From contig NZ_JANQCD010000022.1 in the NCBI RefSeq assembly GCF_026672275.1, positions 1 to 64,000 of the forward strand: a stretch of 64,000 nt of DNA, in the 5' to 3' direction. The position numbers and the translations under genes are program-made. This document shows positions 1-64,000 of the stretch, one piece after another; the stretch's first letter is position 1, and each line of letters opens with the position of its first letter. The notes under the pieces were generated by a model. The model saw only the letters and a program-made list of their open reading frames with translations. It was not told the DNA's origin and searched no databases. The DNA comes from Marinifilum sp. D737. GTDB lineage: Bacteria; Bacteroidota; Bacteroidia; Bacteroidales; Marinifilaceae.

Positions 1-43
1 TTCATCATGTTTTTCCTATCGCCCTACCTTTGTAAAGCGGGTG

Positions 44-76
44 CAAAGATAACGCATACTTTCCCGACTTTCCAAA
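44..76 (-). promoter_or_regulatory. Bacteroidota-type promoter for a gene leaving the window on the left
   Basis: Read on the minus strand there is a TTTG box (76-73) and, 20-21 bases further, TATCTTTG (51-44). This matches the Bacteroidota sigma consensus TTTG-N19-21-TAnnTTTG. Two in-frame ATG codons follow at 9-7 and 6-4, so a minus-strand gene probably starts here; only its first bases are in the window and its product cannot be told. Confidence 0.6.
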
Positions 77-100
77 TGAAAACCTCAAGTTTTTTCGCAA

Positions 101-138
101 AAAGAAATAGCTGCCTGAAAATCAGTAGCTATTTTTTT
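101..138 (-). terminator. Hairpin terminator after the GSCFA gene
   Basis: AAATAGCT (105-112) and AGCTATTT (127-134) form an 8-bp stem with a 14-base loop. T-rich runs flank it on both strands, so it may work in both directions. It lies just after the end of the minus-strand hydrolase/GSCFA pair. Confidence 0.5.
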
Positions 139-187
139 ATGTGGAAAGGGAAAAACAAATTACAAAATTTAGATGAGAAAGTCCAAC

Positions 188-1177
188 TTAATTTTGAAGA
201 TTTTTTCGCATCACCTTTCTTTCCAAATCAAAGGACAGGTTTGGCAATTGTTTCTCAAGGATTTCCATCCCGGAAATGGTTTTTTGAATAAACTTTTGAT
301 GCGATTCAGAATCTGGATTAAAAGGACGATGTTCCGCAGCTGAAATCATTTTTCTAATTTTCTTCATGTAATCCACAGTCTCTTTCCCCATGAAAACATC
401 AGAAAATCGTGACCAAATATAATTTACCGAAGTCGAATTCATATGAATCATGTCTTCATGATAAAATCGATAATCTCTCAATTCATCCATCACAATCTCG
501 TAAGAAGCAAAATAGCTTACATGATCGAATAGTTGCACCAGCTGATCAACGGCCAGGAGCAAGGTTGACTTGCTTAATTGATTTCCGTGGGCTCCATCTT
601 TCCAGTGCCGAATTGGGCTTACAGTAAAAACAATTTTCAGGTGAGGGTTAAAAAGAGATAAGGATAAAATTAAATCTTTATAAAATCGAACAATTTCATC
701 TACTTCCAGACGATATCGATTAAAGGATTTTGCTGACTGCTTATGACAATTGGATACAATTTTTCCCGAATCGATTAATTCATAAACCCAAGAAGTACCG
801 AATGTAATGCATAAAACATCGGCGGTAGCCAAATCTAATGAAGCAGATTGCATGGCAGTATTAATACTTTTCAAACATTCTTCGGAAGATGTTGATGAAA
901 AACTTCCATGGTGAGAATAACTAAAGTATAAATCATTCGCAAAATTCAGATCATCTTCTGTAAACTCCTTATTGTCGATCAACAACTGAATACTATTGCC
1001 CACACTAATTGGGTTGTAGATTACTCCAAATGGATTTACAGTTGTGTTGAATTTATTTTGAACCAGTAAATTTCCAACATTTTCAACAAAACACGAACCC
1101 AACATTAAAATTTTAGAGTGATAGGAAATTTTAAAATCTGATTCAGGTATTTCTACAATTGTTCTGAATTGATCCAT
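188..1177 (-). CDS. GSCFA domain protein
   Basis: A 329-residue protein of the GSCFA family, named after its N-terminal motif; here GSCF is at residues 27-30. Other family blocks are visible: NPFGVIYNP near residue 48, TFGTSW near 126, SPIRHWKDG near 188, and a C-terminal YEDM/HEDMIHMN-like block near 240 that carries the Asp/His expected in an SGNH-hydrolase-like fold. The reaction is not established for the family. No signal peptide is seen, so it is probably cytoplasmic. It follows the hydrolase gene on the same strand with a 7-base gap, so the two are likely co-transcribed. The ATG at 1177 fits the family start. Family assignment is firm; substrate unknown. Confidence 0.88.
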   Translation of the reverse strand: MDQFRTIVEIPESDFKISYHSKILMLGSCFVENVGNLLVQNKFNTTVNPFGVIYNPISVGNSIQLLIDNKEFTEDDLNFANDLYFSYSHHGSFSSTSSEECLKSINTAMQSASLDLATADVLCITFGTSWVYELIDSGKIVSNCHKQSAKSFNRYRLEVDEIVRFYKDLILSLSLFNPHLKIVFTVSPIRHWKDGAHGNQLSKSTLLLAVDQLVQLFDHVSYFASYEIVMDELRDYRFYHEDMIHMNSTSVNYIWSRFSDVFMGKETVDYMKKIRKMISAAEHRPFNPDSESHQKFIQKTISGMEILEKQLPNLSFDLERKVMRKNLQN

Positions 1178-1184
1178 GATATTT

Positions 1185-2021
1185 TTATTTCTTCAGCAGT
1201 TTATATATCCAATCGCAAATGTATTCGAAAACTTCGTTATTAAAAGGTTCATTGTGCAATTCATGATAGCCTTTCTTCCATAATTTAAAGGTACAGTTTT
1301 CCTGATTTTTATCTGCAAAAATTTTGCTTGCCTTAGAGTTGGTAATTTCATCCTCATCGCCATGAATTAACAACAAAGGCTTATTAATATTTTCATCGGA
1401 ATTGTATACAAAATAGCCAGCATCATATGCTTCCACAAATAAACGAAAGGATACCCAATGATGAACCAACTCATCTTCATCGTATTGGCGACAAACCTCT
1501 GAATTGTGAGAAAGCAAACTTGAATCAAATTTTGTCTTGATACTAATTTTCGGAATCAGGCGATTCAAAAATCTCAGTAATGGAATCACTATTTTAGGTG
1601 GAGAAGCTTGAGAAATGATCCAGGGTGAAGTGGAAATTACACCTTTATAATTCCCATTCCTTCTTAGCAAGTGGTTCAACACCTCTCCTCCTCCCATACT
1701 ATGCCCATATAATAAGATTGGTAAGTTTGGATATTTCTGCTCTGCCGTATTTAAAACCAAATCAATATCATTCATGAAATCATTATAGGAAGAAATTACA
1801 CCTCGTTTTCCTTCTGATAATCCATGACCTCTCTGATCAAAGCTTAAAAGTGCAAACCCCTTACTCACAAACTTTTCCGCCCAACACAGATACCTGGAAC
1901 TATGTTCACCAATACCATGTACCAAAACAATTACAGCCTTTACATCCACATCTGGGAGGAATTCCTGTGCAAAAAGTTGAGTATTATCGAAAGTTTGTAG
2001 ATGAAATATGTTATGCTGCAT
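1185..2021 (-). CDS. Alpha/beta hydrolase, monoacylglycerol lipase-like
   Basis: A 278-residue serine hydrolase of the Hydrolase_4 (lysophospholipase/monoglyceride lipase) type. Visible features are the oxyanion-side HGIGEH at residues 35-40, the FDQRGHGLSEGKRG block typical of monoglyceride lipases at 61-74, the nucleophile elbow GHSMGG with Ser108, a likely catalytic Asp224 in HGDEDE and His253 in YHELHNE. No signal peptide, so cytoplasmic. It probably hydrolyses an ester lipid, but the substrate cannot be read from sequence. It is first in a two-gene unit with the GSCFA gene. Confidence 0.9.
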   Translation of the reverse strand: MQHNIFHLQTFDNTQLFAQEFLPDVDVKAVIVLVHGIGEHSSRYLCWAEKFVSKGFALLSFDQRGHGLSEGKRGVISSYNDFMNDIDLVLNTAEQKYPNLPILLYGHSMGGGEVLNHLLRRNGNYKGVISTSPWIISQASPPKIVIPLLRFLNRLIPKISIKTKFDSSLLSHNSEVCRQYDEDELVHHWVSFRLFVEAYDAGYFVYNSDENINKPLLLIHGDEDEITNSKASKIFADKNQENCTFKLWKKGYHELHNEPFNNEVFEYICDWIYKLLKK

Positions 2022-2035
2022 TGGGAAAATGATTT

Positions 2036-2107
2036 ATACCGATTATCAATTAAATGCTCATTTACTACACATTGTTTCTAAATGATCTTTAAATTGTATA
2101 TCGGCAT
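2036..2107. repeat. 72-bp element with inverted ends, copy 1
   Basis: Starts ATACCGATTAT and ends ATATCGGCAT; the ends are imperfect inverted copies (ATaCCGAT against ATCGGcAT). Two bases after the right end comes TATCACAAT. A second element of exactly the same 72-base length, with the same ends and the same TATCACAAT tail at almost the same distance, lies at 18441-18512 before thiL. Here it stands 53 bases before the YjbQ-family start. It could be a tiny mobile element (MITE-like) or a shared control region. Confidence 0.5.
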
Positions 2108-2111
2108 TGTA

Positions 2112-2129
2112 TCACAATTTATATTGTGA
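2112..2129. promoter_or_regulatory. Perfect palindrome upstream of the YjbQ-family gene
   Basis: TCACAAT (2112-2118) and ATTGTGA (2123-2129) are exact inverted copies around TTAT, about 30 bases before the ATG at 2161. The symmetry and position suit an operator for a dimeric regulator; no protein can be named. Confidence 0.4.
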
Positions 2130-2160
2130 CAAAAAATTAAAATATAAATGTAGCAAGAAA

Positions 2161-2583
2161 ATGCAAAAACAAATTACAATTCGAACCGATAAGCACAACG
2201 CCTTATATGACATTACTTCAAAAGTTGAAAAAGTTGTGAGGGAAAGTGGCATTCAATCAGGCATGGTAAATGTTTATGCACAGGGAGCTACTGCTGCCAT
2301 CATGATTCAGGAAAACTGGGATGAATCGGTGCAAAACGATGTGGTCACACTACTAAAAAAGTTGATTCCTTCGGGCGTATGGGAACATGATGCCCAGGAT
2401 AATAATGGAGACTCGCATTTGAAAGCTGGAATTGTTGGTCCGAGCGAATGCATACCAATTATTAATGGTAAAATGGGGTTATCAACCTGGCAAAACATTT
2501 TCTTTTGCGAATTTGATGGTCCAAGAAAGGAGAGAAGTATTATTATAACGTGCATTCGATGTAAAACTTCAACCACAGTTTGA
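2161..2583 (+). CDS. YjbQ-family protein (UPF0047), secondary thiamine-phosphate synthase type
   Basis: A 140-residue protein of the YjbQ/UPF0047 family. The ATG at 2161 is preferred to one 54 bases upstream because the family normally starts at about MQKQITIRTD. The conserved centre and C-terminus are visible: HDAQDNNGDSHLKAGIVGPSE followed by GKMGLSTWQNIFFCEFDGPR, then a short terminal strand. The family is often annotated as a secondary thiamine-phosphate synthase because an E. coli member can weakly replace ThiE; its true role is unclear. It stands alone, divergent from the hydrolase gene and convergent with queG. Interestingly, its upstream region shares an element with thiL. Confidence 0.85.
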   Translation: MQKQITIRTDKHNALYDITSKVEKVVRESGIQSGMVNVYAQGATAAIMIQENWDESVQNDVVTLLKKLIPSGVWEHDAQDNNGDSHLKAGIVGPSECIPIINGKMGLSTWQNIFFCEFDGPRKERSIIITCIRCKTSTTV

Positions 2584-2632
2584 TCTGGTTTTAAGTAGAA
2601 ATTTACGTTGAACTCAAGCTATTGCAAGTTGT

Positions 2633-3565
2633 TTACAGATCTAAAAAATCAAGATTTCTCTTTATTCCTTTAAATTTTGTTCTCTTGACCGCTGAATCTC
2701 GAAATATTTCTCCGAATTTATGAGCATCCATATCCTGCCAATCTTCTTTTGACATGCTTAGCAAATCTGGGTTTGGATCAAACTCAGTAACATTATGAGG
2801 TTTTGACATTCTGTTCCAAGGACAAACATCCTGACAGATATCGCAGCCAAACACTCTGTTTTCAAATTTTCCTTTTGCTTCTTCCGGAATATCTCCTTTT
2901 AATTCGATGGTATAATAAGAAATGCATTTGCTTCCATTCACAACATATGGCTCTGTGATTGCTCCGGTTGGACAAGATCGAACGCATCTATTGCACCCTC
3001 CACAAAAATCGGCGTAAGCAGGTTTCTCATATTCCAGCTCCATATCCAAAAACAATTCTCCCAGGAAAAGAAAGGAACCAATTTTTCGGTTAATGAGTAA
3101 TGAATTTTTCCCAATCCATCCTAAACCAGCTCTTTTTGCCCAAGCATGTTCTAAAACTGGAGCCGAATCAACAAATGCACGTCCCGAAACCTCTCCGATT
3201 TCCGTATTGATGTATTCAAACAACTGATTTAATCTGTCCTTTAGTACAAAATGATAATCTTTACCGTAAGCATATTTTGCAATTACTGGTGCTTCCTGAT
3301 GATTTTGTTGCTCTTTCGGAAAATAATTTAGGCCAACTACAACAATAGACTTTGTATTTTCAACCAACAATCGAGGATCCAAACGCTTCTCGATATTATT
3401 GGCCATGTATCCCATCTCGCCATGGTATCCTTTATCCAACCATGAAAGAAAATTTTCTTTTTCGTCTTCCAGGAAATCTGCCTTTACAATTCCACAAAGA
3501 TCGAGTCCAAGCTCATAGGCTTTTGTTTTAATGAGATTTGATTTTGCGAGAAGTGAAAGATTCAT
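2633..3565 (-). CDS. queG: Epoxyqueuosine reductase QueG
   Basis: A 310-residue enzyme for the last step of queuosine tRNA modification: reduction of epoxyqueuosine to queuosine using cobalamin and two 4Fe-4S clusters. Both ferredoxin-like cysteine motifs are present: CGGCNRCVRSCP (about 188-199) and CDICQDVCPWN (about 241-251). The N-terminal DUF1730-type region contains DPRLLVENTKSIVVVGLNYFP, and the conserved HAWAKRAGLGWIGKNSLLIN block is near residue 145. Length is slightly below the usual 310-380. Single gene, cytoplasmic. High certainty. Confidence 0.95.
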   Translation of the reverse strand: MNLSLLAKSNLIKTKAYELGLDLCGIVKADFLEDEKENFLSWLDKGYHGEMGYMANNIEKRLDPRLLVENTKSIVVVGLNYFPKEQQNHQEAPVIAKYAYGKDYHFVLKDRLNQLFEYINTEIGEVSGRAFVDSAPVLEHAWAKRAGLGWIGKNSLLINRKIGSFLFLGELFLDMELEYEKPAYADFCGGCNRCVRSCPTGAITEPYVVNGSKCISYYTIELKGDIPEEAKGKFENRVFGCDICQDVCPWNRMSKPHNVTEFDPNPDLLSMSKEDWQDMDAHKFGEIFRDSAVKRTKFKGIKRNLDFLDL

Positions 3566-3599
3566 GATGGCAAGTTAATAAATTTAGCTAAGGTGTAAA

Positions 3600-3800
3600 G
3601 TTTTATGCTGCGTTGCAAGTGGATGTGTTAGGGATTGAAATGGAAACCCCGAAGTGAGGAACGAACGAGGCGTTGCAATGAAAAGCCCGACCCGACGAAG
3701 GAGGGCAACACCCTAAACAACTTTCATGATGCAAAGAGAATCACCAGGATCTCTGTGAATGAGTGAATGAGTAATTGAGTAAAGAAGTAGCTGCAATATT
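3600..3800. repeat. GC-richer non-coding block, probable interspersed repeat
   Basis: The 341 bases between queG and the SUF terminator hold no convincing gene. A block starting near GTGTTAGGGATTGAAATGG (3627) and ending GGGCAACACCCTAAAC (about 3703-3718) is richer in GC than its surroundings, contains GCGTTGCAA twice, and has roughly complementary ends (TGTTAGGG against CCCTAAACA). A short 8-base tandem run, GAATGAGT, follows at 3756-3780. It resembles the degenerate GC-rich intergenic repeats of Bacteroidota genomes, but only one copy is in this window. Confidence 0.35.
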
Positions 3801-3871
3801 TAAGCTATTCTGCGTAAATCAGCGAAAAAAAATTGTGAGGATCTGCGAAATATTTTTGGGAAGACTTTCAG

Positions 3872-3897
3872 AAAAAAAGGGCCGAAAGGGCCCTTTT
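3872..3897 (-). terminator. Rho-independent terminator of the SUF operon
   Basis: On the minus strand AAAAGGGCC pairs with GGCCCTTTT around a 5-base loop and runs into seven T. It starts about 10 bases after the stop codon of the last SUF gene. Very clear terminator. Confidence 0.92.
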
Positions 3898-3906
3898 GAA
3901 AATATT

Positions 3907-4218
3907 TTAAAGAAAACCCAATTCGAGTTTTGCTTCTTCAGTCATCATATCCTTATCCCAAGGCGGATCGAATGTAAGAACAACCGTAACATCTTCGATC
4001 ATTGGTAAGGCTTTAATTTTATCATTTACCTCTTCCAAAATCTGATCAGCCATTGGACAGTTAGGAGCAGTAAGAGTCATTAATACCTTCACCTCATCTT
4101 CTTCATAGAAATCGATCTCATAAATTAGTCCCAGGTCGTAGATATTTACCGGGATCTCCGGATCGTAAATGGTTTTTAAAACCTCAACGATTATACTTTC
4201 TGTTTCCTTTTTTCCCAT
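3907..4218 (-). CDS. DUF59/MIP18-family iron-sulfur assembly protein (SufT-like)
   Basis: A 103-residue DUF59 protein, the size of the single-domain family. The start TESIIVEVLKTIYDPEIPVNIYDLG is typical, and the conserved Cys54 lies in LTAPNCPMAD. Related proteins (PaaD, SufT, eukaryotic MIP18/FAM96) help deliver iron-sulfur clusters to target proteins. It is the last gene of the minus-strand SUF operon, 8 bases after sufE and directly before the terminator, which fits a role in cluster maturation or transfer. The domain call is firm; the symbol sufT is a reasonable name but is used mainly for longer relatives. Confidence 0.92.
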   Translation of the reverse strand: MGKKETESIIVEVLKTIYDPEIPVNIYDLGLIYEIDFYEEDEVKVLMTLTAPNCPMADQILEEVNDKIKALPMIEDVTVVLTFDPPWDKDMMTEEAKLELGFL

Positions 4219-4226
4219 CTTGTATT

Positions 4227-4646
4227 TTATTTTACATGATTGAAAGCAATTCCGTACATCTTAATTTGCTTCACCATTGATACCAAACCATTTGATCTAG
4301 TTGGTGAAAGATGCTGTTTCAAACCAATTTCATCAATAAAGTTTAAATCAGCATTCATGATATCCTCAGGAGTTTGGTTATTGAATACACGAATTAACAA
4401 AGCTGCAATTCCTTTTACAATAATTGCATCACTATCCGCTTCAAGCTTCACTTTTCCTTCTTCCAAACTTGCATTAAACCAAACTTTCGATTGACAACCT
4501 TTAATAAGGTTCTGATCTGTTTGGTACTGTTCATCCAATCCTTGTAAATCGGTTCCCAACTCGATTAGATATGCATATTTGTCCATCCAATCTTCGAATC
4601 CTGCAAATTCTTCAATAATTTCTTCCTGAATCTCGTTTATTGTCAT
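4227..4646 (-). CDS. sufE: Cysteine desulfurase activator SufE
   Basis: SufE accepts the sulfane sulfur from SufS on a conserved cysteine and passes it to the SufBCD scaffold. The frame is open further upstream to 4727, into sufS, but the ATG at 4646 gives the normal 139-residue protein starting MTINEIQEEIIEEFAGFEDW. Cys51 in LIKGCQSKVW is the sulfur acceptor. The C-terminal block LSPTRSNGLVSMVKQIK is also typical. It lies 59 bases after sufS in the same operon. Confidence 0.94.
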   Translation of the reverse strand: MTINEIQEEIIEEFAGFEDWMDKYAYLIELGTDLQGLDEQYQTDQNLIKGCQSKVWFNASLEEGKVKLEADSDAIIVKGIAALLIRVFNNQTPEDIMNADLNFIDEIGLKQHLSPTRSNGLVSMVKQIKMYGIAFNHVK

Positions 4647-4705
4647 CTCTCTAATAATACTTAAGCAAAGAGTTGTTACTTCTACCTCTTTTGATTTTGA
4701 TGGCA

Positions 4706-5929
4706 CTAATGTACAAACATTTTGCAAACTTTTAGGATACCATTATAAAGCGCGTCGATTTCTTCCTTTGTATTGTAGAAGGAAAACGAAGCACGAACGG
4801 TTCCGTCGATTCCAAAATGTTGCATTATTGGTTCTGTACAATGTGTTCCTGTTCGAACGGCAATTCCCATTTGATCTAAAAGCATTCCCATGTCGTAGAA
4901 ATGAATTCCATCAACCAGGAAAGAAATTACAGATGTTTTGTGCTCGGCAGTTCCATATATTTTTAAGCCATCGATACTTGATAACTTTTCGGTAGCATAG
5001 GCCAAAAGTTCTTGCTCGTATGCATCAATATTTTCGAGACCAATATTTTCTACATATTCAATTGCAGCGCCTAAACCAATTGCATCGATATAATTAGGAG
5101 TTCCCGCTTCGAACTTAAATGGCAATTCATTGTAAGTGGTTCCCGAAAAGCGAACTTCCTTAATCATTTCACCACCACCTTGCCATGGAGGCATCTCGTT
5201 TAGCAAATCTTCCTTACCATACAAAACACCAATACCGGTTGGACCATACAGTTTATGACCAGAGAAAACCAAGAAATCAACATCCCATTCCTGAACATCA
5301 ATTTTTAAATGCTGTACCGACTGAGCTGCATCTACCAGAACCTTAACTCCTCTGGCGTGAGCGATATCGATAATTTTCTGGACTGGGTTAATGGTTCCCA
5401 ATGAATTTGAGATGTGATTTACTGCAACAATCTTTGTTCTATCAGTAATCAATTCATCCAACTGATCTACCAAAAGCTCTCCATTATCATTAAAAGGAAT
5501 TACTTTCAGAACTGCTTTTTTCTTCTCACAAACCAATTGCCAGGGAACAATGTTCGAATGATGTTCCATTTCCGAAACGATCACCTCATCGCCCTCGCCA
5601 ATATATCTTTCAGCAAAAGAATTGGCAACAAGATTAATCGATTCAGTTGTACCTCTTGTGAAAATAATTTCGTGAAGATGTTCCGCATTAATGAAATTCT
5701 GTACAATCTTTCTTGCATTCTCATTCCCATCGGTAGATTTGTTACTTAAGTAATGTACTCCACGATGAATATTTGAATTGTACTTGTAATAATACTTCAC
5801 CATTTCATCAATTACCTGTGTAGGTTTTTGAGAGGTTGCAGCATTGTCGAAGTACACAAGATCTTTGCCATGTACTTTTTCCTGAAGTATTGGAAAGTCT
5901 TTACGTATTTTATTTATGTCCAGCGTCAT
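4706..5929 (-). CDS. sufS: Cysteine desulfurase SufS
   Basis: A PLP enzyme that takes sulfur from cysteine for iron-sulfur cluster building. The frame extends three codons upstream to a TTG, but the first ATG is at 5929 and gives a 407-residue protein starting MTLDINKIRKDFPIL. Counted from this ATG, the PLP lysine is about residue 226 in FSGHKLYGPTG and the persulfide cysteine about 364 in RTGTHCTEP. The group II motif RTGTHC with a nearby SufE gene identifies SufS rather than IscS. It lies between sufD and sufE; the sufD-sufS gap holds an inverted repeat (5951-6031). Confidence 0.95.
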   Translation of the reverse strand: MTLDINKIRKDFPILQEKVHGKDLVYFDNAATSQKPTQVIDEMVKYYYKYNSNIHRGVHYLSNKSTDGNENARKIVQNFINAEHLHEIIFTRGTTESINLVANSFAERYIGEGDEVIVSEMEHHSNIVPWQLVCEKKKAVLKVIPFNDNGELLVDQLDELITDRTKIVAVNHISNSLGTINPVQKIIDIAHARGVKVLVDAAQSVQHLKIDVQEWDVDFLVFSGHKLYGPTGIGVLYGKEDLLNEMPPWQGGGEMIKEVRFSGTTYNELPFKFEAGTPNYIDAIGLGAAIEYVENIGLENIDAYEQELLAYATEKLSSIDGLKIYGTAEHKTSVISFLVDGIHFYDMGMLLDQMGIAVRTGTHCTEPIMQHFGIDGTVRASFSFYNTKEEIDALYNGILKVCKMFVH

Positions 5930-5950
5930 TCTTTTCAATGAATAATGAAT

Positions 5951-6032
5951 AATTAGTAATTAACAATTAATGCCTCTTCATTTGAAGAATCTCTCTACAA
6001 TAAGAACACATCCAATTGTTAATTACTAATTG
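5951..6032. repeat. AT-rich inverted repeat between sufS and sufD
   Basis: AATTAGTAATTAACAATT (5951-5968) and its exact reverse complement (6014-6031) are 18-base arms around a 45-base spacer. The right arm, read as AATTGTTAATTACTAATTG, occurs again without a mismatch at 49783-49801. It is in the operon, so it would also be a hairpin in the SUF mRNA. Confidence 0.7.
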
Positions 6033-6041
6033 AAAATTGTA

Positions 6042-7403
6042 TTAATGATTACAAGCTATTGCGCAAGTATTACATTTCGAGATTTCGCCACGCAATCTTT
6101 TGTCAACCAATTCGTCGATTCTTTCTTTCAAAGGCTCAACCCTGATTTTATCGATAATTTCGTGAGCAAAAGCAAACATCAACATCTGACGAGCTTCTTT
6201 CTCATCGATACCTCTTGCACGCAAATAGAACAAAGCATCCTCATCCATTTGTCCTACGGTTGCTCCGTGACTACATTTCACATCATCAGCATCAATTACC
6301 AATTGTGGTTTGGTGTTGATCACCGCATCGTTTGAAAGCAACAAGTTGTTGTTCGACTGGTAAGCCTGAGTTTGCTGAGCATCTCTTCTAACGAAAATTC
6401 TACCGGCAAAAGCACCAGAAGCCTGATCGTCCATCACACCTTTAAAGTGCTCGTTACTCAAACAATTTGGTTTGGCGTGATCAATCGAAGTAAAGTTATC
6501 TACATGCTGATCGCGATCCATCAAGTACATACCAAAAGTATTGTTCTCGCAATGCTCCTCATCTAAAATTACATGATGATTGTTACGAATGGTTCCTCCA
6601 TACAGAGAAATGGTATTCGATAATACATTTGAGTTGCTTTCCTGACGAATGTAGGTTGAATTCAGAATCACAGAATTTAAATGCTGATTTTGCAGAGTAT
6701 ACAAATCGAAGATCGCATTTCTTGCAACATTTACCTCTGTAACCGAATTCGTTAAATATTTATGGTGAGTTAAAGTATGATCACAAACAATAATTTTTGC
6801 CTGTGCATTTTCTTCAACTACAATTAAATTTCTTTGTGTAGCCATTAGGTCACGATCTGAACGAAGCAAGTTCACCACCTGTATCGGTTTTTCGATCACA
6901 ACACCTTTTGGCACATAAATAAAGAATCCATCCTTAGCCAAAGCTGTATTTAATGCAACCAATCCATCATCATCGGTTTTGGCATATTTGCCATAGTGAG
7001 CATTAAATATTTCCGGATATTTTTCTGCAGCTTCCTGAACACCACAAACAATTACTCCTTTTGGCAATTCAGTTAACTCTTTATTGTTTCCGTAGTACCA
7101 ACCATTTGTCAACAATACCATATTGGTATCCAATTCAGGCACATCGCACTGGAAAATCTCATTCAAATCAACATCAACTTGCTGATATCTTAGATTTACA
7201 TTGTATGGATGATCAAAAGCCGGAATCAAGTTGGTATACTTGTAATTCTCGTTGGCACGAGTAGGCACGCCTAATTTTGCAAAATCCTGGAATGCGTTCT
7301 TGCGAGTTTTGTTCATCACATCCGACGAACCTTCTAACAACAATTCATTTCCTTGATTGAACAAATCAGCGAAATCCTTATTTATTGTATTAATATCGGC
7401 CAT
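6042..7403 (-). CDS. sufD: Fe-S cluster scaffold subunit SufD
   Basis: SufD is a beta-helix partner of SufB in the SufBC2D scaffold complex. The ATG at 7403 (MADINTINKDF, 453 residues) is preferred to a TTG three codons upstream. The central part contains the GTFIYVPKGVVIEKPIQV-like helix turn (here GFFIYVPKGV, about residue 160), and the C-terminal core SHGATVGQMDEDALFYLRARGI carries the conserved histidine region. The protein ends in the cysteine-rich tail KCNTCAIACNH, which is not needed for the family call and may bind metal. It lies between sufC and sufS. Confidence 0.95.
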   Translation of the reverse strand: MADINTINKDFADLFNQGNELLLEGSSDVMNKTRKNAFQDFAKLGVPTRANENYKYTNLIPAFDHPYNVNLRYQQVDVDLNEIFQCDVPELDTNMVLLTNGWYYGNNKELTELPKGVIVCGVQEAAEKYPEIFNAHYGKYAKTDDDGLVALNTALAKDGFFIYVPKGVVIEKPIQVVNLLRSDRDLMATQRNLIVVEENAQAKIIVCDHTLTHHKYLTNSVTEVNVARNAIFDLYTLQNQHLNSVILNSTYIRQESNSNVLSNTISLYGGTIRNNHHVILDEEHCENNTFGMYLMDRDQHVDNFTSIDHAKPNCLSNEHFKGVMDDQASGAFAGRIFVRRDAQQTQAYQSNNNLLLSNDAVINTKPQLVIDADDVKCSHGATVGQMDEDALFYLRARGIDEKEARQMLMFAFAHEIIDKIRVEPLKERIDELVDKRLRGEISKCNTCAIACNH

Positions 7404-7447
7404 ATCTGACAAATTATTTAATGAGTGCTAAGACTCTTTACTATCAA

Positions 7448-8200
7448 CTATTTTCCGTTCTCTTCCTTAATCCAGTCGTATCCTTTTTCTTCCAGTTCAA
7501 GAGCCAACTCTTTTCCTGCAGTTTTTACGATACGTCCATCATACAATACATGAACTACATCAGGTACAATGTAATCCAACAAACGCTGATAGTGAGTAAT
7601 TACGATTGTTGCATTATCGCGAGTCTTTAATTTATTCACACCATTTGCAACAACACGAAGTGCATCGATATCCAAACCTGAATCGGTTTCATCCAATACT
7701 GCCAATTTAGGTTCAAGCATTGCCATCTGGAAAATCTCATTTTTCTTCTTCTCTCCTCCTGAGAAACCTTCGTTTACCGAACGATTTGTCAATTTCGAGT
7801 CGATTTCAACCAATGATTTTTTCTCGCGCATCAATTTCAAAAAATCTGAAGCCGACAATGGATCCAATCCTTTGTATTTGCGATGCTCGTTCACAGCTGT
7901 CTTCATAAAGTTCACAGTAGAAACTCCAGGAATTTCGATTGGATATTGGAATCCTAAGAAAATACCTTCTTTGGCACGATCTTCAGGTTCCATATCTAAA
8001 AGGTCTTTTCCCTGAAAAGAAACTTCTCCTTCAGTTACATTAAACAAATCTCTACCTGCCAAAACTGAAGCAAGAGTACTTTTTCCGGCACCATTAGGTC
8101 CCATAATTGCGTGAACTTCACCTGGCTTTACATCCAGATTGATTCCTTTAAGGATATCTTTTCCTTCGATGGAAACGTGTAAATTCTTAATGCTTAACAT
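7448..8200 (-). CDS. sufC: Fe-S assembly ATPase SufC
   Basis: A 250-residue ABC-type ATPase that powers the SufBCD scaffold in the cytoplasm, not a transporter. Walker A GPNGAGKST is at residues 34-42, the SufC-type signature GFSGGEKKKNE near 148, and Walker B LAVLDETDSGLD near 165. The sequence GFQYPIEIPGVS is typical of SufC. It sits between sufB and sufD on the same strand. High certainty. Confidence 0.97.
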   Translation of the reverse strand: MLSIKNLHVSIEGKDILKGINLDVKPGEVHAIMGPNGAGKSTLASVLAGRDLFNVTEGEVSFQGKDLLDMEPEDRAKEGIFLGFQYPIEIPGVSTVNFMKTAVNEHRKYKGLDPLSASDFLKLMREKKSLVEIDSKLTNRSVNEGFSGGEKKKNEIFQMAMLEPKLAVLDETDSGLDIDALRVVANGVNKLKTRDNATIVITHYQRLLDYIVPDVVHVLYDGRIVKTAGKELALELEEKGYDWIKEENGK

Positions 8201-8210
8201 CTTATTTATA

Positions 8211-8356
8211 GCTATTAGCCATTAGCTTTTAGCTTTTGGCTGTTTACAGTTTAATTTAATAATCTGAGAAATGAATCGTTGAACTCTTGCATTTCTCTTT
8301 GCTTACTTATTATTGATATAGCTAATAGCTATCGGGAGCTAAAAGCTAACAGCTTA
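8211..8356. repeat. Inverted repeat of the GCTATTAGCTTTTAGC type between sufC and sufB
   Basis: TTAGCTTTTAGCT (8222-8234) and AGCTAAAAGCTAA (8337-8349) are exact 13-base inverted copies, set in longer GCTATTAGC/GCTAATAGC-rich arms. They enclose about 100 bases between sufB and sufC. A related hairpin is at 10301-10331. The arms can form a long hairpin in the SUF transcript; function unknown. Confidence 0.65.
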
Positions 8357-8361
8357 TTTTA

Positions 8362-9813
8362 TTATCCTACAGAGCCTTCCAAACTGATTTGAAGCAATTT
8401 TTGTGCTTCAACAGCGAACTCCATTGGCATTTTGTTGATTACCTCTTTTGCATATCCGTTTACAATCAAACCAATTGCATCCTCGGTATTGATACCACGC
8501 TGATTACAGTAGAAAATTTGGTCTTCACCAATTTTCGAAGTTGTAGCCTCATGCTCAACCTTTGCCGATTGATTACCAATTTCAAGATATGGGAAAGTAT
8601 GTGCACCACATTTATCGCCCAATAGCAACGAATCGCACTGCGAGAAGTTACGAGCACCTTCACAGTTTTTAGAAACCTTAACCAAACCACGATAAGAGTT
8701 GTTACTCTTACCTGCCGAAATCCCTTTCGAGATAATGGTAGACTTGGTATTGTTACCAATGTGAATCATTTTGGTTCCTGTATCGGCCTGTTGGTGATTG
8801 TTGGTTACCGCAACCGAGTAGAATTCACTTGAAGAACCATCACCTTTTAGGATAGTTGATGGATATTTCCAGGTTACAGCTGATCCAGTCTCCACCTGAG
8901 CCCACATCAGTTTAGAGTTAACCCCTTCGCAAATACCACGCTTGGTTACAAAGTTGTAAATACCACCTTTACCGTTCTTATCGCCAGGATACCAATTCTG
9001 AACCGTTGAGTATTTCACCTCAGCATTATCTTTCACAATAATTTCAACGATAGCAGCGTGTAACTGATTCTCGTCACGCATAGGAGCAGTACATCCTTCA
9101 AGGTAACTTACGTATGATTCCTCTTCACAAACAATCAAAGTTCTCTCGAACTGACCCGTATTTTCAGCATTGATACGGAAGTAAGTTGACAACTCCATTG
9201 GACAACGAACCCCCTTAGGAATGTAAACAAAGGAACCATCAGAGAATACAGCCGAGTTTAAAGCTGCAAAAAAGTTATCCTGAATTGGAACAACAGTTCC
9301 CATATATTCCTGAATCAAGTCCGGATGATCTTGAACTGCCTCGCTAAAAGAGCAGAAAATAATTCCTTTTTCGGCCAAAGCTTCTTTAAAGGTTGTTTTC
9401 ACCGATGAAGAGTCCATTACAACATCCACTGCAACATTGGCAAGTATCTTTTGCTCATCCAAAGGAATACCAAGCTTATCGAAAGTAGCTCTAATTTCCG
9501 GATCAACATCGTCCATACTCTCCAATTTTGCTTTTTGCTTAGGAGTAGAATAGTAAATGATATCCTGATAATCGATTTCAGGAATATCCAGATATGCCCA
9601 CTCTGGCATTTTCATTGTTTTCCAATGACGATAAGCTTTCAATCTGAAATCAAGCATAAACTTAGGCTCTTTCTTTTTAGCCGAAATCATGCGGATGATA
9701 TCTTCATTCAGACCTTTACCGATGTCATCGTTCTCAATGTCGGTTACAAAGCCATATTTGTATTCGCTCTCGGTAACCTCATTCAATATTTTATCTTGTT
9801 CTTCTTTCGCCAT
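8362..9813 (-). CDS. sufB: Fe-S cluster scaffold subunit SufB
   Basis: A 483-residue SufB, core scaffold of the SufBC2D iron-sulfur assembly complex. The start with [19 protein letters not shown], the central [26 protein letters not shown] region (the stretch [13 protein letters not shown] is near residue 190), and the C-terminal [18 protein letters not shown] and [21 protein letters not shown] blocks are all family hallmarks. It is the first gene of the operon. Its promoter probably lies in the direct repeat at 9951-10124, which would leave a 5' untranslated region of about 180 bases. Confidence 0.97.
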
Positions 9814-9950
9814 AATACCAAAATATTAGATCCTGACCGATTTCATTCGCTTACGCGGAATTAGCCCTGGTTACATATCATTAAGATTCAATTTTCTCCT
9901 CGAAGCTATTCTTTGTTAGGTCATAAAAAACCTGCAGTTTCTGCAAAGCA

Positions 9951-10124
9951 AATAAGAATTTGTGATATATCCCCCTCAAGCCCTTCTGAAATCAAGTGCA
10001 AATATAAGAAAGTATTTAAATATCTTACTGATATGATGCAATAAAATACTTCCAAGTCCTTATTAACTGAAACGTAAAAATTTCGGTTTGGATACGTTTG
10101 CGAAAAAGAAATAACAGACTTAAT
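9951..10124. repeat. 174-bp direct repeat, copy A (upstream of sufB)
   Basis: Aligned by eye, 9951-10124 matches 12363-12535 over its whole length with about a dozen differences (roughly 93% identity), one of them a one-base gap. On the minus strand each copy carries a TAnnTTTG promoter box: TATATTTG at 10006-9999 here, TATGTTTG in copy B. The similarity stops sharply at both ends. The stretch 9814-10550 holds no gene; besides this repeat it has only the hairpin at 10301-10331 and an HTH-gene leader. Confidence 0.85.
9999..10006 (-). promoter_or_regulatory. Probable sufB promoter box
   Basis: TATATTTG on the minus strand fits the Bacteroidota -7 box TAnnTTTG and faces sufB, 186 bases before its ATG. 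No good TTTG -33 box is found at the usual distance, so the call is moderate. The same box is kept (TATGTTTG) in direct repeat copy B, where no gene for it to drive is nearby. Confidence 0.45.
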
Positions 10125-10300
10125 CATGATTCCAAACATTTTCTTCCTGCAGATAAAAACCATCCTTTACACCATTGACAATCTAACCTATAATATTAAC
10201 AACAACATGAGTTCAATATATATCTTATTAATTTACCGTTGATTAATGACAACTGACTTAATAAATCATTACTTCTTAATACTTAGTTTGGAATATTTTC

Positions 10301-10331
10301 CCTATTAGCTAAAGGCTAATAGCTAAAAGCT
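10301..10331. repeat. Hairpin related to the sufC-sufB repeat
   Basis: CTATTAGCTAAAGGCTAATAG is a short stem-loop followed by CTAAAAGCTT. Its building blocks (CTATTAGC, GCTAATAG, AGCTAAAAGCT) are those of the inverted repeat at 8211-8356. Confidence 0.5.
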
Positions 10332-10534
10332 TATTCGATCAAAAAAGTAAATTTTAAATTACCAGTTTGTTTGATTGAGTTTCTTAGGTCGAACTCACGT
10401 TAATATACATAAGTTAAAACAAAAAGCTAATCACATCAATACATCACTTGATAATAAAAAAAATAACGCTCATCACTTTTTTAACAGAACATAAGTTGCG
10501 TTTTTTTAATTTTAAGAATAAATAAACCAATTAT

Positions 10535-10543
10535 AGGGAGAGG
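10535..10543 (+). promoter_or_regulatory. Strong Shine-Dalgarno site before the first HTH gene
   Basis: AGGGAGAGG lies 7 bases before the ATG at 10551. Such purine-rich sites are uncommon in Bacteroidota, where most starts here are preceded only by A/T-rich sequence. It fixes the start of this small gene and may point to a gene acquired from elsewhere. Confidence 0.55.
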
Positions 10544-10550
10544 TTGTATT

Positions 10551-10757
10551 ATGAATTACGAAACAATTCTTAAAAGAAATGAACGTTTAAAATATCTAAT
10601 TCAAAATAAAAACACCGGAACTCCGGAAGAATTAGCTAAAAAACTAAACACTTCAGTCAGCACTGTTTTTCGGATGGTAAAAGCACTTAAGAATTTAGGA
10701 GAACCAATTGTGTATTCTAAAATTCGAAAAACCTATTACTACAACAATAATATGTGA
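10551..10757 (+). CDS. Small HTH DNA-binding protein, module A
   Basis: A 68-residue protein made of almost nothing but a helix-turn-helix: NTGTPEELAKKLNTSVSTVFRMVKAL (about 22-47) has the shape of an HTH_11/DeoR-type winged-helix N-terminus, followed by a short wing-like tail LGEPIVYSKIRKTYYY. It is a paralogue of the 67-residue protein at 12751-12954 (shared pattern NTGTPxELAKxLNxSxxxxxRxxKxLKxxxxPIxYSxxxxxY). Each is followed by a similar structured leader and a cargo gene. I infer a local regulator of the downstream cargo; this is not shown by the sequence. Start fixed by the Shine-Dalgarno site. Confidence 0.8.
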   Translation: MNYETILKRNERLKYLIQNKNTGTPEELAKKLNTSVSTVFRMVKALKNLGEPIVYSKIRKTYYYNNNM

Positions 10758-10915
10758 AAGCAATCAAAACGCTTTAACCTCTAAAAAAATGACACTTCAA
10801 TCTATTTCTTATTTAGAACGGAAGTCTTCATACACAGTGAACCCCTAAGATAACAAGCATGAAGCTTATGTTTTATTAAAACATCCACCCATTAAATAGA
10901 CTTAATAAAAATAAT

Positions 10916-11055
10916 CAAACTGTCACCTCGTGATAGTTTGCTTACATAACTTAGTTCTCGAGTTCATTCAATTGCGCAAAAGAAAAAAAACTCAAGCCTA
11001 TTATCTCGTTTGAGGAGATAAGGGCAAAAATCAATTTTTTGTCTAATTTAAAATT
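10916..11055 (+). ncRNA. Structured leader, module A
   Basis: Non-coding stretch between the HTH gene and the peptide gene. Stem P1: 10916-10926 pairs with 10930-10940 (11 consecutive pairs, one G-U). Then TAACTTAG (10947-10954). Stem P2: CTCGAGTT (10957-10964) with AACTCAAG (10989-10996), one mismatch. Stem P3: TTATCTC (11001-11007) with GAGATAA (11015-11021), extended by CCT/GGG. Then GGGC, an A-rich link and TTTTGTCTAATT (11037-11048), 7 bases before the ATG at 11056. The leader at 12958-13100 has the same order and nearly the same distances. It may be a regulatory RNA, or a DNA operator for the small HTH protein. Confidence 0.6.
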
Positions 11056-11342
11056 ATGAATAAAATTAACAAAAAGTTTATTCTTGGTATCGCATTAAGT
11101 ATGATTTTTCTTTAGCAATTATGCAAGGTATTAGCCAAAAGAACATGCAACAGCAAACAAAGAATATACAGCAAGTTAGCGCAGGGTGTATCGTTTTAGC
11201 AGCTTATTCTGACAATAAAGCAGTTTCAGCAGTATCAGGTGTCTACGGAGGTTGTGTACTGGAATTTGCCGCAAGCTCATGCGGAGTATGGGGGGCAATG
11301 GGTCCAGTTGGTTGGATGATAGGTGGAGGATTGGCATTATAG
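11056..11342 (+). pseudogene. Bacteriocin-like secreted peptide gene with a one-base frame break
   Basis: The ATG at 11056, just after the conserved leader, opens a frame that reads MNKINKKFILGIALSMIFL and stops at 11113-11115. The frame shifted by -1 continues at once from the same place to 11342. Adding one T in the T run at 11104-11109 joins them into a 95-residue protein: a basic then hydrophobic signal-like N-terminus, a Gln-rich linker, and a C-terminus with three Cys (45, 67, 76) and the Gly-rich hydrophobic end GVWGAMGPVGWMIGGGLAL. That build resembles small hydrophobic bacteriocins, but I recognise no family. The break may be a real mutation, a homopolymer sequencing error, or less likely a -1 frameshift. 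A membrane protein gene follows 32 bases later. Confidence 0.6.
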
Positions 11343-11374
11343 TATTAATTTTATGAATATCACCTTATTAAATT

Positions 11375-11974
11375 ATGGCAACAAACAAAACGAAATTAAC
11401 ATTATCTGTTCTGTCAATTATTACAATAACTTTAGGAATAATTATATGGCAAGTATTTGATAAAGTAAACAATACGGTAATTTTAACAATAATTCCTATC
11501 TGTCTTATAGTAATGTTGACAACATTTTACTTTTGGAAAACAAATTCAGAAAATTTGGGCTCTACATTATTTTTTGAATTAGAATCAAAAAGAAAAATAA
11601 AATCAACAGTCACTCAAATAATTATGAAGACCATACTTTATGTACTCTTGTTTTTTAATTTTTACTTCTTTTCAAATAGTCAATTCAACTTTTTTTATTC
11701 TTGTATATACCTTGGGATCTTTCTAGTAATTAACATTGTGTATTTCATGCAAGAAATGCTAGTAGTGGACTCTAAAAAAATAAGACATTCACCAAGATGG
11801 AGTACAAAATGGAAAAATATCAATAATTACAGTCTTAATTCCGACTCTAGAATACTATCAATCAAAAAAACAAATGGTCAGGTAATCCAAATATCGGGGA
11901 TCATGCAAAAAGATTTAAAAGATGTAGAAACAGCAATTAAAAAACATCTATACGCTAACACTAAAAAATCATAG
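11375..11974 (+). CDS. Unknown four-helix membrane protein, possible immunity protein
   Basis: A 199-residue protein with four predicted membrane helices (about 8-26, 34-54, 82-100, 104-125) and a soluble C-terminal domain of about 70 residues (LSIKKTNGQVIQISGIMQKDL and a final amphipathic helix), vaguely like a bacterial PH-type domain. I recognise no family. It lies 32 bases after the bacteriocin-like peptide gene on the same strand. By position, it could protect the producer from that peptide, but this is inference only. Confidence 0.65.
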   Translation: MATNKTKLTLSVLSIITITLGIIIWQVFDKVNNTVILTIIPICLIVMLTTFYFWKTNSENLGSTLFFELESKRKIKSTVTQIIMKTILYVLLFFNFYFFSNSQFNFFYSCIYLGIFLVINIVYFMQEMLVVDSKKIRHSPRWSTKWKNINNYSLNSDSRILSIKKTNGQVIQISGIMQKDLKDVETAIKKHLYANTKKS

Positions 11975-12048
11975 CCAGTGAAATATATAAAACTCAATTT
12001 GTATGTTATAGAATTTAATTCTTATGATACACCGTTCAATTACAATTT

Positions 12049-12309
12049 ATGACTCTCAAAAATATTAAAAACGCGAAATGCTTTTGGATATTTTTTCTTA
12101 TATCTTCTTGTATTTGGATAACGTCCTTATTGATTAGGTTGTTTTGTATAAGTTCTCAAGATTTACAACCACTTCTCGAGCTATCTAAATCGCATCAAGA
12201 TGCTACAATAAACAAATTAATACACTTAATGAAAAATTTCTTTATGCACAACCAAACTTTATTTGAGACATTAGAAAGCTTGAGTTTAACCGATAAAGTT
12301 AAGGTGTAG
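12049..12309 (+). CDS. Small unknown protein with one membrane segment
   Basis: An 86-residue reading frame with one hydrophobic segment (about 12-32, FWIFFLISSCIWITSLLIRLF) and a polar C-terminal half rich in Leu, His and Asn. No family recognised. It is 74 bases after the four-helix membrane protein on the same strand and ends 53 bases before direct repeat copy B. It may be a short member of the peptide/immunity group or only a chance frame; codon use looks plausible but the length gives little support. Confidence 0.4.
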   Translation: MTLKNIKNAKCFWIFFLISSCIWITSLLIRLFCISSQDLQPLLELSKSHQDATINKLIHLMKNFFMHNQTLFETLESLSLTDKVKV

Positions 12310-12362
12310 AAAAACTAAATCACCTCAATTTCAGGATTGAAATACGATGAATTTCTAAATCG

Positions 12363-12535
12363 AATAAGAATTTGTGAACTATCCCCCTCAAGCCCTTCTG
12401 AAATCAAGTGCAAACATAAGAAAGCATTTAAATATCTTACTGATATGATGCAATAAAACACTCCCAAGTCCATATTAACTGAAACATAAAAATTTCGGTT
12501 TGGATATGTTCGCAAAAAGAAAGAACAGACTTAAT
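12363..12535. repeat. 174-bp direct repeat, copy B
   Basis: Near-copy of 9951-10124 (173 bases, about 93% identical by eye), 2412 bases downstream and in the same orientation. It includes the minus-strand TATGTTTG box although no minus-strand gene follows. The rest of 12310-12750 holds no gene; it is AT-rich with a GTTTAACATTGTTTAACA repeat just before the second HTH gene (about 12655-12672). Confidence 0.85.
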
Positions 12536-12750
12536 TATCTTCATTCCTCATTGTAAGCAGAAAAAATATTAAATCAACACCACCCATTTAACACTTTAAA
12601 TTCACACAATTTAACCGCTGATAAAATCCTATTTGACGTAATAAAAAAACAACCGTTTAACATTGTTTAACATTTTTAAGGGTTACCTTTTTAATAAAGA
12701 GGGAATTAATAGATACAAACCACACAAAAACCAATTTAAAAATTAACCAA

Positions 12751-12954
12751 ATGACACATTTAGAATTACTAGAAAAAACCGAATACCTAAAAGAGATCAT
12801 AAAAAAAGGTAATACGGGAACACCACAGGAATTAGCCAAAAGATTAAACATTTCAGAACGGAGCCTTTCCCGTCTCATAAAAAACTTAAAGGAAGCTAAT
12901 TTTCCCATCATTTATTCGCGCACAAAACAATCATACATAACAGAAGAATTCTAA
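12751..12954 (+). CDS. Small HTH DNA-binding protein, module B
   Basis: A 67-residue paralogue of the protein at 10551-10757, with the same layout: N-terminal helix, NTGTPQELAKRLNISERSLSRLIKNL helix-turn-helix (about 21-46), and the short tail FPIIYSRTKQSYI. Identity between the two is only about 45% although the direct repeats before them are about 93% identical, so the repeats are either younger or under stronger constraint than the genes. No Shine-Dalgarno site here (AACCAA before ATG). It is followed 3 bases later by the structured leader of module B. Confidence 0.8.
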   Translation: MTHLELLEKTEYLKEIIKKGNTGTPQELAKRLNISERSLSRLIKNLKEANFPIIYSRTKQSYITEEF

Positions 12955-12957
12955 ATA

Positions 12958-13100
12958 AGCTCGTCGCCAAAATATGGCGATGAGCTTTCCTAACTTAGCC
13001 CTTGAGTTGTAAACAATACGCTTTCAAAGCTCAAGACTTAGGATTCTTATCATGAGTTAGGGGCGAAATTATTTCTTTTGTCTAATTAAATTAATACAAA
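12958..13100 (+). ncRNA. Structured leader, module B
   Basis: Stem P1: 12958-12968 pairs with 12976-12986 (11 consecutive pairs, one G-U) but with a sequence different from module A, so the pairing is kept while most bases have changed. Then TAACTTAG (12991-12998), identical to A and again 2 bases before stem P2: CTTGAGTT (13001-13008) with AGCTCAAG (13028-13035). Then a less clear pairing region, GGGGC (13060-13064), and TTTTGTCTAATT (13076-13087), identical to A. From P2 to this last box is 75 bases here and 80 in A. The ATG of the cargo gene follows at 13101. Alternative pairing of CTCA in P2 with a downstream TGAG is possible in both leaders. Confidence 0.6.
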
Positions 13101-13592
13101 ATGAAAAACAACGACCTTATTCAAGTAGTCTTCACCGAAGAAGAATTGACAGCAAACAAAACGCATTTAGATGAATTGTTAACAACTGCAACCAAAAATG
13201 CTCCGGAACTGTCGTCAGAAGAAAGAACACGTTATGGGAAAATTGGCGGCACAAACAAATTACTGGTAGATAAAGCTCACTTGTTTATGCAGCAAAATCC
13301 AAGTTTGATTCCTGCTTTTGTGAATATGGAAGAATTTGCACGTGATTTTAAAGCTCGTGAAGAAATTGAGGGAATGATACAAAAGCTTGAACTCATCACT
13401 CGACGCTTGAGTGATACCAAAATACTTCTCGATAACGATAACTACAATGATGCCATGGCATTCTATCGTGCAATTCGCTATTACGCCGGGGAGCAGGAAC
13501 AAATGGCTATTCCTATTTATGAAGAAATGAAGCAGTTTTTCCCTCATGGTAAGAAAAAGGAGGAAGAAAAAGCTGAAACCGAAAACAAATAA
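13101..13592 (+). CDS. Unknown 163-residue cytoplasmic protein
   Basis: A mostly helical, charged protein without signal peptide or membrane segment. It begins MKNNDLIQVVFTEEELTA, has a central EERTRYGKIGGTNKLLVDKAH segment and ends in a Lys/Glu-rich tail (KKKEEEKAETENK). It reminds me of hypothetical proteins common in Bacteroidota, but I can give no function. It follows the module B leader, the same kind of leader that precedes the bacteriocin-like peptide, so the two unrelated proteins may share control. A good terminator follows. Confidence 0.75.
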   Translation: MKNNDLIQVVFTEEELTANKTHLDELLTTATKNAPELSSEERTRYGKIGGTNKLLVDKAHLFMQQNPSLIPAFVNMEEFARDFKAREEIEGMIQKLELITRRLSDTKILLDNDNYNDAMAFYRAIRYYAGEQEQMAIPIYEEMKQFFPHGKKKEEEKAETENK

Positions 13593-13642
13593 TCCAATTT
13601 ATTTGATTGTATTAGTGGCACGGTTTTTTCCGACAATTTCAT

Positions 13643-13683
13643 AAGCGGAACCTTAGCCTTAGCCCTTAATGGTTCCGTTTTAT
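13643..13683 (+). terminator. Terminator after the 163-residue protein gene
   Basis: AAGCGGAACC (13643-13652) pairs with GGTTCCGTTT (13671-13680) with one G-U, around an 18-base loop, and runs into TTTTATTTCT. It lies 50 bases after the stop codon. Confidence 0.8.
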
Positions 13684-14157
13684 TTCTCTAGTCTCGAGGC
13701 TTAAAATATATAAGTAAAGGATAGAAAAACATACATTTTCCTTTGATTTTCACACCTTTTTGCATGATTTACAAAGATAAACGTTCGAATTTAATTCTTC
13801 GAAGCTTAAAAATCATGACTATAACCTTGATTTTCTATCCTATAAATTTGTTTAACTATGTTTTAGGATTGAATTTTTAAGCTAAAGGCATCAAATTCAT
13901 ACTTCGAGGCATTTAATTAAAGCCTAAACCCACCTCCTTTTCTAAAAAAGGTATGGTTTTAATTCTTCAACCTCTACAATTTATTAAAACACCCCTTCCA
14001 CGCTTAAAAAATTATAGTTCAACAAACGATGACAAACTAAAAAAGTAGTTATTTTTTGATTATTTAACACTTTCCTTACGCATTGTTAACTTTTAATTCC
14101 ATACATTCATATCGTTATTTATTATATGGTTAATCAAATCACAAAAGCATTTACCAC
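13684..14157. other. Gene-free AT-rich spacer
   Basis: No convincing gene. It holds a 10-base inverted repeat GGATAGAAAA (13719-13728) / TTTTCTATCC (13831-13840) and several short echoes of TCGAGGCTTAAA and TTCGAAGCTTAAA. A 38-codon frame at 13764-13880 with a hydrophobic stretch could be a decayed gene start, but nothing supports expression. Confidence 0.4.
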
Positions 14158-15549
14158 ATGAACAAGCCAATTTACATTGCATTTTTGCTATTAAACCTAC
14201 TAAGTAGCACCGCCAATGCACAAATTCAAGTCAACTCTAAAGTGGTTGATAAAGAAAGCGGAAAAGCCATTCCGTTTGCCAATATCTCCATTGCCAACAC
14301 CACAAAAGGCAGCATGAGCAATCAGGAAGGAGATTTTCAACTCTACATTCCTCTGTCAGGCTTAAATACCAGGGTTTTGATTAGTAGCTTAGGCTATAAA
14401 AGCATAAGTATACATCCTAAAGAAATTGGAAAAACCATTGAATTATCACCCGTTTCTTATGGCATTTCGGAGGTAAAAATATCTGCCAATAAACTGATGA
14501 ATGATCCGAAAAAGATTCTAAAGGAATGCATGAAAGCTGCACCTGGTTTTAGGCCCGATCAGCCCTACATCAACAAAGGTTTCATGAGACAAACTCACTT
14601 GCTCAATAAAAAGTATGTAAAACTCATAGAAGCTGCACTGTTTACCTACTCTACTCCCAACGAAAAGGCCAGCAAAGTGCACATACTCGAAAAAAGAAAC
14701 AGCTACGACAACAGAGAAATTGATGCCAAAAAATTAGGTTTCTTTAAGAAATGGGAAAGCACAAGATACAATAAAGCCAAACGAGAAGCGGAGAACTACA
14801 ATCCTGGCAAAGAAGAGCTATTGGAATTAATACGTGAGAGCGATGAGAAAAGAAATTCTGTAAGAAAAATCAAACAATTGAAAACCGCCTACCAAGCTAA
14901 AATAAAAGACCTAAGGCTTAGTTTAAATGACATATACAACGATAAAAACTCTCAATTAAAACTAGATACCATTCTGGAGAATGATGGAGAAGGAATCTAT
15001 AAAATAAAGATACTTCCTACGGCCAAAGAATTAAAAAGCAGTCCTTTTATTAGCATTGGCTACCTTCTTATATCAACCAAGGATTTTGCTTTGTATGAAC
15101 TTAAATATGGAATGACAAAGAACCCAAAAATTGCTAACCTACAACAAGTGGCATTTATTAACCTTGTTAAATCAAACTTCACCCTAAAATACAAACGCTA
15201 TAAAGGCAAGCTTTACCCTTCGTACTTTAAAAGAAACAGTTTTGATCTAACTGGAATGTCTGATGTTAAAATTCACTTAGAAAAAGCCAAATATCCACGC
15301 ATTTGCCAAGAGTTTTTATTTACCGAAATCATTGACAACACAAAAGAAGTAAAACAAAACCTACCAGCGAAATGGAACGACAAGCTATATGAAGATAGCG
15401 AGTACCATCCTGAATTTTGGGAGAATTACACCATACTGCTTGAAACCAAAGATGAAGCCAAGCTTCGCAAGGATTTAGAGAGTGAGGTAAGCCTGAAAGA
15501 ACAATACCAACATGCTACCGATAGCATTCGAATTAATCAAATCAATTAA
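14158..15549 (+). CDS. Exported carboxypeptidase-regulatory-like domain protein, paralogue 1
   Basis: A 463-residue protein with a signal peptide (about 1-21, ending TANAQ) and an N-terminal CarboxypepD_reg-like beta-sandwich: VVDKESGKAIPFANISIANT at 29-48, then NQEGDFQLYIP and LISSLGYKSISI. The remaining 330 residues have no named family I can identify. It shares this whole layout with the next gene, including RQTHLLNKKYVKLIEAA in the middle and YHPEFWENYTILL near the end, so the two are tandem paralogues. Such domains are common on Bacteroidota surface proteins. First gene of a four-gene plus-strand operon. Confidence 0.85.
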   Translation: MNKPIYIAFLLLNLLSSTANAQIQVNSKVVDKESGKAIPFANISIANTTKGSMSNQEGDFQLYIPLSGLNTRVLISSLGYKSISIHPKEIGKTIELSPVSYGISEVKISANKLMNDPKKILKECMKAAPGFRPDQPYINKGFMRQTHLLNKKYVKLIEAALFTYSTPNEKASKVHILEKRNSYDNREIDAKKLGFFKKWESTRYNKAKREAENYNPGKEELLELIRESDEKRNSVRKIKQLKTAYQAKIKDLRLSLNDIYNDKNSQLKLDTILENDGEGIYKIKILPTAKELKSSPFISIGYLLISTKDFALYELKYGMTKNPKIANLQQVAFINLVKSNFTLKYKRYKGKLYPSYFKRNSFDLTGMSDVKIHLEKAKYPRICQEFLFTEIIDNTKEVKQNLPAKWNDKLYEDSEYHPEFWENYTILLETKDEAKLRKDLESEVSLKEQYQHATDSIRINQIN

Positions 15550-15559
15550 TTCCCAGCCT

Positions 15560-16993
15560 ATGAAACCAATTGTTATTAAAATATTTTGCGCATTACTATT
15601 TGCGCCATTTTCAGTATTCAGTCAAAACAAACTAAAAGCAAATATATCCAATGGAGAACAAAAAGCCATTGCCTTTGCCAGTGTAGCCTTAAAGGGAACA
15701 AGCTTGGGAACCATAAGTAATCCCAACGGAAATTTTGAATTGGCCTTGCCTTCAGACGATACAAAACAGCAAATTGTTATTTCCTGTATTGGCTACAAGA
15801 GCCAGGCATTTGCTGTTGATTCGCTTTTGAAAATTCAGAAGAAAGGAAGCATTCCAAAACTTTACTTGAACAAGCATTCCTATCAACTACAGGAAATCAC
15901 TGTAGGCAAGCAAGAGATATTAAAAGATGCCAAGCAAATTTTTGCCAATGCCATTAATGAGCTACCAAAGCTGTTAGATGATCAGCCCCATATTGGCAAA
16001 TATTATTTTCGACAATCGCACCGCAGCAAGACTAGCATGAACCGCTTGATTGAGGCTGCCGTTAGCATTTACGATCCTGGAATATCACACAAGATTGAAG
16101 AGTGCAAATTCAATATTGATGAATTACAATCAAGCTTAGACAATAGAGATATTGACTTCAAATCATTACTTGGTTTTTACCAATACATTCAAAAGAAAAA
16201 AGACATTGCAAAAGATAGTTTATTGGTAAATTCAGAATCTTATAACGATCCTGAAGTACAAAAAAGACTTGTAAACGCCTTAGACAACAACAAAGCTTCT
16301 TTTTTTAAATTCTTTACTGCTACCAATATGATTCGGGCTGCACAAAAAGAAAGACGAAAAAACTCAAAACCAGTCAATCCATGGTTTGTAAATGGTGGTC
16401 CTCTATTAAGCAAAACCTTTATGAAGAAACACAGGTTTAAATTGGATACCATTATACAGTACAATGGTGAAGCCACCTACAAAGTAAAGATTCTACCAAA
16501 TAAAAACTATCTGGGGCTAGAAGGTCAAGAACATAAATTTATGCCAATAGGAATTGCTTATATCAGATTGAAAGATTTTGCGATTTTTAATCTTGACTAT
16601 GGATTCATTAGTAATCCGAAATACAAAGGATTTAAATACAGAGGTGAGCGACATGGAACGTTTAAAGGCAATTACAGATATTACTACCTGTTTAAAATTA
16701 GGTTTAAAGAATACAATAGCAAATTCTATCTTAACTACTTATACTCCATACGAGGTGATTATAACGATGATTTATCAGGAAGTCAAAAGGTGATTCAGGA
16801 AATGGTGAATACTGAAATCATAAATGATCAGGATATCGTAAATCAACAGTTCCAACAACTCAACTGGAAAGGGGATCATTACGAAAAACTTCCCTACCAC
16901 AAAGAATTTTGGGACAATTACACCACCCTGCTTCCAAGCCAGGAGCAAGAAAACCTAAAGAAAAACCTGGAACAAGAACTTTTAAAGAAATAA
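15560..16993 (+). CDS. Exported carboxypeptidase-regulatory-like domain protein, paralogue 2
   Basis: Start chosen at 15560, 10 bases after the previous stop, because it begins the signal peptide MKPIVIKIFCALLFAPFSVFSQ; an upstream ATG at 15512 would overlap the previous gene. The mature 477-residue protein has the same N-terminal domain (EQKAIAFASVALKGTSLGTI, then VISCIGYKSQAF) and a similar body (YYFRQSHRSKTSMNRLIEAA; YHKEFWDNYTTLL near the C-terminus). It is a diverged tandem copy of the preceding gene. Function unknown; probably periplasmic or outer-membrane facing. Four bases before the next gene. Confidence 0.85.
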   Translation: MKPIVIKIFCALLFAPFSVFSQNKLKANISNGEQKAIAFASVALKGTSLGTISNPNGNFELALPSDDTKQQIVISCIGYKSQAFAVDSLLKIQKKGSIPKLYLNKHSYQLQEITVGKQEILKDAKQIFANAINELPKLLDDQPHIGKYYFRQSHRSKTSMNRLIEAAVSIYDPGISHKIEECKFNIDELQSSLDNRDIDFKSLLGFYQYIQKKKDIAKDSLLVNSESYNDPEVQKRLVNALDNNKASFFKFFTATNMIRAAQKERRKNSKPVNPWFVNGGPLLSKTFMKKHRFKLDTIIQYNGEATYKVKILPNKNYLGLEGQEHKFMPIGIAYIRLKDFAIFNLDYGFISNPKYKGFKYRGERHGTFKGNYRYYYLFKIRFKEYNSKFYLNYLYSIRGDYNDDLSGSQKVIQEMVNTEIINDQDIVNQQFQQLNWKGDHYEKLPYHKEFWDNYTTLLPSQEQENLKKNLEQELLKK

Positions 16994-16997
16994 AGCC

Positions 16998-17762
16998 ATG
17001 AATAGATTTCTAAATACGATTACAAATGTCAAAACTGTATATGTTTTAATCTTTACACTGGTAATCACGCTATTTGTAAATTTTATCTACTATGATTATA
17101 TCAACACCACTGAACTTCTAAGAAAACATCATCACGAAAAACAAGTTAAACAAGAAGCAGAGCTATACCAGGAGCACGATGATTTAATGGCAGATTTTAA
17201 AGATGATTTGGCTGAAATTGAACTAGAAGCAGATGAAACAGATTCACAATCTGGTTCTACTTATTTTGGCGATATCTTTTTTAATATTACCTATGATTTA
17301 ATTCCTCCCCTATGCATTTGCCTGGGATTGGCTTTATTTGTTTTCATTGGCTTTCAATTCTTCCCAGACCTAAAGGATATTGCATATGGCAATCTTTTAA
17401 AATCTATACTTATTGCCTACCTAATATTTCCATTAAGTACATTGTTTAAATGCATTTGGTTTGGTTTGTTTCAAAACCAATATGAAGTGATCGATTTGCA
17501 ACAGGTGGAAAGCATTCTAAATCCATCCATTCAAAGTTTTTTAACTAAGCCCACGGAGTACCAATGGTATCATTATCTATTTGCAGATATGACCTTTCAA
17601 AATCTGCTATTCGCACTTCTCATTCCATTCTTTTTAAAATCCATAATAGGATTTAAATATTCCGAACTGCTAAAAAAGATGAGCATCTCACTTGTTGGAT
17701 TTTTTATTGTATTCCACATCGTATCACCTTATCAGTTGTATCTAATTTTCTTATTTGATTAA
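16998..17762 (+). CDS. Unknown membrane protein with acidic loop
   Basis: A 254-residue protein with an N-terminal membrane helix (about 12-31), a hydrophilic and strongly acidic stretch (about 50-85, rich in Glu and Asp) and about four more helices (about 97-121, 133-156, 198-216, 228-252). No family recognised. It is tightly packed after the paralogous exported proteins (4 bases) and before the thioredoxin-like protein (8 bases), so the four products probably act together at the envelope. Confidence 0.75.
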   Translation: MNRFLNTITNVKTVYVLIFTLVITLFVNFIYYDYINTTELLRKHHHEKQVKQEAELYQEHDDLMADFKDDLAEIELEADETDSQSGSTYFGDIFFNITYDLIPPLCICLGLALFVFIGFQFFPDLKDIAYGNLLKSILIAYLIFPLSTLFKCIWFGLFQNQYEVIDLQQVESILNPSIQSFLTKPTEYQWYHYLFADMTFQNLLFALLIPFFLKSIIGFKYSELLKKMSISLVGFFIVFHIVSPYQLYLIFLFD

Positions 17763-17770
17763 TTGTAAAC

Positions 17771-18325
17771 ATGTATATTATGAATCGCAAAACAATTATT
17801 GTAGGTATTGTAATCCTCTTAATCGTTTCGTTAGGGATTATTATAAGGTCTCAAATTATAAAAAAAGAAAACAGCTTAATGCAAAAACAGGAAGTTAAAG
17901 CAGAGCTTACCTCTATACCTAAATTCAATTTCCAAGATATACCAGGAAACCCATTTACCAATGCCAACTTAGAAAAGGATAAACCCACTGTGGTGGTTCA
18001 CTTTGGTAATTTTTGTCCCTATTGTCATGAGGAAGCTAAAATTATGAGTCACTATTCCGAGGAGTACAAAGATTTCCAACTCTTGTATGTAACCAAAGAT
18101 GAAATGGATAACATTAACATCTTTATGAACAAACACAAGTTAAGAGATAAATTGAATCTTACCATTTTAAGGTATGAGAACAATGAATTCGAAGAAGCCT
18201 TTGGCTCCAGATCACTTCCTTGTGTTTTCATTTTCGACAAGCATCAAAAATTCGTACAACATTTCGATGGAGCAGTTACGGCACGTACTTTAATCAAGTA
18301 TACACGTGCTGCGAATCTCAAATAA
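17771..18325 (+). CDS. Membrane-anchored thioredoxin-like protein
   Basis: A 184-residue protein with an N-terminal membrane anchor (about 7-25) and a thioredoxin/TlpA-type domain. The redox motif FCPYC (Cys82, Cys85) sits in VVHFGNFCPYCHEEAKIM, and the cis-proline loop is RSLPCVFIFD. The fold should face the periplasm. An alternative ATG three codons later (17780) is equally good. It ends the four-gene operon. It could make or shuffle disulfides in the cysteine-containing peptide or in surface proteins, which is inference. Confidence 0.85.
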   Translation: MYIMNRKTIIVGIVILLIVSLGIIIRSQIIKKENSLMQKQEVKAELTSIPKFNFQDIPGNPFTNANLEKDKPTVVVHFGNFCPYCHEEAKIMSHYSEEYKDFQLLYVTKDEMDNINIFMNKHKLRDKLNLTILRYENNEFEEAFGSRSLPCVFIFDKHQKFVQHFDGAVTARTLIKYTRAANLK

Positions 18326-18355
18326 TTAATATCGATCAAACTCTTCTGTTCATCC

Positions 18356-18398
18356 AGACCTGACAGGATTAATAAACCTGTCAGGTCTAATATTTTTT
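18356..18398 (+). terminator. Perfect 12-bp stem terminator after the thioredoxin-like gene
   Basis: AGACCTGACAGG (18356-18367) and CCTGTCAGGTCT (18377-18388) pair perfectly around a 9-base loop and are followed by TAATATTTTTTC. The palindrome resembles a terminator-like repeat that I recall as common in Bacteroidota genomes. Confidence 0.85.
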
Positions 18399-18399
18399 C

Positions 18400-18407
18400 T
18401 ACCTTTG
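18400..18407 (+). promoter_or_regulatory. Possible promoter box before thiL
   Basis: TACCTTTG matches the TAnnTTTG box and lies 139 bases before thiL. No TTTG -33 box is seen because the terminator palindrome occupies that place. Confidence 0.3.
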
Positions 18408-18440
18408 CAAGCAAATTCTAAATTTAGAAATCAGCATATC

Positions 18441-18512
18441 ATACCGATTATTAAATGAATACAGTCTTAAGTTCATTTCATTACTTCACGCTTATCGTTT
18501 AAATATCGGCAT
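18441..18512. repeat. 72-bp element with inverted ends, copy 2
   Basis: Same ends as the element at 2036-2107 (ATACCGATTAT ... ATATCGGCAT), same 72-base length, same TATCACAAT tail (18515-18523; two bases after the right end in both). The interior is AT-rich and differs. It ends 34 bases before the thiL ATG. Confidence 0.5.
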
Positions 18513-18546
18513 GCTATCACAATAAAATTACCTTACAGGCAATATC

Positions 18547-19596
18547 ATGCAGGAAAACAAAGCACAAGGAACCGATATTTCAACATTGGGAGAATTCGGT
18601 TTAATCAAGCAATTGACAAAAGGCATCGAGATAAAAAACAGCAGTACAAAAGTTGGTATTGGCGACGACGCTGCAGTACTGGATTATCAGAACAAAAAGA
18701 CAGTGGTTACTACCGATTTGTTGGTGGAGGGAATCCATTTCGATTTAATGTACACGCCATTAAAGCATTTGGGATACAAAAGTATTGCTGTAAATGTTTC
18801 TGATGTGTATGCCATGAATGCTTGCCCAAAACAGGTTACTGTTTCCATTGCCATTTCGAAACGCTTTACCGTTGAAGCCATCGAAGAAATTTACGATGGT
18901 ATTCGCATGGCCTGCGAAAATTACAATGTCGATTTGGTTGGTGGCGATACTACATCTTCTTTAACTGGATTGTGCATTTCTGTAACTGCCATTGGCGAGG
19001 CTGAAGAAAATGAATTGGCTTACCGAAGTGGTGCTAAGGTAAACGACCTAATCTGCGTAAGCGGAAATTTAGGAGCTGCCTATGCTGGCTTGCAATTGTT
19101 GGAGCGCGAAAAAGCAATTTTCGAAAACAATCCAAACATGCAGCCTGATTTATCGGGACACGATTACATTTTGGAACGCCAGTTAAAACCTGAAGCCAGA
19201 AAAGACATTTACGAAAGATTGAAAGAGGCTCAAATAGTTCCAACGTCTATGATTGATATTTCAGATGGATTGTCATCGGAATTGATGCACATTTGCGAGG
19301 AATCGAAAGTAGGATGCCAGATTTACGAAGAGAAAATTCCTGTTGATTACGAAACTCATAAAATGGCCGAAGAGCTAAACATGAATTACAGTACTTTCTC
19401 GCTAAATGGTGGTGAAGATTACGAGCTGCTATTTACGGTTCCCTTAGACAAATTTGATGATGTAGAGAAAATTGAAGATGTAAAAGTGATTGGTCACATT
19501 ACCGAAGCATCGAAAGGAATTTATTTGGTAACTCGTGATAATACTGAGATTGCTTTACAAGCTCAAGGATGGAATCCTTTGAAGGAGGAGGAATAG
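18547..19596 (+). CDS. thiL: Thiamine-monophosphate kinase ThiL
   Basis: A 349-residue ATP-dependent kinase that turns thiamine phosphate into thiamine diphosphate in the cytoplasm. The PurM-like ATP/Mg pattern is present: GIGDDAAVLD (about 38-47), TTDLLVEGIHF with the metal-binding Asp (about 58-68), LVGGDTTSS (about 138-146) and the late IDISDGLSSEL motif (about 236-246). Length is normal. It stands alone; no other thi gene is nearby apart from the YjbQ-family gene far upstream. No TPP riboswitch was found in its leader. Confidence 0.96.
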   Translation: MQENKAQGTDISTLGEFGLIKQLTKGIEIKNSSTKVGIGDDAAVLDYQNKKTVVTTDLLVEGIHFDLMYTPLKHLGYKSIAVNVSDVYAMNACPKQVTVSIAISKRFTVEAIEEIYDGIRMACENYNVDLVGGDTTSSLTGLCISVTAIGEAEENELAYRSGAKVNDLICVSGNLGAAYAGLQLLEREKAIFENNPNMQPDLSGHDYILERQLKPEARKDIYERLKEAQIVPTSMIDISDGLSSELMHICEESKVGCQIYEEKIPVDYETHKMAEELNMNYSTFSLNGGEDYELLFTVPLDKFDDVEKIEDVKVIGHITEASKGIYLVTRDNTEIALQAQGWNPLKEEE

Positions 19597-19681
19597 GTAA
19601 AAGTAATAACACATAAATGTAACCTCAAGTCAATATCTTGGGGTTACAATTACCATATCCTTTAATTGCAAAGGCAAGTTT

Positions 19682-20656
19682 TCATCTATTTTTTAAACTC
19701 AAATAACAATTGATAAAAGCTTTAGGATCTTCATTTATCAAATTCACCAACTCTTTCCTGCCCAGCTCTTCGTCTATGGTTCTTGCCATCAAAGCACCTA
19801 CTCTATACCACAACCTCTTCCCATTCGAAAGAGATGCAATCAATTTCCAATCACTATCTTTAAAATCCCTCCCGACATGATTAAAAAAATGGTAATAGAT
19901 TTGAAAGTACTCCTTTTCTAAATTCTGCATCACTAAGGAATCATTCAAACAAACATAGTCAGCATCATAATTCATGGCATTTTCTTTTAACCTTACTCCT
20001 AACGGTACATAGGTAGCCATACCCTCTAATTGTGTTGCCAAGGCTATAAAATCAACTGCATCTGAATATTTCTTTAAATCTAAATGAGGCATGGGTTTAT
20101 TGCTACATTCAAAAAAACCTGCATGATGCAACTCATGTAACATGTAATATCGAATTTCAGCAGGTTGATTTAGGTAATGTGAATGAGCAAGATTAATACT
20201 TGCATTTTTACCGTATACAACCCCCAAATCGTAACCGTAAGTAAAAAACAAGCTTCCTGTAAATTTGAATTCAGTTGGTAAAAACTCTTTACATCGCTCA
20301 TGAATGAAATCATCATGCAATACTTGTTCTTTTGCATTTTTTAGATTTCGTTTAAACCTTTCCAACTTTAATCTTTCTTTGTCCAAAGGATGGAGTAAAT
20401 ATTCAACCAACTCCCTATTCGAAGATTTAGGCACATTATAATTGAACTTCCTGGCATGATTCATAATATGATCTACAGCCTCTAATCGAGATATTTTGGC
20501 TAAAATACATGTATCGCCAGTTTCGAGATATCGAATCGCCATCTCGGCAAAAGAGAAATCATATTTTAACTGTCCTTTCTGAATAATGGAATTCTTATCA
20601 CAAAATGCATTTGAACATACAATCAATAGCAGTGTTAGAATTAAAAATTTTCTCAT
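19682..20656 (-). CDS. Exported putative zinc metallopeptidase
   Basis: A 324-residue protein with an N-terminal signal peptide (about 1-19, ending NAFC). A zinc-binding HExxH motif is visible as HELHH in YYMLHELHHAGFF (about residue 181), followed by an Glu/Asp-rich helical domain. Length and layout fit the DUF5700-type putative zinc peptidases of Bacteroidota, though I cannot confirm the family. The cysteine at the end of the signal could also be a lipid-attachment site. Single gene between thiL and the lpx block. Confidence 0.7.
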   Translation of the reverse strand: MRKFLILTLLLIVCSNAFCDKNSIIQKGQLKYDFSFAEMAIRYLETGDTCILAKISRLEAVDHIMNHARKFNYNVPKSSNRELVEYLLHPLDKERLKLERFKRNLKNAKEQVLHDDFIHERCKEFLPTEFKFTGSLFFTYGYDLGVVYGKNASINLAHSHYLNQPAEIRYYMLHELHHAGFFECSNKPMPHLDLKKYSDAVDFIALATQLEGMATYVPLGVRLKENAMNYDADYVCLNDSLVMQNLEKEYFQIYYHFFNHVGRDFKDSDWKLIASLSNGKRLWYRVGALMARTIDEELGRKELVNLINEDPKAFINCYLSLKNR

Positions 20657-20721
20657 TCTGTATATCTGATTTTTTCCTTAAGACGCCCCATAAAATAAAT
20701 CGGTTACACATATTCAGAATA

Positions 20722-20759
20722 AAAAAAGTGAGACCCTCATACGAAGATCTCACTTTTTT
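20722..20759. terminator. Two-way terminator between lpxA and the metallopeptidase gene
   Basis: AAAAAAGTGAGA (20722-20733) and TCTCACTTTTTT (20748-20759) are exact inverted copies around a 14-base loop. On the minus strand it ends the lpx transcript 21 bases after the lpxA stop. Confidence 0.9.
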
Positions 20760-20780
20760 AAATATCCTAGCTATTTGTGT

Positions 20781-21563
20781 TTACTCTGGGAAGTATCCTC
20801 TCATGATACCACGTTTAGAGTTCTTCACAAACAGAATAATTTCATCTCGCTCTGGTGAAGCAGGCATTTCAGCTTCGATAGCTTCCAATGCTGTAAAGTT
20901 GTTCATACCTTTTTGGTACAAGTAACGGTATACATCCTGAATTTCGCGGATCTTTTCGTTACCAAACTCACGACGACGCAAACCAATTGAGTTTACACCG
21001 ATGTATGAAACCGGCTCTCGACCAGCTTTCACATATGGAGGAATATCTTTACGCACCAAAGATCCACCCGATACCATAACGTGAGAACCAATGTGTACGA
21101 ACTGGTGAACAGCTACCAAACCACTTAAAATTGCAAAGTCATCGATTACAACCTCACCTGCAATCTGAGTAGCATTACCAATGATACAGTTGTTACCAAC
21201 AATACTATCGTGTGCAATGTGTACGTAAGCCATCAAAAGACAGTTGCTACCAACAATGGTTTTGCCTTTTGCTGCAGTACCACGGTTAATGGTCACACAC
21301 TCACGAATGGTTGTATTATCGCCAATTTCAACAGTAGTTTTCTCGCCACGGAATTTCAAATCCTGTGGAGTAGCACCAATTACTGCTCCTGGAAAAACAT
21401 TACAGTTTTTACCAATTCTGGTTCCTTCCAAAATGGTTGCATTCGAACCAATTCTTGTACCCTCTTCAATTACTACATCCTTATCGATTGTAACGAATGG
21501 CTCAATCACTACATTATCTGCGATTTTTGCCTCGGGATGTACATATGCTAACGGTTGCTTCAT
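20781..21563 (-). CDS. lpxA: UDP-N-acetylglucosamine acyltransferase LpxA
   Basis: First enzyme of lipid A synthesis, moving a 3-hydroxyacyl chain from ACP to UDP-GlcNAc. The 260 residues show the left-handed beta-helix hexapeptide repeats from HPEAKIADNVVIEPFVTI on, the catalytic-region block YVHIAHDSIVGNNCIIGN (His near 118) and the C-terminal YRYLYQKGMNNF helix region. It is the last gene of the minus-strand lpxD, lpxC-fabZ, lpxA block, 67 bases after the fusion gene. Confidence 0.97.
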   Translation of the reverse strand: MKQPLAYVHPEAKIADNVVIEPFVTIDKDVVIEEGTRIGSNATILEGTRIGKNCNVFPGAVIGATPQDLKFRGEKTTVEIGDNTTIRECVTINRGTAAKGKTIVGSNCLLMAYVHIAHDSIVGNNCIIGNATQIAGEVVIDDFAILSGLVAVHQFVHIGSHVMVSGGSLVRKDIPPYVKAGREPVSYIGVNSIGLRRREFGNEKIREIQDVYRYLYQKGMNNFTALEAIEAEMPASPERDEIILFVKNSKRGIMRGYFPE

Positions 21564-21630
21564 TTTATTATTTATTACGTGTTACACAAACTTCTGCCAC
21601 ACCAGAAATTTGCCTTGTAGTAGTTAAATT

Positions 21631-23022
21631 TTATTTGTTCTTTGCGATTTGAGCCATGAACTCACCTTCAGCAACAACAGTATCGCCAACAAAAGCTAAA
21701 CCGCGCATGTTAGCAACTCCCCTACGAATTGGTGACAAAAATTGCAATTTAAAAATCAGAGTATCTCCAGGAACAACTTTCTTTCTAAATTTAATATTGT
21801 TCTGAGTTAGGAAGTAGGTAGAATAGTTTTCAGGATCATCTACCTGATTTAATACCAAAATACCACCACATTGTGCCATAGCTTCAACCATAAGAACACC
21901 TGGCATTACAGGTTCTCCCGGGAAGTGTCCTACGAAGAAAGGTTCATTCATAGATACATTTTTAACACCTACAATAGTATCTTCTTGAATGTCGATAATT
22001 TTATCAACCAACAAGAATGGAGGACGGTGAGGCAACAATTTCATCACCCCGTTAATGTCTAACACAGGCTCTTTATTTGGGTCATAAGCCGGAACTGAAT
22101 CTTTTCCCATTTCTTTTTTTATTCGTTTGATTAATAATTTTGCCATTTGGGTATTTGGTCCGTGACCAGGACAAGAAGCAATTACTTTTCCTTTGATGAA
22201 CTTACCACATAAGGCAAGGTCACCGATCACGTCTAATAATTTGTGTCGAGCACATTCATTTTGGAAGTAAAGCTCTAAATTACTTAAAATCCCTTCCTTC
22301 ACTTCTACATGCTGATGGTCGAATAGGTCGGCAATACGATCCAACTCTTTTTGTTCCATCATTTGGTCCATAATAACAATTGCATTATCAAGGTCTCCCC
22401 CTTTAACCAAATTGTTATTCAATAAAAATTCCAATTCGCGTACAAAAACAAAGGTACGACACATCGAAATTTCATCTTTATAATCATTCAATGATGTCAA
22501 TCGAGCATACTGATTGCTCAACACTTTCGAGTCGAATGAAATCATCGTATCTACACTGTATTCACTATCAGGAAGTATTGTTAATTCAGAACCACGAGCT
22601 TCATCTTTGTATACAATTGGTTCTTTTACCACATAGTACTCACGCTTCGCATCCTGCTCAACAATTCCTACACTTTCAATTCCCTCTACATAGAATTTTG
22701 CACTTCCATCTAAAATTGGAGGCTCAGGAGAATTCATCTCAATCATACAGTTGTCAACACCCATTCCGTACAATGCTGATAAAGCATGCTCGATGGTTTG
22801 CACTTTGCATTCTCCCTTTTCAAGAACAGTTCCTCTTGATGTATCTCCTACGTATTCAGCACTTGCATCAATCACAGGTTCTGCTTCAAGGTCAACTCTC
22901 TTAAACTTGTATCCATGATTTTCAGGAGCAGGCACAAATTTGATTGATACTTCCAATCCGGTATGAAGACCTTTTCCTGTTAAAGTAAATTCTTTTGCTA
23001 ATGTTCTCTGCTTATCAGCCAT
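21631..23022 (-). CDS. lpxC-fabZ: Fused LpxC deacetylase / FabZ dehydratase
   Basis: A 463-residue two-domain enzyme as found in Bacteroidota. The N-terminal part (about 1-310) is LpxC, the zinc deacetylase of lipid A synthesis: [28 protein letters not shown] and [15 protein letters not shown] with [12 protein letters not shown]. The C-terminal part (about 315-463) is FabZ, the 3-hydroxyacyl-ACP dehydratase: [15 protein letters not shown] and [20 protein letters not shown]. The fusion couples supply of hydroxyacyl chains with their use. It sits between lpxD (41-base gap) and lpxA. Confidence 0.97.
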
Positions 23023-23063
23023 AAACTTTCAATATTTTTTCTGTTTCCGGAAAATGGAATCTC

Positions 23064-24104
23064 CTATTTTTCCTCTTCCAGCTTCTTTACTTGTTTCTCT
23101 AGATCCATAATCTGCTCTCTCATCTTAGGCAGATTTTTAAATAGCACATATGACTTTTGATATGGTCCGAATTCAAAAGCAGGTGATCCCTGAAGAACCT
23201 CTCCCTTTTTCTTAATATTTCGTCCAATACCCGATTGTGCAGCAATCTTCACTTCGTCGGCAATAGACAAGTGACCTGCAATTCCAACCTGTCCACCAAA
23301 CATACAATGTTCGCCAACCTTAGAACTTCCTGCAATACCAGTTTGTGATGCAATTACAGTATTTTCACCAATCTCGACATTATGAGCAACCTGAATCAGG
23401 TTATCCAACTTCACTCCTTTACGGATAATGGTTGATCCCATAGTAGCACGGTCAACACAAGTATTAGCACCAATCTCAACATGGTCTTCTAAAATCACAT
23501 TACCAACCTGTGGAACTTTCTTATAATCATTTGCTGACGAAGGTGCAAAACCAAAACCATCGGCTCCAATTACCGAACCCGAATGAACGATACAATCTTT
23601 ACCTATTTTACAGTTTTCATACACCTTAACTCCTGAATTAAGAATTGTATTGTCGCCAATAATTACATTATCGCCTATATATGTGTGCGGATAAATTTTT
23701 ACGTTATCACCAATTTTTACATTACTACCAATGTATGCAAATGCCCCAACATATATTTTATCTCCAATGGTAGCAGATTTACTTACAAAAGAAGGCTCTT
23801 CGATGCCTACTTTTTGCGGTTTGCTCTGTTCATACATTTCCAACAACTGGGCCAAAGCCTGGTAAGCATCCTCTACGCGAATTAAAGTAGCTTTTACTTC
23901 TTTAGCTGCTTTAAAATCTTTGTTCACTAAAACGATAGAAGAGTTTGTTGTGTAAATATGATGTTCGTACTTGGGATTTGCCAAAAAAGAAAGAGTTCCT
24001 GGTTTGCCTTCCTCAATGCGAGATACATTGTTTACGGCAACTGATCCATCGCCATCAACTTCACCTTGTAGAAACTCTGCAATATCTTGTGCTGTAAAAT
24101 TCAT
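23064..24104 (-). CDS. lpxD: UDP-3-O-acylglucosamine N-acyltransferase LpxD
   Basis: Third enzyme of lipid A synthesis. The ATG at 24104 ([20 protein letters not shown], 346 residues) matches the family better than a start nine codons upstream. After the N-terminal uridine-binding domain come hexapeptide repeats forming a left-handed beta-helix, with [15 protein letters not shown] and [15 protein letters not shown] typical of LpxD; the catalytic His is probably in [10 protein letters not shown]. The C-terminus is a charged helix, [14 protein letters not shown]. First of the three lpx genes. Confidence 0.97.
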
Positions 24105-24319
24105 TTGTTCTGGTTTTATATCAGATAACAAGCTCTTTCATTAACAACAAAGCTCGTTTTTTATTGAGCACACATCGTCCAATATATCTGATTAATACGA
24201 AAAAAATTTCTGCAAATCTAACAATTATTTCATGCACTTGAAATTTTTTTGCTTTTCAGACTACATCTAAAAACCACTGTCAACTGAATAACTGACTGTT
24301 ACAAAACTCAAATTAAACA

Positions 24320-25579
24320 TTACAAAATCTTAATCTTTGGGTAACACAAGTAGAATTTTTTAACCGTTTTCGAGAGTACGTCAATGTTCATCATGTCCGA
24401 TGCCTCTGCAATATCACAAACAGAACCATCTTTATGAAGGATGTTGATATGATCTTCAGAAGTATAAGCATTATTACTGATCATTCCATTGATAACAATA
24501 AAATCAAGTGCATGTTCAGAGCAACCAAAATATTCTTTAATTCCTGATCTTACTTTTTGGATATAGTCTGGCGAAAATGGCTTTTTCTGTATTTCAATTT
24601 TAAACAATTGTCGATCACGTATACACTTACACAAATAGGCAAGAACTTTATCCGAATGATCCGACCACACTTTTATAGACACCATGATATCATCATCATC
24701 AAGCTCAGCAAAAATATCCAATGCACTTTTCCCATCGAGCAAAGGAGCTGAACTTTCAAAATCCTTAATTCCAATTTTATTGTAGAGAAAGTATCGTAGT
24801 GCAGGTGTAGCAAATAAATCCTCTCCCCGTTCGGCCAAATATTTTGCACGCTTTAATATATACACCAACATCTCTTCTGCAGCAATCACTGTTTTGTGCA
24901 AATAAACCTGCCAATACATCAACCTACGAGCAATTAAAAACTTCTCAATAGAATAAATTCCCTTCTCTTCCACTACCAAATTATCATCCCGAACATCTAG
25001 CATTTTAATGATTCTGGCTGATCCTACAACTCCCTCGGTAACTCCTGAAAAAAAACTATCTCGTCTCAAATAATCCAGACGATCCATATCAAGCTGGCTC
25101 GAGACCAACTGATTTAAAAACCTTTTGGGATACTCATTCTTAAAAATTTGAATTGCAGTATCCAATTCGCCCTCGAATTGTTTATTTAAACGACTCATAA
25201 ACAATTCCGAAAGTTTTTCATGAGTAATGCCATTTACAATACTGTATTCTAATGCATGCGAAAAAGGCCCATGACCAATATCGTGTAATAGAATGGCTGC
25301 ATGCACTGCTTCTGCTTCCTTTTCTGTTATCTCATTACCTTTTGATCGCAATACCTCAATGGCCATTCCCATTAGGTGAGTAGCACCCAAGGCATGCTGA
25401 AAGCGATTTTGAAAGGCTCCGGGAAAAACCAAATAAGTCAAACCCAATTGTTTTATTCTTCTTAGTCGCTGAAAATAGTGATGTTCTACCAATTCATGCG
25501 AAATCCCTATTGGAATATGAATAAAACCATGAACAGGATCGTTTACAATCTTTTTTTTAGGAGTAAATTGTTCTGACAT
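24320..25579 (-). CDS. HD-domain phosphohydrolase (dGTPase-like)
   Basis: A 419-residue HD superfamily protein with start MSEQFTPKKKIVNDPVHGFI at 25579; a start nine codons upstream is less likely. Metal-binding residues are visible: His in RFQHALGATHLMGM, the HD pair in LLHDIGHGPFSHALE, and the later Asp in QLDMDRLDYLRRDSFFSG. This is the layout of the deoxynucleotide triphosphohydrolase-like family (as in YwfO/SAMHD1-like proteins). Substrate unproven. It lies 215 bases upstream of lpxD on the same strand, an arrangement common in Bacteroidota. The spacer 24105-24319 holds no gene. Confidence 0.9.
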   Translation of the reverse strand: MSEQFTPKKKIVNDPVHGFIHIPIGISHELVEHHYFQRLRRIKQLGLTYLVFPGAFQNRFQHALGATHLMGMAIEVLRSKGNEITEKEAEAVHAAILLHDIGHGPFSHALEYSIVNGITHEKLSELFMSRLNKQFEGELDTAIQIFKNEYPKRFLNQLVSSQLDMDRLDYLRRDSFFSGVTEGVVGSARIIKMLDVRDDNLVVEEKGIYSIEKFLIARRLMYWQVYLHKTVIAAEEMLVYILKRAKYLAERGEDLFATPALRYFLYNKIGIKDFESSAPLLDGKSALDIFAELDDDDIMVSIKVWSDHSDKVLAYLCKCIRDRQLFKIEIQKKPFSPDYIQKVRSGIKEYFGCSEHALDFIVINGMISNNAYTSEDHINILHKDGSVCDIAEASDMMNIDVLSKTVKKFYLCYPKIKIL

Positions 25580-25820
25580 AAACAGATAAATATTGGTTGT
25601 AAACAAATGTATAAAAACCCATTATAAAAGCCTATACATGAAAAAATCAATAATTAGTTTTCTTTTTCAAATATATTTCTCGAATTCTTTTCAATTTGAT
25701 AATGATTTATCGGACTGTTCATTATAGATTTTCAATCCGTTGGATTTTATAATAATCAGTAATAAAATATCAAAAAAATTTTCTTTAGCAGTTAGAATAC
25801 AATAATTTAGAGGAATGCCA

Positions 25821-25852
25821 TTTGTTTTTTAAAACATTTATCTCTAATTTTG
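25821..25852 (+). promoter_or_regulatory. Promoter of the rimP-nusA-infB operon
   Basis: TTTG (25821-25824), a 20-base spacer and TAATTTTG (25845-25852) match the Bacteroidota promoter consensus exactly. The rimP ATG is 72 bases downstream. A small hairpin, AGGGGGCAGGAAGTCCCCT (about 25881-25899), lies in the leader. Confidence 0.75.
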
Positions 25853-25923
25853 CATCGAAAAGTAAGAATAACGTGTACTTTAGGGGGCAGGAAGTCCCCT
25901 ATTTTATTGACATTAACCGATAT

Positions 25924-26388
25924 ATGATTGATAAAAGAATTGTACTTGAAATTGTTGAGAAAGAAATTGCCGACACAGATTTGTTCGTCGTGGAGGTTAC
26001 TGTTTCTACAAGTAATGCAATTTCAGTAATGATTGATAGTATGGAAGGTGTACCAATTAGCACCTGTATTGAGTTAAGTCGTGCAATCGAGAAGAACTTT
26101 GACCGCGATGCTGAAGACTTTGAACTTCAGGTAGCTTCAGCAGGAATTGGTCAACCCTTTCAAGTAATTCAACAGTACCACAAAAACATTGGGAAAGAAG
26201 TTGAAGTACTTACCACCGAAGGTGTAAAACACAAAGGAAATTTAATCACCGTAGGTGAAAACGAGATAGAAATTGAAGTTGAAGAGAAAGTAAAAGTTGA
26301 AGGTAAAAAGAAGAAACAAGTTGTTGTTAATACCTACAGTTTTGCTTTTGATCAAATTAAATCAACAAAAGATATCATTACTTTTTAA
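25924..26388 (+). CDS. rimP: Ribosome maturation factor RimP
   Basis: A 154-residue protein needed for 30S subunit maturation. The frame is open further upstream to 25822, but that would run over the promoter; the ATG at 25924 (MIDKRIVLEIVEKEI) gives the normal length. The N-terminal alpha/beta domain contains CIELSRAIEKNFD, then DFELQVASAGIGQPF, followed by the C-terminal SH3-like domain with KGNLITVGENEIEIEVEEK. First gene of the conserved rimP-nusA-infB operon. Confidence 0.94.
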   Translation: MIDKRIVLEIVEKEIADTDLFVVEVTVSTSNAISVMIDSMEGVPISTCIELSRAIEKNFDRDAEDFELQVASAGIGQPFQVIQQYHKNIGKEVEVLTTEGVKHKGNLITVGENEIEIEVEEKVKVEGKKKKQVVVNTYSFAFDQIKSTKDIITF

Positions 26389-26408
26389 CAAGTAAATAGC
26401 TGAATAAC

Positions 26409-27641
26409 ATGAATCTTATTGAGACTTTTTCAGAATTTAAAGAATTGAAAAACATCGATCGTGCTACCATGATGAGTGTTTTGGAAGATGTATTTAGAAA
26501 TCTTCTTTTAAAGAACTATGGTACCGATGAAAATTTCGATATTATTATCAATCCGGATAAAGGTGACCTTGAAATTTGGAGAAACCGTGAAGTAGTTGCG
26601 GATGGAGAAGTAGAAGATTCAAATCTTCAGATTTCTCTTTCGGAAGCTAAGAAGATTGATGAAGATTATGAACTTGGCGAAGAGGTAACCGACGAAGTAA
26701 AATTCCTTGACTTTGGCAGACGTTCTATTTTAACATTGCGTCAGAATCTTTCGGCAAGGATTTTAGAATTAGAGAAAGATAATATCTTTAATAATTATAA
26801 GGACAGAATTGGTGAAATTGTAACTGGTGAAGTTTACCAAATCTGGAAAAAGGAAATTTTGATTTTAGATGACGAAGGAAATGAATTGATCCTTCCTAAA
26901 ACAGAACAAATCCCTTCTGACTACTTCCGTAAAGGAGAGTCGATCAGAGCTGTTGTAATTCGTGTAGAAGTGAAAAACAACAGTCCTCTAATTATTATTT
27001 CAAGAACTTCTCCAGTATTCCTTGAAAGATTATTTGAACTTGAGGTTCCTGAAATTTTTGATGGATTGATTACCATCAAGAAAATTGTTCGCATACCTGG
27101 TGAAAGAGCAAAAGTTGCTGTTGAATCGTATGACGAAAGAATTGATCCGGTTGGAGCATGTGTTGGTATGAAAGGTTCCAGAATTCACGGAATTGTTCGT
27201 GAGTTAAGAAACGAAAATATTGACGTGATCAACTTCACTGCCAATAAGCAATTATATATCACAAGAGCTCTTAACCCTGCAAAAATATCTTCTATCCAAA
27301 TTAATGAAGAAGATGCTCGCGCAGATGTTTATCTGAATCCAGAAGAAGTATCATTAGCAATTGGTAAAGGCGGTTTAAACATCAAACTTGCCAGCCAGTT
27401 AACAGGATACGAAATTGATGTATATCGTGAGAAAACAGAGGAAGAAGCTGAGGAAGATGTAAATCTTTCAGAATTTACTGACGAAATCGAAGCTTGGGTT
27501 ATCGATGAGTTAAAGAAAATTGGTTGCGATACTGCAAGAAGCGTATTGGAACTATCAGCTGAAGAACTAGAGAAAAGAACTGATCTTGAAATAGAGACTA
27601 TTAACGAAATTTTAGATATTTTTAGGTCCGAATTTGAATAG
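26409..27641 (+). CDS. nusA: Transcription termination/antitermination factor NusA
   Basis: A 410-residue NusA, which binds RNA polymerase and RNA to control pausing and termination. N-terminal domain (1-125), S1 domain with IGEIVTGEVYQIWKKEILI (about 138), two KH domains with GACVGMKGSRIHGIVREL (about 250) and SLAIGKGGLNIKLASQLTGYEIDV (GKGG near 318), and a short acidic C-terminal helical region. It is 20 bases after rimP and 68 before infB. Confidence 0.97.
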   Translation: MNLIETFSEFKELKNIDRATMMSVLEDVFRNLLLKNYGTDENFDIIINPDKGDLEIWRNREVVADGEVEDSNLQISLSEAKKIDEDYELGEEVTDEVKFLDFGRRSILTLRQNLSARILELEKDNIFNNYKDRIGEIVTGEVYQIWKKEILILDDEGNELILPKTEQIPSDYFRKGESIRAVVIRVEVKNNSPLIIISRTSPVFLERLFELEVPEIFDGLITIKKIVRIPGERAKVAVESYDERIDPVGACVGMKGSRIHGIVRELRNENIDVINFTANKQLYITRALNPAKISSIQINEEDARADVYLNPEEVSLAIGKGGLNIKLASQLTGYEIDVYREKTEEEAEEDVNLSEFTDEIEAWVIDELKKIGCDTARSVLELSAEELEKRTDLEIETINEILDIFRSEFE

Positions 27642-27709
27642 TCGGATTTTTAAGGACAGTTCCTCACAAATTATTGAAAACGGCACATTTTAACAGTTAA
27701 CTTCAAAAT

Positions 27710-30700
27710 ATGGCAAAAGTCAATAAAAATAAAAGACTTAGTAAACTAGCAAGAGAATTCAATGTTGGGATATCTACTATTGTCGATTTTCTGAATAAAA
27801 AAGGTATTGAGATTGATTCTAATCCAAATACCAAAGTTTCAGATGACGCTTATGATATTCTGGCAAAAGAGTATAGCTCTGATTTGAACCTTAAGAAAGA
27901 ATCGGAGAAAGTAAATTTGAAAAGTACCAGAGAAAAGAAAGAAACTGTTTCTATCGATCCAAAATCGGAAGAAGGTACTAAAGAAGCAACTGTTGAAAAA
28001 ACTGAAGAAGAAGCTCCGGCAAAAAATCCTGTTAAAGTTGTAGGTAAAATCGATTTAGATGCATTAAAACCGAAAGCGAAACAGGAAAAGCCAGAAAAAA
28101 AAGAGGAAAAAGCTCCTTCTAAACCTGAAGAGAAACCTGCCAAAGCAGAAGCTCCTAAGGTTGAGGAAAAACCTCAGACCGTTAAAAAAGAAGTAACTGA
28201 AAAACCATCAGAGCCGGCTACGCCTGCTAAAGATGCTCAAACTGTTAAAATGGAAAGCCCTAAAAAAGAGGAAGCAGCTCAAACCGAAAAACAAGAAAAT
28301 AAGGAAGAGCTTAAAGTAGTAGGGAAAATTGATTTAGATTCTTTAAATCAGAAAACAAGACCTGCTAAAAAGACAAAAGCGGAGAAAGAAGTGGAGAGAA
28401 GAGAAAAGCAAAAGTCAGCTCCTCAACAAAAGCAACCTGCTCAAGAAAAAACTGCTGGGCCACAAGGTCAAGAAAAGCCAGTAGCAAAAGAAGAAATTTT
28501 TAAATCTTCTACTCAGAAACTTTCTGGTCCTACTGTAATTGGAAAAATTGAACTGCCAGTAGAGAAAAAATCTACCAACAAAGACAAGCAAGGTAACCAA
28601 CAACGTAAGAAACGCAAAAGAATTAAAAAGGATAGCGAAAAAGTTAATGTTGGGAATCAGCAAGGTGGTCAACAAGGTCAAGGCAGACAACAAGGTGGTC
28701 AGCAAGGTCAAGGAAGACAACAAGGTGGACAGCAAGGTCAAGGAAGACAACAAGGTGGACAGCAAGGTGGACAGGCTAATAAATTCAAAAAACTGAAAAA
28801 GAAAAAGGCAGTTAAGAAGGAAGTTAGCGAGGAAGATGTACAAAAGCAAATTAAAGATACACTTGCAAGATTAACTTCGAAAGGTGGTAAATCGAAAGGT
28901 TCGAAGCACCGTCGTGAGAAGAGAGAGCAGGCAAGTGCTAAACAAGCTGAATTAGCTGAACAGGCAGCAGCAGAAAAGAACGTGTTGAAGTTGACCGAGT
29001 TCGTAACTGTAAACGAATTGGCAACTATGATGGAGGTACCTGTTACCAACATTATTGCAACATGTATGGGACTTGGTTTATTCGTATCGATCAACCAGAG
29101 ATTGGATGCTGAAACCATTGCCATTGTTGCCGATGAATTCGGATACAAAGCAGAATTCGTAAGTGTTGAACTTCAAGAATCTATTGAAGAAGAAGAAGAC
29201 AAAGAGGAAGATTTACTTGAACGTCCACCGATTGTAACGGTAATGGGTCACGTTGACCACGGTAAAACTTCTCTTTTGGACTACATTCGTCATGCCAACG
29301 TAATTGCTGGTGAGGCCGGAGGTATTACCCAGCACATTGGTGCATACAATGTATCATTAGACGATGGTAGAAAAATAACTTTCCTTGATACTCCGGGTCA
29401 CGAAGCCTTTACAGCGATGCGTGCTCGTGGTGCTCAAGTAACCGATATTGCAATTATTATTGTTGCTGCTGATGATAACGTGATGCCACAGACTATTGAG
29501 GCAATCAACCACGCAAGTGCAGCAGGTGTACCAATTGTATTTGCAATCAACAAGATTGATAAAGATGGTGCTGACCCAGAAAGAATCAAGGGTGAGTTAG
29601 CCAATATGAATTACTTGGTAGAAGACTGGGGTGGTAAATACCAGTGCCAGGAAATTTCCGCTAAGAACGGTATCAATATTGAAGATTTATTAGAAAAAGT
29701 ATTGCTTGAAGCTGAATTACTAGAAGCCAAAGCAAATCCAAATAAACGTGCAGTTGGTTCGGTAATCGAATCATCACTTGATAAGGGTCGTGGTTACGTT
29801 ACTACTTTATTGGTACAAGCAGGTACTTTAAAAGTAGGTGATGTATTACTTGCAGGTAGCTACACTGGTCACGTTAAGGCTATGTTTAACGAGCGTGGAA
29901 ACAAGATCGACGCAGTAGGTCCATCAGAACCAGCATTGATTCTTGGTTTAAATGGAGCGCCTCAGGCTGGTGACAATTTCAACGTAATGGAAAGTGAGAA
30001 GGAAGCTCGTAACATTGCTAACAAGCGTGAGCAATTACAGCGTGAGCAAGGACTTCGTACTCAGAAGCACATTACTCTTGATGAAATTGGTCGTCGTATT
30101 GCAATCGGAAACTTCCAGGAGTTGAATGTAATTGTAAAAGGTGATGTGGATGGATCTATCGAGGCACTTTCTGACTCATTGATCAAACTTTCTACTGAAG
30201 AAATTCAGGTGAATGTAATTCACAAGGCCGTTGGTCAGATTTCAGAATCAGATGTAATGTTGGCAACAGCATCGAACGCAATTATCGTAGGTTTCCAGGT
30301 ACGTCCTTCAGTTGGAGCACGTAGATTGGCTGAGAAAGAAGAAATCGATATCCGTCTGTACTCAATTATCTACGATGCAATCGAAGAATTGAAATCAGCA
30401 ATGGAAGGTATGCTTTCTCCTGAAATCAAGGAAGAGATTGTGGCGACTGTTGAGGTTCTTGAGACATTCAAAATCTCTAAGGTTGGTACCATTGCCGGAT
30501 GTATCGTTCGTGATGGTAAGATCAAGCGTAGCTCTAAGATCCGCCTGATTCGCGATGGTATTGTAATCTACACCGGAGAACTTGGTTCGTTGAAGCGTTT
30601 CAAAGACGATGCGAAAGAAGTTGTGAAAGGTTACGAATGTGGTCTGAATATCGACAAGTACAACGATATCAAAGTTGGCGATATGGTAGAAGCATTCGAA

Positions 30701-30727
30701 GAAGTAGAAGTAAAAAAGAAATTGTAA
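27710..30727 (+). CDS. infB: Translation initiation factor IF-2
   Basis: A 1005-residue GTPase that places initiator tRNA on the ribosome. Short IF2_N domain (1-55), a long Lys/Glu/Pro/Ala-rich low-complexity linker (about 60-420) that includes the [14 protein letters not shown] repeats and a Gln/Gly tract, a second IF2_N domain (about 422-475), then the G domain with GHVDHGKT at 513-520, [12 protein letters not shown] and NKIDK, and the C-terminal beta-barrel and fMet-tRNA-binding domains. Last gene of the operon, followed by a strong terminator. Confidence 0.97.
28661..28772 (+). repeat. 30-bp tandem repeat inside infB
   Basis: Three full 30-base units start at 28661, 28691 and 28721, with a partial fourth to 28772. 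Each encodes about [10 protein letters not shown]. Units differ by one or two bases, so they are recent copies in the flexible linker of IF-2 and may vary in number between strains. Confidence 0.9.
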
Positions 30728-30747
30728 GAAACAATTCCTATCATATA

Positions 30748-30779
30748 GAAAAGCAGTCCAAATTGGACTGCTTTTTTTT
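30748..30779 (+). terminator. Terminator of the rimP-nusA-infB operon
   Basis: AAGCAGTCC (30751-30759) pairs with GGACTGCTT (30765-30773), followed by seven more T. It begins 24 bases after the infB stop codon. Confidence 0.95.
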
Positions 30780-30869
30780 ATTTGGTATCACTCCCCATTA
30801 ATGATTTTATGAACATCCAATTTAAAGGAAAATTAAATTCGAAATAACTCACTATAAAAATAATTAAGA

Positions 30870-30966
30870 ATTCGTGCAGCGTTTTTAATTACTTATGTAT
30901 TCTATAAGTAAATTGCAAAAACTTATCATATCCTCAATATTGGTAAGATCCTAAAAACGCACGAAT
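30870..30966 (+). promoter_or_regulatory. Inverted repeat around the ECF sigma promoter region
   Basis: ATTCGTGCAGCGTTTTTA (30870-30887) and TAAAAACGCACGAAT (30952-30966) are inverted copies with a 3-base insert in the left arm; the right arm covers the ATG at 30965. Between them lies ACTTAT (30891-30896) / ATAAGT (30904-30909). The repeat could form a hairpin hiding the start codon or mark a self-regulated promoter. Confidence 0.5.
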
Positions 30967-31504
30967 GTATAAACTCTTTCTAAAAAATAAGAAGACCATT
31001 TTCAATAAGATTTACGAGAATCATTCTCAACTGTTGTTCTTATTGATTCTTCGCTATGTTGTATCTCAATTCGATGCAGAAGAAGTCTTACAAAGAGGAT
31101 TTATTAAGATTTACGAGGCTTTAGATGATTTTACCTATGAAAATGATAAAGCCAGTTTAGGATGGTTAAAACGCATCATGATCAATGAAAGTCTTCTCTT
31201 TTTAAGAGAACAAAAACGTTTGACATTATCTGATAACATTTCATTTATCGAAAATTCGTCCAATCAATTGCCCGAAGTGGAAAACAAACTTGGCATGGAA
31301 GATTGCTTAAATCTCGTAAGAAATTTACCTGATGGATACCGTACTGTATTCAATCTTTATGTTATTGAAGGATATGCGCATAAAGAAATTGCAGATATTC
31401 TTCACATTAGTGAAAGTGCCTCTAGATCGCAGCTTACCAGGGCACGAAACATTTTAAAATCACAATTAAAATCATTGAATTATGCAACCGAACTCGTTGG
31501 ATAG
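30965..31504 (+). CDS. ECF RNA polymerase sigma factor
   Basis: A 179-residue sigma-70 family factor of the ECF type. Region 2 is at about 20-85 (FDAEEVLQRGFIKIYEALDDFTY, then ASLGWLKRIMINESLLFLRE), region 4 at about 115-165 (LPDGYRTVFNLYVIEGYAHKEIADIL and the recognition helix SESASRSQLTRAR). It directs transcription of an unknown regulon. The next gene overlaps it by 23 bases and encodes a membrane protein that is probably its anti-sigma factor. Its promoter region carries an inverted repeat. Confidence 0.93.
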   Translation: MYKLFLKNKKTIFNKIYENHSQLLFLLILRYVVSQFDAEEVLQRGFIKIYEALDDFTYENDKASLGWLKRIMINESLLFLREQKRLTLSDNISFIENSSNQLPEVENKLGMEDCLNLVRNLPDGYRTVFNLYVIEGYAHKEIADILHISESASRSQLTRARNILKSQLKSLNYATELVG

Positions 31505-32084
31505 TATTATTAAAAATAATTTGGAAAACCAGTCGGAATTGCCCTCAAATGTACATTTCGACAAGGAGAGATTACTTTCTTCAATCGATAAACGAATCAA
31601 ACAGCAATCGAGAGAGCACAAGTGGCGAGTTATAGCAGTACTACTTGTATTATTACTTGGATCTTCATTATTCCTGCATTATCAGCAATACGGCATTATA
31701 ACAAAGCAAAACCAAAATATAGGAAATCAAAAGCAGTTAATTTCCTCTCTAAACAGCGAAAATGAGAAAATAAAAGATACAAATTATTTACTGCTTGATT
31801 CACTTTCCAAATCGACCATTGCAAATCTGGAAAGTCCAAAACACATTGCTTTACCACAACTTCCAACAATCGTAATCAATCAGCCAATAGTATTTAAAAA
31901 TAATGTTGAAGATAAACTATACATACAAATTGTCGAACGAATAAAAATAGAAGAAACTGAAGGTGAAATTCCGGAACTCAACCTGCCTGTTTACTATGAA
32001 AGTGATCGTTTGGCAAGCAATACAAATCACCAATCGAAAAGTAAATCATTTGCTAAGAAGATTGGCAATCTATTTAAAAATTAA
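31482..32084 (+). CDS. Membrane protein, probable anti-sigma factor
   Basis: A 200-residue protein starting inside the end of the sigma gene (23-base overlap), which suggests translational coupling. A soluble N-terminal part (about 1-46), one membrane helix (about 47-64, VIAVLLVLLLGSSLFLHY), then an outside region with a coiled-coil-like stretch (KQNQNIGNQKQLISSLNSENEK). The order soluble-membrane-periplasm and the position behind an ECF sigma gene fit an anti-sigma factor. There is no recognisable zinc-binding or FecR domain. Confidence 0.7.
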   Translation: MQPNSLDSIIKNNLENQSELPSNVHFDKERLLSSIDKRIKQQSREHKWRVIAVLLVLLLGSSLFLHYQQYGIITKQNQNIGNQKQLISSLNSENEKIKDTNYLLLDSLSKSTIANLESPKHIALPQLPTIVINQPIVFKNNVEDKLYIQIVERIKIEETEGEIPELNLPVYYESDRLASNTNHQSKSKSFAKKIGNLFKN

Positions 32085-32088
32085 GGTC

Positions 32089-33294
32089 ATGAAAAAAATA
32101 ATAATTGCATTCATTCTAATCATATTAATCGTTCCTTCTGCTCAGTCACAAGGAAATTGGTTTAATGCGCCTAAGAATTATCAATATGGGTTTTCAAATA
32201 AAAGAGATACCATTCTAATGGATTATGGAAATGGTAAAAAAATAGAAATTAGTTATTCGTGGCACAATATTTTTGGGACCAAATTAGACGATTATTATGC
32301 CAAAACTTTTTGGAAACCGATTCAGTTAGATTTAAAAATCCTAAAGGAGAAACTGAATGAAATCCCATTAAAAAAGGATAGAAAATACCACATAATACTT
32401 CACTCACAGAGATCTAATCTATACTCTAATGAATTTTTTGAAGCGATAAAGCTTAATAATCAAGAAGCAAAAAAATCAGGTCTATCAAAAGAAAAAAGAG
32501 ATAGCTTATTACATGTTACTTTTAAAACCTATTACAAAGGTAAAATCAAGAAAAAACATAAACTTTCGGTCAATGAAAGAAAAACCTCGGAAAAGAATCG
32601 AGAGTACTTAATTGTGCAAAACAAACTCTACAACAAAGCACAATGGCAACATATCATAGAAATTAAAGAATTACTTTGGAGTATTAAGTTTTACATAACT
32701 AACATTGACGAACTTAAAGAATTCGACATTAACGAAATTCAAACGTTTATGGCAAGTGAGAAAGACAGATTCCTAAAAAGAAGATATTACCAGTACTTTT
32801 CAAAGTTACATTATAAGAAAGAAAATGGTGAATTTAGATATGAGCGAACTCTTGGCGAAAAAAGAGAGAAAAGACCACGATTCCTAAAACTAGGTTTTGA
32901 TGCAGGCTTTGGTAGTTCTGTAATTAAAAGTAAATTATCAGCAGACATAAGTGCAGGCATCAATCTCTACTTTAATGAAAATTTACAGTATGCTGCCAAA
33001 CTAGGCATAAGAACACAAGCCAAATCATTTGGAATTGATAATAAAATCAGAAACAATGTTTTTATTGATGCTTTAATGGATATTAATATTGCTGAAAGCT
33101 TTAAAAAATCACAGTGGATTGGTGCCGGATTTGGTTACCTGGTAAAACGAGAAGGAAATATTTATGGAAAAGATACGGCCAGGGCATTTTTTAAGTATGG
33201 TTTCACAAATGGAATTGCCATCCAGCCCGAATTCAACTACTCCTTTCATGATGAAAAATTTCTTTTAGGAATTGGTGTTTCCTTCAACTTCTAA
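32089..33294 (+). CDS. Exported envelope protein of the sigma factor operon
   Basis: Start at 32089, 4 bases after the anti-sigma-like gene, because it opens a signal peptide (MKKIIIAFILIILIVPSAQSQ). The mature protein of about 380 residues has a charged helical middle and a C-terminal third with alternating strands (LKLGFDAGFGSSV, AGINLYFNENLQYAAKLGIR, GAGFGYLV) ending in GVSFNF, like a small outer-membrane beta-barrel with a terminal Phe. No named family. It probably belongs to the function controlled by the sigma factor. Confidence 0.75.
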   Translation: MKKIIIAFILIILIVPSAQSQGNWFNAPKNYQYGFSNKRDTILMDYGNGKKIEISYSWHNIFGTKLDDYYAKTFWKPIQLDLKILKEKLNEIPLKKDRKYHIILHSQRSNLYSNEFFEAIKLNNQEAKKSGLSKEKRDSLLHVTFKTYYKGKIKKKHKLSVNERKTSEKNREYLIVQNKLYNKAQWQHIIEIKELLWSIKFYITNIDELKEFDINEIQTFMASEKDRFLKRRYYQYFSKLHYKKENGEFRYERTLGEKREKRPRFLKLGFDAGFGSSVIKSKLSADISAGINLYFNENLQYAAKLGIRTQAKSFGIDNKIRNNVFIDALMDINIAESFKKSQWIGAGFGYLVKREGNIYGKDTARAFFKYGFTNGIAIQPEFNYSFHDEKFLLGIGVSFNF

Positions 33295-33306
33295 TATGCA
33301 AACAAA

Positions 33307-33334
33307 AAACCCTCACACATTAGTGCGAGGGTTT
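33307..33334. terminator. Two-way terminator between the sigma operon and gcvH
   Basis: AAACCCTC-A-CAC (33307-33318) pairs with GTG-C-GAGGGTTT (33323-33334) around ATTA, with one A-C mismatch. A run lies on the left and a T-rich run on the right, so it can end both convergent transcripts. Confidence 0.85.
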
Positions 33335-33355
33335 CTTTATATTTTCAGAATACTA

Positions 33356-33730
33356 TTATAGTAATTCTTTGTAAGCTTCAGCAGAAAGTAATTCTTCAAG
33401 CTCAGCAGCATCATCTAGTTTGATTTTGATGATCCAACCATCACCATAAGGATCAGAGTTGATTAGATCTGGAGCGTCTTCCAACTTCTCGTTGAATTCC
33501 AATACTTCACCACCAACTGGCATAAACATGTCAGATACAGTTTTTACGGCTTCGATAGTTCCGAATACTTCTTCCTTATCTAATTCTTCGCCTTCAGTTT
33601 CTACTTCAACAAAAACGATGTCTCCTAGTTCTCCCTGAGCGAAATCAGTAACACCAATAAAAGCTTCTTCGCCTTCTACACGTACCCACTCGTGATCTTT
33701 AGTGTACTTCAAATTTTCTGGTACATTCAT
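33356..33730 (-). CDS. gcvH: Glycine cleavage system H protein
   Basis: The lipoyl-carrying protein of the glycine cleavage system. The ATG at 33730 ([20 protein letters not shown], 124 residues) is the family start; 20 more codons upstream are open but unlikely. The lipoylated Lys lies in [19 protein letters not shown] (Lys about 63). Partner genes gcvP and gcvT are not in the window. It follows sprA on the same strand, an association known from gliding Bacteroidota. Confidence 0.96.
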
Positions 33731-33933
33731 GATAGTATGTTGTTTTAAAAGAGGTTTATAAACTGCTCCAAATTTACAGTTTTTTTTCAATAATTAAATA
33801 TTAGTAATTGAGTAAATCAACTATTGAATGTATGATCTTTATCACATTCTAGATCAATATCATACAACAAACCTATTGAATATTAATAGTTCATGAAAAA
33901 TATTCTTGTTTCAACCTGCTCTTAAACACTTTA

Positions 33934-36900
33934 TTAATTCGCTAATGTAAATCTTATACTTGCCCCAAACTCTGTGGTTGTAGTTGGATAAGAAAGTGAT
34001 ACGTAAGGTGTATTTACAATTCTATCGTAATACAAACGCAGGTTGAATCTGTTACTCAAAACATAATCTGCACTAAATTTTAAGGTAACCACCTTTTGGC
34101 CAGAAGTTAGCTGATCTACTTCATCAACAATTTTTCGAATAATGGTACTGTTCTTTCTTACTGATAAATCTGCCCTTAAATTCAAATCTGAATTGTATTT
34201 TTTCTGGCGAGAACCAGATCCAATTATCATTCCGAAATTATCAAATCGATATCCCATACCAAAAATCATTTCGTTCGAAGCTACTTCGGTTAACTGAGTA
34301 TTGGACAGACTTAAAATCAGGTTACGCGTACGTTTAATTTCAAAACTTGTAGAAAAATTATTTTTCCAAATCATATCAACATTAATCAATGGGTTAAATT
34401 GCTCATTAATCGAAATTGAATTCACATCGTACAAATTGTAAAAATTACCCGTAATCTTATTTATTTCAAGAAATCCATCTTCATCTACTTCGGCAGCTAA
34501 GTTAGTTGTATAAGAACCAACATCATAAGTTGATGTATATGCATGGCTCAAATTAATGGATTTGAAATAACGTCGGATAAATGGAATTTTTGACAAGCCT
34601 TCGAAAGAAACTCTCCAGTTTGGCTTCATTTTAGCAATACCAGGGAACAATTTGTTGAAGCCACTTCCTACATTTCCATATGCTTTAAGGAAAGCTGGTA
34701 CTAACACTTCTTGTGAAGTTGAAGTAAATCCTTTGTAATATCCTGTACCTTCATTATTATCATCCAAAATTTCTTCATTCTCATATGATGCACCATAACG
34801 TTGTTGAGCCAACCTCAGCGATTCAGTCTTACGATTTTCCAGGAACTTATTGAAATACTCCGACGAGTAATCGCCAGTATTACCAATGGTAAAAAACGCA
34901 GATTTTAAACTTAGGAAACTCATACTAAAGTTTCCTGACTTTACAAGATTTTTATTGCTAAACCTATCATTATCTTTATTATAGATGTAATACTCACTTC
35001 TATTTCTTGAATAATTCCTATTTGCAGTAAGATCAATTTTTAATCCTTTAAAAGGTTCAATTGTACTACGAATTGAAAAATTCTGAGTATGACTCATTAC
35101 ATATGGATCATTCATTGTAGGATCTGTTGTAATCCAACCTTTATCAGCAGCATTACGCGCAAAGTTTTTATCTTGCTGACCAGTTAAGAAACCAAATCCA
35201 GGAGCTTTTGTTCCATTGAACGATTCCCCACCAAAATAGTTTGTTTGTGGTAAATATCCAGGTAGAGTTGTAGAGTTAATTTCAGAATAATTAACACTGA
35301 TATTCCTCACGCTCATTAATGTTCTCAGAAAGTTTTCTCCAATAACAGCAAACACGTTATCTTTCTCGCTAACTTTACCGGTAACGCGCACCCTAACATC
35401 TTTAACAGTTCGGGAAGCTGTTATTTTAGCTCGATTTCCGGTAACAGGCTTAACTTTAATTTTCACCTCTTTTCCTAACTTATCGTAGGCTCTAATGGTA
35501 ATATCTTCAGTCATTAATTTGTGATAGATGGAAACAGGTACTCCTGCTTTCAATTCATCAACTTTACCGTCATAATTTACTTTCTTGTATGATTTGGTTT
35601 TCTTCTTGTACTTACGGTTCGAATTGTATTTGCGATTGATCTTCTTTAAAATGCCAACTTTATTATACAAACTTGTCATTTTTAATTGACCATTCAACTG
35701 AATATTATTCGAATTTCGAATGGTGTTACCCAACTCAATTGTATCGGCAGTAATTGCTCCTGCATTCCAATCATAAGCACCAGAGTAACGTGCATTAAGC
35801 GAAGTCCAGTTAAGCAAAGGTATTTTATTAATCGGAACGGTATAAGTCACATTAAACTTATGGTGGTATTTAATATTTCGTCCACCATCCATTAAATTAT
35901 TCCAAATCGAATCTTTCCAAATTTCATAAGCATCACGATCTCTATGCTTATCAACAATACCATCCGGTTCATCGATACGTGAAGTATTTGTTGCAGAAAA
36001 ATCGAACTTTAAGCCTTTCGTTAGGTTGTATTTCAAATCGTAATATCTGTACCAAATAAAATCTTTATCGTATGATGGATCAATTTTTAATCCTGGTTCT
36101 TCAATATTTCGTTTCTCTATCTCATGATAGTAACGTTGAATATCCGAACGGAAAGACAATTGTGTTGGCAAATAATAGAAATTGAAATCCTTTAATAACC
36201 TAAACATAGGCTTTTGAAAAGCTTTTACCTTTTTAAATGGCTGTACAATTTTCGGGCGCTCGGTATAATTATAGCTAAGTACACCACGATAATTTTTCTC
36301 CAAATCAAGAGTGGTATTTACATCTCTTGAATAAGTTTCATTATACGAATAAGTCATTGATAAATTTGAAACATCCAGCAATTTTGCTTTTCCCTCCTGT
36401 TTCTCGATTCGAACATTGGTAAGATTGAAACTTTTTCGTTTGGTATATTCTTGTGCCCTATGTTTAATCTCCTCTCTTTCTTCTTTATTCTCTGCATTTT
36501 CCAATGCTACATCCAAAGGAATATCCGGATCCAAAGGATCATACTCAGGTGTAACAGTTTCTTCTGAAATTGCATAGTACATCGGAATTCTCACTCCTGA
36601 TTTTTCAGGGAAGAATTTTCCTAACTCCAAACTTGCAGAAAAATCATATTGGAAAATATCATCTTTATAGCGCTCATTAACACCATCTTCTATACCTCCA
36701 AATCCTGAAGTAATTTGACTTCCAGACCATGTTACCGTACCCAAGTCTGCCAACTTTGTTGTTACTCTTAAATTCGCAGCCCAACCTCCATCTTCATCAA
36801 AATCGGTTAAACGCAATTCATTCATCCAAACTTCAACTGATTTAGGCTGATTGTCATCACTACCAGTAATATCTTCAAATGGGTTTTTAATCCCAATCAT

Positions 36901-39900
36901 TATGGTTCTCACATTGGCAAGATTCGGATTACCCTTTATTCTAACCCTGTGTCCTTCTTTTACAGGATTATTATCACTGGATAAATCATTTACAGCAGCA
37001 TCATAAACAGTAAGGTAATCAACACTTGAACCAACAGATCTCATAGCATCATTACGCAATTGTTTAATGGTTTGGAATAACCTTAACTTAAAGTCAAACC
37101 TATTCTCATCTGGCCAAACAGCTAACCTGTCATTTTCATTATCTCCATTGTACAGTCCAGGAGCGGTTAATTTCAGTGGGATTTCATATTCATAGTAGTT
37201 ATCCTGGTAATCTGATCCCAATCGAATGAAGGCTGTAACTTCATTATCCCTTAAAGGCAAACCGCTAATTTCTTCGGCATGAACATCCATAATAAGCTTT
37301 CCATACTTACGAACGTCCATACTAAGTGTCTTATATGCACCTTTTCCTTTTCCATTTTCAAGATCAGTAACTTTTAACAGAATCGCTTGTTCATTCAGCT
37401 GTATTAATTGTGGATTACTAGGATCTACAACCCTGTCGATACCTGGAGGAAGTACATAGTTTACTGGCTCTTTTGAGGCATTCTCTTCAATATTAATTGC
37501 AGTAATATCAAAGTTTGCATCGGAAACTATAGCATCATCTTTATCCTCATTTAATGCCTGTTCATACTTTCTCCAATCATCACGAACCAAATCAAGAGTT
37601 GCAAAACGCATGATCACATCTTCCTCAAATCCCTTCATAAACATTCTCATAAATCGAATGGAAGTAAAATCAGAAATACTTCCAAACTGATCTTCAAATT
37701 CATTAACCGGAATTTTGAATTGATACCAATCAACTGTTCCTTGCGTTCCATTCGCCAAATCAACAGTACTGGTAATTTTATCGGTAATAAAATTCTTACC
37801 AACTTCCATCCCTGTTGGTTCAAGGTGTACACGATACTGATAATAAGCTTCTGTTTCACTTAAGGTTTGATCATTATTAATGTCTTCAACATTTGGTAAT
37901 GTTGTTGCTGAAGTTGGATAAGGTTCAGCAGATAATTCAGCTGTAGGTGAATTGCCTTCTGGCCCATTATATCTCTTGTATCTTTCCAAAATACTTACTT
38001 CATCGGCATCATAGTCGCTACCTCTAAAATAGTGGTAATCATCTCCCGAAGGGTCATTTATAGCATTTACATAGGCACCTGAACCAACACCCAGGTTGGC
38101 AGACAATTCAATTTGTTGAATGTACTCATCAAAGAAACTAACTTCCTCTTCAGAGTTAAGCCCATCCAAACCTACATCCTGATACTTCCTGGCATTTGTA
38201 TTATTATCAAAAGCAATCACCTGTGATTGAATCTTTGGAACACGTCCCCAAACTGTATTATCCACCAAGGAAAGATCTTCATTAGTAGGCAAACCATTCT
38301 CGAATGATTTTCTTGAGTCTCTAAGAATATCCTCGGAAACATTACCCAAATTGAAATATAAATCTCCTCCTTTATGAGTTTTATCATATACAAATGGATC
38401 CATCATCCAGAATTCTATGTATGCAATATTTGCAGCTTCGAAATCGTTGGTTTCTATTCTTCTCATGATACCACCCCAACGTGTTTCCGGAGCTTCTAAT
38501 GTTCCATCAGGATTCATCCCCTGTGAAACACCTGCATGGCCATCAACATCATAATTATAGGGTCCCTTTTCGTCAGGATAATAGGCAAGGTTTAAAACTG
38601 AAATATTCGTCGGAACACCTGAGGCTCTTTCCTTATTAGGCCAAATTTCCTCTTCAAAAATCTCACGTACAAAATGATTCGACTGTTGTTCTTTATCTGC
38701 TTTTATATGCCCTGGAGTTGCCGAATTATTACGCAAGAATAATGGATCGATTACATACCATGCCAATTTTGCACGGTTAAAACCATATGCTAAATCACTG
38801 CTCAGATTTCCCTCAGGAAAGAGTGCATCGTTATTTTGCGGAGTACTAGCCAACACCCAAGAACTCAAACTCTTCATGTCAATAGAAGTCTGTGTTCCTT
38901 CAAAATCATCGATATAAGCAGTACCCGAACTTCCAATAGATTTATTGTGTCCCGGTCTTAGTTGTGCAAATTCACCTTCAACCGATATTTTAGAAGGCTC
39001 TTTTGTCTCAATAAATGGGATCTTATCTATCATTCTGGTTAAGAACATTGATTCTGTTTGATAACTTCCATTTAACCCCCAAATGGTATTCGATATTGGT
39101 TCATCACCAATATTCACTTTCTGAGTTAAAGGCTGTTCGGACAAGTGCATCACCGTTGCTCCAAGGTTAAAATTATCATTAACCTGATAGTCCATCTGAA
39201 CACCAAGAAGCGTTTTGGTTTGAATGTTAAACAGCGAATTGTTTTCCGATTCAATGCTAATTGGTGTATTCGATTCCAATAATGATTGATTGATAATTTT
39301 TACACGACCTAAGGTGTAATCAACCGTATAATCAATGTTTTCGACCAGTTCTCTTCCGCCAGCCTTAACCCTTACCGATCCTGGTTGAACATTTAAAGCA
39401 TTCAAAGAAATTTCAGAGCTTGAGGATGATTTGTAACTCCCTTTTAAGGAGTATTTATTCTTCTCAGCTATTTGTTGAGCTTCATTCTGCGTTTTCTCAT
39501 ATAGTTCGTCGAAGACATACTTATTTGCAATAGCATCATTCCCTATTTTCCCTCTTAAATAAGATCCAAATGGTTCTATAATCGGGAAAATAACTCTACC
39601 ATTATTACTGTAGATAGTGATACCATTAATAAAATCAAACATCCCATCTGAACCCGGGTCTAATTGAGAATTCAACCTATCCAAATTCATAACCTTCAGC
39701 AAAATCTCATTTTTGATATCTCCTTCTGGCAGGTAATTAACTTTTGTTCCTGCCTGATCGTTCTGATACATGATATTCAAAACGAAATCATCCTGATTTA
39801 CCTGATAAGCGCCAATGTTGTATATATTCTTCATCATCAGCTTCCAGGTTGGCATGCCAGGACTCAGGTTGGTTCCTTTCAAAAGCTTCATTACCAAAGA

Positions 39901-41460
39901 TTGTGGTGCACTAACACCATCTGAAGTAAATTCCCCAACACGAAAAACCTGACCACGATTCGTATATTCATAAGCAACCGCTAAAACTTCATCAGCATTC
40001 AGAGCTTGGTTTAGCGATATATATCCTAACTTCTCATTAATAGTATATTCCGAAGGCGAAAGTTTACGAGCATTTTCTACTTTTTCATAGTCTTTACCAC
40101 TGGTAAAACCAGGTGCTAAAGGTCCAAGAGTTTCTGTTACTTTATTAACATCTCTAATGTCTGAGTAGGTCTCAGTCATTTGTTGATAAACATTATTCAA
40201 TTCATTATCTGGCAAAACACCGGTCCCTGTTTGCGAAAAAATGGCATTGCTGATATTAGCAGCACTTTCACCAATATCTACAAAAGCGACAACATTTCTT
40301 GAATCCTGAAAATTAGAGGTCTTATTGGTAACCCAGACTTCAACCTTATTAATTGCTACCCCTGAGTTGACAACAGGCAAGTTCTCCAATGCCTTATCAT
40401 AGGTATCGTAAAAATACTTCGACAAGAAAAAGTGACGGTTTGCTTCGTATTGATCAACAGAGATCTCAAACTCATTTTTTTGCGCTCCATTTTCCAAATT
40501 AACAACAGCAGTTTCACCTTTTTGCTGAGAAAAAACAGATGTAACGCCTAATTTTCCAAATTGCATTTGAGTTTTTACACCAAACAGATTCTGCCCACCA
40601 GTGATTAATGTATTAGAAATTGGCATAGAAACATTACCGGCCTCTACCTTTTTGATAATCTCATCTTCATCACCAGTATATTCCAAACGCATCTGGTTTT
40701 CGAAATCAAAAGTAGCCTCAGTGTTGTAATTCACATCCATCTTCAACTTCTCTCCAACTGTACCGGTAACGTTCATTTGGATTTTTTCATCAAAGTCGAA
40801 ACTGGTTGTTTTCCTCAAATTTTCAGGTAAGGTTGGATTTTCAACATTGGTAGTACTAATTCCAAATGTCAATTCTGCCGATCCTTGAGGTTTTATTTTT
40901 ATTGTATTGCTTCCAAAAATCTTATCAATAAACTGCCCCCCAAAATTCAAATCAGGAACCAATTCATTATTCCCTCCGGCTCCATCGTTTCTACTTCTTT
41001 GCATCCAATAATCCCGAATGGAATTTTCGGCAACATATTGCTCATATTCCTCGGCTGTCATGGTAATTGCACGGCGATAATTCATATCTCCAATGGTTTT
41101 TACCAGAATGTAATTACCAGTTGCAGGATCGTACTTAATAGAAGTTTTAATATTACTCGGATCCTTCAAATAAAGCGGAGATTGCTGTTGCGAGCCATAT
41201 TCCAAATTATCATTTTCATCATTAAATGGATAACGAAGAGAATCGTTCTTTGCGTTTGGATTATCCTTATTAAAAGGTGATCTTGAATTTATTATCCGTT
41301 TGTTTTCATTTCCTGAACGAAGGGTTGTGTCTTGCTGTTGAATTGCACTAAATTCCGAATCAAGCTGATAAGCATACGCATTAACCGATTGATTACTCTT
41401 TATTACAAAACAAAATATTACTACACAGAGACTTAGAGTATATTTTAATAGTTTTTTCAA
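33934..41460 (-). CDS. sprA: SprA, giant outer-membrane translocon of the type IX secretion system
   Basis: A 2508-residue protein. SprA (Sov in Porphyromonas) forms the very large outer-membrane barrel through which T9SS cargo leaves the cell. Signs are the length, an export signal (about 1-28), long barrel-type strand patterns, SprA blocks such as TLRSGNENK, GEFAQLRPGHNKSIG with YIDDFEGTQTSIDM (about 850), and the C-terminal YPTTTTEFGASIRFTLAN ending. The start codon is TTG at 41460: a stop is directly upstream in frame and the signal peptide begins here (LKKLLKYTLSLCVVIFCF), so there is no ATG choice. It lies 45 bases after ruvA. Confidence 0.95.
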   Translation of the reverse strand: MKKLLKYTLSLCVVIFCFVIKSNQSVNAYAYQLDSEFSAIQQQDTTLRSGNENKRIINSRSPFNKDNPNAKNDSLRYPFNDENDNLEYGSQQQSPLYLKDPSNIKTSIKYDPATGNYILVKTIGDMNYRRAITMTAEEYEQYVAENSIRDYWMQRSRNDGAGGNNELVPDLNFGGQFIDKIFGSNTIKIKPQGSAELTFGISTTNVENPTLPENLRKTTSFDFDEKIQMNVTGTVGEKLKMDVNYNTEATFDFENQMRLEYTGDEDEIIKKVEAGNVSMPISNTLITGGQNLFGVKTQMQFGKLGVTSVFSQQKGETAVVNLENGAQKNEFEISVDQYEANRHFFLSKYFYDTYDKALENLPVVNSGVAINKVEVWVTNKTSNFQDSRNVVAFVDIGESAANISNAIFSQTGTGVLPDNELNNVYQQMTETYSDIRDVNKVTETLGPLAPGFTSGKDYEKVENARKLSPSEYTINEKLGYISLNQALNADEVLAVAYEYTNRGQVFRVGEFTSDGVSAPQSLVMKLLKGTNLSPGMPTWKLMMKNIYNIGAYQVNQDDFVLNIMYQNDQAGTKVNYLPEGDIKNEILLKVMNLDRLNSQLDPGSDGMFDFINGITIYSNNGRVIFPIIEPFGSYLRGKIGNDAIANKYVFDELYEKTQNEAQQIAEKNKYSLKGSYKSSSSSEISLNALNVQPGSVRVKAGGRELVENIDYTVDYTLGRVKIINQSLLESNTPISIESENNSLFNIQTKTLLGVQMDYQVNDNFNLGATVMHLSEQPLTQKVNIGDEPISNTIWGLNGSYQTESMFLTRMIDKIPFIETKEPSKISVEGEFAQLRPGHNKSIGSSGTAYIDDFEGTQTSIDMKSLSSWVLASTPQNNDALFPEGNLSSDLAYGFNRAKLAWYVIDPLFLRNNSATPGHIKADKEQQSNHFVREIFEEEIWPNKERASGVPTNISVLNLAYYPDEKGPYNYDVDGHAGVSQGMNPDGTLEAPETRWGGIMRRIETNDFEAANIAYIEFWMMDPFVYDKTHKGGDLYFNLGNVSEDILRDSRKSFENGLPTNEDLSLVDNTVWGRVPKIQSQVIAFDNNTNARKYQDVGLDGLNSEEEVSFFDEYIQQIELSANLGVGSGAYVNAINDPSGDDYHYFRGSDYDADEVSILERYKRYNGPEGNSPTAELSAEPYPTSATTLPNVEDINNDQTLSETEAYYQYRVHLEPTGMEVGKNFITDKITSTVDLANGTQGTVDWYQFKIPVNEFEDQFGSISDFTSIRFMRMFMKGFEEDVIMRFATLDLVRDDWRKYEQALNEDKDDAIVSDANFDITAINIEENASKEPVNYVLPPGIDRVVDPSNPQLIQLNEQAILLKVTDLENGKGKGAYKTLSMDVRKYGKLIMDVHAEEISGLPLRDNEVTAFIRLGSDYQDNYYEYEIPLKLTAPGLYNGDNENDRLAVWPDENRFDFKLRLFQTIKQLRNDAMRSVGSSVDYLTVYDAAVNDLSSDNNPVKEGHRVRIKGNPNLANVRTIMIGIKNPFEDITGSDDNQPKSVEVWMNELRLTDFDEDGGWAANLRVTTKLADLGTVTWSGSQITSGFGGIEDGVNERYKDDIFQYDFSASLELGKFFPEKSGVRIPMYYAISEETVTPEYDPLDPDIPLDVALENAENKEEREEIKHRAQEYTKRKSFNLTNVRIEKQEGKAKLLDVSNLSMTYSYNETYSRDVNTTLDLEKNYRGVLSYNYTERPKIVQPFKKVKAFQKPMFRLLKDFNFYYLPTQLSFRSDIQRYYHEIEKRNIEEPGLKIDPSYDKDFIWYRYYDLKYNLTKGLKFDFSATNTSRIDEPDGIVDKHRDRDAYEIWKDSIWNNLMDGGRNIKYHHKFNVTYTVPINKIPLLNWTSLNARYSGAYDWNAGAITADTIELGNTIRNSNNIQLNGQLKMTSLYNKVGILKKINRKYNSNRKYKKKTKSYKKVNYDGKVDELKAGVPVSIYHKLMTEDITIRAYDKLGKEVKIKVKPVTGNRAKITASRTVKDVRVRVTGKVSEKDNVFAVIGENFLRTLMSVRNISVNYSEINSTTLPGYLPQTNYFGGESFNGTKAPGFGFLTGQQDKNFARNAADKGWITTDPTMNDPYVMSHTQNFSIRSTIEPFKGLKIDLTANRNYSRNRSEYYIYNKDNDRFSNKNLVKSGNFSMSFLSLKSAFFTIGNTGDYSSEYFNKFLENRKTESLRLAQQRYGASYENEEILDDNNEGTGYYKGFTSTSQEVLVPAFLKAYGNVGSGFNKLFPGIAKMKPNWRVSFEGLSKIPFIRRYFKSINLSHAYTSTYDVGSYTTNLAAEVDEDGFLEINKITGNFYNLYDVNSISINEQFNPLINVDMIWKNNFSTSFEIKRTRNLILSLSNTQLTEVASNEMIFGMGYRFDNFGMIIGSGSRQKKYNSDLNLRADLSVRKNSTIIRKIVDEVDQLTSGQKVVTLKFSADYVLSNRFNLRLYYDRIVNTPYVSLSYPTTTTEFGASIRFTLAN

Positions 41461-41505
41461 TTAAGTTAGATTTCCTTAGGTTAGTAAAGCAAATACGTTC
41501 TTAGT

Positions 41506-42087
41506 TTACAATTGTTTCAGAGCTAATTTTATTAAATCCTCAACACTTGATGTTGGATTAGCAGTATAGATTTTATCCACCACTTTATATGCAGCATTTT
41601 TTGCAAAACCTAACATCACTAAAGCAGATAACGCTTCTTCCTTGTTGGTATTGTCCTGAGGAAGTGAAATTTCTAATATATCAGATTCTTTTCCTAGTTT
41701 ATCCTTTAATTCAATAATAATTCTTTGCGCAGATTTTGCTCCAATACCTTTTACTCCCTGTAAAGTTTTAGCATTATTAGATAAGATTGCCGTTTGAATT
41801 TCGGCTGGACTTAAAGAAGAAAGCATTACTCTGGCAGTATTTACACCTACTCCGGATACAGAAATTAGATGACGAAAAATTTCTCTTTCTCTGGTATCCA
41901 TAAATCCGTATAACATATGAGCATCTTCACGAACCACTTGATGAAGGTACAATTGAACAGTTTTATGCCCTGATAACTGGCTGTATGTGTTTAATGAAAT
42001 ATGAATAAAATATCCAATGCCATTATTTTCTATAATAGCTGAAGTTGGTGTTAAATCGGCGAGTTCACCTTTAATGTACTCAAACAT
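41506..42087 (-). CDS. ruvA: Holliday junction DNA helicase subunit RuvA
   Basis: A 193-residue RuvA that binds Holliday junctions and loads the RuvB motor. N-terminal OB domain (MFEYIKGELADLTPTSAII), two helix-hairpin-helix motifs (FRHLISVSGVGVNTARVML near 73 and LQGVKGIGAKSAQRIIIEL near 108), and the C-terminal domain III (NTNKEEALSALVMLGFAKNAA). Length normal. Upstream of sprA in the same orientation, probably co-transcribed. Confidence 0.97.
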   Translation of the reverse strand: MFEYIKGELADLTPTSAIIENNGIGYFIHISLNTYSQLSGHKTVQLYLHQVVREDAHMLYGFMDTREREIFRHLISVSGVGVNTARVMLSSLSPAEIQTAILSNNAKTLQGVKGIGAKSAQRIIIELKDKLGKESDILEISLPQDNTNKEEALSALVMLGFAKNAAYKVVDKIYTANPTSSVEDLIKLALKQL

Positions 42088-42133
42088 AAATTAAGAATTA
42101 GATTATTCTGGAATTTAAGGTTTTTAAAATATG

Positions 42134-42141
42134 CAAAATTA
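42134..42141 (-). promoter_or_regulatory. Probable promoter box for ruvA-sprA
   Basis: TAATTTTG on the minus strand, about 47 bases before the ruvA ATG, fits the TAnnTTTG consensus. No clear -33 box at the usual spacing. Confidence 0.45.
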
Positions 42142-42175
42142 TGCAATTTTAATAATGAAAGATAGGCTTTTAACA

Positions 42176-42212
42176 AAAAAAGAAAGAGCGATTAAACATT
42201 TAACCGCTCTTG
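42176..42212 (-). terminator. Terminator after pdxA
   Basis: On the minus strand AAGAGCG pairs with CGCTCTT (42211-42205 with 42190-42184), with further TTAAA/TTTAA pairing inside, and is followed by TTCTTTTTTTG. It lies 20 bases after the pdxA stop. Confidence 0.85.
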
Positions 42213-42231
42213 TTATAATTTTGTTAATTAT

Positions 42232-43290
42232 TTATTGCACGTTTTTTACATTCTCAGCAGGCTTAAGAGGATCTTTACTCATCTGCTTATACATGCGTCT
42301 GTTTTTATGAACATCCAAAGCCAAATACAATGCTTCACGGAAAGAAACTTCGGAAGCAACATTGGTTCCGGCAATTGAATAAGCTGTTCCATGAGCTGGC
42401 GAAGTTCTTACTCCTGAAAGCCCCGCAGTAAAGTTAACTCCAGAATCGAATGCCAATGCTTTAAATGGAGCTAATCCCTGATCATGATACATCGCTAAAA
42501 TTGCATCAAACTTTGTATAATCATCTGAACCAAAAAAGCCATCAGCAGGAAATGGTCCTAAGGCCATGATTCCTTTCTCTCTTGCTGTATCCAAAGCAGG
42601 AATAATGATCTCTTGTTCTTCAGAACCAATTAAACCGTTATCACCGGCGTGTGGATTTAGACTTAGAACCGCAATTTTTGGTTTTTGAATTCCAAAATCT
42701 TTTAGCAGTGAGGCATTTAAAATTTCAAGTTTTTCAAGAATTGCCTCTTGGGTAATTTTTTCAGGAACTTTTGAAATTGGCACATGACCAGCAACTACTC
42801 CAACTCTAAGTTTATCACTAAGCAATAACATTAATGATTTTCCAGACTCCAACTTCGCTTCCAAATATTCGGTATGACCAGGAAATTCAAAATCTTTCGA
42901 CTGAATGTTCTTTTTATTTATTGGTGCAGTAATTAGGACATCAATTGCTCCTTTTTTCAAATCCGCAACAGCTGATTCTAATGCTTGAAAAGCGGAAGTT
43001 CCAGCAGCATTTGTAGATTTTCCAAGCTCTACTTTAATATTCTCGTCAACACAATTAATGATATTTGCACGCTTAGGATGTGCTTCATGTGCTTCTTTAA
43101 TATTATTCAAGCTAAAATTATCGATATTTAGTGCTTTACGATGATAAGCTGCAACTTTTGGAGATCCATAAATAATAGGAGTACAAAGTTCAAACAATCT
43201 ATTATCCATTAAGGTTTTAATGATTACTTCATAACCAATTCCATTAATATCACCGTGAGTTATTCCGACCTTTATTTTGGTATTCTTCAT
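42232..43290 (-). CDS. pdxA: 4-hydroxythreonine-4-phosphate dehydrogenase PdxA
   Basis: An NAD-dependent enzyme of the long (DXP-dependent) route to pyridoxal phosphate. Start at 43290 (MKNTKIKVGITHGDINGIGYEV, 352 residues); the frame is open further upstream, but the family begins here. Metal- and substrate-binding blocks are visible: GHTEYLEAK (His near 136), LNPHAGDNGLIGSEE, FPADGFF, MYHDQGLAPFKAL and VRTSPAHGTAYSIAGT. Single gene between ruvA and leucyl aminopeptidase. Confidence 0.96.
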   Translation of the reverse strand: MKNTKIKVGITHGDINGIGYEVIIKTLMDNRLFELCTPIIYGSPKVAAYHRKALNIDNFSLNNIKEAHEAHPKRANIINCVDENIKVELGKSTNAAGTSAFQALESAVADLKKGAIDVLITAPINKKNIQSKDFEFPGHTEYLEAKLESGKSLMLLLSDKLRVGVVAGHVPISKVPEKITQEAILEKLEILNASLLKDFGIQKPKIAVLSLNPHAGDNGLIGSEEQEIIIPALDTAREKGIMALGPFPADGFFGSDDYTKFDAILAMYHDQGLAPFKALAFDSGVNFTAGLSGVRTSPAHGTAYSIAGTNVASEVSFREALYLALDVHKNRRMYKQMSKDPLKPAENVKNVQ

Positions 43291-43470
43291 GTGTTTAAAG
43301 TATTTGGTTTGATATGTGTTACTTGTCAAACTCAAGTTAATCACATCACAAACAGTATTAGAACTTAATCAGTTCACAAGTGCAAGATATTGTATTCCAA
43401 ATAAAAACTTAGCTTGCGATTACAAAAATAGAAAGAATCCCTTAATCCTAACTATCTTTTTAATGATTCC

Positions 43471-44910
43471 TTATGATTGGTAATTTTTTATAAAATCGTA
43501 CAACAAACGAACACCAACACCAGTGCCTCCTTTTCCTCGGTAATTATCTGTTGTACCAAGGAAAGCAGGGCCTGCAATATCGATATGAACCCAAGGATAG
43601 TCTGTAAAGTATTCAAGAAATTTCCCGGCAGTTATAGCTCCTCCATCACGACCCCCAATATTTTTCAAATCTGCAATGTCTGATTTTATTAACTCTCCGT
43701 ATTCTTCCCAAAATGGAAACTCTACCACTCTTTCATAAGTCTTGTTTCCTGATTTTTTAAGTTGTTCCATTTTATCCGTACTTTCTTCATTCCCCATAGC
43801 AACAACTCCATATTTGCCAATTGCAACCGCAGCAGCTCCAGTTAAAGTTGCCAAATCGATAACAAATTCAGGATCATATTTTTTTGCATAACTCAAAGCA
43901 TCAGCAAGAATTAATCTTCCTTCGGCATCGGTATTTAACACCTCTACATTTAGTCCATTATACATTTGAATAATATCTCCGGGGGCATAGGCATTTCCTC
44001 CCGGACGATTATCTGTAGCAGGAATTAGGCCAATTACATGAACAGGAAGTTTTGCTTTTGCAATTGCATACAATGCCCCTGCTACGGATGCAGCTCCTCC
44101 CATATCAGATTTCATTAAATCCATACTGTCTTTGGTTGGCTTTAAACTCAAACCTCCTGTATCGTAAACAATGCCTTTACCAACAAATACAATGGGCTTT
44201 GTATTTTTTGCACCTTCAGGTTTCCATTCTAAAATCGAAAATGTTGGCTCATCAATACTTCCCTTATTTACAGCCAAAAGACCTCCCATTTTCAAGCTTT
44301 GAATTTTAGTTTTTTCAAAAACTTCCACACAAAAGCCTGATTCATCAGCCAATCTTTTGATCTCCTCGCTTAATTTTTCCGCAGTTAGATAACTTAATGG
44401 TTCATTTACCAGGTTGCGTGCATGTTTTACCGCTTCGCATACTGCTTTTAATTCTTTAATGTCTTTTACTTCCAACACATCGCTCTGAACATGAACTTCG
44501 TTTAGATAATGCTTTACTTTTTTAGTTTCCTTTAAATATTTTATAAACTGATAGTTGCTTAGAGACAAGCCTTCAAGAATTGGTAAAATCAATTCTTTGT
44601 TCAAAGAAAAATCAACAACTACAAGTTCTGAGATTTTACTTTCCTGAACTTTTGAATGAAGAGAATTACCAAGTTTTCTCATTTTCTCGTAATCTTTATA
44701 CGTTGGCTTTTCTGTTGAACTTACATGCACAAAAATCTTTCTAGTATATTGATTGAGTTCTATCAACGAAACCTCACTCTCAACCTGTTTCGTAAGATAT
44801 TGAATTTCATTTTCGGCAAGGGGAAGGTTTTTGTAGTTTTTATTGCTTGTCAAGTAAAATACATTCTTTGTTTCTACTGAAATATTCGGTGTAAGTAAAT
44901 CTATATTCAT
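43471..44910 (-). CDS. Leucyl aminopeptidase family protein (M17)
   Basis: A 479-residue cytosolic aminopeptidase of family M17 with two bound metals. The catalytic C-terminal domain shows VFVGKGIVYDTGGLSLKP (metal Lys and Asp), MKSDMGGAASVAGAL, the signature NTDAEGRLILADAL and the active-site Arg within it, and GGRDGGAITAGKFLEYF near the end. The N-terminal domain is less conserved, as usual. Monocistronic as far as seen. High certainty for the family, not for substrate preference. Confidence 0.95.
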   Translation of the reverse strand: MNIDLLTPNISVETKNVFYLTSNKNYKNLPLAENEIQYLTKQVESEVSLIELNQYTRKIFVHVSSTEKPTYKDYEKMRKLGNSLHSKVQESKISELVVVDFSLNKELILPILEGLSLSNYQFIKYLKETKKVKHYLNEVHVQSDVLEVKDIKELKAVCEAVKHARNLVNEPLSYLTAEKLSEEIKRLADESGFCVEVFEKTKIQSLKMGGLLAVNKGSIDEPTFSILEWKPEGAKNTKPIVFVGKGIVYDTGGLSLKPTKDSMDLMKSDMGGAASVAGALYAIAKAKLPVHVIGLIPATDNRPGGNAYAPGDIIQMYNGLNVEVLNTDAEGRLILADALSYAKKYDPEFVIDLATLTGAAAVAIGKYGVVAMGNEESTDKMEQLKKSGNKTYERVVEFPFWEEYGELIKSDIADLKNIGGRDGGAITAGKFLEYFTDYPWVHIDIAGPAFLGTTDNYRGKGGTGVGVRLLYDFIKNYQS

Positions 44911-45051
44911 GTGTTAATTTTTAAGTTGAAATGGTTTTTGTGTGAAAACCAATTTTGAAGTTAAGTAAAAATACTAAAAATCAATTCAAACTGTGACTAT
45001 ATTTATAATCGAACTCAGGTTAAAAATCTTTTCTTTTAAAATCTGTCCAAA

Positions 45052-45085
45052 AGAAAAACCGCAGCTCTGCAGCTACGGTTTCTTT
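45052..45085 (-). terminator. Terminator after the lytic transglycosylase group
   Basis: On the minus strand AAACCG and CGGTTT (45081-45076 with 45061-45056) close a stem with an inner AGCT/AGCT pairing, followed by TTTTCTTTT. It sits right at the end of the 126-residue protein gene. Confidence 0.8.
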
Positions 45086-45466
45086 TTATAATTTATCCGG
45101 ATTCTCTTTAAAGTAATTTCTTATCAGAACTTTTTTCAGTTCCCGAAGAATCACCAATTCGGCAAGAAGATCTGATTTTGGCACATCAGGATATTGCGCC
45201 TCGGCTTGCATAACTTGCTTTTCACTCAAATCAATCTGATAAAGCAATAAAACCAACCGGTGGTAATCTCGATCCAAGAGCCAAATTAAATGTTCTTTCA
45301 ATTGAGAAAACAATTCCTCATACGCATAATCCACTTCGCCCGAAAATTGCACCTCTAAACCAAATTGAGCGAAATCTTTCTCAATTTGTGCAGCAACTTG
45401 TCGAATTATTTCTTCGCGATTACGATATGGTTCGATGCTTAAATTTTTATAATCGGGCAAATTCAT
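45086..45466 (-). CDS. Conserved hypothetical protein
   Basis: A 126-residue soluble helical protein (PDYKNLSIEPYRNREEIIRQVAAQIEKD is longer than needed; the N-terminal half is strongly charged and the C-terminal half is leucine-rich). I recognise it only as a type found in Bacteroidota near DUF4837. Its ATG overlaps the stop codon of the DUF4837 gene by one base (TAATG), which shows translational coupling. Likely part of the same envelope-related unit. Confidence 0.75.
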   Translation of the reverse strand: MNLPDYKNLSIEPYRNREEIIRQVAAQIEKDFAQFGLEVQFSGEVDYAYEELFSQLKEHLIWLLDRDYHRLVLLLYQIDLSEKQVMQAEAQYPDVPKSDLLAELVILRELKKVLIRNYFKENPDKL

Positions 45467-46461
45467 TACTTAATGGTATTATCGTATGAATACATGATTG
45501 CTTCCAATTCACGCAACATTTCACGTTTATTATTATTAGGATAATAAACGTAAGAATCCATACAGATTACTCTATTATTCTTTTCATCAAGAAAAGTTAC
45601 ACTTACAAATGGACCACCCATAAAGTCATTTTCAACTTTCCAAAGTCCACGAGTTTCATAGGCATAATTCCCTTCAAAATCGAATTGTCTGGAAATAATC
45701 GGATATGACATTTCAGTTCCCATATAACTTCCTTCTGTAGGCCCGGGAACGTATTTTTTCAATAAATTGTTTCTTCTTTTGATAAACTGATCTTTTGAGA
45801 ACATATCCTCCGAAAGATAGTCATATGAGTAGATGAACATTCCCTGGCTGGTCGTTGGAGTTTCATTACTTATCCAAAGAAAATCTGGTTCATCTTTATT
45901 GATTTTATATCCAGATGGAAACGAAAGTGTAAATTGATATTTTGATTTTACTTTCTCGAAGATTTCCTGAACTACATTTCTTCTAAATGTTTTTATTTTT
46001 CTATTTCTCTCTCCCAAAAGGAAATAAGCAACAATTTTATTTCTATTCTCTTGCAATAATTCAATCATTGCTTTATTGTTTTTTGCTTCAATCTTCATGA
46101 ATGACTGAGTCTTGGCATACAGTTCATCCTTAACAGCAAGATTGCTTTTTTTCACTTTAGCAGAAACTCTAAGATCCAGGATACTACGATGAGTTTTAAA
46201 CATACTGCTAAAAGCATTGTGATTGATATGAATGACATCCAGAACTGGTTCATCTTGTGGTAATCCTAGTTGGGTATCATTAAGAATTGATTTTAATGTA
46301 TCCCCCACAGCACTTTCCCACAATGCGTCATTTATCAAAACCAAAATCTCACCAGATCCACCAGTCACAACTGGTCTCAAACCTTTTGTTGTCTTTTTAC
46401 AAGACACTGCACTTACGATAATAAGCGCACAAAGAAGTGTTATATTTATTATTTTTTTCAT
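45466..46461 (-). CDS. DUF4837 family lipoprotein
   Basis: A 331-residue protein with a lipoprotein signal (ISAVSC-like end, here VSAVSC with Cys21), followed by the DUF4837 region. Blocks include GEILVLINDALWES, HINHNAFSSMFKTHRSI and ISRQFDFEGNYAYETRGLW. Function is unknown. It lies 28 bases behind the lytic transglycosylase gene and overlaps the next gene by one base, so it is likely made together with them and sits in the cell envelope. Confidence 0.88.
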   Translation of the reverse strand: MKKIINITLLCALIIVSAVSCKKTTKGLRPVVTGGSGEILVLINDALWESAVGDTLKSILNDTQLGLPQDEPVLDVIHINHNAFSSMFKTHRSILDLRVSAKVKKSNLAVKDELYAKTQSFMKIEAKNNKAMIELLQENRNKIVAYFLLGERNRKIKTFRRNVVQEIFEKVKSKYQFTLSFPSGYKINKDEPDFLWISNETPTTSQGMFIYSYDYLSEDMFSKDQFIKRRNNLLKKYVPGPTEGSYMGTEMSYPIISRQFDFEGNYAYETRGLWKVENDFMGGPFVSVTFLDEKNNRVICMDSYVYYPNNNKREMLRELEAIMYSYDNTIK

Positions 46462-46489
46462 AATTAGATGTTTATTTGGAATTCAATTA

Positions 46490-47938
46490 TTATTCGTATT
46501 GAACTATTTTTAATACCATACCTGGTTCAACAACATTAGATTGATTTATGTTATTTACCTCAACCAGATCTTTAACAGACTCTACTTTAAACCTATTGGC
46601 AATTGATTGCAAACTATCACCTTCTTGGACCTCATAAAGTAGAAATTTGCTCTGTTTCAACAATGGATCTCTTTGAGGCTTTTGAGCAATCTCTTCGGAT
46701 GGTTTCACCCAAATTTTTAATCGTTGACCAATGTAGATATCATGATTCTTCATATTATTCCACTCCATAATATTGTGTGTGGTACAAGAATAGTTCATAG
46801 CTATTTTATGAAAATACTCTCCAGCTTTAACAACATGATAGATCATATATTTCCCTTTGGTAGAAGAAAGTTCTTTTTGCAATTCAAGGTACTTCTTAGG
46901 TTGATCCTTCATTGCATAAATTTCTTCTTCATTGTCGATAAACAAACCAATTTTTTCGACAGGAAGAACCAATTGAGCAGGCAACTCTCCTGTAGGAATT
47001 ATATCTCGTTTGTATGTAGGATTTAATTTTCTAATTTCTTCTATCGGCACATCAATTACCGCTGCCACATGTTTAAACAATACACTTTTCTTCACATTCA
47101 CCGGTGATACCCTAAAATAAGGATATTGATTTGGTTCAGCCACAATATTGTGCTCTCTACTATAATTTAAAATGTAATTTGCCGCAATAAAAATTGGCAC
47201 ATAATTTCTGGTTTGCTGTGGTAAATATGGTGATATTTCCCAGAAATCAGTTTTACCACCTGAACGCTGAATTGCCTCACGCACAACTCCAGGCCCTCCA
47301 TTATAAGCTGCAATAGCCAATTGCCAATCGCCAAAAATACGGTGCAAATACTGCAAATACCTGCAAGCTGCTTCGGTTGATTTCTCTGGATCCATTCTCT
47401 CATCAACATAGGAAGTAACCTTTAAATCAAACATTTTGCATGAATTATACATAAACTGCCATAGGCCCATTGCTCCCGATCTAGATCTTGCTTTAGGATC
47501 CAAAGCAGATTCTATTACCGAAAGATACTTTAGTTCCAATGGCAAATTATATTTGTCCAAACACTCTTCGAAAATTGGAAAATACAATTCCGAACGTTCA
47601 ATTATTTTTCCGGTTTTCTCTCGATGACGCACTGCATATGCTTCAATAAATCGACGAACCACTGGTTTGTAATCCAACTGTATTGGTGTCAGATCATTTA
47701 AACGTTTCATTCTTTCTTTATATATCTCATCCGAAAAAACAGGAATATAATTCGCATCTAAAATTTCATTGTCTGGAAGTTCTTCTTTCAATATCTCATC
47801 AGTAAAATACATTAATCTTTGGTTGACTTCTTCTGCATTTTCTGGTTTTTCTTTTTGCAGAATGCTAAACAAAGATTGAGCAGATACAGCAGAACTGCCT
47901 ACAAGAGAGATTAACAAAAGAAGGATAAAATTCTTCAT
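46490..47938 (-). CDS. Membrane-bound lytic murein transglycosylase (MltD-like)
   Basis: A peptidoglycan-cleaving enzyme. Start at 47938, since MKNFILLLLISLVGSSAVSAQ is a signal peptide; 24 codons upstream are also open. The Slt/MltD catalytic domain is at about 115-270: the catalytic Glu is in LKYLSVIESALDPKARS, followed by GAMGLWQFMY and AIAAYNGGPGVV. Two LysM-type peptidoglycan-binding repeats follow (YHVVKAGEYFHKIAMNYS and YEVQEGDSLQSIANRF). First gene of the group with the DUF4837 gene. Confidence 0.94.
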   Translation of the reverse strand: MKNFILLLLISLVGSSAVSAQSLFSILQKEKPENAEEVNQRLMYFTDEILKEELPDNEILDANYIPVFSDEIYKERMKRLNDLTPIQLDYKPVVRRFIEAYAVRHREKTGKIIERSELYFPIFEECLDKYNLPLELKYLSVIESALDPKARSRSGAMGLWQFMYNSCKMFDLKVTSYVDERMDPEKSTEAACRYLQYLHRIFGDWQLAIAAYNGGPGVVREAIQRSGGKTDFWEISPYLPQQTRNYVPIFIAANYILNYSREHNIVAEPNQYPYFRVSPVNVKKSVLFKHVAAVIDVPIEEIRKLNPTYKRDIIPTGELPAQLVLPVEKIGLFIDNEEEIYAMKDQPKKYLELQKELSSTKGKYMIYHVVKAGEYFHKIAMNYSCTTHNIMEWNNMKNHDIYIGQRLKIWVKPSEEIAQKPQRDPLLKQSKFLLYEVQEGDSLQSIANRFKVESVKDLVEVNNINQSNVVEPGMVLKIVQYE

Positions 47939-48071
47939 GCAAACTAGTGGTTTAGGTTTAGGGATTTCTAAATTCGAATTGAAAATAATTAATTTACAAC
48001 TAGCATCCAAATGATTTTACAAGTTTTAAACTAATTTTTTAGTTGATTTAGTTTTAAAAAACAGAGTCATT

Positions 48072-48097
48072 AAAAAAGGCAGGTAAATAACCTGCCT
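48072..48097 (-). terminator. Terminator after tatA
   Basis: On the minus strand AGGCAGGT pairs with ACCTGCCT (48097-48090 with 48084-48077) around 5 bases, followed by TTTTTT. It begins 6 bases after the tatA stop. Confidence 0.93.
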
Positions 48098-48102
48098 CTC
48101 AT

Positions 48103-48300
48103 TTATTTTTCTAACGACTCTTTATCCTTATTGTTTTGATCCTGGTCTTGATCCGTAGCCTTTTTAAACTCCTTCATTCCTTGACCTAATCCTTTCATTA
48201 ATTCAGGAATTTTTTTGCCACCAAAAAGAAGTAAGATTACAAATACAATTATTACGATTTGCCAGGGACCAATCATTCCCGCTATTACAAAAAGATTCAT
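48103..48300 (-). CDS. tatA: Sec-independent translocase subunit TatA
   Basis: A 65-residue TatA/TatE-type protein, one of the pore-forming subunits for export of folded proteins. N-terminal membrane helix (about 8-25, [20 protein letters not shown]), the [23 protein letters not shown] amphipathic helix, and a short acidic tail. No tatC is in the window. It follows rseP by about 50 bases and closes the operon before the terminator. Confidence 0.93.
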
Positions 48301-48353
48301 ATCAGTTGAGTTTTAGTATTTACAGTGCTAATATAGTATTTTTAATGCAATAA

Positions 48354-49706
48354 TTACCAATTGGATACCCATTTCACCACATCATTGGCATTTGCAAAAA
48401 TAAGCAAACCAAAAAGTAAAACCATTCCTGTAACCTGTGCATACTCCATAAACTTATCGCCGGGCTTTCTTCCTGTAATTATTTCATACATCAAGAATAA
48501 CACATGACCACCATCCAATGCTGGAATTGGTAGGATATTCATAATCGCCAAAATAATAGAAAGAAAGGCTGTTAACTCCCAGAAAGCATGCCAATCCCAA
48601 ACCGATGGGAAAATACTTCCAATGGTACCAAATCCTCCAATTGATTTGTATCCCTTGATATCTTTATCGAAAATTAAACCAAACTGTTTTAGGTAATCAT
48701 TCAGTTTTTTAAATCCTTTTCCAATACCAGCAGGAACAGCTTGTGCAAATGTATATTCTACAGCTTCATACTTAAATCCGCTAAGGTCTAACAAAGGTTG
48801 AAAACCGATTAAGCCTTCATCGGTTGTAGTTAATTTTATATTTAATTCCTGATTGTTTCTTGAAATTAAAACATTAATCTCTTGTCCTGCCTGCGTAGCT
48901 AAATACTCTTTGTATTCATCAAAATACGTAAAATTCACTCCATTCACACTTACAATCTCATCATCTTTTTGCAAGCCTGCCAACTTAGCTGGTGAATCTT
49001 TAGCTACTTTACCTATTTTCATTGGGTGAAATGGATAACGAATACTAATCGTTGGATCGACACCAAACTTTTTACTGCTTCGTTCAATTAATGCTGGAAT
49101 ATACGTTGCTGGAATTGCAACATCCACATTTGCTCCATCGCGAATCACTTGAATTGATGAAGGTCGATTTAGAATAATCTCTGGCATGATTTGAGAAAAT
49201 CTTTCTACTTTTTGATTATCCAAAGCAACAATAATATCTCCATCCTTTAAGCCAATACTTTCCGACAAAGAATCACAAACAATACCATACTTTGCATTTT
49301 CAGCTGGTAAATACTGTTCTCCCCAAGCGAATAAAACGGCTGTGTAGATAACAAATGCCAAGATGAAGTTTACCAATACCCCACCAACCATAATTAACAA
49401 GCGCTGCCATGCTGGTTTTGATCTAAATTCGTATGATTTTGGAGGCAGTGCCATTTGTTCCTTATCCATCGATTCATCAATCATTCCTGAAATTTTCACA
49501 TATCCACCAAGAGGAATCCAGCCAATACCATATTCTGTTTCTCCTTTTTTAAATTTAAAAAGAGAAAATCCAGGATTAAAGAACATATAAAATTTCTCAA
49601 CCCTTGTTTTGAACAATTTTGCAAATACAAAGTGTCCTAACTCATGTAAAACCACAAGAATAGACAAACTCAATAAAAACTGTCCTATTTTAACCAATAC
49701 ATCCAT
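48354..49706 (-). CDS. rseP: Site-2 intramembrane zinc protease RseP
   Basis: A 450-residue membrane metalloprotease of the S2P/RseP family, which cuts anti-sigma factors and signal-peptide remnants inside the membrane. HExxH is in VVLHELGHFVFAKLF (about 20-34) and the third metal ligand in LPIPALDGGHVLF (about 402-414). Two PDZ-like regions lie between (SLGLKDGDIIVALDN and AGLQKDDEIVSVNG). The order dxr-rseP on one strand is common in bacteria. The 129-base gap to dxr holds a short AT-rich repeat. Confidence 0.95.
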   Translation of the reverse strand: MDVLVKIGQFLLSLSILVVLHELGHFVFAKLFKTRVEKFYMFFNPGFSLFKFKKGETEYGIGWIPLGGYVKISGMIDESMDKEQMALPPKSYEFRSKPAWQRLLIMVGGVLVNFILAFVIYTAVLFAWGEQYLPAENAKYGIVCDSLSESIGLKDGDIIVALDNQKVERFSQIMPEIILNRPSSIQVIRDGANVDVAIPATYIPALIERSSKKFGVDPTISIRYPFHPMKIGKVAKDSPAKLAGLQKDDEIVSVNGVNFTYFDEYKEYLATQAGQEINVLISRNNQELNIKLTTTDEGLIGFQPLLDLSGFKYEAVEYTFAQAVPAGIGKGFKKLNDYLKQFGLIFDKDIKGYKSIGGFGTIGSIFPSVWDWHAFWELTAFLSIILAIMNILPIPALDGGHVLFLMYEIITGRKPGDKFMEYAQVTGMVLLFGLLIFANANDVVKWVSNW

Positions 49707-49780
49707 TCAAATATTTATTTGTAACAGGTAATAAATCAGGAGTAAATAACTCTCATTACACCATACTATTTTTCTACCTG

Positions 49781-49810
49781 CTAATTGTTAATTACTAATT
49801 GTTAATTGTA
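49781..49810. repeat. AT-rich interspersed repeat between dxr and rseP
   Basis: Contains AATTGTTAATTACTAATTG (49783-49801), identical over 19 bases to the right arm of the inverted repeat in the SUF operon (6014-6032), followed by another TTAATTG unit. Related sequences lie at 62131-62158 and 63701-63810. Confidence 0.6.
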
Positions 49811-49835
49811 AAAGGCTGCCTAAGATAATTATTTT

Positions 49836-50984
49836 TTACAACATGGCTTCTGCCAATCTTCTCGCTTCTGAATCAGATAAAACATAGTCTTCATAGCTTG
49901 GTTTCTGAATAAAACTTGCTTTATTCATTACTTCTTCAATGATATCACTCATTTGCAAGAATCCAACTTGATCTTTAAGAAAAGCGTCAACTACAATTTC
50001 GTTTGCAGCATTAATTACACATGGCAAATTACCACCTTTATTCATGGCTTCGTAAGCAAGAGCCAAATTTTTAAAGTTCTCAGAATCGGCAGGAGCAAAA
50101 TTCAATTCAGGATAATCTAAAAAATTAAAACGAGGAAAGTCTGTTTTTAATCTCTTTGGGTAAGTAAGAGCAAACTGAATTGGCAGTTTCATATCAGGCA
50201 AACCCATTTGTGCTTTCATCGATCCATCCTGAAACTGAACAATGGAATGAACGATTGACTGATGATGTACAATCACATCAACCTGATCGGGACGTAGATC
50301 AAACAACCATTTTGCTTCAATTGCTTCAAAACCTTTATTCATCATACTTGCCGAATCTATGGTAATTTTTGCTCCCATATCCCAATTCGGATGCTTCAAG
50401 GCTTGCTTGGCGGTAACATTTTCAAGGAATTTTTTATCTTTTCCTCTAAACGGACCTCCCGAAGCTGTCAGATATATTTTCTCAATTGGATTATCGAACT
50501 CACCCAATAAACACTGAAAAATTGCTGAGTGCTCCGAATCAACAGGGTAAATACTTACACCATACTCCAATGCAAATTTCTGTATGATATCACCAGCAAC
50601 CACCAATGTTTCCTTGTTTGCCAAAGCGATATTTTTTCTGGCTTTAATGGCATTTATTGTAGGCAACAACCCCGAATATCCAACCATTGCAGTAACTACA
50701 ACATCAATGGCCCCCATTTGAACAACTTGAGCAATAGCTTCGTGACCAGCATAAACCTTTATTGGCTCATCCTTTAAAGCTTCAACAAGTTGAGGGTATT
50801 TCTCTTCTTTGGCTATAACAACAACATCAGGCTTAAATTTCTTTGCCTGTTCTATTAGTAATTCTACTTGATTGTTTGCAGTTAAAACATCTACAACAAA
50901 TTCTTCGGGATTTGCTTCTACCACTTCCAATGTTTGGGTTCCAATGGAACCCGTCGATCCCAGAATAGCAATATGCTTACTCAT
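49836..50984 (-). CDS. dxr: 1-deoxy-D-xylulose 5-phosphate reductoisomerase
   Basis: Second enzyme of the MEP route to isoprenoids, NADPH-dependent. The 382 residues start MSKHIAILGSTGSIGTQTLEVV (nucleotide-binding loop GSTGSIG). The metal/substrate blocks ALANKETLVVAG, PVDSEHSAIFQCL, LTASGGPFRG and the later KGFEAIEAKWLF are all visible. It precedes rseP and follows the M23 peptidase gene by 20 bases. Confidence 0.97.
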   Translation of the reverse strand: MSKHIAILGSTGSIGTQTLEVVEANPEEFVVDVLTANNQVELLIEQAKKFKPDVVVIAKEEKYPQLVEALKDEPIKVYAGHEAIAQVVQMGAIDVVVTAMVGYSGLLPTINAIKARKNIALANKETLVVAGDIIQKFALEYGVSIYPVDSEHSAIFQCLLGEFDNPIEKIYLTASGGPFRGKDKKFLENVTAKQALKHPNWDMGAKITIDSASMMNKGFEAIEAKWLFDLRPDQVDVIVHHQSIVHSIVQFQDGSMKAQMGLPDMKLPIQFALTYPKRLKTDFPRFNFLDYPELNFAPADSENFKNLALAYEAMNKGGNLPCVINAANEIVVDAFLKDQVGFLQMSDIIEEVMNKASFIQKPSYEDYVLSDSEARRLAEAML

Positions 50985-51004
50985 TAATAATTAGAGTTTT
51001 GTTT

Positions 51005-51877
51005 TTAAAATTTTATATAGTCTTCAGGGTTTAAAGGTTGTCCGTTATGCCACAATTCAAAATGCAAATGCGGACCAGAAGTTAACTCTCCTGAATTTCC
51101 CAACAATGCTATTGCTTCTCCAGCTTTTACATGCTCACCTGCTTTTTTCAAAAGCTCAGAATTGTGTTTATACACCGAAAGTAAATTATTCGAATGTTGA
51201 ATTTGAATCACGTATCCTGTATTCAAAGTCCACTCCGAAAAAATAACTGTTCCATCTAAAACAGAAGATATACGTTCATTTACACCTCCTACAATATCAG
51301 TACCATAATGTTGAGACTTACTATCAAAATGATTTGAGATCATTCCCTTTATAGGTGAAAAGAAATGTGTATTTGACAATCCCCTTGATTTTGGAGCATC
51401 TTCAAGAGTTAAGTTGTATTTTTCATCTTCCTCATGATCCAAACGGAACAAGGAATCGGATTCTGTTCTTGTAAAACTCAAATTTTTATATTTTGGATCA
51501 ACAATAGAATCGGAAGCACTTTGAACCACATTATCAAAATCATTTCCTTCCACTATATTTCGAACCCCTTGAAAAAAACGATCTCGTTTCTCCAATTCAA
51601 GAATCAATGAATCCACCAGAATGTCATTATTCTCAATATTTCTTCTCATTTCTCCATCTGGATAGCCAGGAATGTACTCTCGTAAAGGCGTAAAAGCAAT
51701 CAATAAGGTTACTAAAACGATTAACAGAACCGAAAATAGTCCTGTTACGGTAAATACATTTAATCGTGATAGTCGAATAGACAATACTTCATCAAACGTG
51801 GCTTCGTTGGATATTGTTAGTCTGTATTTATTCTTTAATTTTTCAATTAAAGGCTTTTTCTCATTTAAACTACTCAT
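51005..51877 (-). CDS. M23 family metallopeptidase
   Basis: A 290-residue membrane-anchored peptidase of the LytM/M23 type that cuts peptidoglycan cross-links or controls enzymes doing so. One membrane helix (about 40-62), an outside linker, and a C-terminal M23 domain (about 180-290): first metal ligand in SQHYGTDIVGG, then SGPHLHFELWHNGQPLNPEDY. All metal-binding positions (HxxxD, HxH) are kept, so it should be active. First gene of the group M23-dxr-rseP-tatA. Confidence 0.93.
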   Translation of the reverse strand: MSSLNEKKPLIEKLKNKYRLTISNEATFDEVLSIRLSRLNVFTVTGLFSVLLIVLVTLLIAFTPLREYIPGYPDGEMRRNIENNDILVDSLILELEKRDRFFQGVRNIVEGNDFDNVVQSASDSIVDPKYKNLSFTRTESDSLFRLDHEEDEKYNLTLEDAPKSRGLSNTHFFSPIKGMISNHFDSKSQHYGTDIVGGVNERISSVLDGTVIFSEWTLNTGYVIQIQHSNNLLSVYKHNSELLKKAGEHVKAGEAIALLGNSGELTSGPHLHFELWHNGQPLNPEDYIKF

Positions 51878-51954
51878 ACTGATAGTATCTGAAAAGATTT
51901 ACGCAAAGGTAACAGAAATCAACGAAATTGTATGTTTTTTAAATCAGAAGGAAT

Positions 51955-51988
51955 AAAAAAAGGCTTAGGAAAAATCCTAAGCCTTAAA
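51955..51988 (-). terminator. Terminator downstream of the tRNA pair
   Basis: AAGGCTTAGGA (51960-51970) and TCCTAAGCCTT (51975-51985) form a perfect 11-bp stem; on the minus strand it is followed by TTTTTT. It lies just after the second transcribed initiator tRNA gene. Confidence 0.92.
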
Positions 51989-51993
51989 CTAAG

Positions 51994-52066
<73 letters not shown>

Positions 52067-52150
52067 ATATATTTTTTAGAAATTATCTGTCTTAATAATT
52101 TGCCTTTCGGCGAAAAAATAAGCTTTGACTAAATCAAAGCTCAACCTTAG

Positions 52151-52223
<73 letters not shown>

Positions 52224-52383
52224 ATATATCTTAAGACTTATCTCTTTCGTTTTGCGGTTGCAAAGATAAGAGCCTTTTATTCCAAAACAAAATTTTAGTG
52301 CTTTTTTTTTAATAATTCCAATAAAAACAACACTTTCAGAAGCTTTTTACCTTGTTAATCAGATCAATAAGCATTAAAAAAAA

Positions 52384-52833
52384 TTAATCATTCTGAACCA
52401 CTTCTTTTATATCAAGGAAAGCTTCCTCCAATAAACTCATTTTCTGAAATAAAAATTGATAATACTCCTCCCAGTTCTCCTTTTTATACACCGAAGCTCC
52501 TCTCAACTGAAAGTAGACAAGGCTTACCTCTTTAAAGCCTTCAATAAAATAATTCTTATCCCAAATCAGTTCATCACCACAAGTATCTTCAACAACTGGT
52601 CGATACTTCATGAATTTATCATACACAGAATAACGCTTATCATCCGACTTACTATCAATTTGTAGCATTACAAATGCGCCATCTTCATTTAAATCAAATT
52701 TTAATTGTGCTTCTTTGATTTGTGTTCCTTTCAAAACCCAGGAAGTCATTTTTCGACCTTGCTTTTTCGAGTATCGTTTAAAACCATCCCAAAATTGAAT
52801 CCTAAACTCTCTCTTTTCTTCTTTCGTGTACAT
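52384..52833 (-). CDS. DUF4268 domain protein
   Basis: A 149-residue soluble protein with the DUF4268 pattern: REFRIQFWDGFKRYSKKQG at the start, WVLKGTQIKEAQLKFD and MLQIDSKSDDKRYSVYDKFM in the middle. The family is related to nuclease-fold proteins seen next to restriction systems, but stand-alone copies like this one are common in Bacteroidota and have no assigned function. Single gene. Confidence 0.88.
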   Translation of the reverse strand: MYTKEEKREFRIQFWDGFKRYSKKQGRKMTSWVLKGTQIKEAQLKFDLNEDGAFVMLQIDSKSDDKRYSVYDKFMKYRPVVEDTCGDELIWDKNYFIEGFKEVSLVYFQLRGASVYKKENWEEYYQFLFQKMSLLEEAFLDIKEVVQND

Positions 52834-52962
52834 TCAAAAATCTATTTTACTGCAAAACTAATAGTTCTTTCTCACACTATAAGAAACTATCAATTAATTT
52901 GTAGCAATTTTCAGAATAAAAAATAATCTTATCTTTAACTACTCTAAATTAGTTTGGATTTA

Positions 52963-54108
52963 ATGAGATTATACGATATATATTTTCCCTTTATTACTCT
53001 ATTTGTATTGATTTCTTGTAGCTTGCATGGATATTCCCAACAGGAAACCATGCCAGATAGTCTGATCGTTTCTTCCTATGTTGAAGGTCCTCATATCAGA
53101 CAAACTTCAAGTAATCGAGTTGATGTTTATTACATTCAACATGATAGTATCAAAAACAAAACCAAGAAAATATCACGATCTCTTCGATACAAAAACGACA
53201 CCTTAACATTTAAAGGTTTTGCAGGCTCCGATACATTAACTTATATTATACCTCAGAAAATCAGACCTCGATCTGGAATATTTGAGAAAGCAGATAAGGT
53301 AATTGTTCTGGGTGATATTCATGGAGAATTGAAGGCGTTGACTAACATTCTTCGCTATAACAATGTAATTGATGAAAAGAATCGCTGGACATTTGGCGAT
53401 GGACATATTGTTTTCACTGGCGACGTATTCGATCGAGGGAATAAGGTAACTGAATGTCTATGGCTAATATTCCAACTTGAAATACAAGCTGAAAAAGCCG
53501 GTGGACGAGTACATTATATAATAGGCAATCACGAAATGATGGCTTTATTATTTGATGACAGATACGTAGATAAAAAGTACAAACATGCAGCGCGATATTT
53601 AAAATATCATTATTCACATTTTTTTGGTAAACACACCGTTCTTGGAAACTGGTTACGCTCTAAAAATACGCTCTTGCGAATAGGTGATCAGCTTTTTGTT
53701 CACGGAGGAATTTCTCCTCAATTTCTGGAGAAAAAGATGAAAATTGACGATGTGAATATGAAAATGCGATATCACTTAAACAATTATACTCAACTTGAAG
53801 ATACTACATTAGTCGATTTATTCTTATATTCATATAGTCCTTTGTGGTATAGAGGATATCTGTCAAGAACTCCAAGTTACGATAGAATTTCTCTTGCCGA
53901 AGTAATTAAGACACTAGATTTTTATGAATCAATGGTAATAATTTTTGGTCATACTCCTGTGGCACGAGTTTATCCTTTTTATTCTTTTAAACTCATTGCT
54001 ATGGATGTTCCTATCGGAGATCCAAACTTCATTGACCAAGCCTTACTGATTGAGAATCAAAAATATTATCGGATATTTGCACACAAAGAAAAAGAACGAT
54101 TACGTTAA
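52963..54108 (+). CDS. Exported metallophosphoesterase
   Basis: A 381-residue calcineurin-like phosphoesterase. The first ATG of the frame is at 52963; a TTG lies three codons upstream. N-terminal signal (about 1-25, with SCSLHGYSQ, so either signal peptidase I or lipoprotein processing). The phosphoesterase motifs follow in order: GDIHGE (about 122), FTGDVFDRG (about 153), GNHEM (about 188), FVHGGISP (about 246) and FGHTP (about 335). This order resembles the protein-phosphatase/ApaH branch. First gene of a three-gene unit with a DUF4956 and a CotH-like gene. Confidence 0.9.
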   Translation: MRLYDIYFPFITLFVLISCSLHGYSQQETMPDSLIVSSYVEGPHIRQTSSNRVDVYYIQHDSIKNKTKKISRSLRYKNDTLTFKGFAGSDTLTYIIPQKIRPRSGIFEKADKVIVLGDIHGELKALTNILRYNNVIDEKNRWTFGDGHIVFTGDVFDRGNKVTECLWLIFQLEIQAEKAGGRVHYIIGNHEMMALLFDDRYVDKKYKHAARYLKYHYSHFFGKHTVLGNWLRSKNTLLRIGDQLFVHGGISPQFLEKKMKIDDVNMKMRYHLNNYTQLEDTTLVDLFLYSYSPLWYRGYLSRTPSYDRISLAEVIKTLDFYESMVIIFGHTPVARVYPFYSFKLIAMDVPIGDPNFIDQALLIENQKYYRIFAHKEKERLR

Positions 54109-54120
54109 AGCAGACAAACA

Positions 54121-54801
54121 ATGGAACTACTCACTAGTCTAATCAATACTGTAGATGTACCAAGCACTGTTATCCTTTCCAATAACATGGTTGAACTTTT
54201 GCTTAGGTTTGTATTAAACATCGTTGTAACCATTTTTGTTGTCAACTATGTATATTTTAGGGCAACAGGAAAAAGAACCTACGTTTTTACTTATATCATG
54301 ATAAGTACAACCGTATTTTTCCTTTGTTTCTTACTAGGAAATATCGACTTACAACTTGGTTTTGCTCTCGGTCTTTTTGCAATTTTCGGTATTATTCGTT
54401 ACCGTACCGATACCATTCCAATACGGGAAATGACTTACCTGTTTTTGGTTATTACCATTTCTATCATCAATGCTTTGGCAAGACGAGATGTTAGTTTAGG
54501 TGAAATAATAATTACCAATGTAGCATTCATGCTTACCACTTATATCATGGAAAGAGTTTGGATGCGCAGGCATATGGCACGTAGAACCATAATTTATGAT
54601 CGAATGGATTTGATTCACCCGGATAAACATGATTTGTTAAGACAAGACATAAAAGAAAGAACCGGTCTGGAAATAAACAGATTTAAAATTGGCCAGATAG
54701 ACTTAGCTAAAAACAGCATCAGGTTAACTATTTTTTATAAAGATGTGGTAGGCAACAACATCTTAACCGATGCAGAATTAAGTGATAAAGGCATGGAATA
54801 A
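54121..54801 (+). CDS. DUF4956 membrane protein
   Basis: A 226-residue protein with an N-terminal membrane region of about four helices (about 22-130) and a soluble C-terminal part of about 80 residues. The sequence LGFALGLFAIFGIIRYRTDTIPIREMTYLF is the conserved core (about 80-110; given as LGLFAIFGIIRYRTD). DUF4956 genes often stand beside VTC-type polyphosphate polymerase and CotH genes; here no VTC gene is present. It starts 12 bases after the phosphoesterase gene, so the two are co-transcribed. Confidence 0.92.
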   Translation: MELLTSLINTVDVPSTVILSNNMVELLLRFVLNIVVTIFVVNYVYFRATGKRTYVFTYIMISTTVFFLCFLLGNIDLQLGFALGLFAIFGIIRYRTDTIPIREMTYLFLVITISIINALARRDVSLGEIIITNVAFMLTTYIMERVWMRRHMARRTIIYDRMDLIHPDKHDLLRQDIKERTGLEINRFKIGQIDLAKNSIRLTIFYKDVVGNNILTDAELSDKGME

Positions 54802-54836
54802 ATACAAATAGAAACCAACAAACCCACTATATATAT

Positions 54837-55919
54837 ATGAATTCGAAAATCCGATATATCGTGTTTTCATTTCTACTAATACTCCTTAGTAGCATAAATT
54901 CACTTGGCCTATCCCAAAATATCCAGGATAGTGTTAGCTTATTCAAAGCGCCTAATCTTTTTGAATCCGACACCTTAATAAAATTATCCATTACCACCGA
55001 TTTAAGAACCTTGGTAAGAGATATAGGTGAGAAAAATAAATATCACAAAGCAAGGTTATCTTACCATCAAGGAGATTCAATTGTTACCATGAGTGTACAA
55101 TTAAAAACCAGAGGTAATTTCAGAAAAGATAGAAGTATTTGCCCTTTTCCTCCAATTCGAATTAAATTCAATAAAGCTGAATCAAGTTACTCCCTTTTTC
55201 ATGGGCAAGGAAAACTTAAAATGGTTACCCATTGTCATAACAAAAACGAAAGGTATCAGCAAATGCTCCTCCAGGAATACCTGATATATAAAGCATACAA
55301 TCTATTTTCTCCTGAAAGTTTCAATGTGCGTCTTGCCGAGATTACTTACAAAGACAGTAAAAATCAAATGGGTCCATTGAAAAAATATGCATTTTTTATC
55401 GAAGACTTTGAAGATATGGCTGTTCGAAATGGTAAAATTCCAAGGTATGAGAAAAAAATTCATCAGGACCACACTCTTATTGGTAAAATAACCAAGTTGG
55501 CCGTATTTCAATACATGGTTGGCAATACCGACTGGGGAGTTCCAACCCTTCACAATATTAAATTAATTGCCAAAACACCAACTTCCAGACCTGTACCAGT
55601 TCCTTATGATTTTGATTGGGCAAGTTTGGTAAATGCTCCTTATGCTGTACCAAACCCGAAGTTAAATATTAAGTCTATCCATGATCGATTATATCGTGGA
55701 TACAAAAGAACAGCCAAAGATTTGGAATATATTTTTAGGGAGTTTCGAATGAAAAAAGAATCTCTTTATGAAATGTATACAAGTTGCCCGTACCTGAATG
55801 ACAAAGAGAAAGAGCGTGTATTAAATTATTTCGATGAATTTTATGAAATAATAGATGATCCTAGATCTGTTAAAAGAGAGTTCATCGATAATGCACGAAC
55901 AATTAAGTACAAGAAATAA
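54837..55919 (+). CDS. CotH-like exported kinase-fold protein
   Basis: A 360-residue protein with a signal peptide (about 1-26, ending GLSQ). It has a CotH-like pattern: LKTRGNFRKDRSICPFPPIRIKF (about 90-112; the key part is LKTRGNFR), LLQEYLIYKAYNLFS, then GNTDWGVPTLHNIKLI with a likely catalytic Asp and YDFDWASLVNAPYA with likely metal-binding Asp residues. CotH proteins are atypical kinases, known from spore coat phosphorylation. The match is at motif level, so kinase activity is likely but unproven. Third gene of the unit. Confidence 0.72.
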   Translation: MNSKIRYIVFSFLLILLSSINSLGLSQNIQDSVSLFKAPNLFESDTLIKLSITTDLRTLVRDIGEKNKYHKARLSYHQGDSIVTMSVQLKTRGNFRKDRSICPFPPIRIKFNKAESSYSLFHGQGKLKMVTHCHNKNERYQQMLLQEYLIYKAYNLFSPESFNVRLAEITYKDSKNQMGPLKKYAFFIEDFEDMAVRNGKIPRYEKKIHQDHTLIGKITKLAVFQYMVGNTDWGVPTLHNIKLIAKTPTSRPVPVPYDFDWASLVNAPYAVPNPKLNIKSIHDRLYRGYKRTAKDLEYIFREFRMKKESLYEMYTSCPYLNDKEKERVLNYFDEFYEIIDDPRSVKREFIDNARTIKYKK

Positions 55920-55939
55920 TTGCAATTATTAATTTGAAT

Positions 55940-55947
55940 TATATTTG
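55940..55947 (+). promoter_or_regulatory. Probable rnhB promoter box
   Basis: TATATTTG lies 24 bases before the rnhB ATG and fits TAnnTTTG. No clear -33 box. Confidence 0.45.
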
Positions 55948-55971
55948 TCGAAATTTTAATTTTCAACAAGT

Positions 55972-56571
55972 ATGCTTGCCACATTTTTACATGATAATAC
56001 AATTGAAGCTGGTTGCGACGAAGCTGGCCGTGGTTGCCTTGCAGGTCCGGTATTCGCTGCAGCAGTAATTCTTCCTTCCAATTTCGAAAACGAATTGTTA
56101 AACGATTCTAAAAAGCTATCCGAAAAGAGACGATATCTATTAAGAGAAACCATTGAAAAGGAAGCTATTGCATGGGCAGTTGGAATTGTTGATCATGAAG
56201 AAATAGACCAAATCAACATTCTTAATGCGTCTTTTCTTGCAATGCACCGAGCTGTTGATCAATTAAAAACCAAACCGGAACACCTTCTGATTGATGGGAA
56301 CCGATTTAATCCATACAAGGACATCAACCATACTTGTGTAATAAAAGGAGATGGAAAATACGCATCAATCGCTGCAGCTTCAATACTTGCTAAAACATAC
56401 CGTGACGATTTCATGATGAAAATTCACGAAGATTTTCCATATTACAATTGGAACAGCAACAAGGGATATCCTACAAAAAAACACCGAATTGCAATTCGCG
56501 AACACGGAATTAGCCCATTTCATCGTAAAAGTTTTGGTTTACTTCCAGACCAAATGGAATTAAAATTCTAA
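55972..56571 (+). CDS. rnhB: Ribonuclease HII
   Basis: A 199-residue RNase HII that removes single ribonucleotides and RNA from RNA-DNA hybrids. The catalytic DEAGRG motif is at about 15-20 in [21 protein letters not shown] (short form [12 protein letters not shown]), with further acidic residues in LLIDGNRF and in [21 protein letters not shown] is typical. Its own promoter box lies just upstream. Confidence 0.97.
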
Positions 56572-56739
56572 CAAACACATGATTAACAAGCTATTATCGC
56601 TTTATTTTAACGAGGAAATCTATACGTTCATCTAATTTTACCAAAGCGAAAAAAGAATATATAGCTGATTTTCTGACAAATACACAATAGGCTTTAATTG
56701 GGATTATCGATAGTATCTATAAAATAGATAGAATAATAC

Positions 56740-56747
56740 TAACTTTG
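56740..56747 (+). promoter_or_regulatory. Possible promoter box for the S46 peptidase gene
   Basis: TAACTTTG fits TAnnTTTG and lies 91 bases before the ATG at 56839. The rest of the 267-base spacer after rnhB has no gene. Confidence 0.4.
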
Positions 56748-56838
56748 CTTGTCAACAAAATAATTTGACTCAACAAACACTCCTAGTGCTTACTTATAAG
56801 TCAAACACTTGGGGCATATTTAAAATTATTCAACTAAA

Positions 56839-59016
56839 ATGAGAAATTTAAAATCATTAGTATTGGGATTAAGTCTTTTGCTTTGCTTTTCTACTGTGAG
56901 AGCAGACGAAGGAATGTGGCTTTTATCCTTATTAAAAAAGAACACTGCAGAAATGCAGGAGAAAGGCTTTAAGCTTACAGCTGAAGACATTTATAAAGTA
57001 AACGAATCTTGTTTAAAAGATGCAATTGTTGGTTTAGGAAGCGAAGGAAGACCATTCCGTCACTTTTGTACTGGTGAGATTATTTCTGACCAAGGTTTAT
57101 TCTTAACCAACCATCACTGTGGTTTTGGTGTAATTCAGTCGCACTCAACTCCTGAGCATGATTATTTATCAGATGGTTTCTGGGCATACGATAAGAAAGA
57201 AGAGTTAAGCAATCCAGGTATTACTGCTTCTATTTTGGTAAGAATGGAAGATGTAACCAAAGCTGTTTTAAAAGGAGTAAAAGACGACATGTCGGAAGAA
57301 GATCGTTACAAAGCGATTGAAGCAGCAGCAACAGCTATTGAGAAAAAAGCTGAAGAAGATACTCACTTGAGAGCTAACGTTAGAAGCATGTTCAATGGCA
57401 ACCAATACTTTGTTTTCATTTATGAAATTTACAAAGATGTTCGTTTGGTAGGTGCTCCTCCACAATCAATGGGTAAATTTGGTGGTGATACTGATAACTG
57501 GATGTGGCCTCGTCATACTGCTGACTTCTCATTGTTCCGTATTTATACTGGTGCTGATGGAAAACCAGCAGCTTACTCAGAAAACAATGTACCATTGAAA
57601 CCTAAGCATCATTTACCAATCTCTGTTAAAGGAGTTGAAGAAGGTGACTTCGCTATGATTATGGGATTCCCAGGAACAACAAATCGTTACCTAACTTCAT
57701 ATGGTTTAGAAGAAACCATGAAAATTACCAACAAGAATCGTTACGATATCCGTACAGTAAAATTGGATATCATGATGAATGATATGTTGAAAGATCCTAA
57801 GGTAAGAATTCAATACGCTTCGAAACATGCAGGTAGTGCAAACTATTGGAAATACTCAAACGAGCAGAATAAAGCTTTGAAGAAGTTGAACACAATAGGT
57901 CATAAAAAAGAAATTGAAGAAGAATTCTTAGAGTGGGCTAACGCTAAACCAAAACGTGCAGTGAAGTATGGCGAAGCTTTAAATATGATTAAAAAAGTTT
58001 ATGCTGACAGAAAAGACGCAGCTTACCAGGCTTCATACATTGGTGAAGCATTGGCTAGAGGTGCCGAAGCTCCAGGATTTGCAGCGAAAGCAAGCAAATT
58101 ACTAAAACTTCTAAAAGCAGAAACTCAGGATGCTGAAGCTATTGAAAAAACCATTGCTGCAATGAAAGCTTCAGGGAAGAGATTCTATAAAGATTATAAT
58201 GCACCTACCGATCAAAAATTAATGGCTGGTTTATTTGCATTCTATGCAGGTCATATCAAAATGGAAAACCGTCCTGCTATTTTCGAAACTATCGAAAAAG
58301 AGTACAACAACGATTTCAACAAATTTGCTGAAAACGTATATGCAAATTCGGTATTCGCAACAGAAGCAAACTTCAACAAATTCCTTGAAGCACCCGAAGC
58401 TGAAGTATTGGAAAATGATTTCTTGTACAGAACAGGTTCATCGATCCAGGAAGCTTACTACGCAGCTTACAAGGCAGCAAGTAAAGGTTCTGAAGAATTG
58501 AATCAAGGAAGACGTTTATTTGTTGATGGTTTACTACAAATCAACAAGAAAAAATTAATGGCTCCTGATGCAAACTCAACACTTCGTTTAACTTACGGTA
58601 ATGTTGGTGGCTATGAGCCAAGAGATGGTGCTTACTACTACCACTACACTACTTTGAAAGGTGTAATGGAGAAAGAAGATCCAACAAGCCACGAATTCCA
58701 GGTTCCTGCAAAACTGAAAGAGCTTTATGAAGCTAAAGATTATGGAATGTATGCTGATAAGAACGGTAACCTACCTGCTTGTTTCCTAACGAACAACGAC
58801 ATTACAGGTGGTAACTCAGGTTCTCCGGTAATTAACGGAAATGGTGAATTAATTGGTACTGCTTTCGATGGTAACTCAGAAGCTATGTCAGGTGATATCG
58901 ACTTCGAAGAAAACCTCCAAAGATGTATCAACCTTGATGTTCGTTACACGCTATTTATCATCGATAAATTTGCTGGTGCCAAAAACATCATCGACGAATT
59001 GACAATTGTGAAGTAA
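56839..59016 (+). CDS. S46 family dipeptidyl-peptidase (DPP7-like)
   Basis: A 725-residue exported serine peptidase with signal peptide (about 1-22) and a chymotrypsin-type fold. His in FLTNHHCGFG (about 92-93), Asp in HTADFSLFRIY (about 230), Ser in the GGNSGSPV motif (about 657). The residue 18 positions after this Ser is Gly (FDGN); in DPP7 it is Gly and in DPP11 it is Arg, so a DPP7-like preference for hydrophobic P1 residues is expected. It releases dipeptides in the periplasm for nutrition. Codon use is regular and the gene probably highly expressed. Confidence 0.94.
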   Translation: MRNLKSLVLGLSLLLCFSTVRADEGMWLLSLLKKNTAEMQEKGFKLTAEDIYKVNESCLKDAIVGLGSEGRPFRHFCTGEIISDQGLFLTNHHCGFGVIQSHSTPEHDYLSDGFWAYDKKEELSNPGITASILVRMEDVTKAVLKGVKDDMSEEDRYKAIEAAATAIEKKAEEDTHLRANVRSMFNGNQYFVFIYEIYKDVRLVGAPPQSMGKFGGDTDNWMWPRHTADFSLFRIYTGADGKPAAYSENNVPLKPKHHLPISVKGVEEGDFAMIMGFPGTTNRYLTSYGLEETMKITNKNRYDIRTVKLDIMMNDMLKDPKVRIQYASKHAGSANYWKYSNEQNKALKKLNTIGHKKEIEEEFLEWANAKPKRAVKYGEALNMIKKVYADRKDAAYQASYIGEALARGAEAPGFAAKASKLLKLLKAETQDAEAIEKTIAAMKASGKRFYKDYNAPTDQKLMAGLFAFYAGHIKMENRPAIFETIEKEYNNDFNKFAENVYANSVFATEANFNKFLEAPEAEVLENDFLYRTGSSIQEAYYAAYKAASKGSEELNQGRRLFVDGLLQINKKKLMAPDANSTLRLTYGNVGGYEPRDGAYYYHYTTLKGVMEKEDPTSHEFQVPAKLKELYEAKDYGMYADKNGNLPACFLTNNDITGGNSGSPVINGNGELIGTAFDGNSEAMSGDIDFEENLQRCINLDVRYTLFIIDKFAGAKNIIDELTIVK

Positions 59017-59034
59017 TTAAGCACTCACAAAATA

Positions 59035-59146
59035 ATAAGCTGAAGAACGCAAAGGATGCTCGAATTTTTGGGCATCCTTTTTTTTTATGAAAGTCTGGAA
59101 CGGTCGAAAAGTCGTAAAGTCCAATCCTTTGCGTTCTTCAGCTTAT
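59035..59146. repeat. 23-bp inverted repeat around the S46 gene terminator
   Basis: 59035-59057 and 59124-59146 are exact reverse complements (ATAAGCTGAAGAACGCAAAG and three more bases). The right arm is outside the terminator stem, so the left arm can pair either with it or, in its last seven bases, take part in the terminator. Confidence 0.85.
59051..59086 (+). terminator. Terminator after the S46 peptidase gene
   Basis: AAAGGATGC (59051-59059) pairs with GCATCCTTT (59072-59080), followed by six more T. It starts 34 bases after the stop codon. Confidence 0.93.
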
Positions 59147-59187
59147 AATTCTCGGCGCCCTTTCCGTGAACCCCTTCATATTTTTCT

Positions 59188-59195
59188 TACTTTTG
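59188..59195 (+). promoter_or_regulatory. Probable rnhA promoter box
   Basis: TACTTTTG fits TAnnTTTG and lies 25 bases before the rnhA ATG. Confidence 0.45.
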
Positions 59196-59220
59196 ATCTG
59201 GAAAACCTAAACAATACAAG

Positions 59221-59679
59221 ATGTCAGCAAAAATTACAATGTTTACCGATGGTGCGGCTAGTGGAAATCCAGGTCCGGGAGGATATGGAGTTGTTTTAAT
59301 ATCGGGAAAACATCGTAAGGATTTAAACCAGGGATACAAACTTACCACCAACAACCGAATGGAATTGTTGGCTGTAATTGTTGGACTGGAAACTCTTAAA
59401 AATCCTGGTTGCGACGTTACCATTTATTCCGACTCAAAATATGTTATTGACTCTGTAGAGAAAAAATGGGTATTTGGTTGGGTAAAAAAGCGTTTCAAAG
59501 GAAAGAAAAATGCCGATTTATGGATGCGTTTTCTTGAAATATACAAGAAACACAATGTGAAGTTCGTATGGGTAAAAGGACATGCCAACATACCAGGAAA
59601 CGAACGTGCCGATGAGTTAGCAGTAATGGCTTCACAAGCTCCTAATTTACTTGATGACACTGGTTATCAGCCTGAATAA
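59221..59679 (+). CDS. rnhA: Ribonuclease HI
   Basis: A 152-residue RNase HI that degrades RNA in RNA-DNA hybrids. The four acidic catalytic residues are visible: Asp in MFTDGAASGNPGPGG (Asp10 region), Glu in NNRMELLAVI (about 47), Asp in IYSDSKYVID (about 69) and Asp in GNERADELA (about 133), with the HANIPGN loop before the last. Normal length. Its own promoter box lies upstream. Confidence 0.97.
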   Translation: MSAKITMFTDGAASGNPGPGGYGVVLISGKHRKDLNQGYKLTTNNRMELLAVIVGLETLKNPGCDVTIYSDSKYVIDSVEKKWVFGWVKKRFKGKKNADLWMRFLEIYKKHNVKFVWVKGHANIPGNERADELAVMASQAPNLLDDTGYQPE

Positions 59680-59791
59680 ATCATTCGCACCTAAAAACAT
59701 AAGGCCACTCACACTTAGGTTAACACATTGTGATCTATTAGTATACAATGGTATGCGGCATTACCATCCATTACAGTTCGAACTCTCGTTA

Positions 59792-60817
59792 TTATTCCCC
59801 CTCTTTTACTCCAAAAAAGTTTTCCAAGCTCTTTTTACTATCTCCACTCGATATTAAAATCAGGTAGTTATTGGTTTGCACATTGGTTCCTTTAACAGGA
59901 TTTTTAATGATTTTACCATCTTGCACCAAACCAATCAGAATGGCATTAAAATCTACTTTCAATTTCAGGAAAGCATCCATATAATCCGATCCGGCAAACT
60001 GGCATTCTTTGGTAATCAGGTATTGTTGGATATCCGAATCCTCATCGGAAACACTGGTGGCAATTAAGTCTTCGGTATAAGTGGCAACATGCGGTTCGAA
60101 CAAATAGGAAGCAACCAATTTAGAAGCTACCTCGTTTTGCGCAATCACATGATCGATTCCTGCATTTAAAAAGGTTTCTTTCAAACTAGGATTGGCACAA
60201 CGTACAACCACATTCGTCATTGGGTATTGCTTTTTCAGATTAATCACAAAAACCAAAGTTTCTGAGTCGCTATCAAAATTCACAAAAACTCGCTTGGTTT
60301 TGTCTACATTCACTTTCTGATAGGCCTCAATGTTTGAATAATCAGCAAAAAGAGAAAACACATCTTTCGATGAATACAGATCAGCAATTAAATCCAAATC
60401 CGCCTTATTGTTGGTAACAATAGCCACTTTTTGTCCGGCATGAATAATTTGATTTGCCACCTTTTGTGCAAATTCATTCCAACCAATAATCACATAATGA
60501 TTCTCGAAATCGGTTCCCCAAAAACCACTTTTTTTCTTTTCCATATACTGATTAAATCTTACTGTTATTTCACCAATTAAAAATCCTAATATTCCTAAAC
60601 TACCAATAATTACGAGCAAACCGATAATTTTACCAGGTAGCGTTATCGGATAAAAATCGCCATAACCAACCGTAGTTAGGGTAACAATGGCATACCAAAA
60701 AGCATCACCAATGGTTTTGATGTTTGAATCGGGCGATTGACTTTCAAACCACTGAATAGACAAAATTGCCGATACATAAACCAGAAATGCCGCCAGATAT
60801 ATTAGTTTTTTGCGCAT
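59792..60817 (-). CDS. Two-helix potassium channel with TrkA-N domain
   Basis: A 341-residue KcsA/Kch-type channel subunit. First membrane helix at about 7-23, pore loop with the selectivity filter TVGYGD in TLTTVGYGDFYP (about 49-56), second helix at about 66-87, then a cytoplasmic RCK/TrkA-N domain (FWGTDFENHYVIIGWNEFAQKVA) and a C-terminal TrkA-C-like part. It should let potassium through under nucleotide control. It is the first of a minus-strand series with speD, spermidine synthase and DUF350. Confidence 0.92.
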   Translation of the reverse strand: MRKKLIYLAAFLVYVSAILSIQWFESQSPDSNIKTIGDAFWYAIVTLTTVGYGDFYPITLPGKIIGLLVIIGSLGILGFLIGEITVRFNQYMEKKKSGFWGTDFENHYVIIGWNEFAQKVANQIIHAGQKVAIVTNNKADLDLIADLYSSKDVFSLFADYSNIEAYQKVNVDKTKRVFVNFDSDSETLVFVINLKKQYPMTNVVVRCANPSLKETFLNAGIDHVIAQNEVASKLVASYLFEPHVATYTEDLIATSVSDEDSDIQQYLITKECQFAGSDYMDAFLKLKVDFNAILIGLVQDGKIIKNPVKGTNVQTNNYLILISSGDSKKSLENFFGVKEGE

Positions 60818-60846
60818 GAGTTTTTATAAATATTAGATTTGTCTTG

Positions 60847-61608
60847 CTATTGATTGGACACATTATACTTTATACCATATTTATCAAACATCATGGTCAA
60901 GTATTTGATACTACCAATTACAGTCATATTTCCTTCCTGTCCTGAAACTATTCCAACTAAATAGCCATTTTTATCGATTACAGGAGATCCACTTGTCCCT
61001 TTCGGATGGATATCTGCCTTAATTGTTTGAGCATAGAAATAGTCATCTAAATTTTTATAGCATTGTAATTTTCTGATTGAAGGTTTGCTAATGTCTTTCT
61101 GTTCCCATCCCCATCCAACAGCATAAACAGTCTCATTTTTCTGTACAGCAGTATATCTTATTTTTAAAGGATATAGTTGATTGTTCTGCTTCTCTACCTC
61201 AAAAAGAATCCAATCACGTACCTTCATTGTATTATACTGTCCTATCTGCTCTTGTGGGTTTTTATTTATTAATCTTTTTATGGCAACTCTTCTTTCTTTT
61301 TGATTTTTTGGATACATCTGCCATGATTCAAAACTATCCCCCAAATCAACACTACTTAAACCCAATTCTTCAAAAAGAAAAAACATATGCTTGCACGAAA
61401 CGCCAATTGTATCCGCCCCCGTACTTACCAAAAATGAGTTAGCCATATCATAATAAGTGGTATCGGAAAAACTTATTTCATTTGTCAAAGCAAAATCAGG
61501 CCAAGAAGAAACAGGTTTATCAGTCCAGTACTCTTTTATCACCTGTGGTGCATTCCGACATCCAAACATTAACACTATGCTGATCGATAGTAAGGCTAAA
61601 TTCTTCAT
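60847..61608 (-). CDS. Trypsin-like serine protease lipoprotein
   Basis: A 253-residue protein with a lipoprotein-type signal (SIVLMFGC, Cys17). A chymotrypsin-fold triad can be read: His74 in SCKHMFF, Asp132 in RDWILFEVE and Ser207 in GTSGSPVIDKNGYLVG. This is a small stand-alone trypsin-like domain without PDZ. Substrate unknown. It lies 29 bases upstream of the channel gene on the same strand, so they may be co-transcribed. Confidence 0.82.
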   Translation of the reverse strand: MKNLALLSISIVLMFGCRNAPQVIKEYWTDKPVSSWPDFALTNEISFSDTTYYDMANSFLVSTGADTIGVSCKHMFFLFEELGLSSVDLGDSFESWQMYPKNQKERRVAIKRLINKNPQEQIGQYNTMKVRDWILFEVEKQNNQLYPLKIRYTAVQKNETVYAVGWGWEQKDISKPSIRKLQCYKNLDDYFYAQTIKADIHPKGTSGSPVIDKNGYLVGIVSGQEGNMTVIGSIKYLTMMFDKYGIKYNVSNQ

Positions 61609-61709
61609 AACTTTGGATTTTATTTAAAAAAAATCAATTACAGTTTAGATATCTCTTAGCTCTAAATGCATACTATGGAAAATTGCAGCTAAGTATTAAT
61701 TCTTACTTG

Positions 61710-62060
61710 CTAATTGTCCGCTGGCACACAAACTTCAATTCCTTCACCATTCCAATTCACTTGCAAATCGCTCTCTTCAACCATTCTCTTAAAATGCTCC
61801 GATTTGCCCTGATTACAGGAGCTCAACTCTACATAGGCATATCCCTTATCTGGGAATGTATGAATGGCCAAATGCGATTCGGCCAACATCCATAAAGCGG
61901 TATAACCCTGAACCGGAAAATGATGATCGGAACAATTCAAGATCACAAACTCCACCTTTTCCAGATAATTCTGAAACCTCACCTTTAAAATCATAGGATC
62001 ACATTCGGTAACCCAAAACCTAAGGCTGTGTATTTTTGCTGCTAGTAATTTTGTTTCCAT
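61710..62060 (-). CDS. speD: S-adenosylmethionine decarboxylase proenzyme
   Basis: A 116-residue prokaryotic class 1B AdoMet decarboxylase. It supplies decarboxylated AdoMet, the aminopropyl donor for spermidine. The self-cleavage site is the Ser of AESHLAIHTFPDKGYAYVEL (short form AESHLAIHTFP, Ser about 61), which becomes the pyruvoyl group; the catalytic Cys follows in LSSCNQG. It lies just downstream of the spermidine synthase gene. Confidence 0.95.
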   Translation of the reverse strand: METKLLAAKIHSLRFWVTECDPMILKVRFQNYLEKVEFVILNCSDHHFPVQGYTALWMLAESHLAIHTFPDKGYAYVELSSCNQGKSEHFKRMVEESDLQVNWNGEGIEVCVPADN

Positions 62061-62130
62061 TGACTAGTCTTTATTCGGTTATAGGCGTAGCACGCTACGT
62101 CTCTACATTTCTATATTTTCTTTCCTGTAT

Positions 62131-62158
62131 TATCAATTACCAATTGTTAATTGCTAAT
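62131..62158. repeat. AT-rich interspersed repeat at the end of the spermidine synthase gene
   Basis: CAATTACCAATTGTTAATTGCTAAT; the stretch AATTGTTAATTGCTAAT differs by one base from the 49783 and 6014 copies. Its right end overlaps the last codons of the spermidine synthase gene. Confidence 0.45.
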
Positions 62159-63692
62159 ACAGGTCCCAATTTCCTTTTAAATAATACTTATAAAGTACTG
62201 GTTCGTGAATTTTATTAACCAAAACCGTATCCTTTTCCCATGGATAATAATCCTTTCCAAACGATGTGATCAAAGCCATGGCCTCATTGTTGATCCAATG
62301 AGTTGGGATCTCAAACTCGAGTTTTCTTAAATTCTTCTTTACATCCCCGTTGGCTTGTTTCACGCCCAAACTCCATCCCCATTCGCCAAGTGTAATCACC
62401 TGGTTGTGCATTGGAACCGTTTCGAATCCTGCACTTTTCATGGTTTCCACAATGCAAGAAAAAGCACGTGTTGCAAAATATGGACTTCCTGCTTGCGTTA
62501 CAATAACACCGCCTGGTCGCATGTGTCGATAACATTGCTTGTAAAATTCATAGGAATACAATCGCCCTAACTCTACCGAACGAGGGTCGGGAAGATCAAT
62601 AATTACCACATCATAGTAATCTTCATTCTCTTGCAAAAAAGTAAAACCATCGGCATTATTTACATTCACCTTCTTGTGATGAAGCGAATTCTCATTCAGT
62701 TTGGTTAATATCGGATGTGTCTTTCCAAGTTTAGTCATGGCTGGATCCAAATCAACCAAGGTAATCTTTTCTACTTTTGGATACTTTAAAATCTCTCGAA
62801 CTGCGCAACCATCACCACCGCCCAATACCAGAACATTTACCGGATTAGGATGCAAACTCATTGCAGGATGCACCAAGGGTTCATGATACATTATCTCATC
62901 GCGAGTACACAATTGCTGGTTCCCATTCAGGTACAACCAGTAATCGTTTTTCCACTGGGTAATTACGATGCGTTGATATTTGGTCTGTTCAGCATATACA
63001 ACTTTATCATCATACTTTAGCTGTTCTCCATAACTGATCACTCGATCTGCAATGGCTGTTCCCGATGTAAGAAATACCAAAACAACAACACCTATTCCTG
63101 TTAAACTTCTTCGTTCATTGATTTTAAAAAGATCCCATAAGAAAATCATTACCACAATGGAGACTGTGAAATTTACAAATCCAAGAATGAATGGCGTATA
63201 AATCAAACCAAAGAAAGGCAGACCAATAAAAGCGAAAAATATTCCACCTAGCAAACTGCCATAATAGTCATTCTCAAGAATATTTGAAATATTGAATCGT
63301 AATTTCTCGTACTCATCATTAATTCGAATTACCAAAGGAATTTCCATTCCGATTAGCAAACCAACCAATACGGCCAATGAATAAATCATTATTCCAATGG
63401 CTTGCGTATACGCTGATGCCGTATAAACCAGTAAAGGTGCAAAAGAAACTATAATAGACAATGAAAACTCAAGCAGCAAGAACACTTTCAATAAGTTCTG
63501 TTCGAAAATCTTACTGAAACGAGCTCCAAGTCCCATTGAAAACAACATCAATGAAATGGTCATCACCCATTGTAATGTTGAATCACCCAGAAAATAGGTT
63601 GCCAGTGTAGATAGAATATACTCTGCTACTACACCAGAAAATCCGGTAGCAAAAATTGCTGCCTTTAATAATGTTGATTTACTCTTAAACAC
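62154..63692 (-). CDS. Membrane-fused polyamine aminopropyltransferase (spermidine synthase)
   Basis: A 512-residue protein: about seven membrane helices (about 10-215) fused to a spermidine synthase domain (about 230-500). The synthase part has the nucleotide-fold motif VLGGGDGCAVREI, the Asp-containing VDLDPAMTKLG and IIDLPDPRSVELGRLYSYEFY. In classical enzymes the catalytic block is DSSDP/DSTDP; here it is DLPDP, as in membrane-fused relatives, so the substrate may differ from putrescine. The start is GTG at 63692; no ATG is in a suitable place. Between speD and the DUF350 gene. Confidence 0.9.
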   Translation of the reverse strand: MFKSKSTLLKAAIFATGFSGVVAEYILSTLATYFLGDSTLQWVMTISLMLFSMGLGARFSKIFEQNLLKVFLLLEFSLSIIVSFAPLLVYTASAYTQAIGIMIYSLAVLVGLLIGMEIPLVIRINDEYEKLRFNISNILENDYYGSLLGGIFFAFIGLPFFGLIYTPFILGFVNFTVSIVVMIFLWDLFKINERRSLTGIGVVVLVFLTSGTAIADRVISYGEQLKYDDKVVYAEQTKYQRIVITQWKNDYWLYLNGNQQLCTRDEIMYHEPLVHPAMSLHPNPVNVLVLGGGDGCAVREILKYPKVEKITLVDLDPAMTKLGKTHPILTKLNENSLHHKKVNVNNADGFTFLQENEDYYDVVIIDLPDPRSVELGRLYSYEFYKQCYRHMRPGGVIVTQAGSPYFATRAFSCIVETMKSAGFETVPMHNQVITLGEWGWSLGVKQANGDVKKNLRKLEFEIPTHWINNEAMALITSFGKDYYPWEKDTVLVNKIHEPVLYKYYLKGNWDLY

Positions 63693-63700
63693 AAAGATTA

Positions 63701-63810
63701 AATTACGAATGACGAATTAGGAATTACGAGTTGAAAATCAAACTCAGGCCTAATACATATCATTCTTGTTTCTTACTAATTCGTAATTGTTAATTTGGAA
63801 TTCGTAATTA
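63701..63810. repeat. Inverted repeat between the spermidine synthase and DUF350 genes
   Basis: Left arm 63701-63730 (AATTACGAATGACGAATTAG...) and right arm about 63775-63810 (...AATTTGGAATTCGTAATTA) are imperfect inverted copies built from AATTACGAATT-like units, around a 44-base spacer. Related in style to the repeats at 5951, 49781 and 62131. Confidence 0.55.
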
Positions 63811-64000
63811 TTACAAGCACCATGTAATCAATACCGATCCGCCAATATATGCGAAAGCCTCTACCAAAGCAGCTCCTACATTTGGACGCTCCTGGTTGAT
63901 AATTTCATCCGTTAATTTTTCTCCTGGAAGAAGAATTTTATCAGTAATTAAACGCATTACCGGAAGAAGAATTAAACCTACCACCAATTCGAAACCTGTC
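63811..64000 (-). CDS. DUF350 membrane protein (3' end only)
   Basis: Only the C-terminal 63 residues lie in the window; the gene continues beyond 64000. They read FELVVGLILLPVMRLITDKI, LLPGEKLTDEIINQERPNVG, AALVEAFAYIGGSVLITWCL. The stretch around the GEKLTDEI and ERPNVGAAL parts with the following hydrophobic helix is typical of DUF350 (UPF0719) membrane proteins. It is upstream of the spermidine synthase gene on the same strand, an association known from other Bacteroidota. Confidence 0.8.
   Translation of the reverse strand, partial: TGFELVVGLILLPVMRLITDKILLPGEKLTDEIINQERPNVGAALVEAFAYIGGSVLITWCL

Follow-up and report, generated by a model that had tools for sequence, protein, structure and literature searches.

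The genome of Marinifilum sp. D737 (5.08 Mb) carries, on contig NZ_JANQCD010000022.1, a stretch of 64,000 nt that was analysed as a whole (the window), in which two units of the same layout lie on the plus strand, each consisting of a very small helix-turn-helix (HTH) gene, a structured leader and a downstream gene, or cargo. The first unit begins with a mini winged-HTH gene coding for 68 amino acids (gene A, 10551..10757; homologs in relatives), followed by an inverted repeat of 13 bp with a 5-base loop (stem 1, 10913..10943), the octamer TAACTTAG (10947..10954), a hairpin of the form GAGTT...AACTC with the palindrome TTGCGCAA in its loop (P2, 10960..10993; present in all leaders of this short class, with a predicted fold in relatives), and a second hairpin, GCCT..ATCTC and GAGAT..GGGC around a 7-base loop (P3, 10996..11025; pairing taken from the alignment). 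An A/T-rich segment (11025..11055), which in relatives is predicted to fold into a hairpin (P4), precedes the start codon and contains the box TTTTGTCTAATT (11037..11048), also found in two leaders of other loci (L080 and L066). By three-frame translation, the cargo gene itself, encoding a secreted Gly-rich peptide (11056..11342), is out of frame: the start codon at 11056 opens 19 codons that end in a stop, and the remainder lies in another frame (11121-11342). No Pfam match to cargo 1 was detected, read-through across the frame break included.

The second unit repeats this order, with HTH gene B (12751..12954, 67 amino acids, 91% identical to its homolog in the related genome G001), stem 1 (12957..12987, again 13 bp with a 5-base loop), TAACTTAG (12991..12998), P2 (13004..13032; short-class alignment and fold prediction), P3 (13035..13064) and an exact TTTTGTCTAATT (13076..13087). 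Its P3 is the most divergent of the 20 copies aligned (ATTCTTATCATGAGT replacing ATCTCGTTCGAGGAGAT), and its cargo (13101..13592), which has counterparts in relatives, is a 163-residue protein beginning MKNNDLIQ in whose translation no signal sequence was seen. Both HTH proteins exceed the gathering score of 25 bits for Pfam HTH_11 (35.7 bits for A and 33.5 bits for B). The two units are accompanied by direct repeats of 162 bp that are 92% identical (9945..10106 and 12357..12518, unstranded), the first of which lies beside the promoter of the divergent suf operon (minus-strand TATATTTG) and the second of which is a trace of tandem duplication; the repeat carries the suf operon promoter region. 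Given these repeats, the window copies arose in a duplicated suf-adjacent segment. Downstream of copy 2, positions 14158-18325 encode two CarboxypepD_reg-like proteins, a membrane protein and a thioredoxin-like protein, and CarboxypepD-like genes are similarly placed 3' of many cargos in relatives.

A sequence-only reading of this DNA had located both leaders correctly, and several of its details can now be refined. It described stem 1 as 11 bp long and fully paired; the stem is real, with two arms of 13 bases each around a 5-base loop (10913-10943 and 12957-12987), and pairing is nearly complete, with one T.C mismatch and one G.T pair in copy 1 and one G.T pair in copy 2. The bases of stem 1 do differ largely between the copies (7 of the 13 in the left arm). 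The gap between TAACTTAG and GAGTT, which begins at 10960 in copy 1 and at 13004 in copy 2, is five bases and not two. The TTTTGTCTAATT box is exact in both copies, but taken alone it is no more frequent than expected by chance. Across the 5.08 Mb genome, the pattern TAACTTAGnnnnnGAGTT has exactly two matches, both at these leaders (0 for the reversed control), and stem 1 folds far more stably than shuffled sequences (z = −5.7 for copy 1 and −8.4 for copy 2).

The covariance-model search that had been proposed on the basis of the two copies was run with a model (R1) built from 12 aligned leaders located behind mini-HTH genes, in collections containing one genome per species. Matches to this short class were found in 20 of the 59 Marinifilaceae genomes at E up to 0.1, with 20 strong copies scoring 106-134 bits; further copies thus exist. 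In the alignment of 20 sequences, which was fitted to the covariance model, 93.9% of the cells pair, compared to 85.0% in column shuffles and 27-46% when slid, and 37 cells are changed on both sides versus a shuffled mean of 10.4. A second model (R2), built on a longer, related leader that follows other mini-HTH genes, matches 16 of the 59 family genomes, and 25 copies of this long class, likewise fitted to their model, were aligned. The host genome contains five leader copies, the two short ones in the window and three long ones (C35:13875, C52:43735 and C73:801). In one long-class copy (L158:2373-2603, on a contig shared with L019), an insert of about 100 bases with inverted-repeat ends, AGTGTAAAGAT...ATCTTTACACT, is located inside a helix.

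Outside Marinifilaceae, no strong matches to R1, R2 or R3 were detected at the sensitivity used, few candidates having been scored per genome in the large scans. The exact P3 pattern, searched in 84,980 species genomes, was found in Marinifilum, Labilibaculum, Ancylomarina and metagenome-assembled genomes (MAGs) of Marinifilaceae, and once in Chitinophaga, where the other elements of the leader are absent, so that this match was rejected as a leader; one viral match, sitting in GC-rich, coding-like sequence, was discarded as well, and a plasmid search gave no match. In another family of the order (G058, loci L016 and L031), an HTH homolog is separated from exported peptides by another conserved leader, of different sequence. 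The suggestion that no named element has this pattern holds for Rfam: at the gathering threshold, Rfam 15 yields just two tRNAs in the window and no match to the leader, and at permissive thresholds both classes give only terminator-like or chance matches, none of them credible.

The cargos are far from arbitrary. Of the 19 readable short-class cargos, 18 carry a double-glycine (GG) leader, a signal peptide or a lipobox, as judged by eye, the sole exception being that of window copy 2; in the long class, wherever the locus includes the whole of the gene behind the leader, that gene encodes a small exported-type peptide, and several of these cargos are followed in turn by radical SAM or LanC-like genes. 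Against the NCBIfam model TIGR04149 (cut-off 25 bits), the cargos of L074 and L077 score 37.8 and 22.6 bits, respectively, and cargo 2 shows no match. Of the window cargos initially described as a secreted peptide and a cytoplasmic protein, the former is encoded out of frame and the latter is the one departure from export.

Comparison with relatives bears on the origin of this departure. The MKNNDLIQ gene in G001, G004 and G012 is preceded by its own mini-HTH gene, and the suf-adjacent slot in G001 contains, in order, HTH-B, the leader, a lipoprotein gene, a CarboxypepD-like gene, HTH-D and the MKNNDLIQ gene, whereas in the window HTH-B and the leader immediately precede the MKNNDLIQ gene. Most simply, copy 2 would have arisen by a deletion joining the leader to a gene formerly driven by another promoter; the divergent P3 of this copy fits relaxed constraint after such a fusion. 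With cargo 1 out of frame and copy 2 apparently a deletion fusion, both window copies are thus atypical of their family. The presence of a different cargo in the G001 slot, together with the variety of cargos, supports exchange of cargos between units; the notion of a docking unit for changeable cargo survives in this respect, within the limits of a repertoire consisting almost entirely of exported peptides and lipoproteins.

The compensated changes in stem 1 had been taken as the mark of selection on an RNA structure. Several lines of evidence, namely the geometry relative to the downstream box, the symmetry of mismatches, the tracking of the half-site with the recognition helix, and the retention of the dyad type in the absence of an adjacent HTH gene, indicate instead that stem 1 is most likely a DNA dyad, i.e. 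a putative control site, rather than an RNA element. The primary sigma factor of Bacteroidota recognizes a −7 box with the consensus TAnnTTTG (PMC7366714), which in F. psychrophilum spans positions −12 to −5 (PMC9723704). A box of this type is matched by TAACTTAG, with the start position predicted from sequence. In every one of the 28 HTH-linked units of the family, the dyad centre and the box are 18.5 or 19.0 bp apart, despite varying outer arms and loops; in window copy 1, the distance to the TA is 19.0 bp and the dyad centre falls at about −31. Because the scan that collected these units accepted only TA..TT lying roughly 16 to 21 away, these four letters carry no independent weight in this set, and the informative parts are the tightness of the distance and the G at box position 8 (23 of 28 units). 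The short-class copies, collected without the box as a criterion, have TAnnTT in 20 of 20 cases. Position 7 is A or G, not T as in TAnnTTTG, in 24 of the 28 units. No conserved TTTG motif was found at the right spacing for a −33 element, a region occupied by the dyad; the −33 motif was likewise not found in F. johnsoniae (PMC7366714).

Mismatches within stem 1 across the 28 units are strand-symmetric (11 G-T and 11 A-C), compared to 50 G-T and 10 A-C in the well-supported pairs of the long-class RNA helices (Fisher p = 0.004, to be taken as indicative given that the sequences are related and not independent). A folding RNA strand tolerates G-T and not A-C, whereas a DNA dyad treats both alike. 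Similarity of the inner 7-bp half-site correlates with that of the recognition helix once the remainder of the HTH protein is accounted for (partial Mantel r = 0.44, 0 of 2000 permutations, uncorrected for descent), whereas for the outer 6 bp the correlation is weaker (r = 0.20, 121 of 2000), and none is observed when the half-site arms are placed out of register. The types of helix correspond to types of half-site end, with SxS accompanying TCA-type ends, SER accompanying GCCA, and QER accompanying GACA; in standalone copies that have no upstream HTH gene (L066, L067, L071 and L076), the dyad is of the type that goes with the HTH of the same genome. Two near-identical dyads (L063:4801-4899 and L085:6493-6591) have loops of opposite orientation, AAAAA versus TTTTT, as if a small palindrome had been inverted.

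Homologs of the window mini-HTH proteins occur in 18 of the 59 relatives, frequently as pairs; a search of solved structures gave no useful relative. The combination of dyad and box was not found after most of the HTH homologs of other families examined, in a scan that missed many, with one possible case (L018). Outside Marinifilaceae, longer HTH homologs are found (L161, L165, L166, L171, L174 and L182), often ending in a motif resembling a GG leader, e.g. EERKINGGNKNIFLP, and several order-level homologs are located directly upstream of double-glycine peptides, an arrangement that resembles a chimera of regulator and leader.

The segment from the second stem onward appears to be the 5'UTR of the cargo mRNA, given that the transcript is predicted to start at this stem. 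When the box is placed at −12 to −5, the first transcribed base, 12 bases from the first base of the box, would be 10959 in copy 1 and 13003 in copy 2; over the short class, 18 of 20 copies have the predicted start one base ahead of the P2 arm, and the other 2 have it on the arm. Eight long-class copies lack stem 1 and have the box immediately upstream; counted from the base at which RNA pairing begins, the T of the box in these lies at −12 (7 copies) or −13 (1 copy). For most relatives, the fold predicted for the short-class RNA comprises P2, P3 and an A/U hairpin near the start codon, at modest energies (z between −1.6 and −2.6); the centre of the P2 loop is self-complementary (GCGC, UGCA, GUAC or ACGU) in most copies, and P3 alone is only weakly asymmetric (15 G-T versus 6 A-C over 20 copies, p = 0.08). 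The long class shows compensatory change of the kind expected for a structured cis-regulatory RNA, with 91 cells changed on both sides versus a shuffled mean of 33.9, and includes a covarying pseudoknot, in which UUCUC in the loop pairs with a distant downstream GAGAA, the two being replaced by UCCUC and GAGGU in other copies. A pairing of CTCGA, located before P2, with the P3 loop was also considered and was not conserved on inspection of the alignment.

Taken together, conservation, covariation, box geometry, mismatch symmetry, the correlation of half-site and helix, and cargo type, all computed from sequence, suggest a cassette for two-layer control of an exported peptide, a DNA operator and promoter followed by an RNA leader, a reading to which we assign a probability of roughly 0.7. 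The mini winged-HTH protein, encoded immediately upstream, would bind as a dimer to the 13-bp dyad near −31 and control a promoter of the sigma-ABfr type with TAACTTAG as the −7 box; it could act as an activator, which would cover for the missing −33 element, or as a repressor. Transcription would start at the second stem, and the resulting 5'UTR would fold into P2, P3 and the A/U hairpin next to the start codon in the short class, or into a helix, the loop-to-tail pseudoknot and a last hairpin in the long class. Presumably, this leader determines how efficiently the peptide mRNA is translated or how stable it is. Of the two options raised at the outset, a regulatory RNA and an operator set for the HTH protein, the evidence favours both, each for a separate part, stem 1 being operator-like and the second stem onward 5'UTR-like. 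More tentatively, and with considerable doubt on our part, the long class, perhaps along with the short one, could be a new class of pseudoknotted regulatory RNA for exported-peptide genes, with the mini-HTH possibly sensing export, an idea prompted by the GG-leader-like tails of many HTH homologs outside the family; in that case, the peptide exporter or its protease would recognize the regulator itself.

Alternatively, stem 1 could end transcription of the HTH gene as an intrinsic terminator, or act as an attenuator with read-through into the cargo, the whole leader then being one RNA. A strong hairpin does directly follow the HTH stop codon in several units, and in a few copies stem 1 is followed by T6, e.g. 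in the long-class locus L083, whose near-misses in Rfam are terminator hairpins. However, the window copies have no T-run, no terminator-like site was found within 10400-13200, and the conserved G at box position 8 does not belong in a U-tract; furthermore, stem 1 precedes cargos that have no upstream HTH gene (L066, L067 and L076), its mismatches are strand-symmetric, and its inner half-site tracks the recognition helix. We therefore regard this explanation as rather unlikely, although stem 1 may have a dual role, terminator plus operator. It also seems improbable that the leader is a riboswitch or another trans-sensing RNA to which the neighbouring HTH gene makes no direct contribution. Such an RNA would be in keeping with the highly conserved single-stranded stretches and covarying pseudoknot of the long class, and with the 15 of its 25 copies that lack stem 1 and an adjacent HTH gene, but stem 1 holds the same geometry in all short-class copies, HTH and dyad occur together in 28 units, the leader was found in one family only at the sensitivity used, and the cargos are peptides, not metabolic genes.

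The different cargos at the same slot in neighbouring genomes, the location of the window units within a duplicated segment, and the AAAAA versus TTTTT loops of L063 and L085 could all be read as signs that stem 1 is a recombination site, i.e. an attC-like cassette attachment site that moves cargos. This we consider hardly plausible: the regions read show no recombinase next to the units, the distance from dyad to promoter is fixed, the junction in window copy 2 lies downstream of P3 and not at stem 1, and ordinary duplication with homologous recombination explains the exchanges.

Neither leader class is in Rfam or described in the literature searched. As the leaders mark genes for exported peptides in Marinifilaceae, searching with a covariance model uncovers tiny peptide genes missed by annotation. 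Little was found in the literature searched on the regulation of RiPP-like peptides, and the unit makes their joint control by a 65-residue regulator and a folded leader testable. There is also a general pitfall here, in that compensated stems upstream of genes can be DNA operators; the balance of G-T and A-C mismatches can help separate these from RNA structures.

Among described systems, HMP2_1881 is a 108-bp candidate structured RNA of gut Bacteroidetes, reported to be expressed and located near radical SAM genes (PMC8040213); the present leaders resemble it by description, in their occurrence in Bacteroidota and in having radical SAM neighbours. As in the RiPP and double-glycine clusters of Bacteroidales (TIGR04149; PMC10352776), many cargos are GG-leader peptides, in some cases with radical SAM or LanC-like genes behind them, whereas many others come without modification enzymes; in the portion of PMC10352776 searched, the text places one HTH gene in a cluster and mentions no leader RNA. 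The proposed promoter is similar to those of Bacteroidota sigma-ABfr/sigma-A (PMC7366714, PMC9723704) in its TAnnTTnG box with G in the last position and in a predicted start 12 bases on, which coincides with the first RNA helix, and differs in having a dyad in place of the −33 motif and predominantly a purine at position 7. With the HTH_11 small winged-helix regulators (Pfam PF08279), the mini-HTH proteins share the Pfam match, an adjacent long dyad and a half-site that follows the recognition helix; unlike them, they have only 65-69 amino acids and no effector domain, and the putative operator lies 3' of the regulator gene, coupled to what appears to be a structured 5'UTR.
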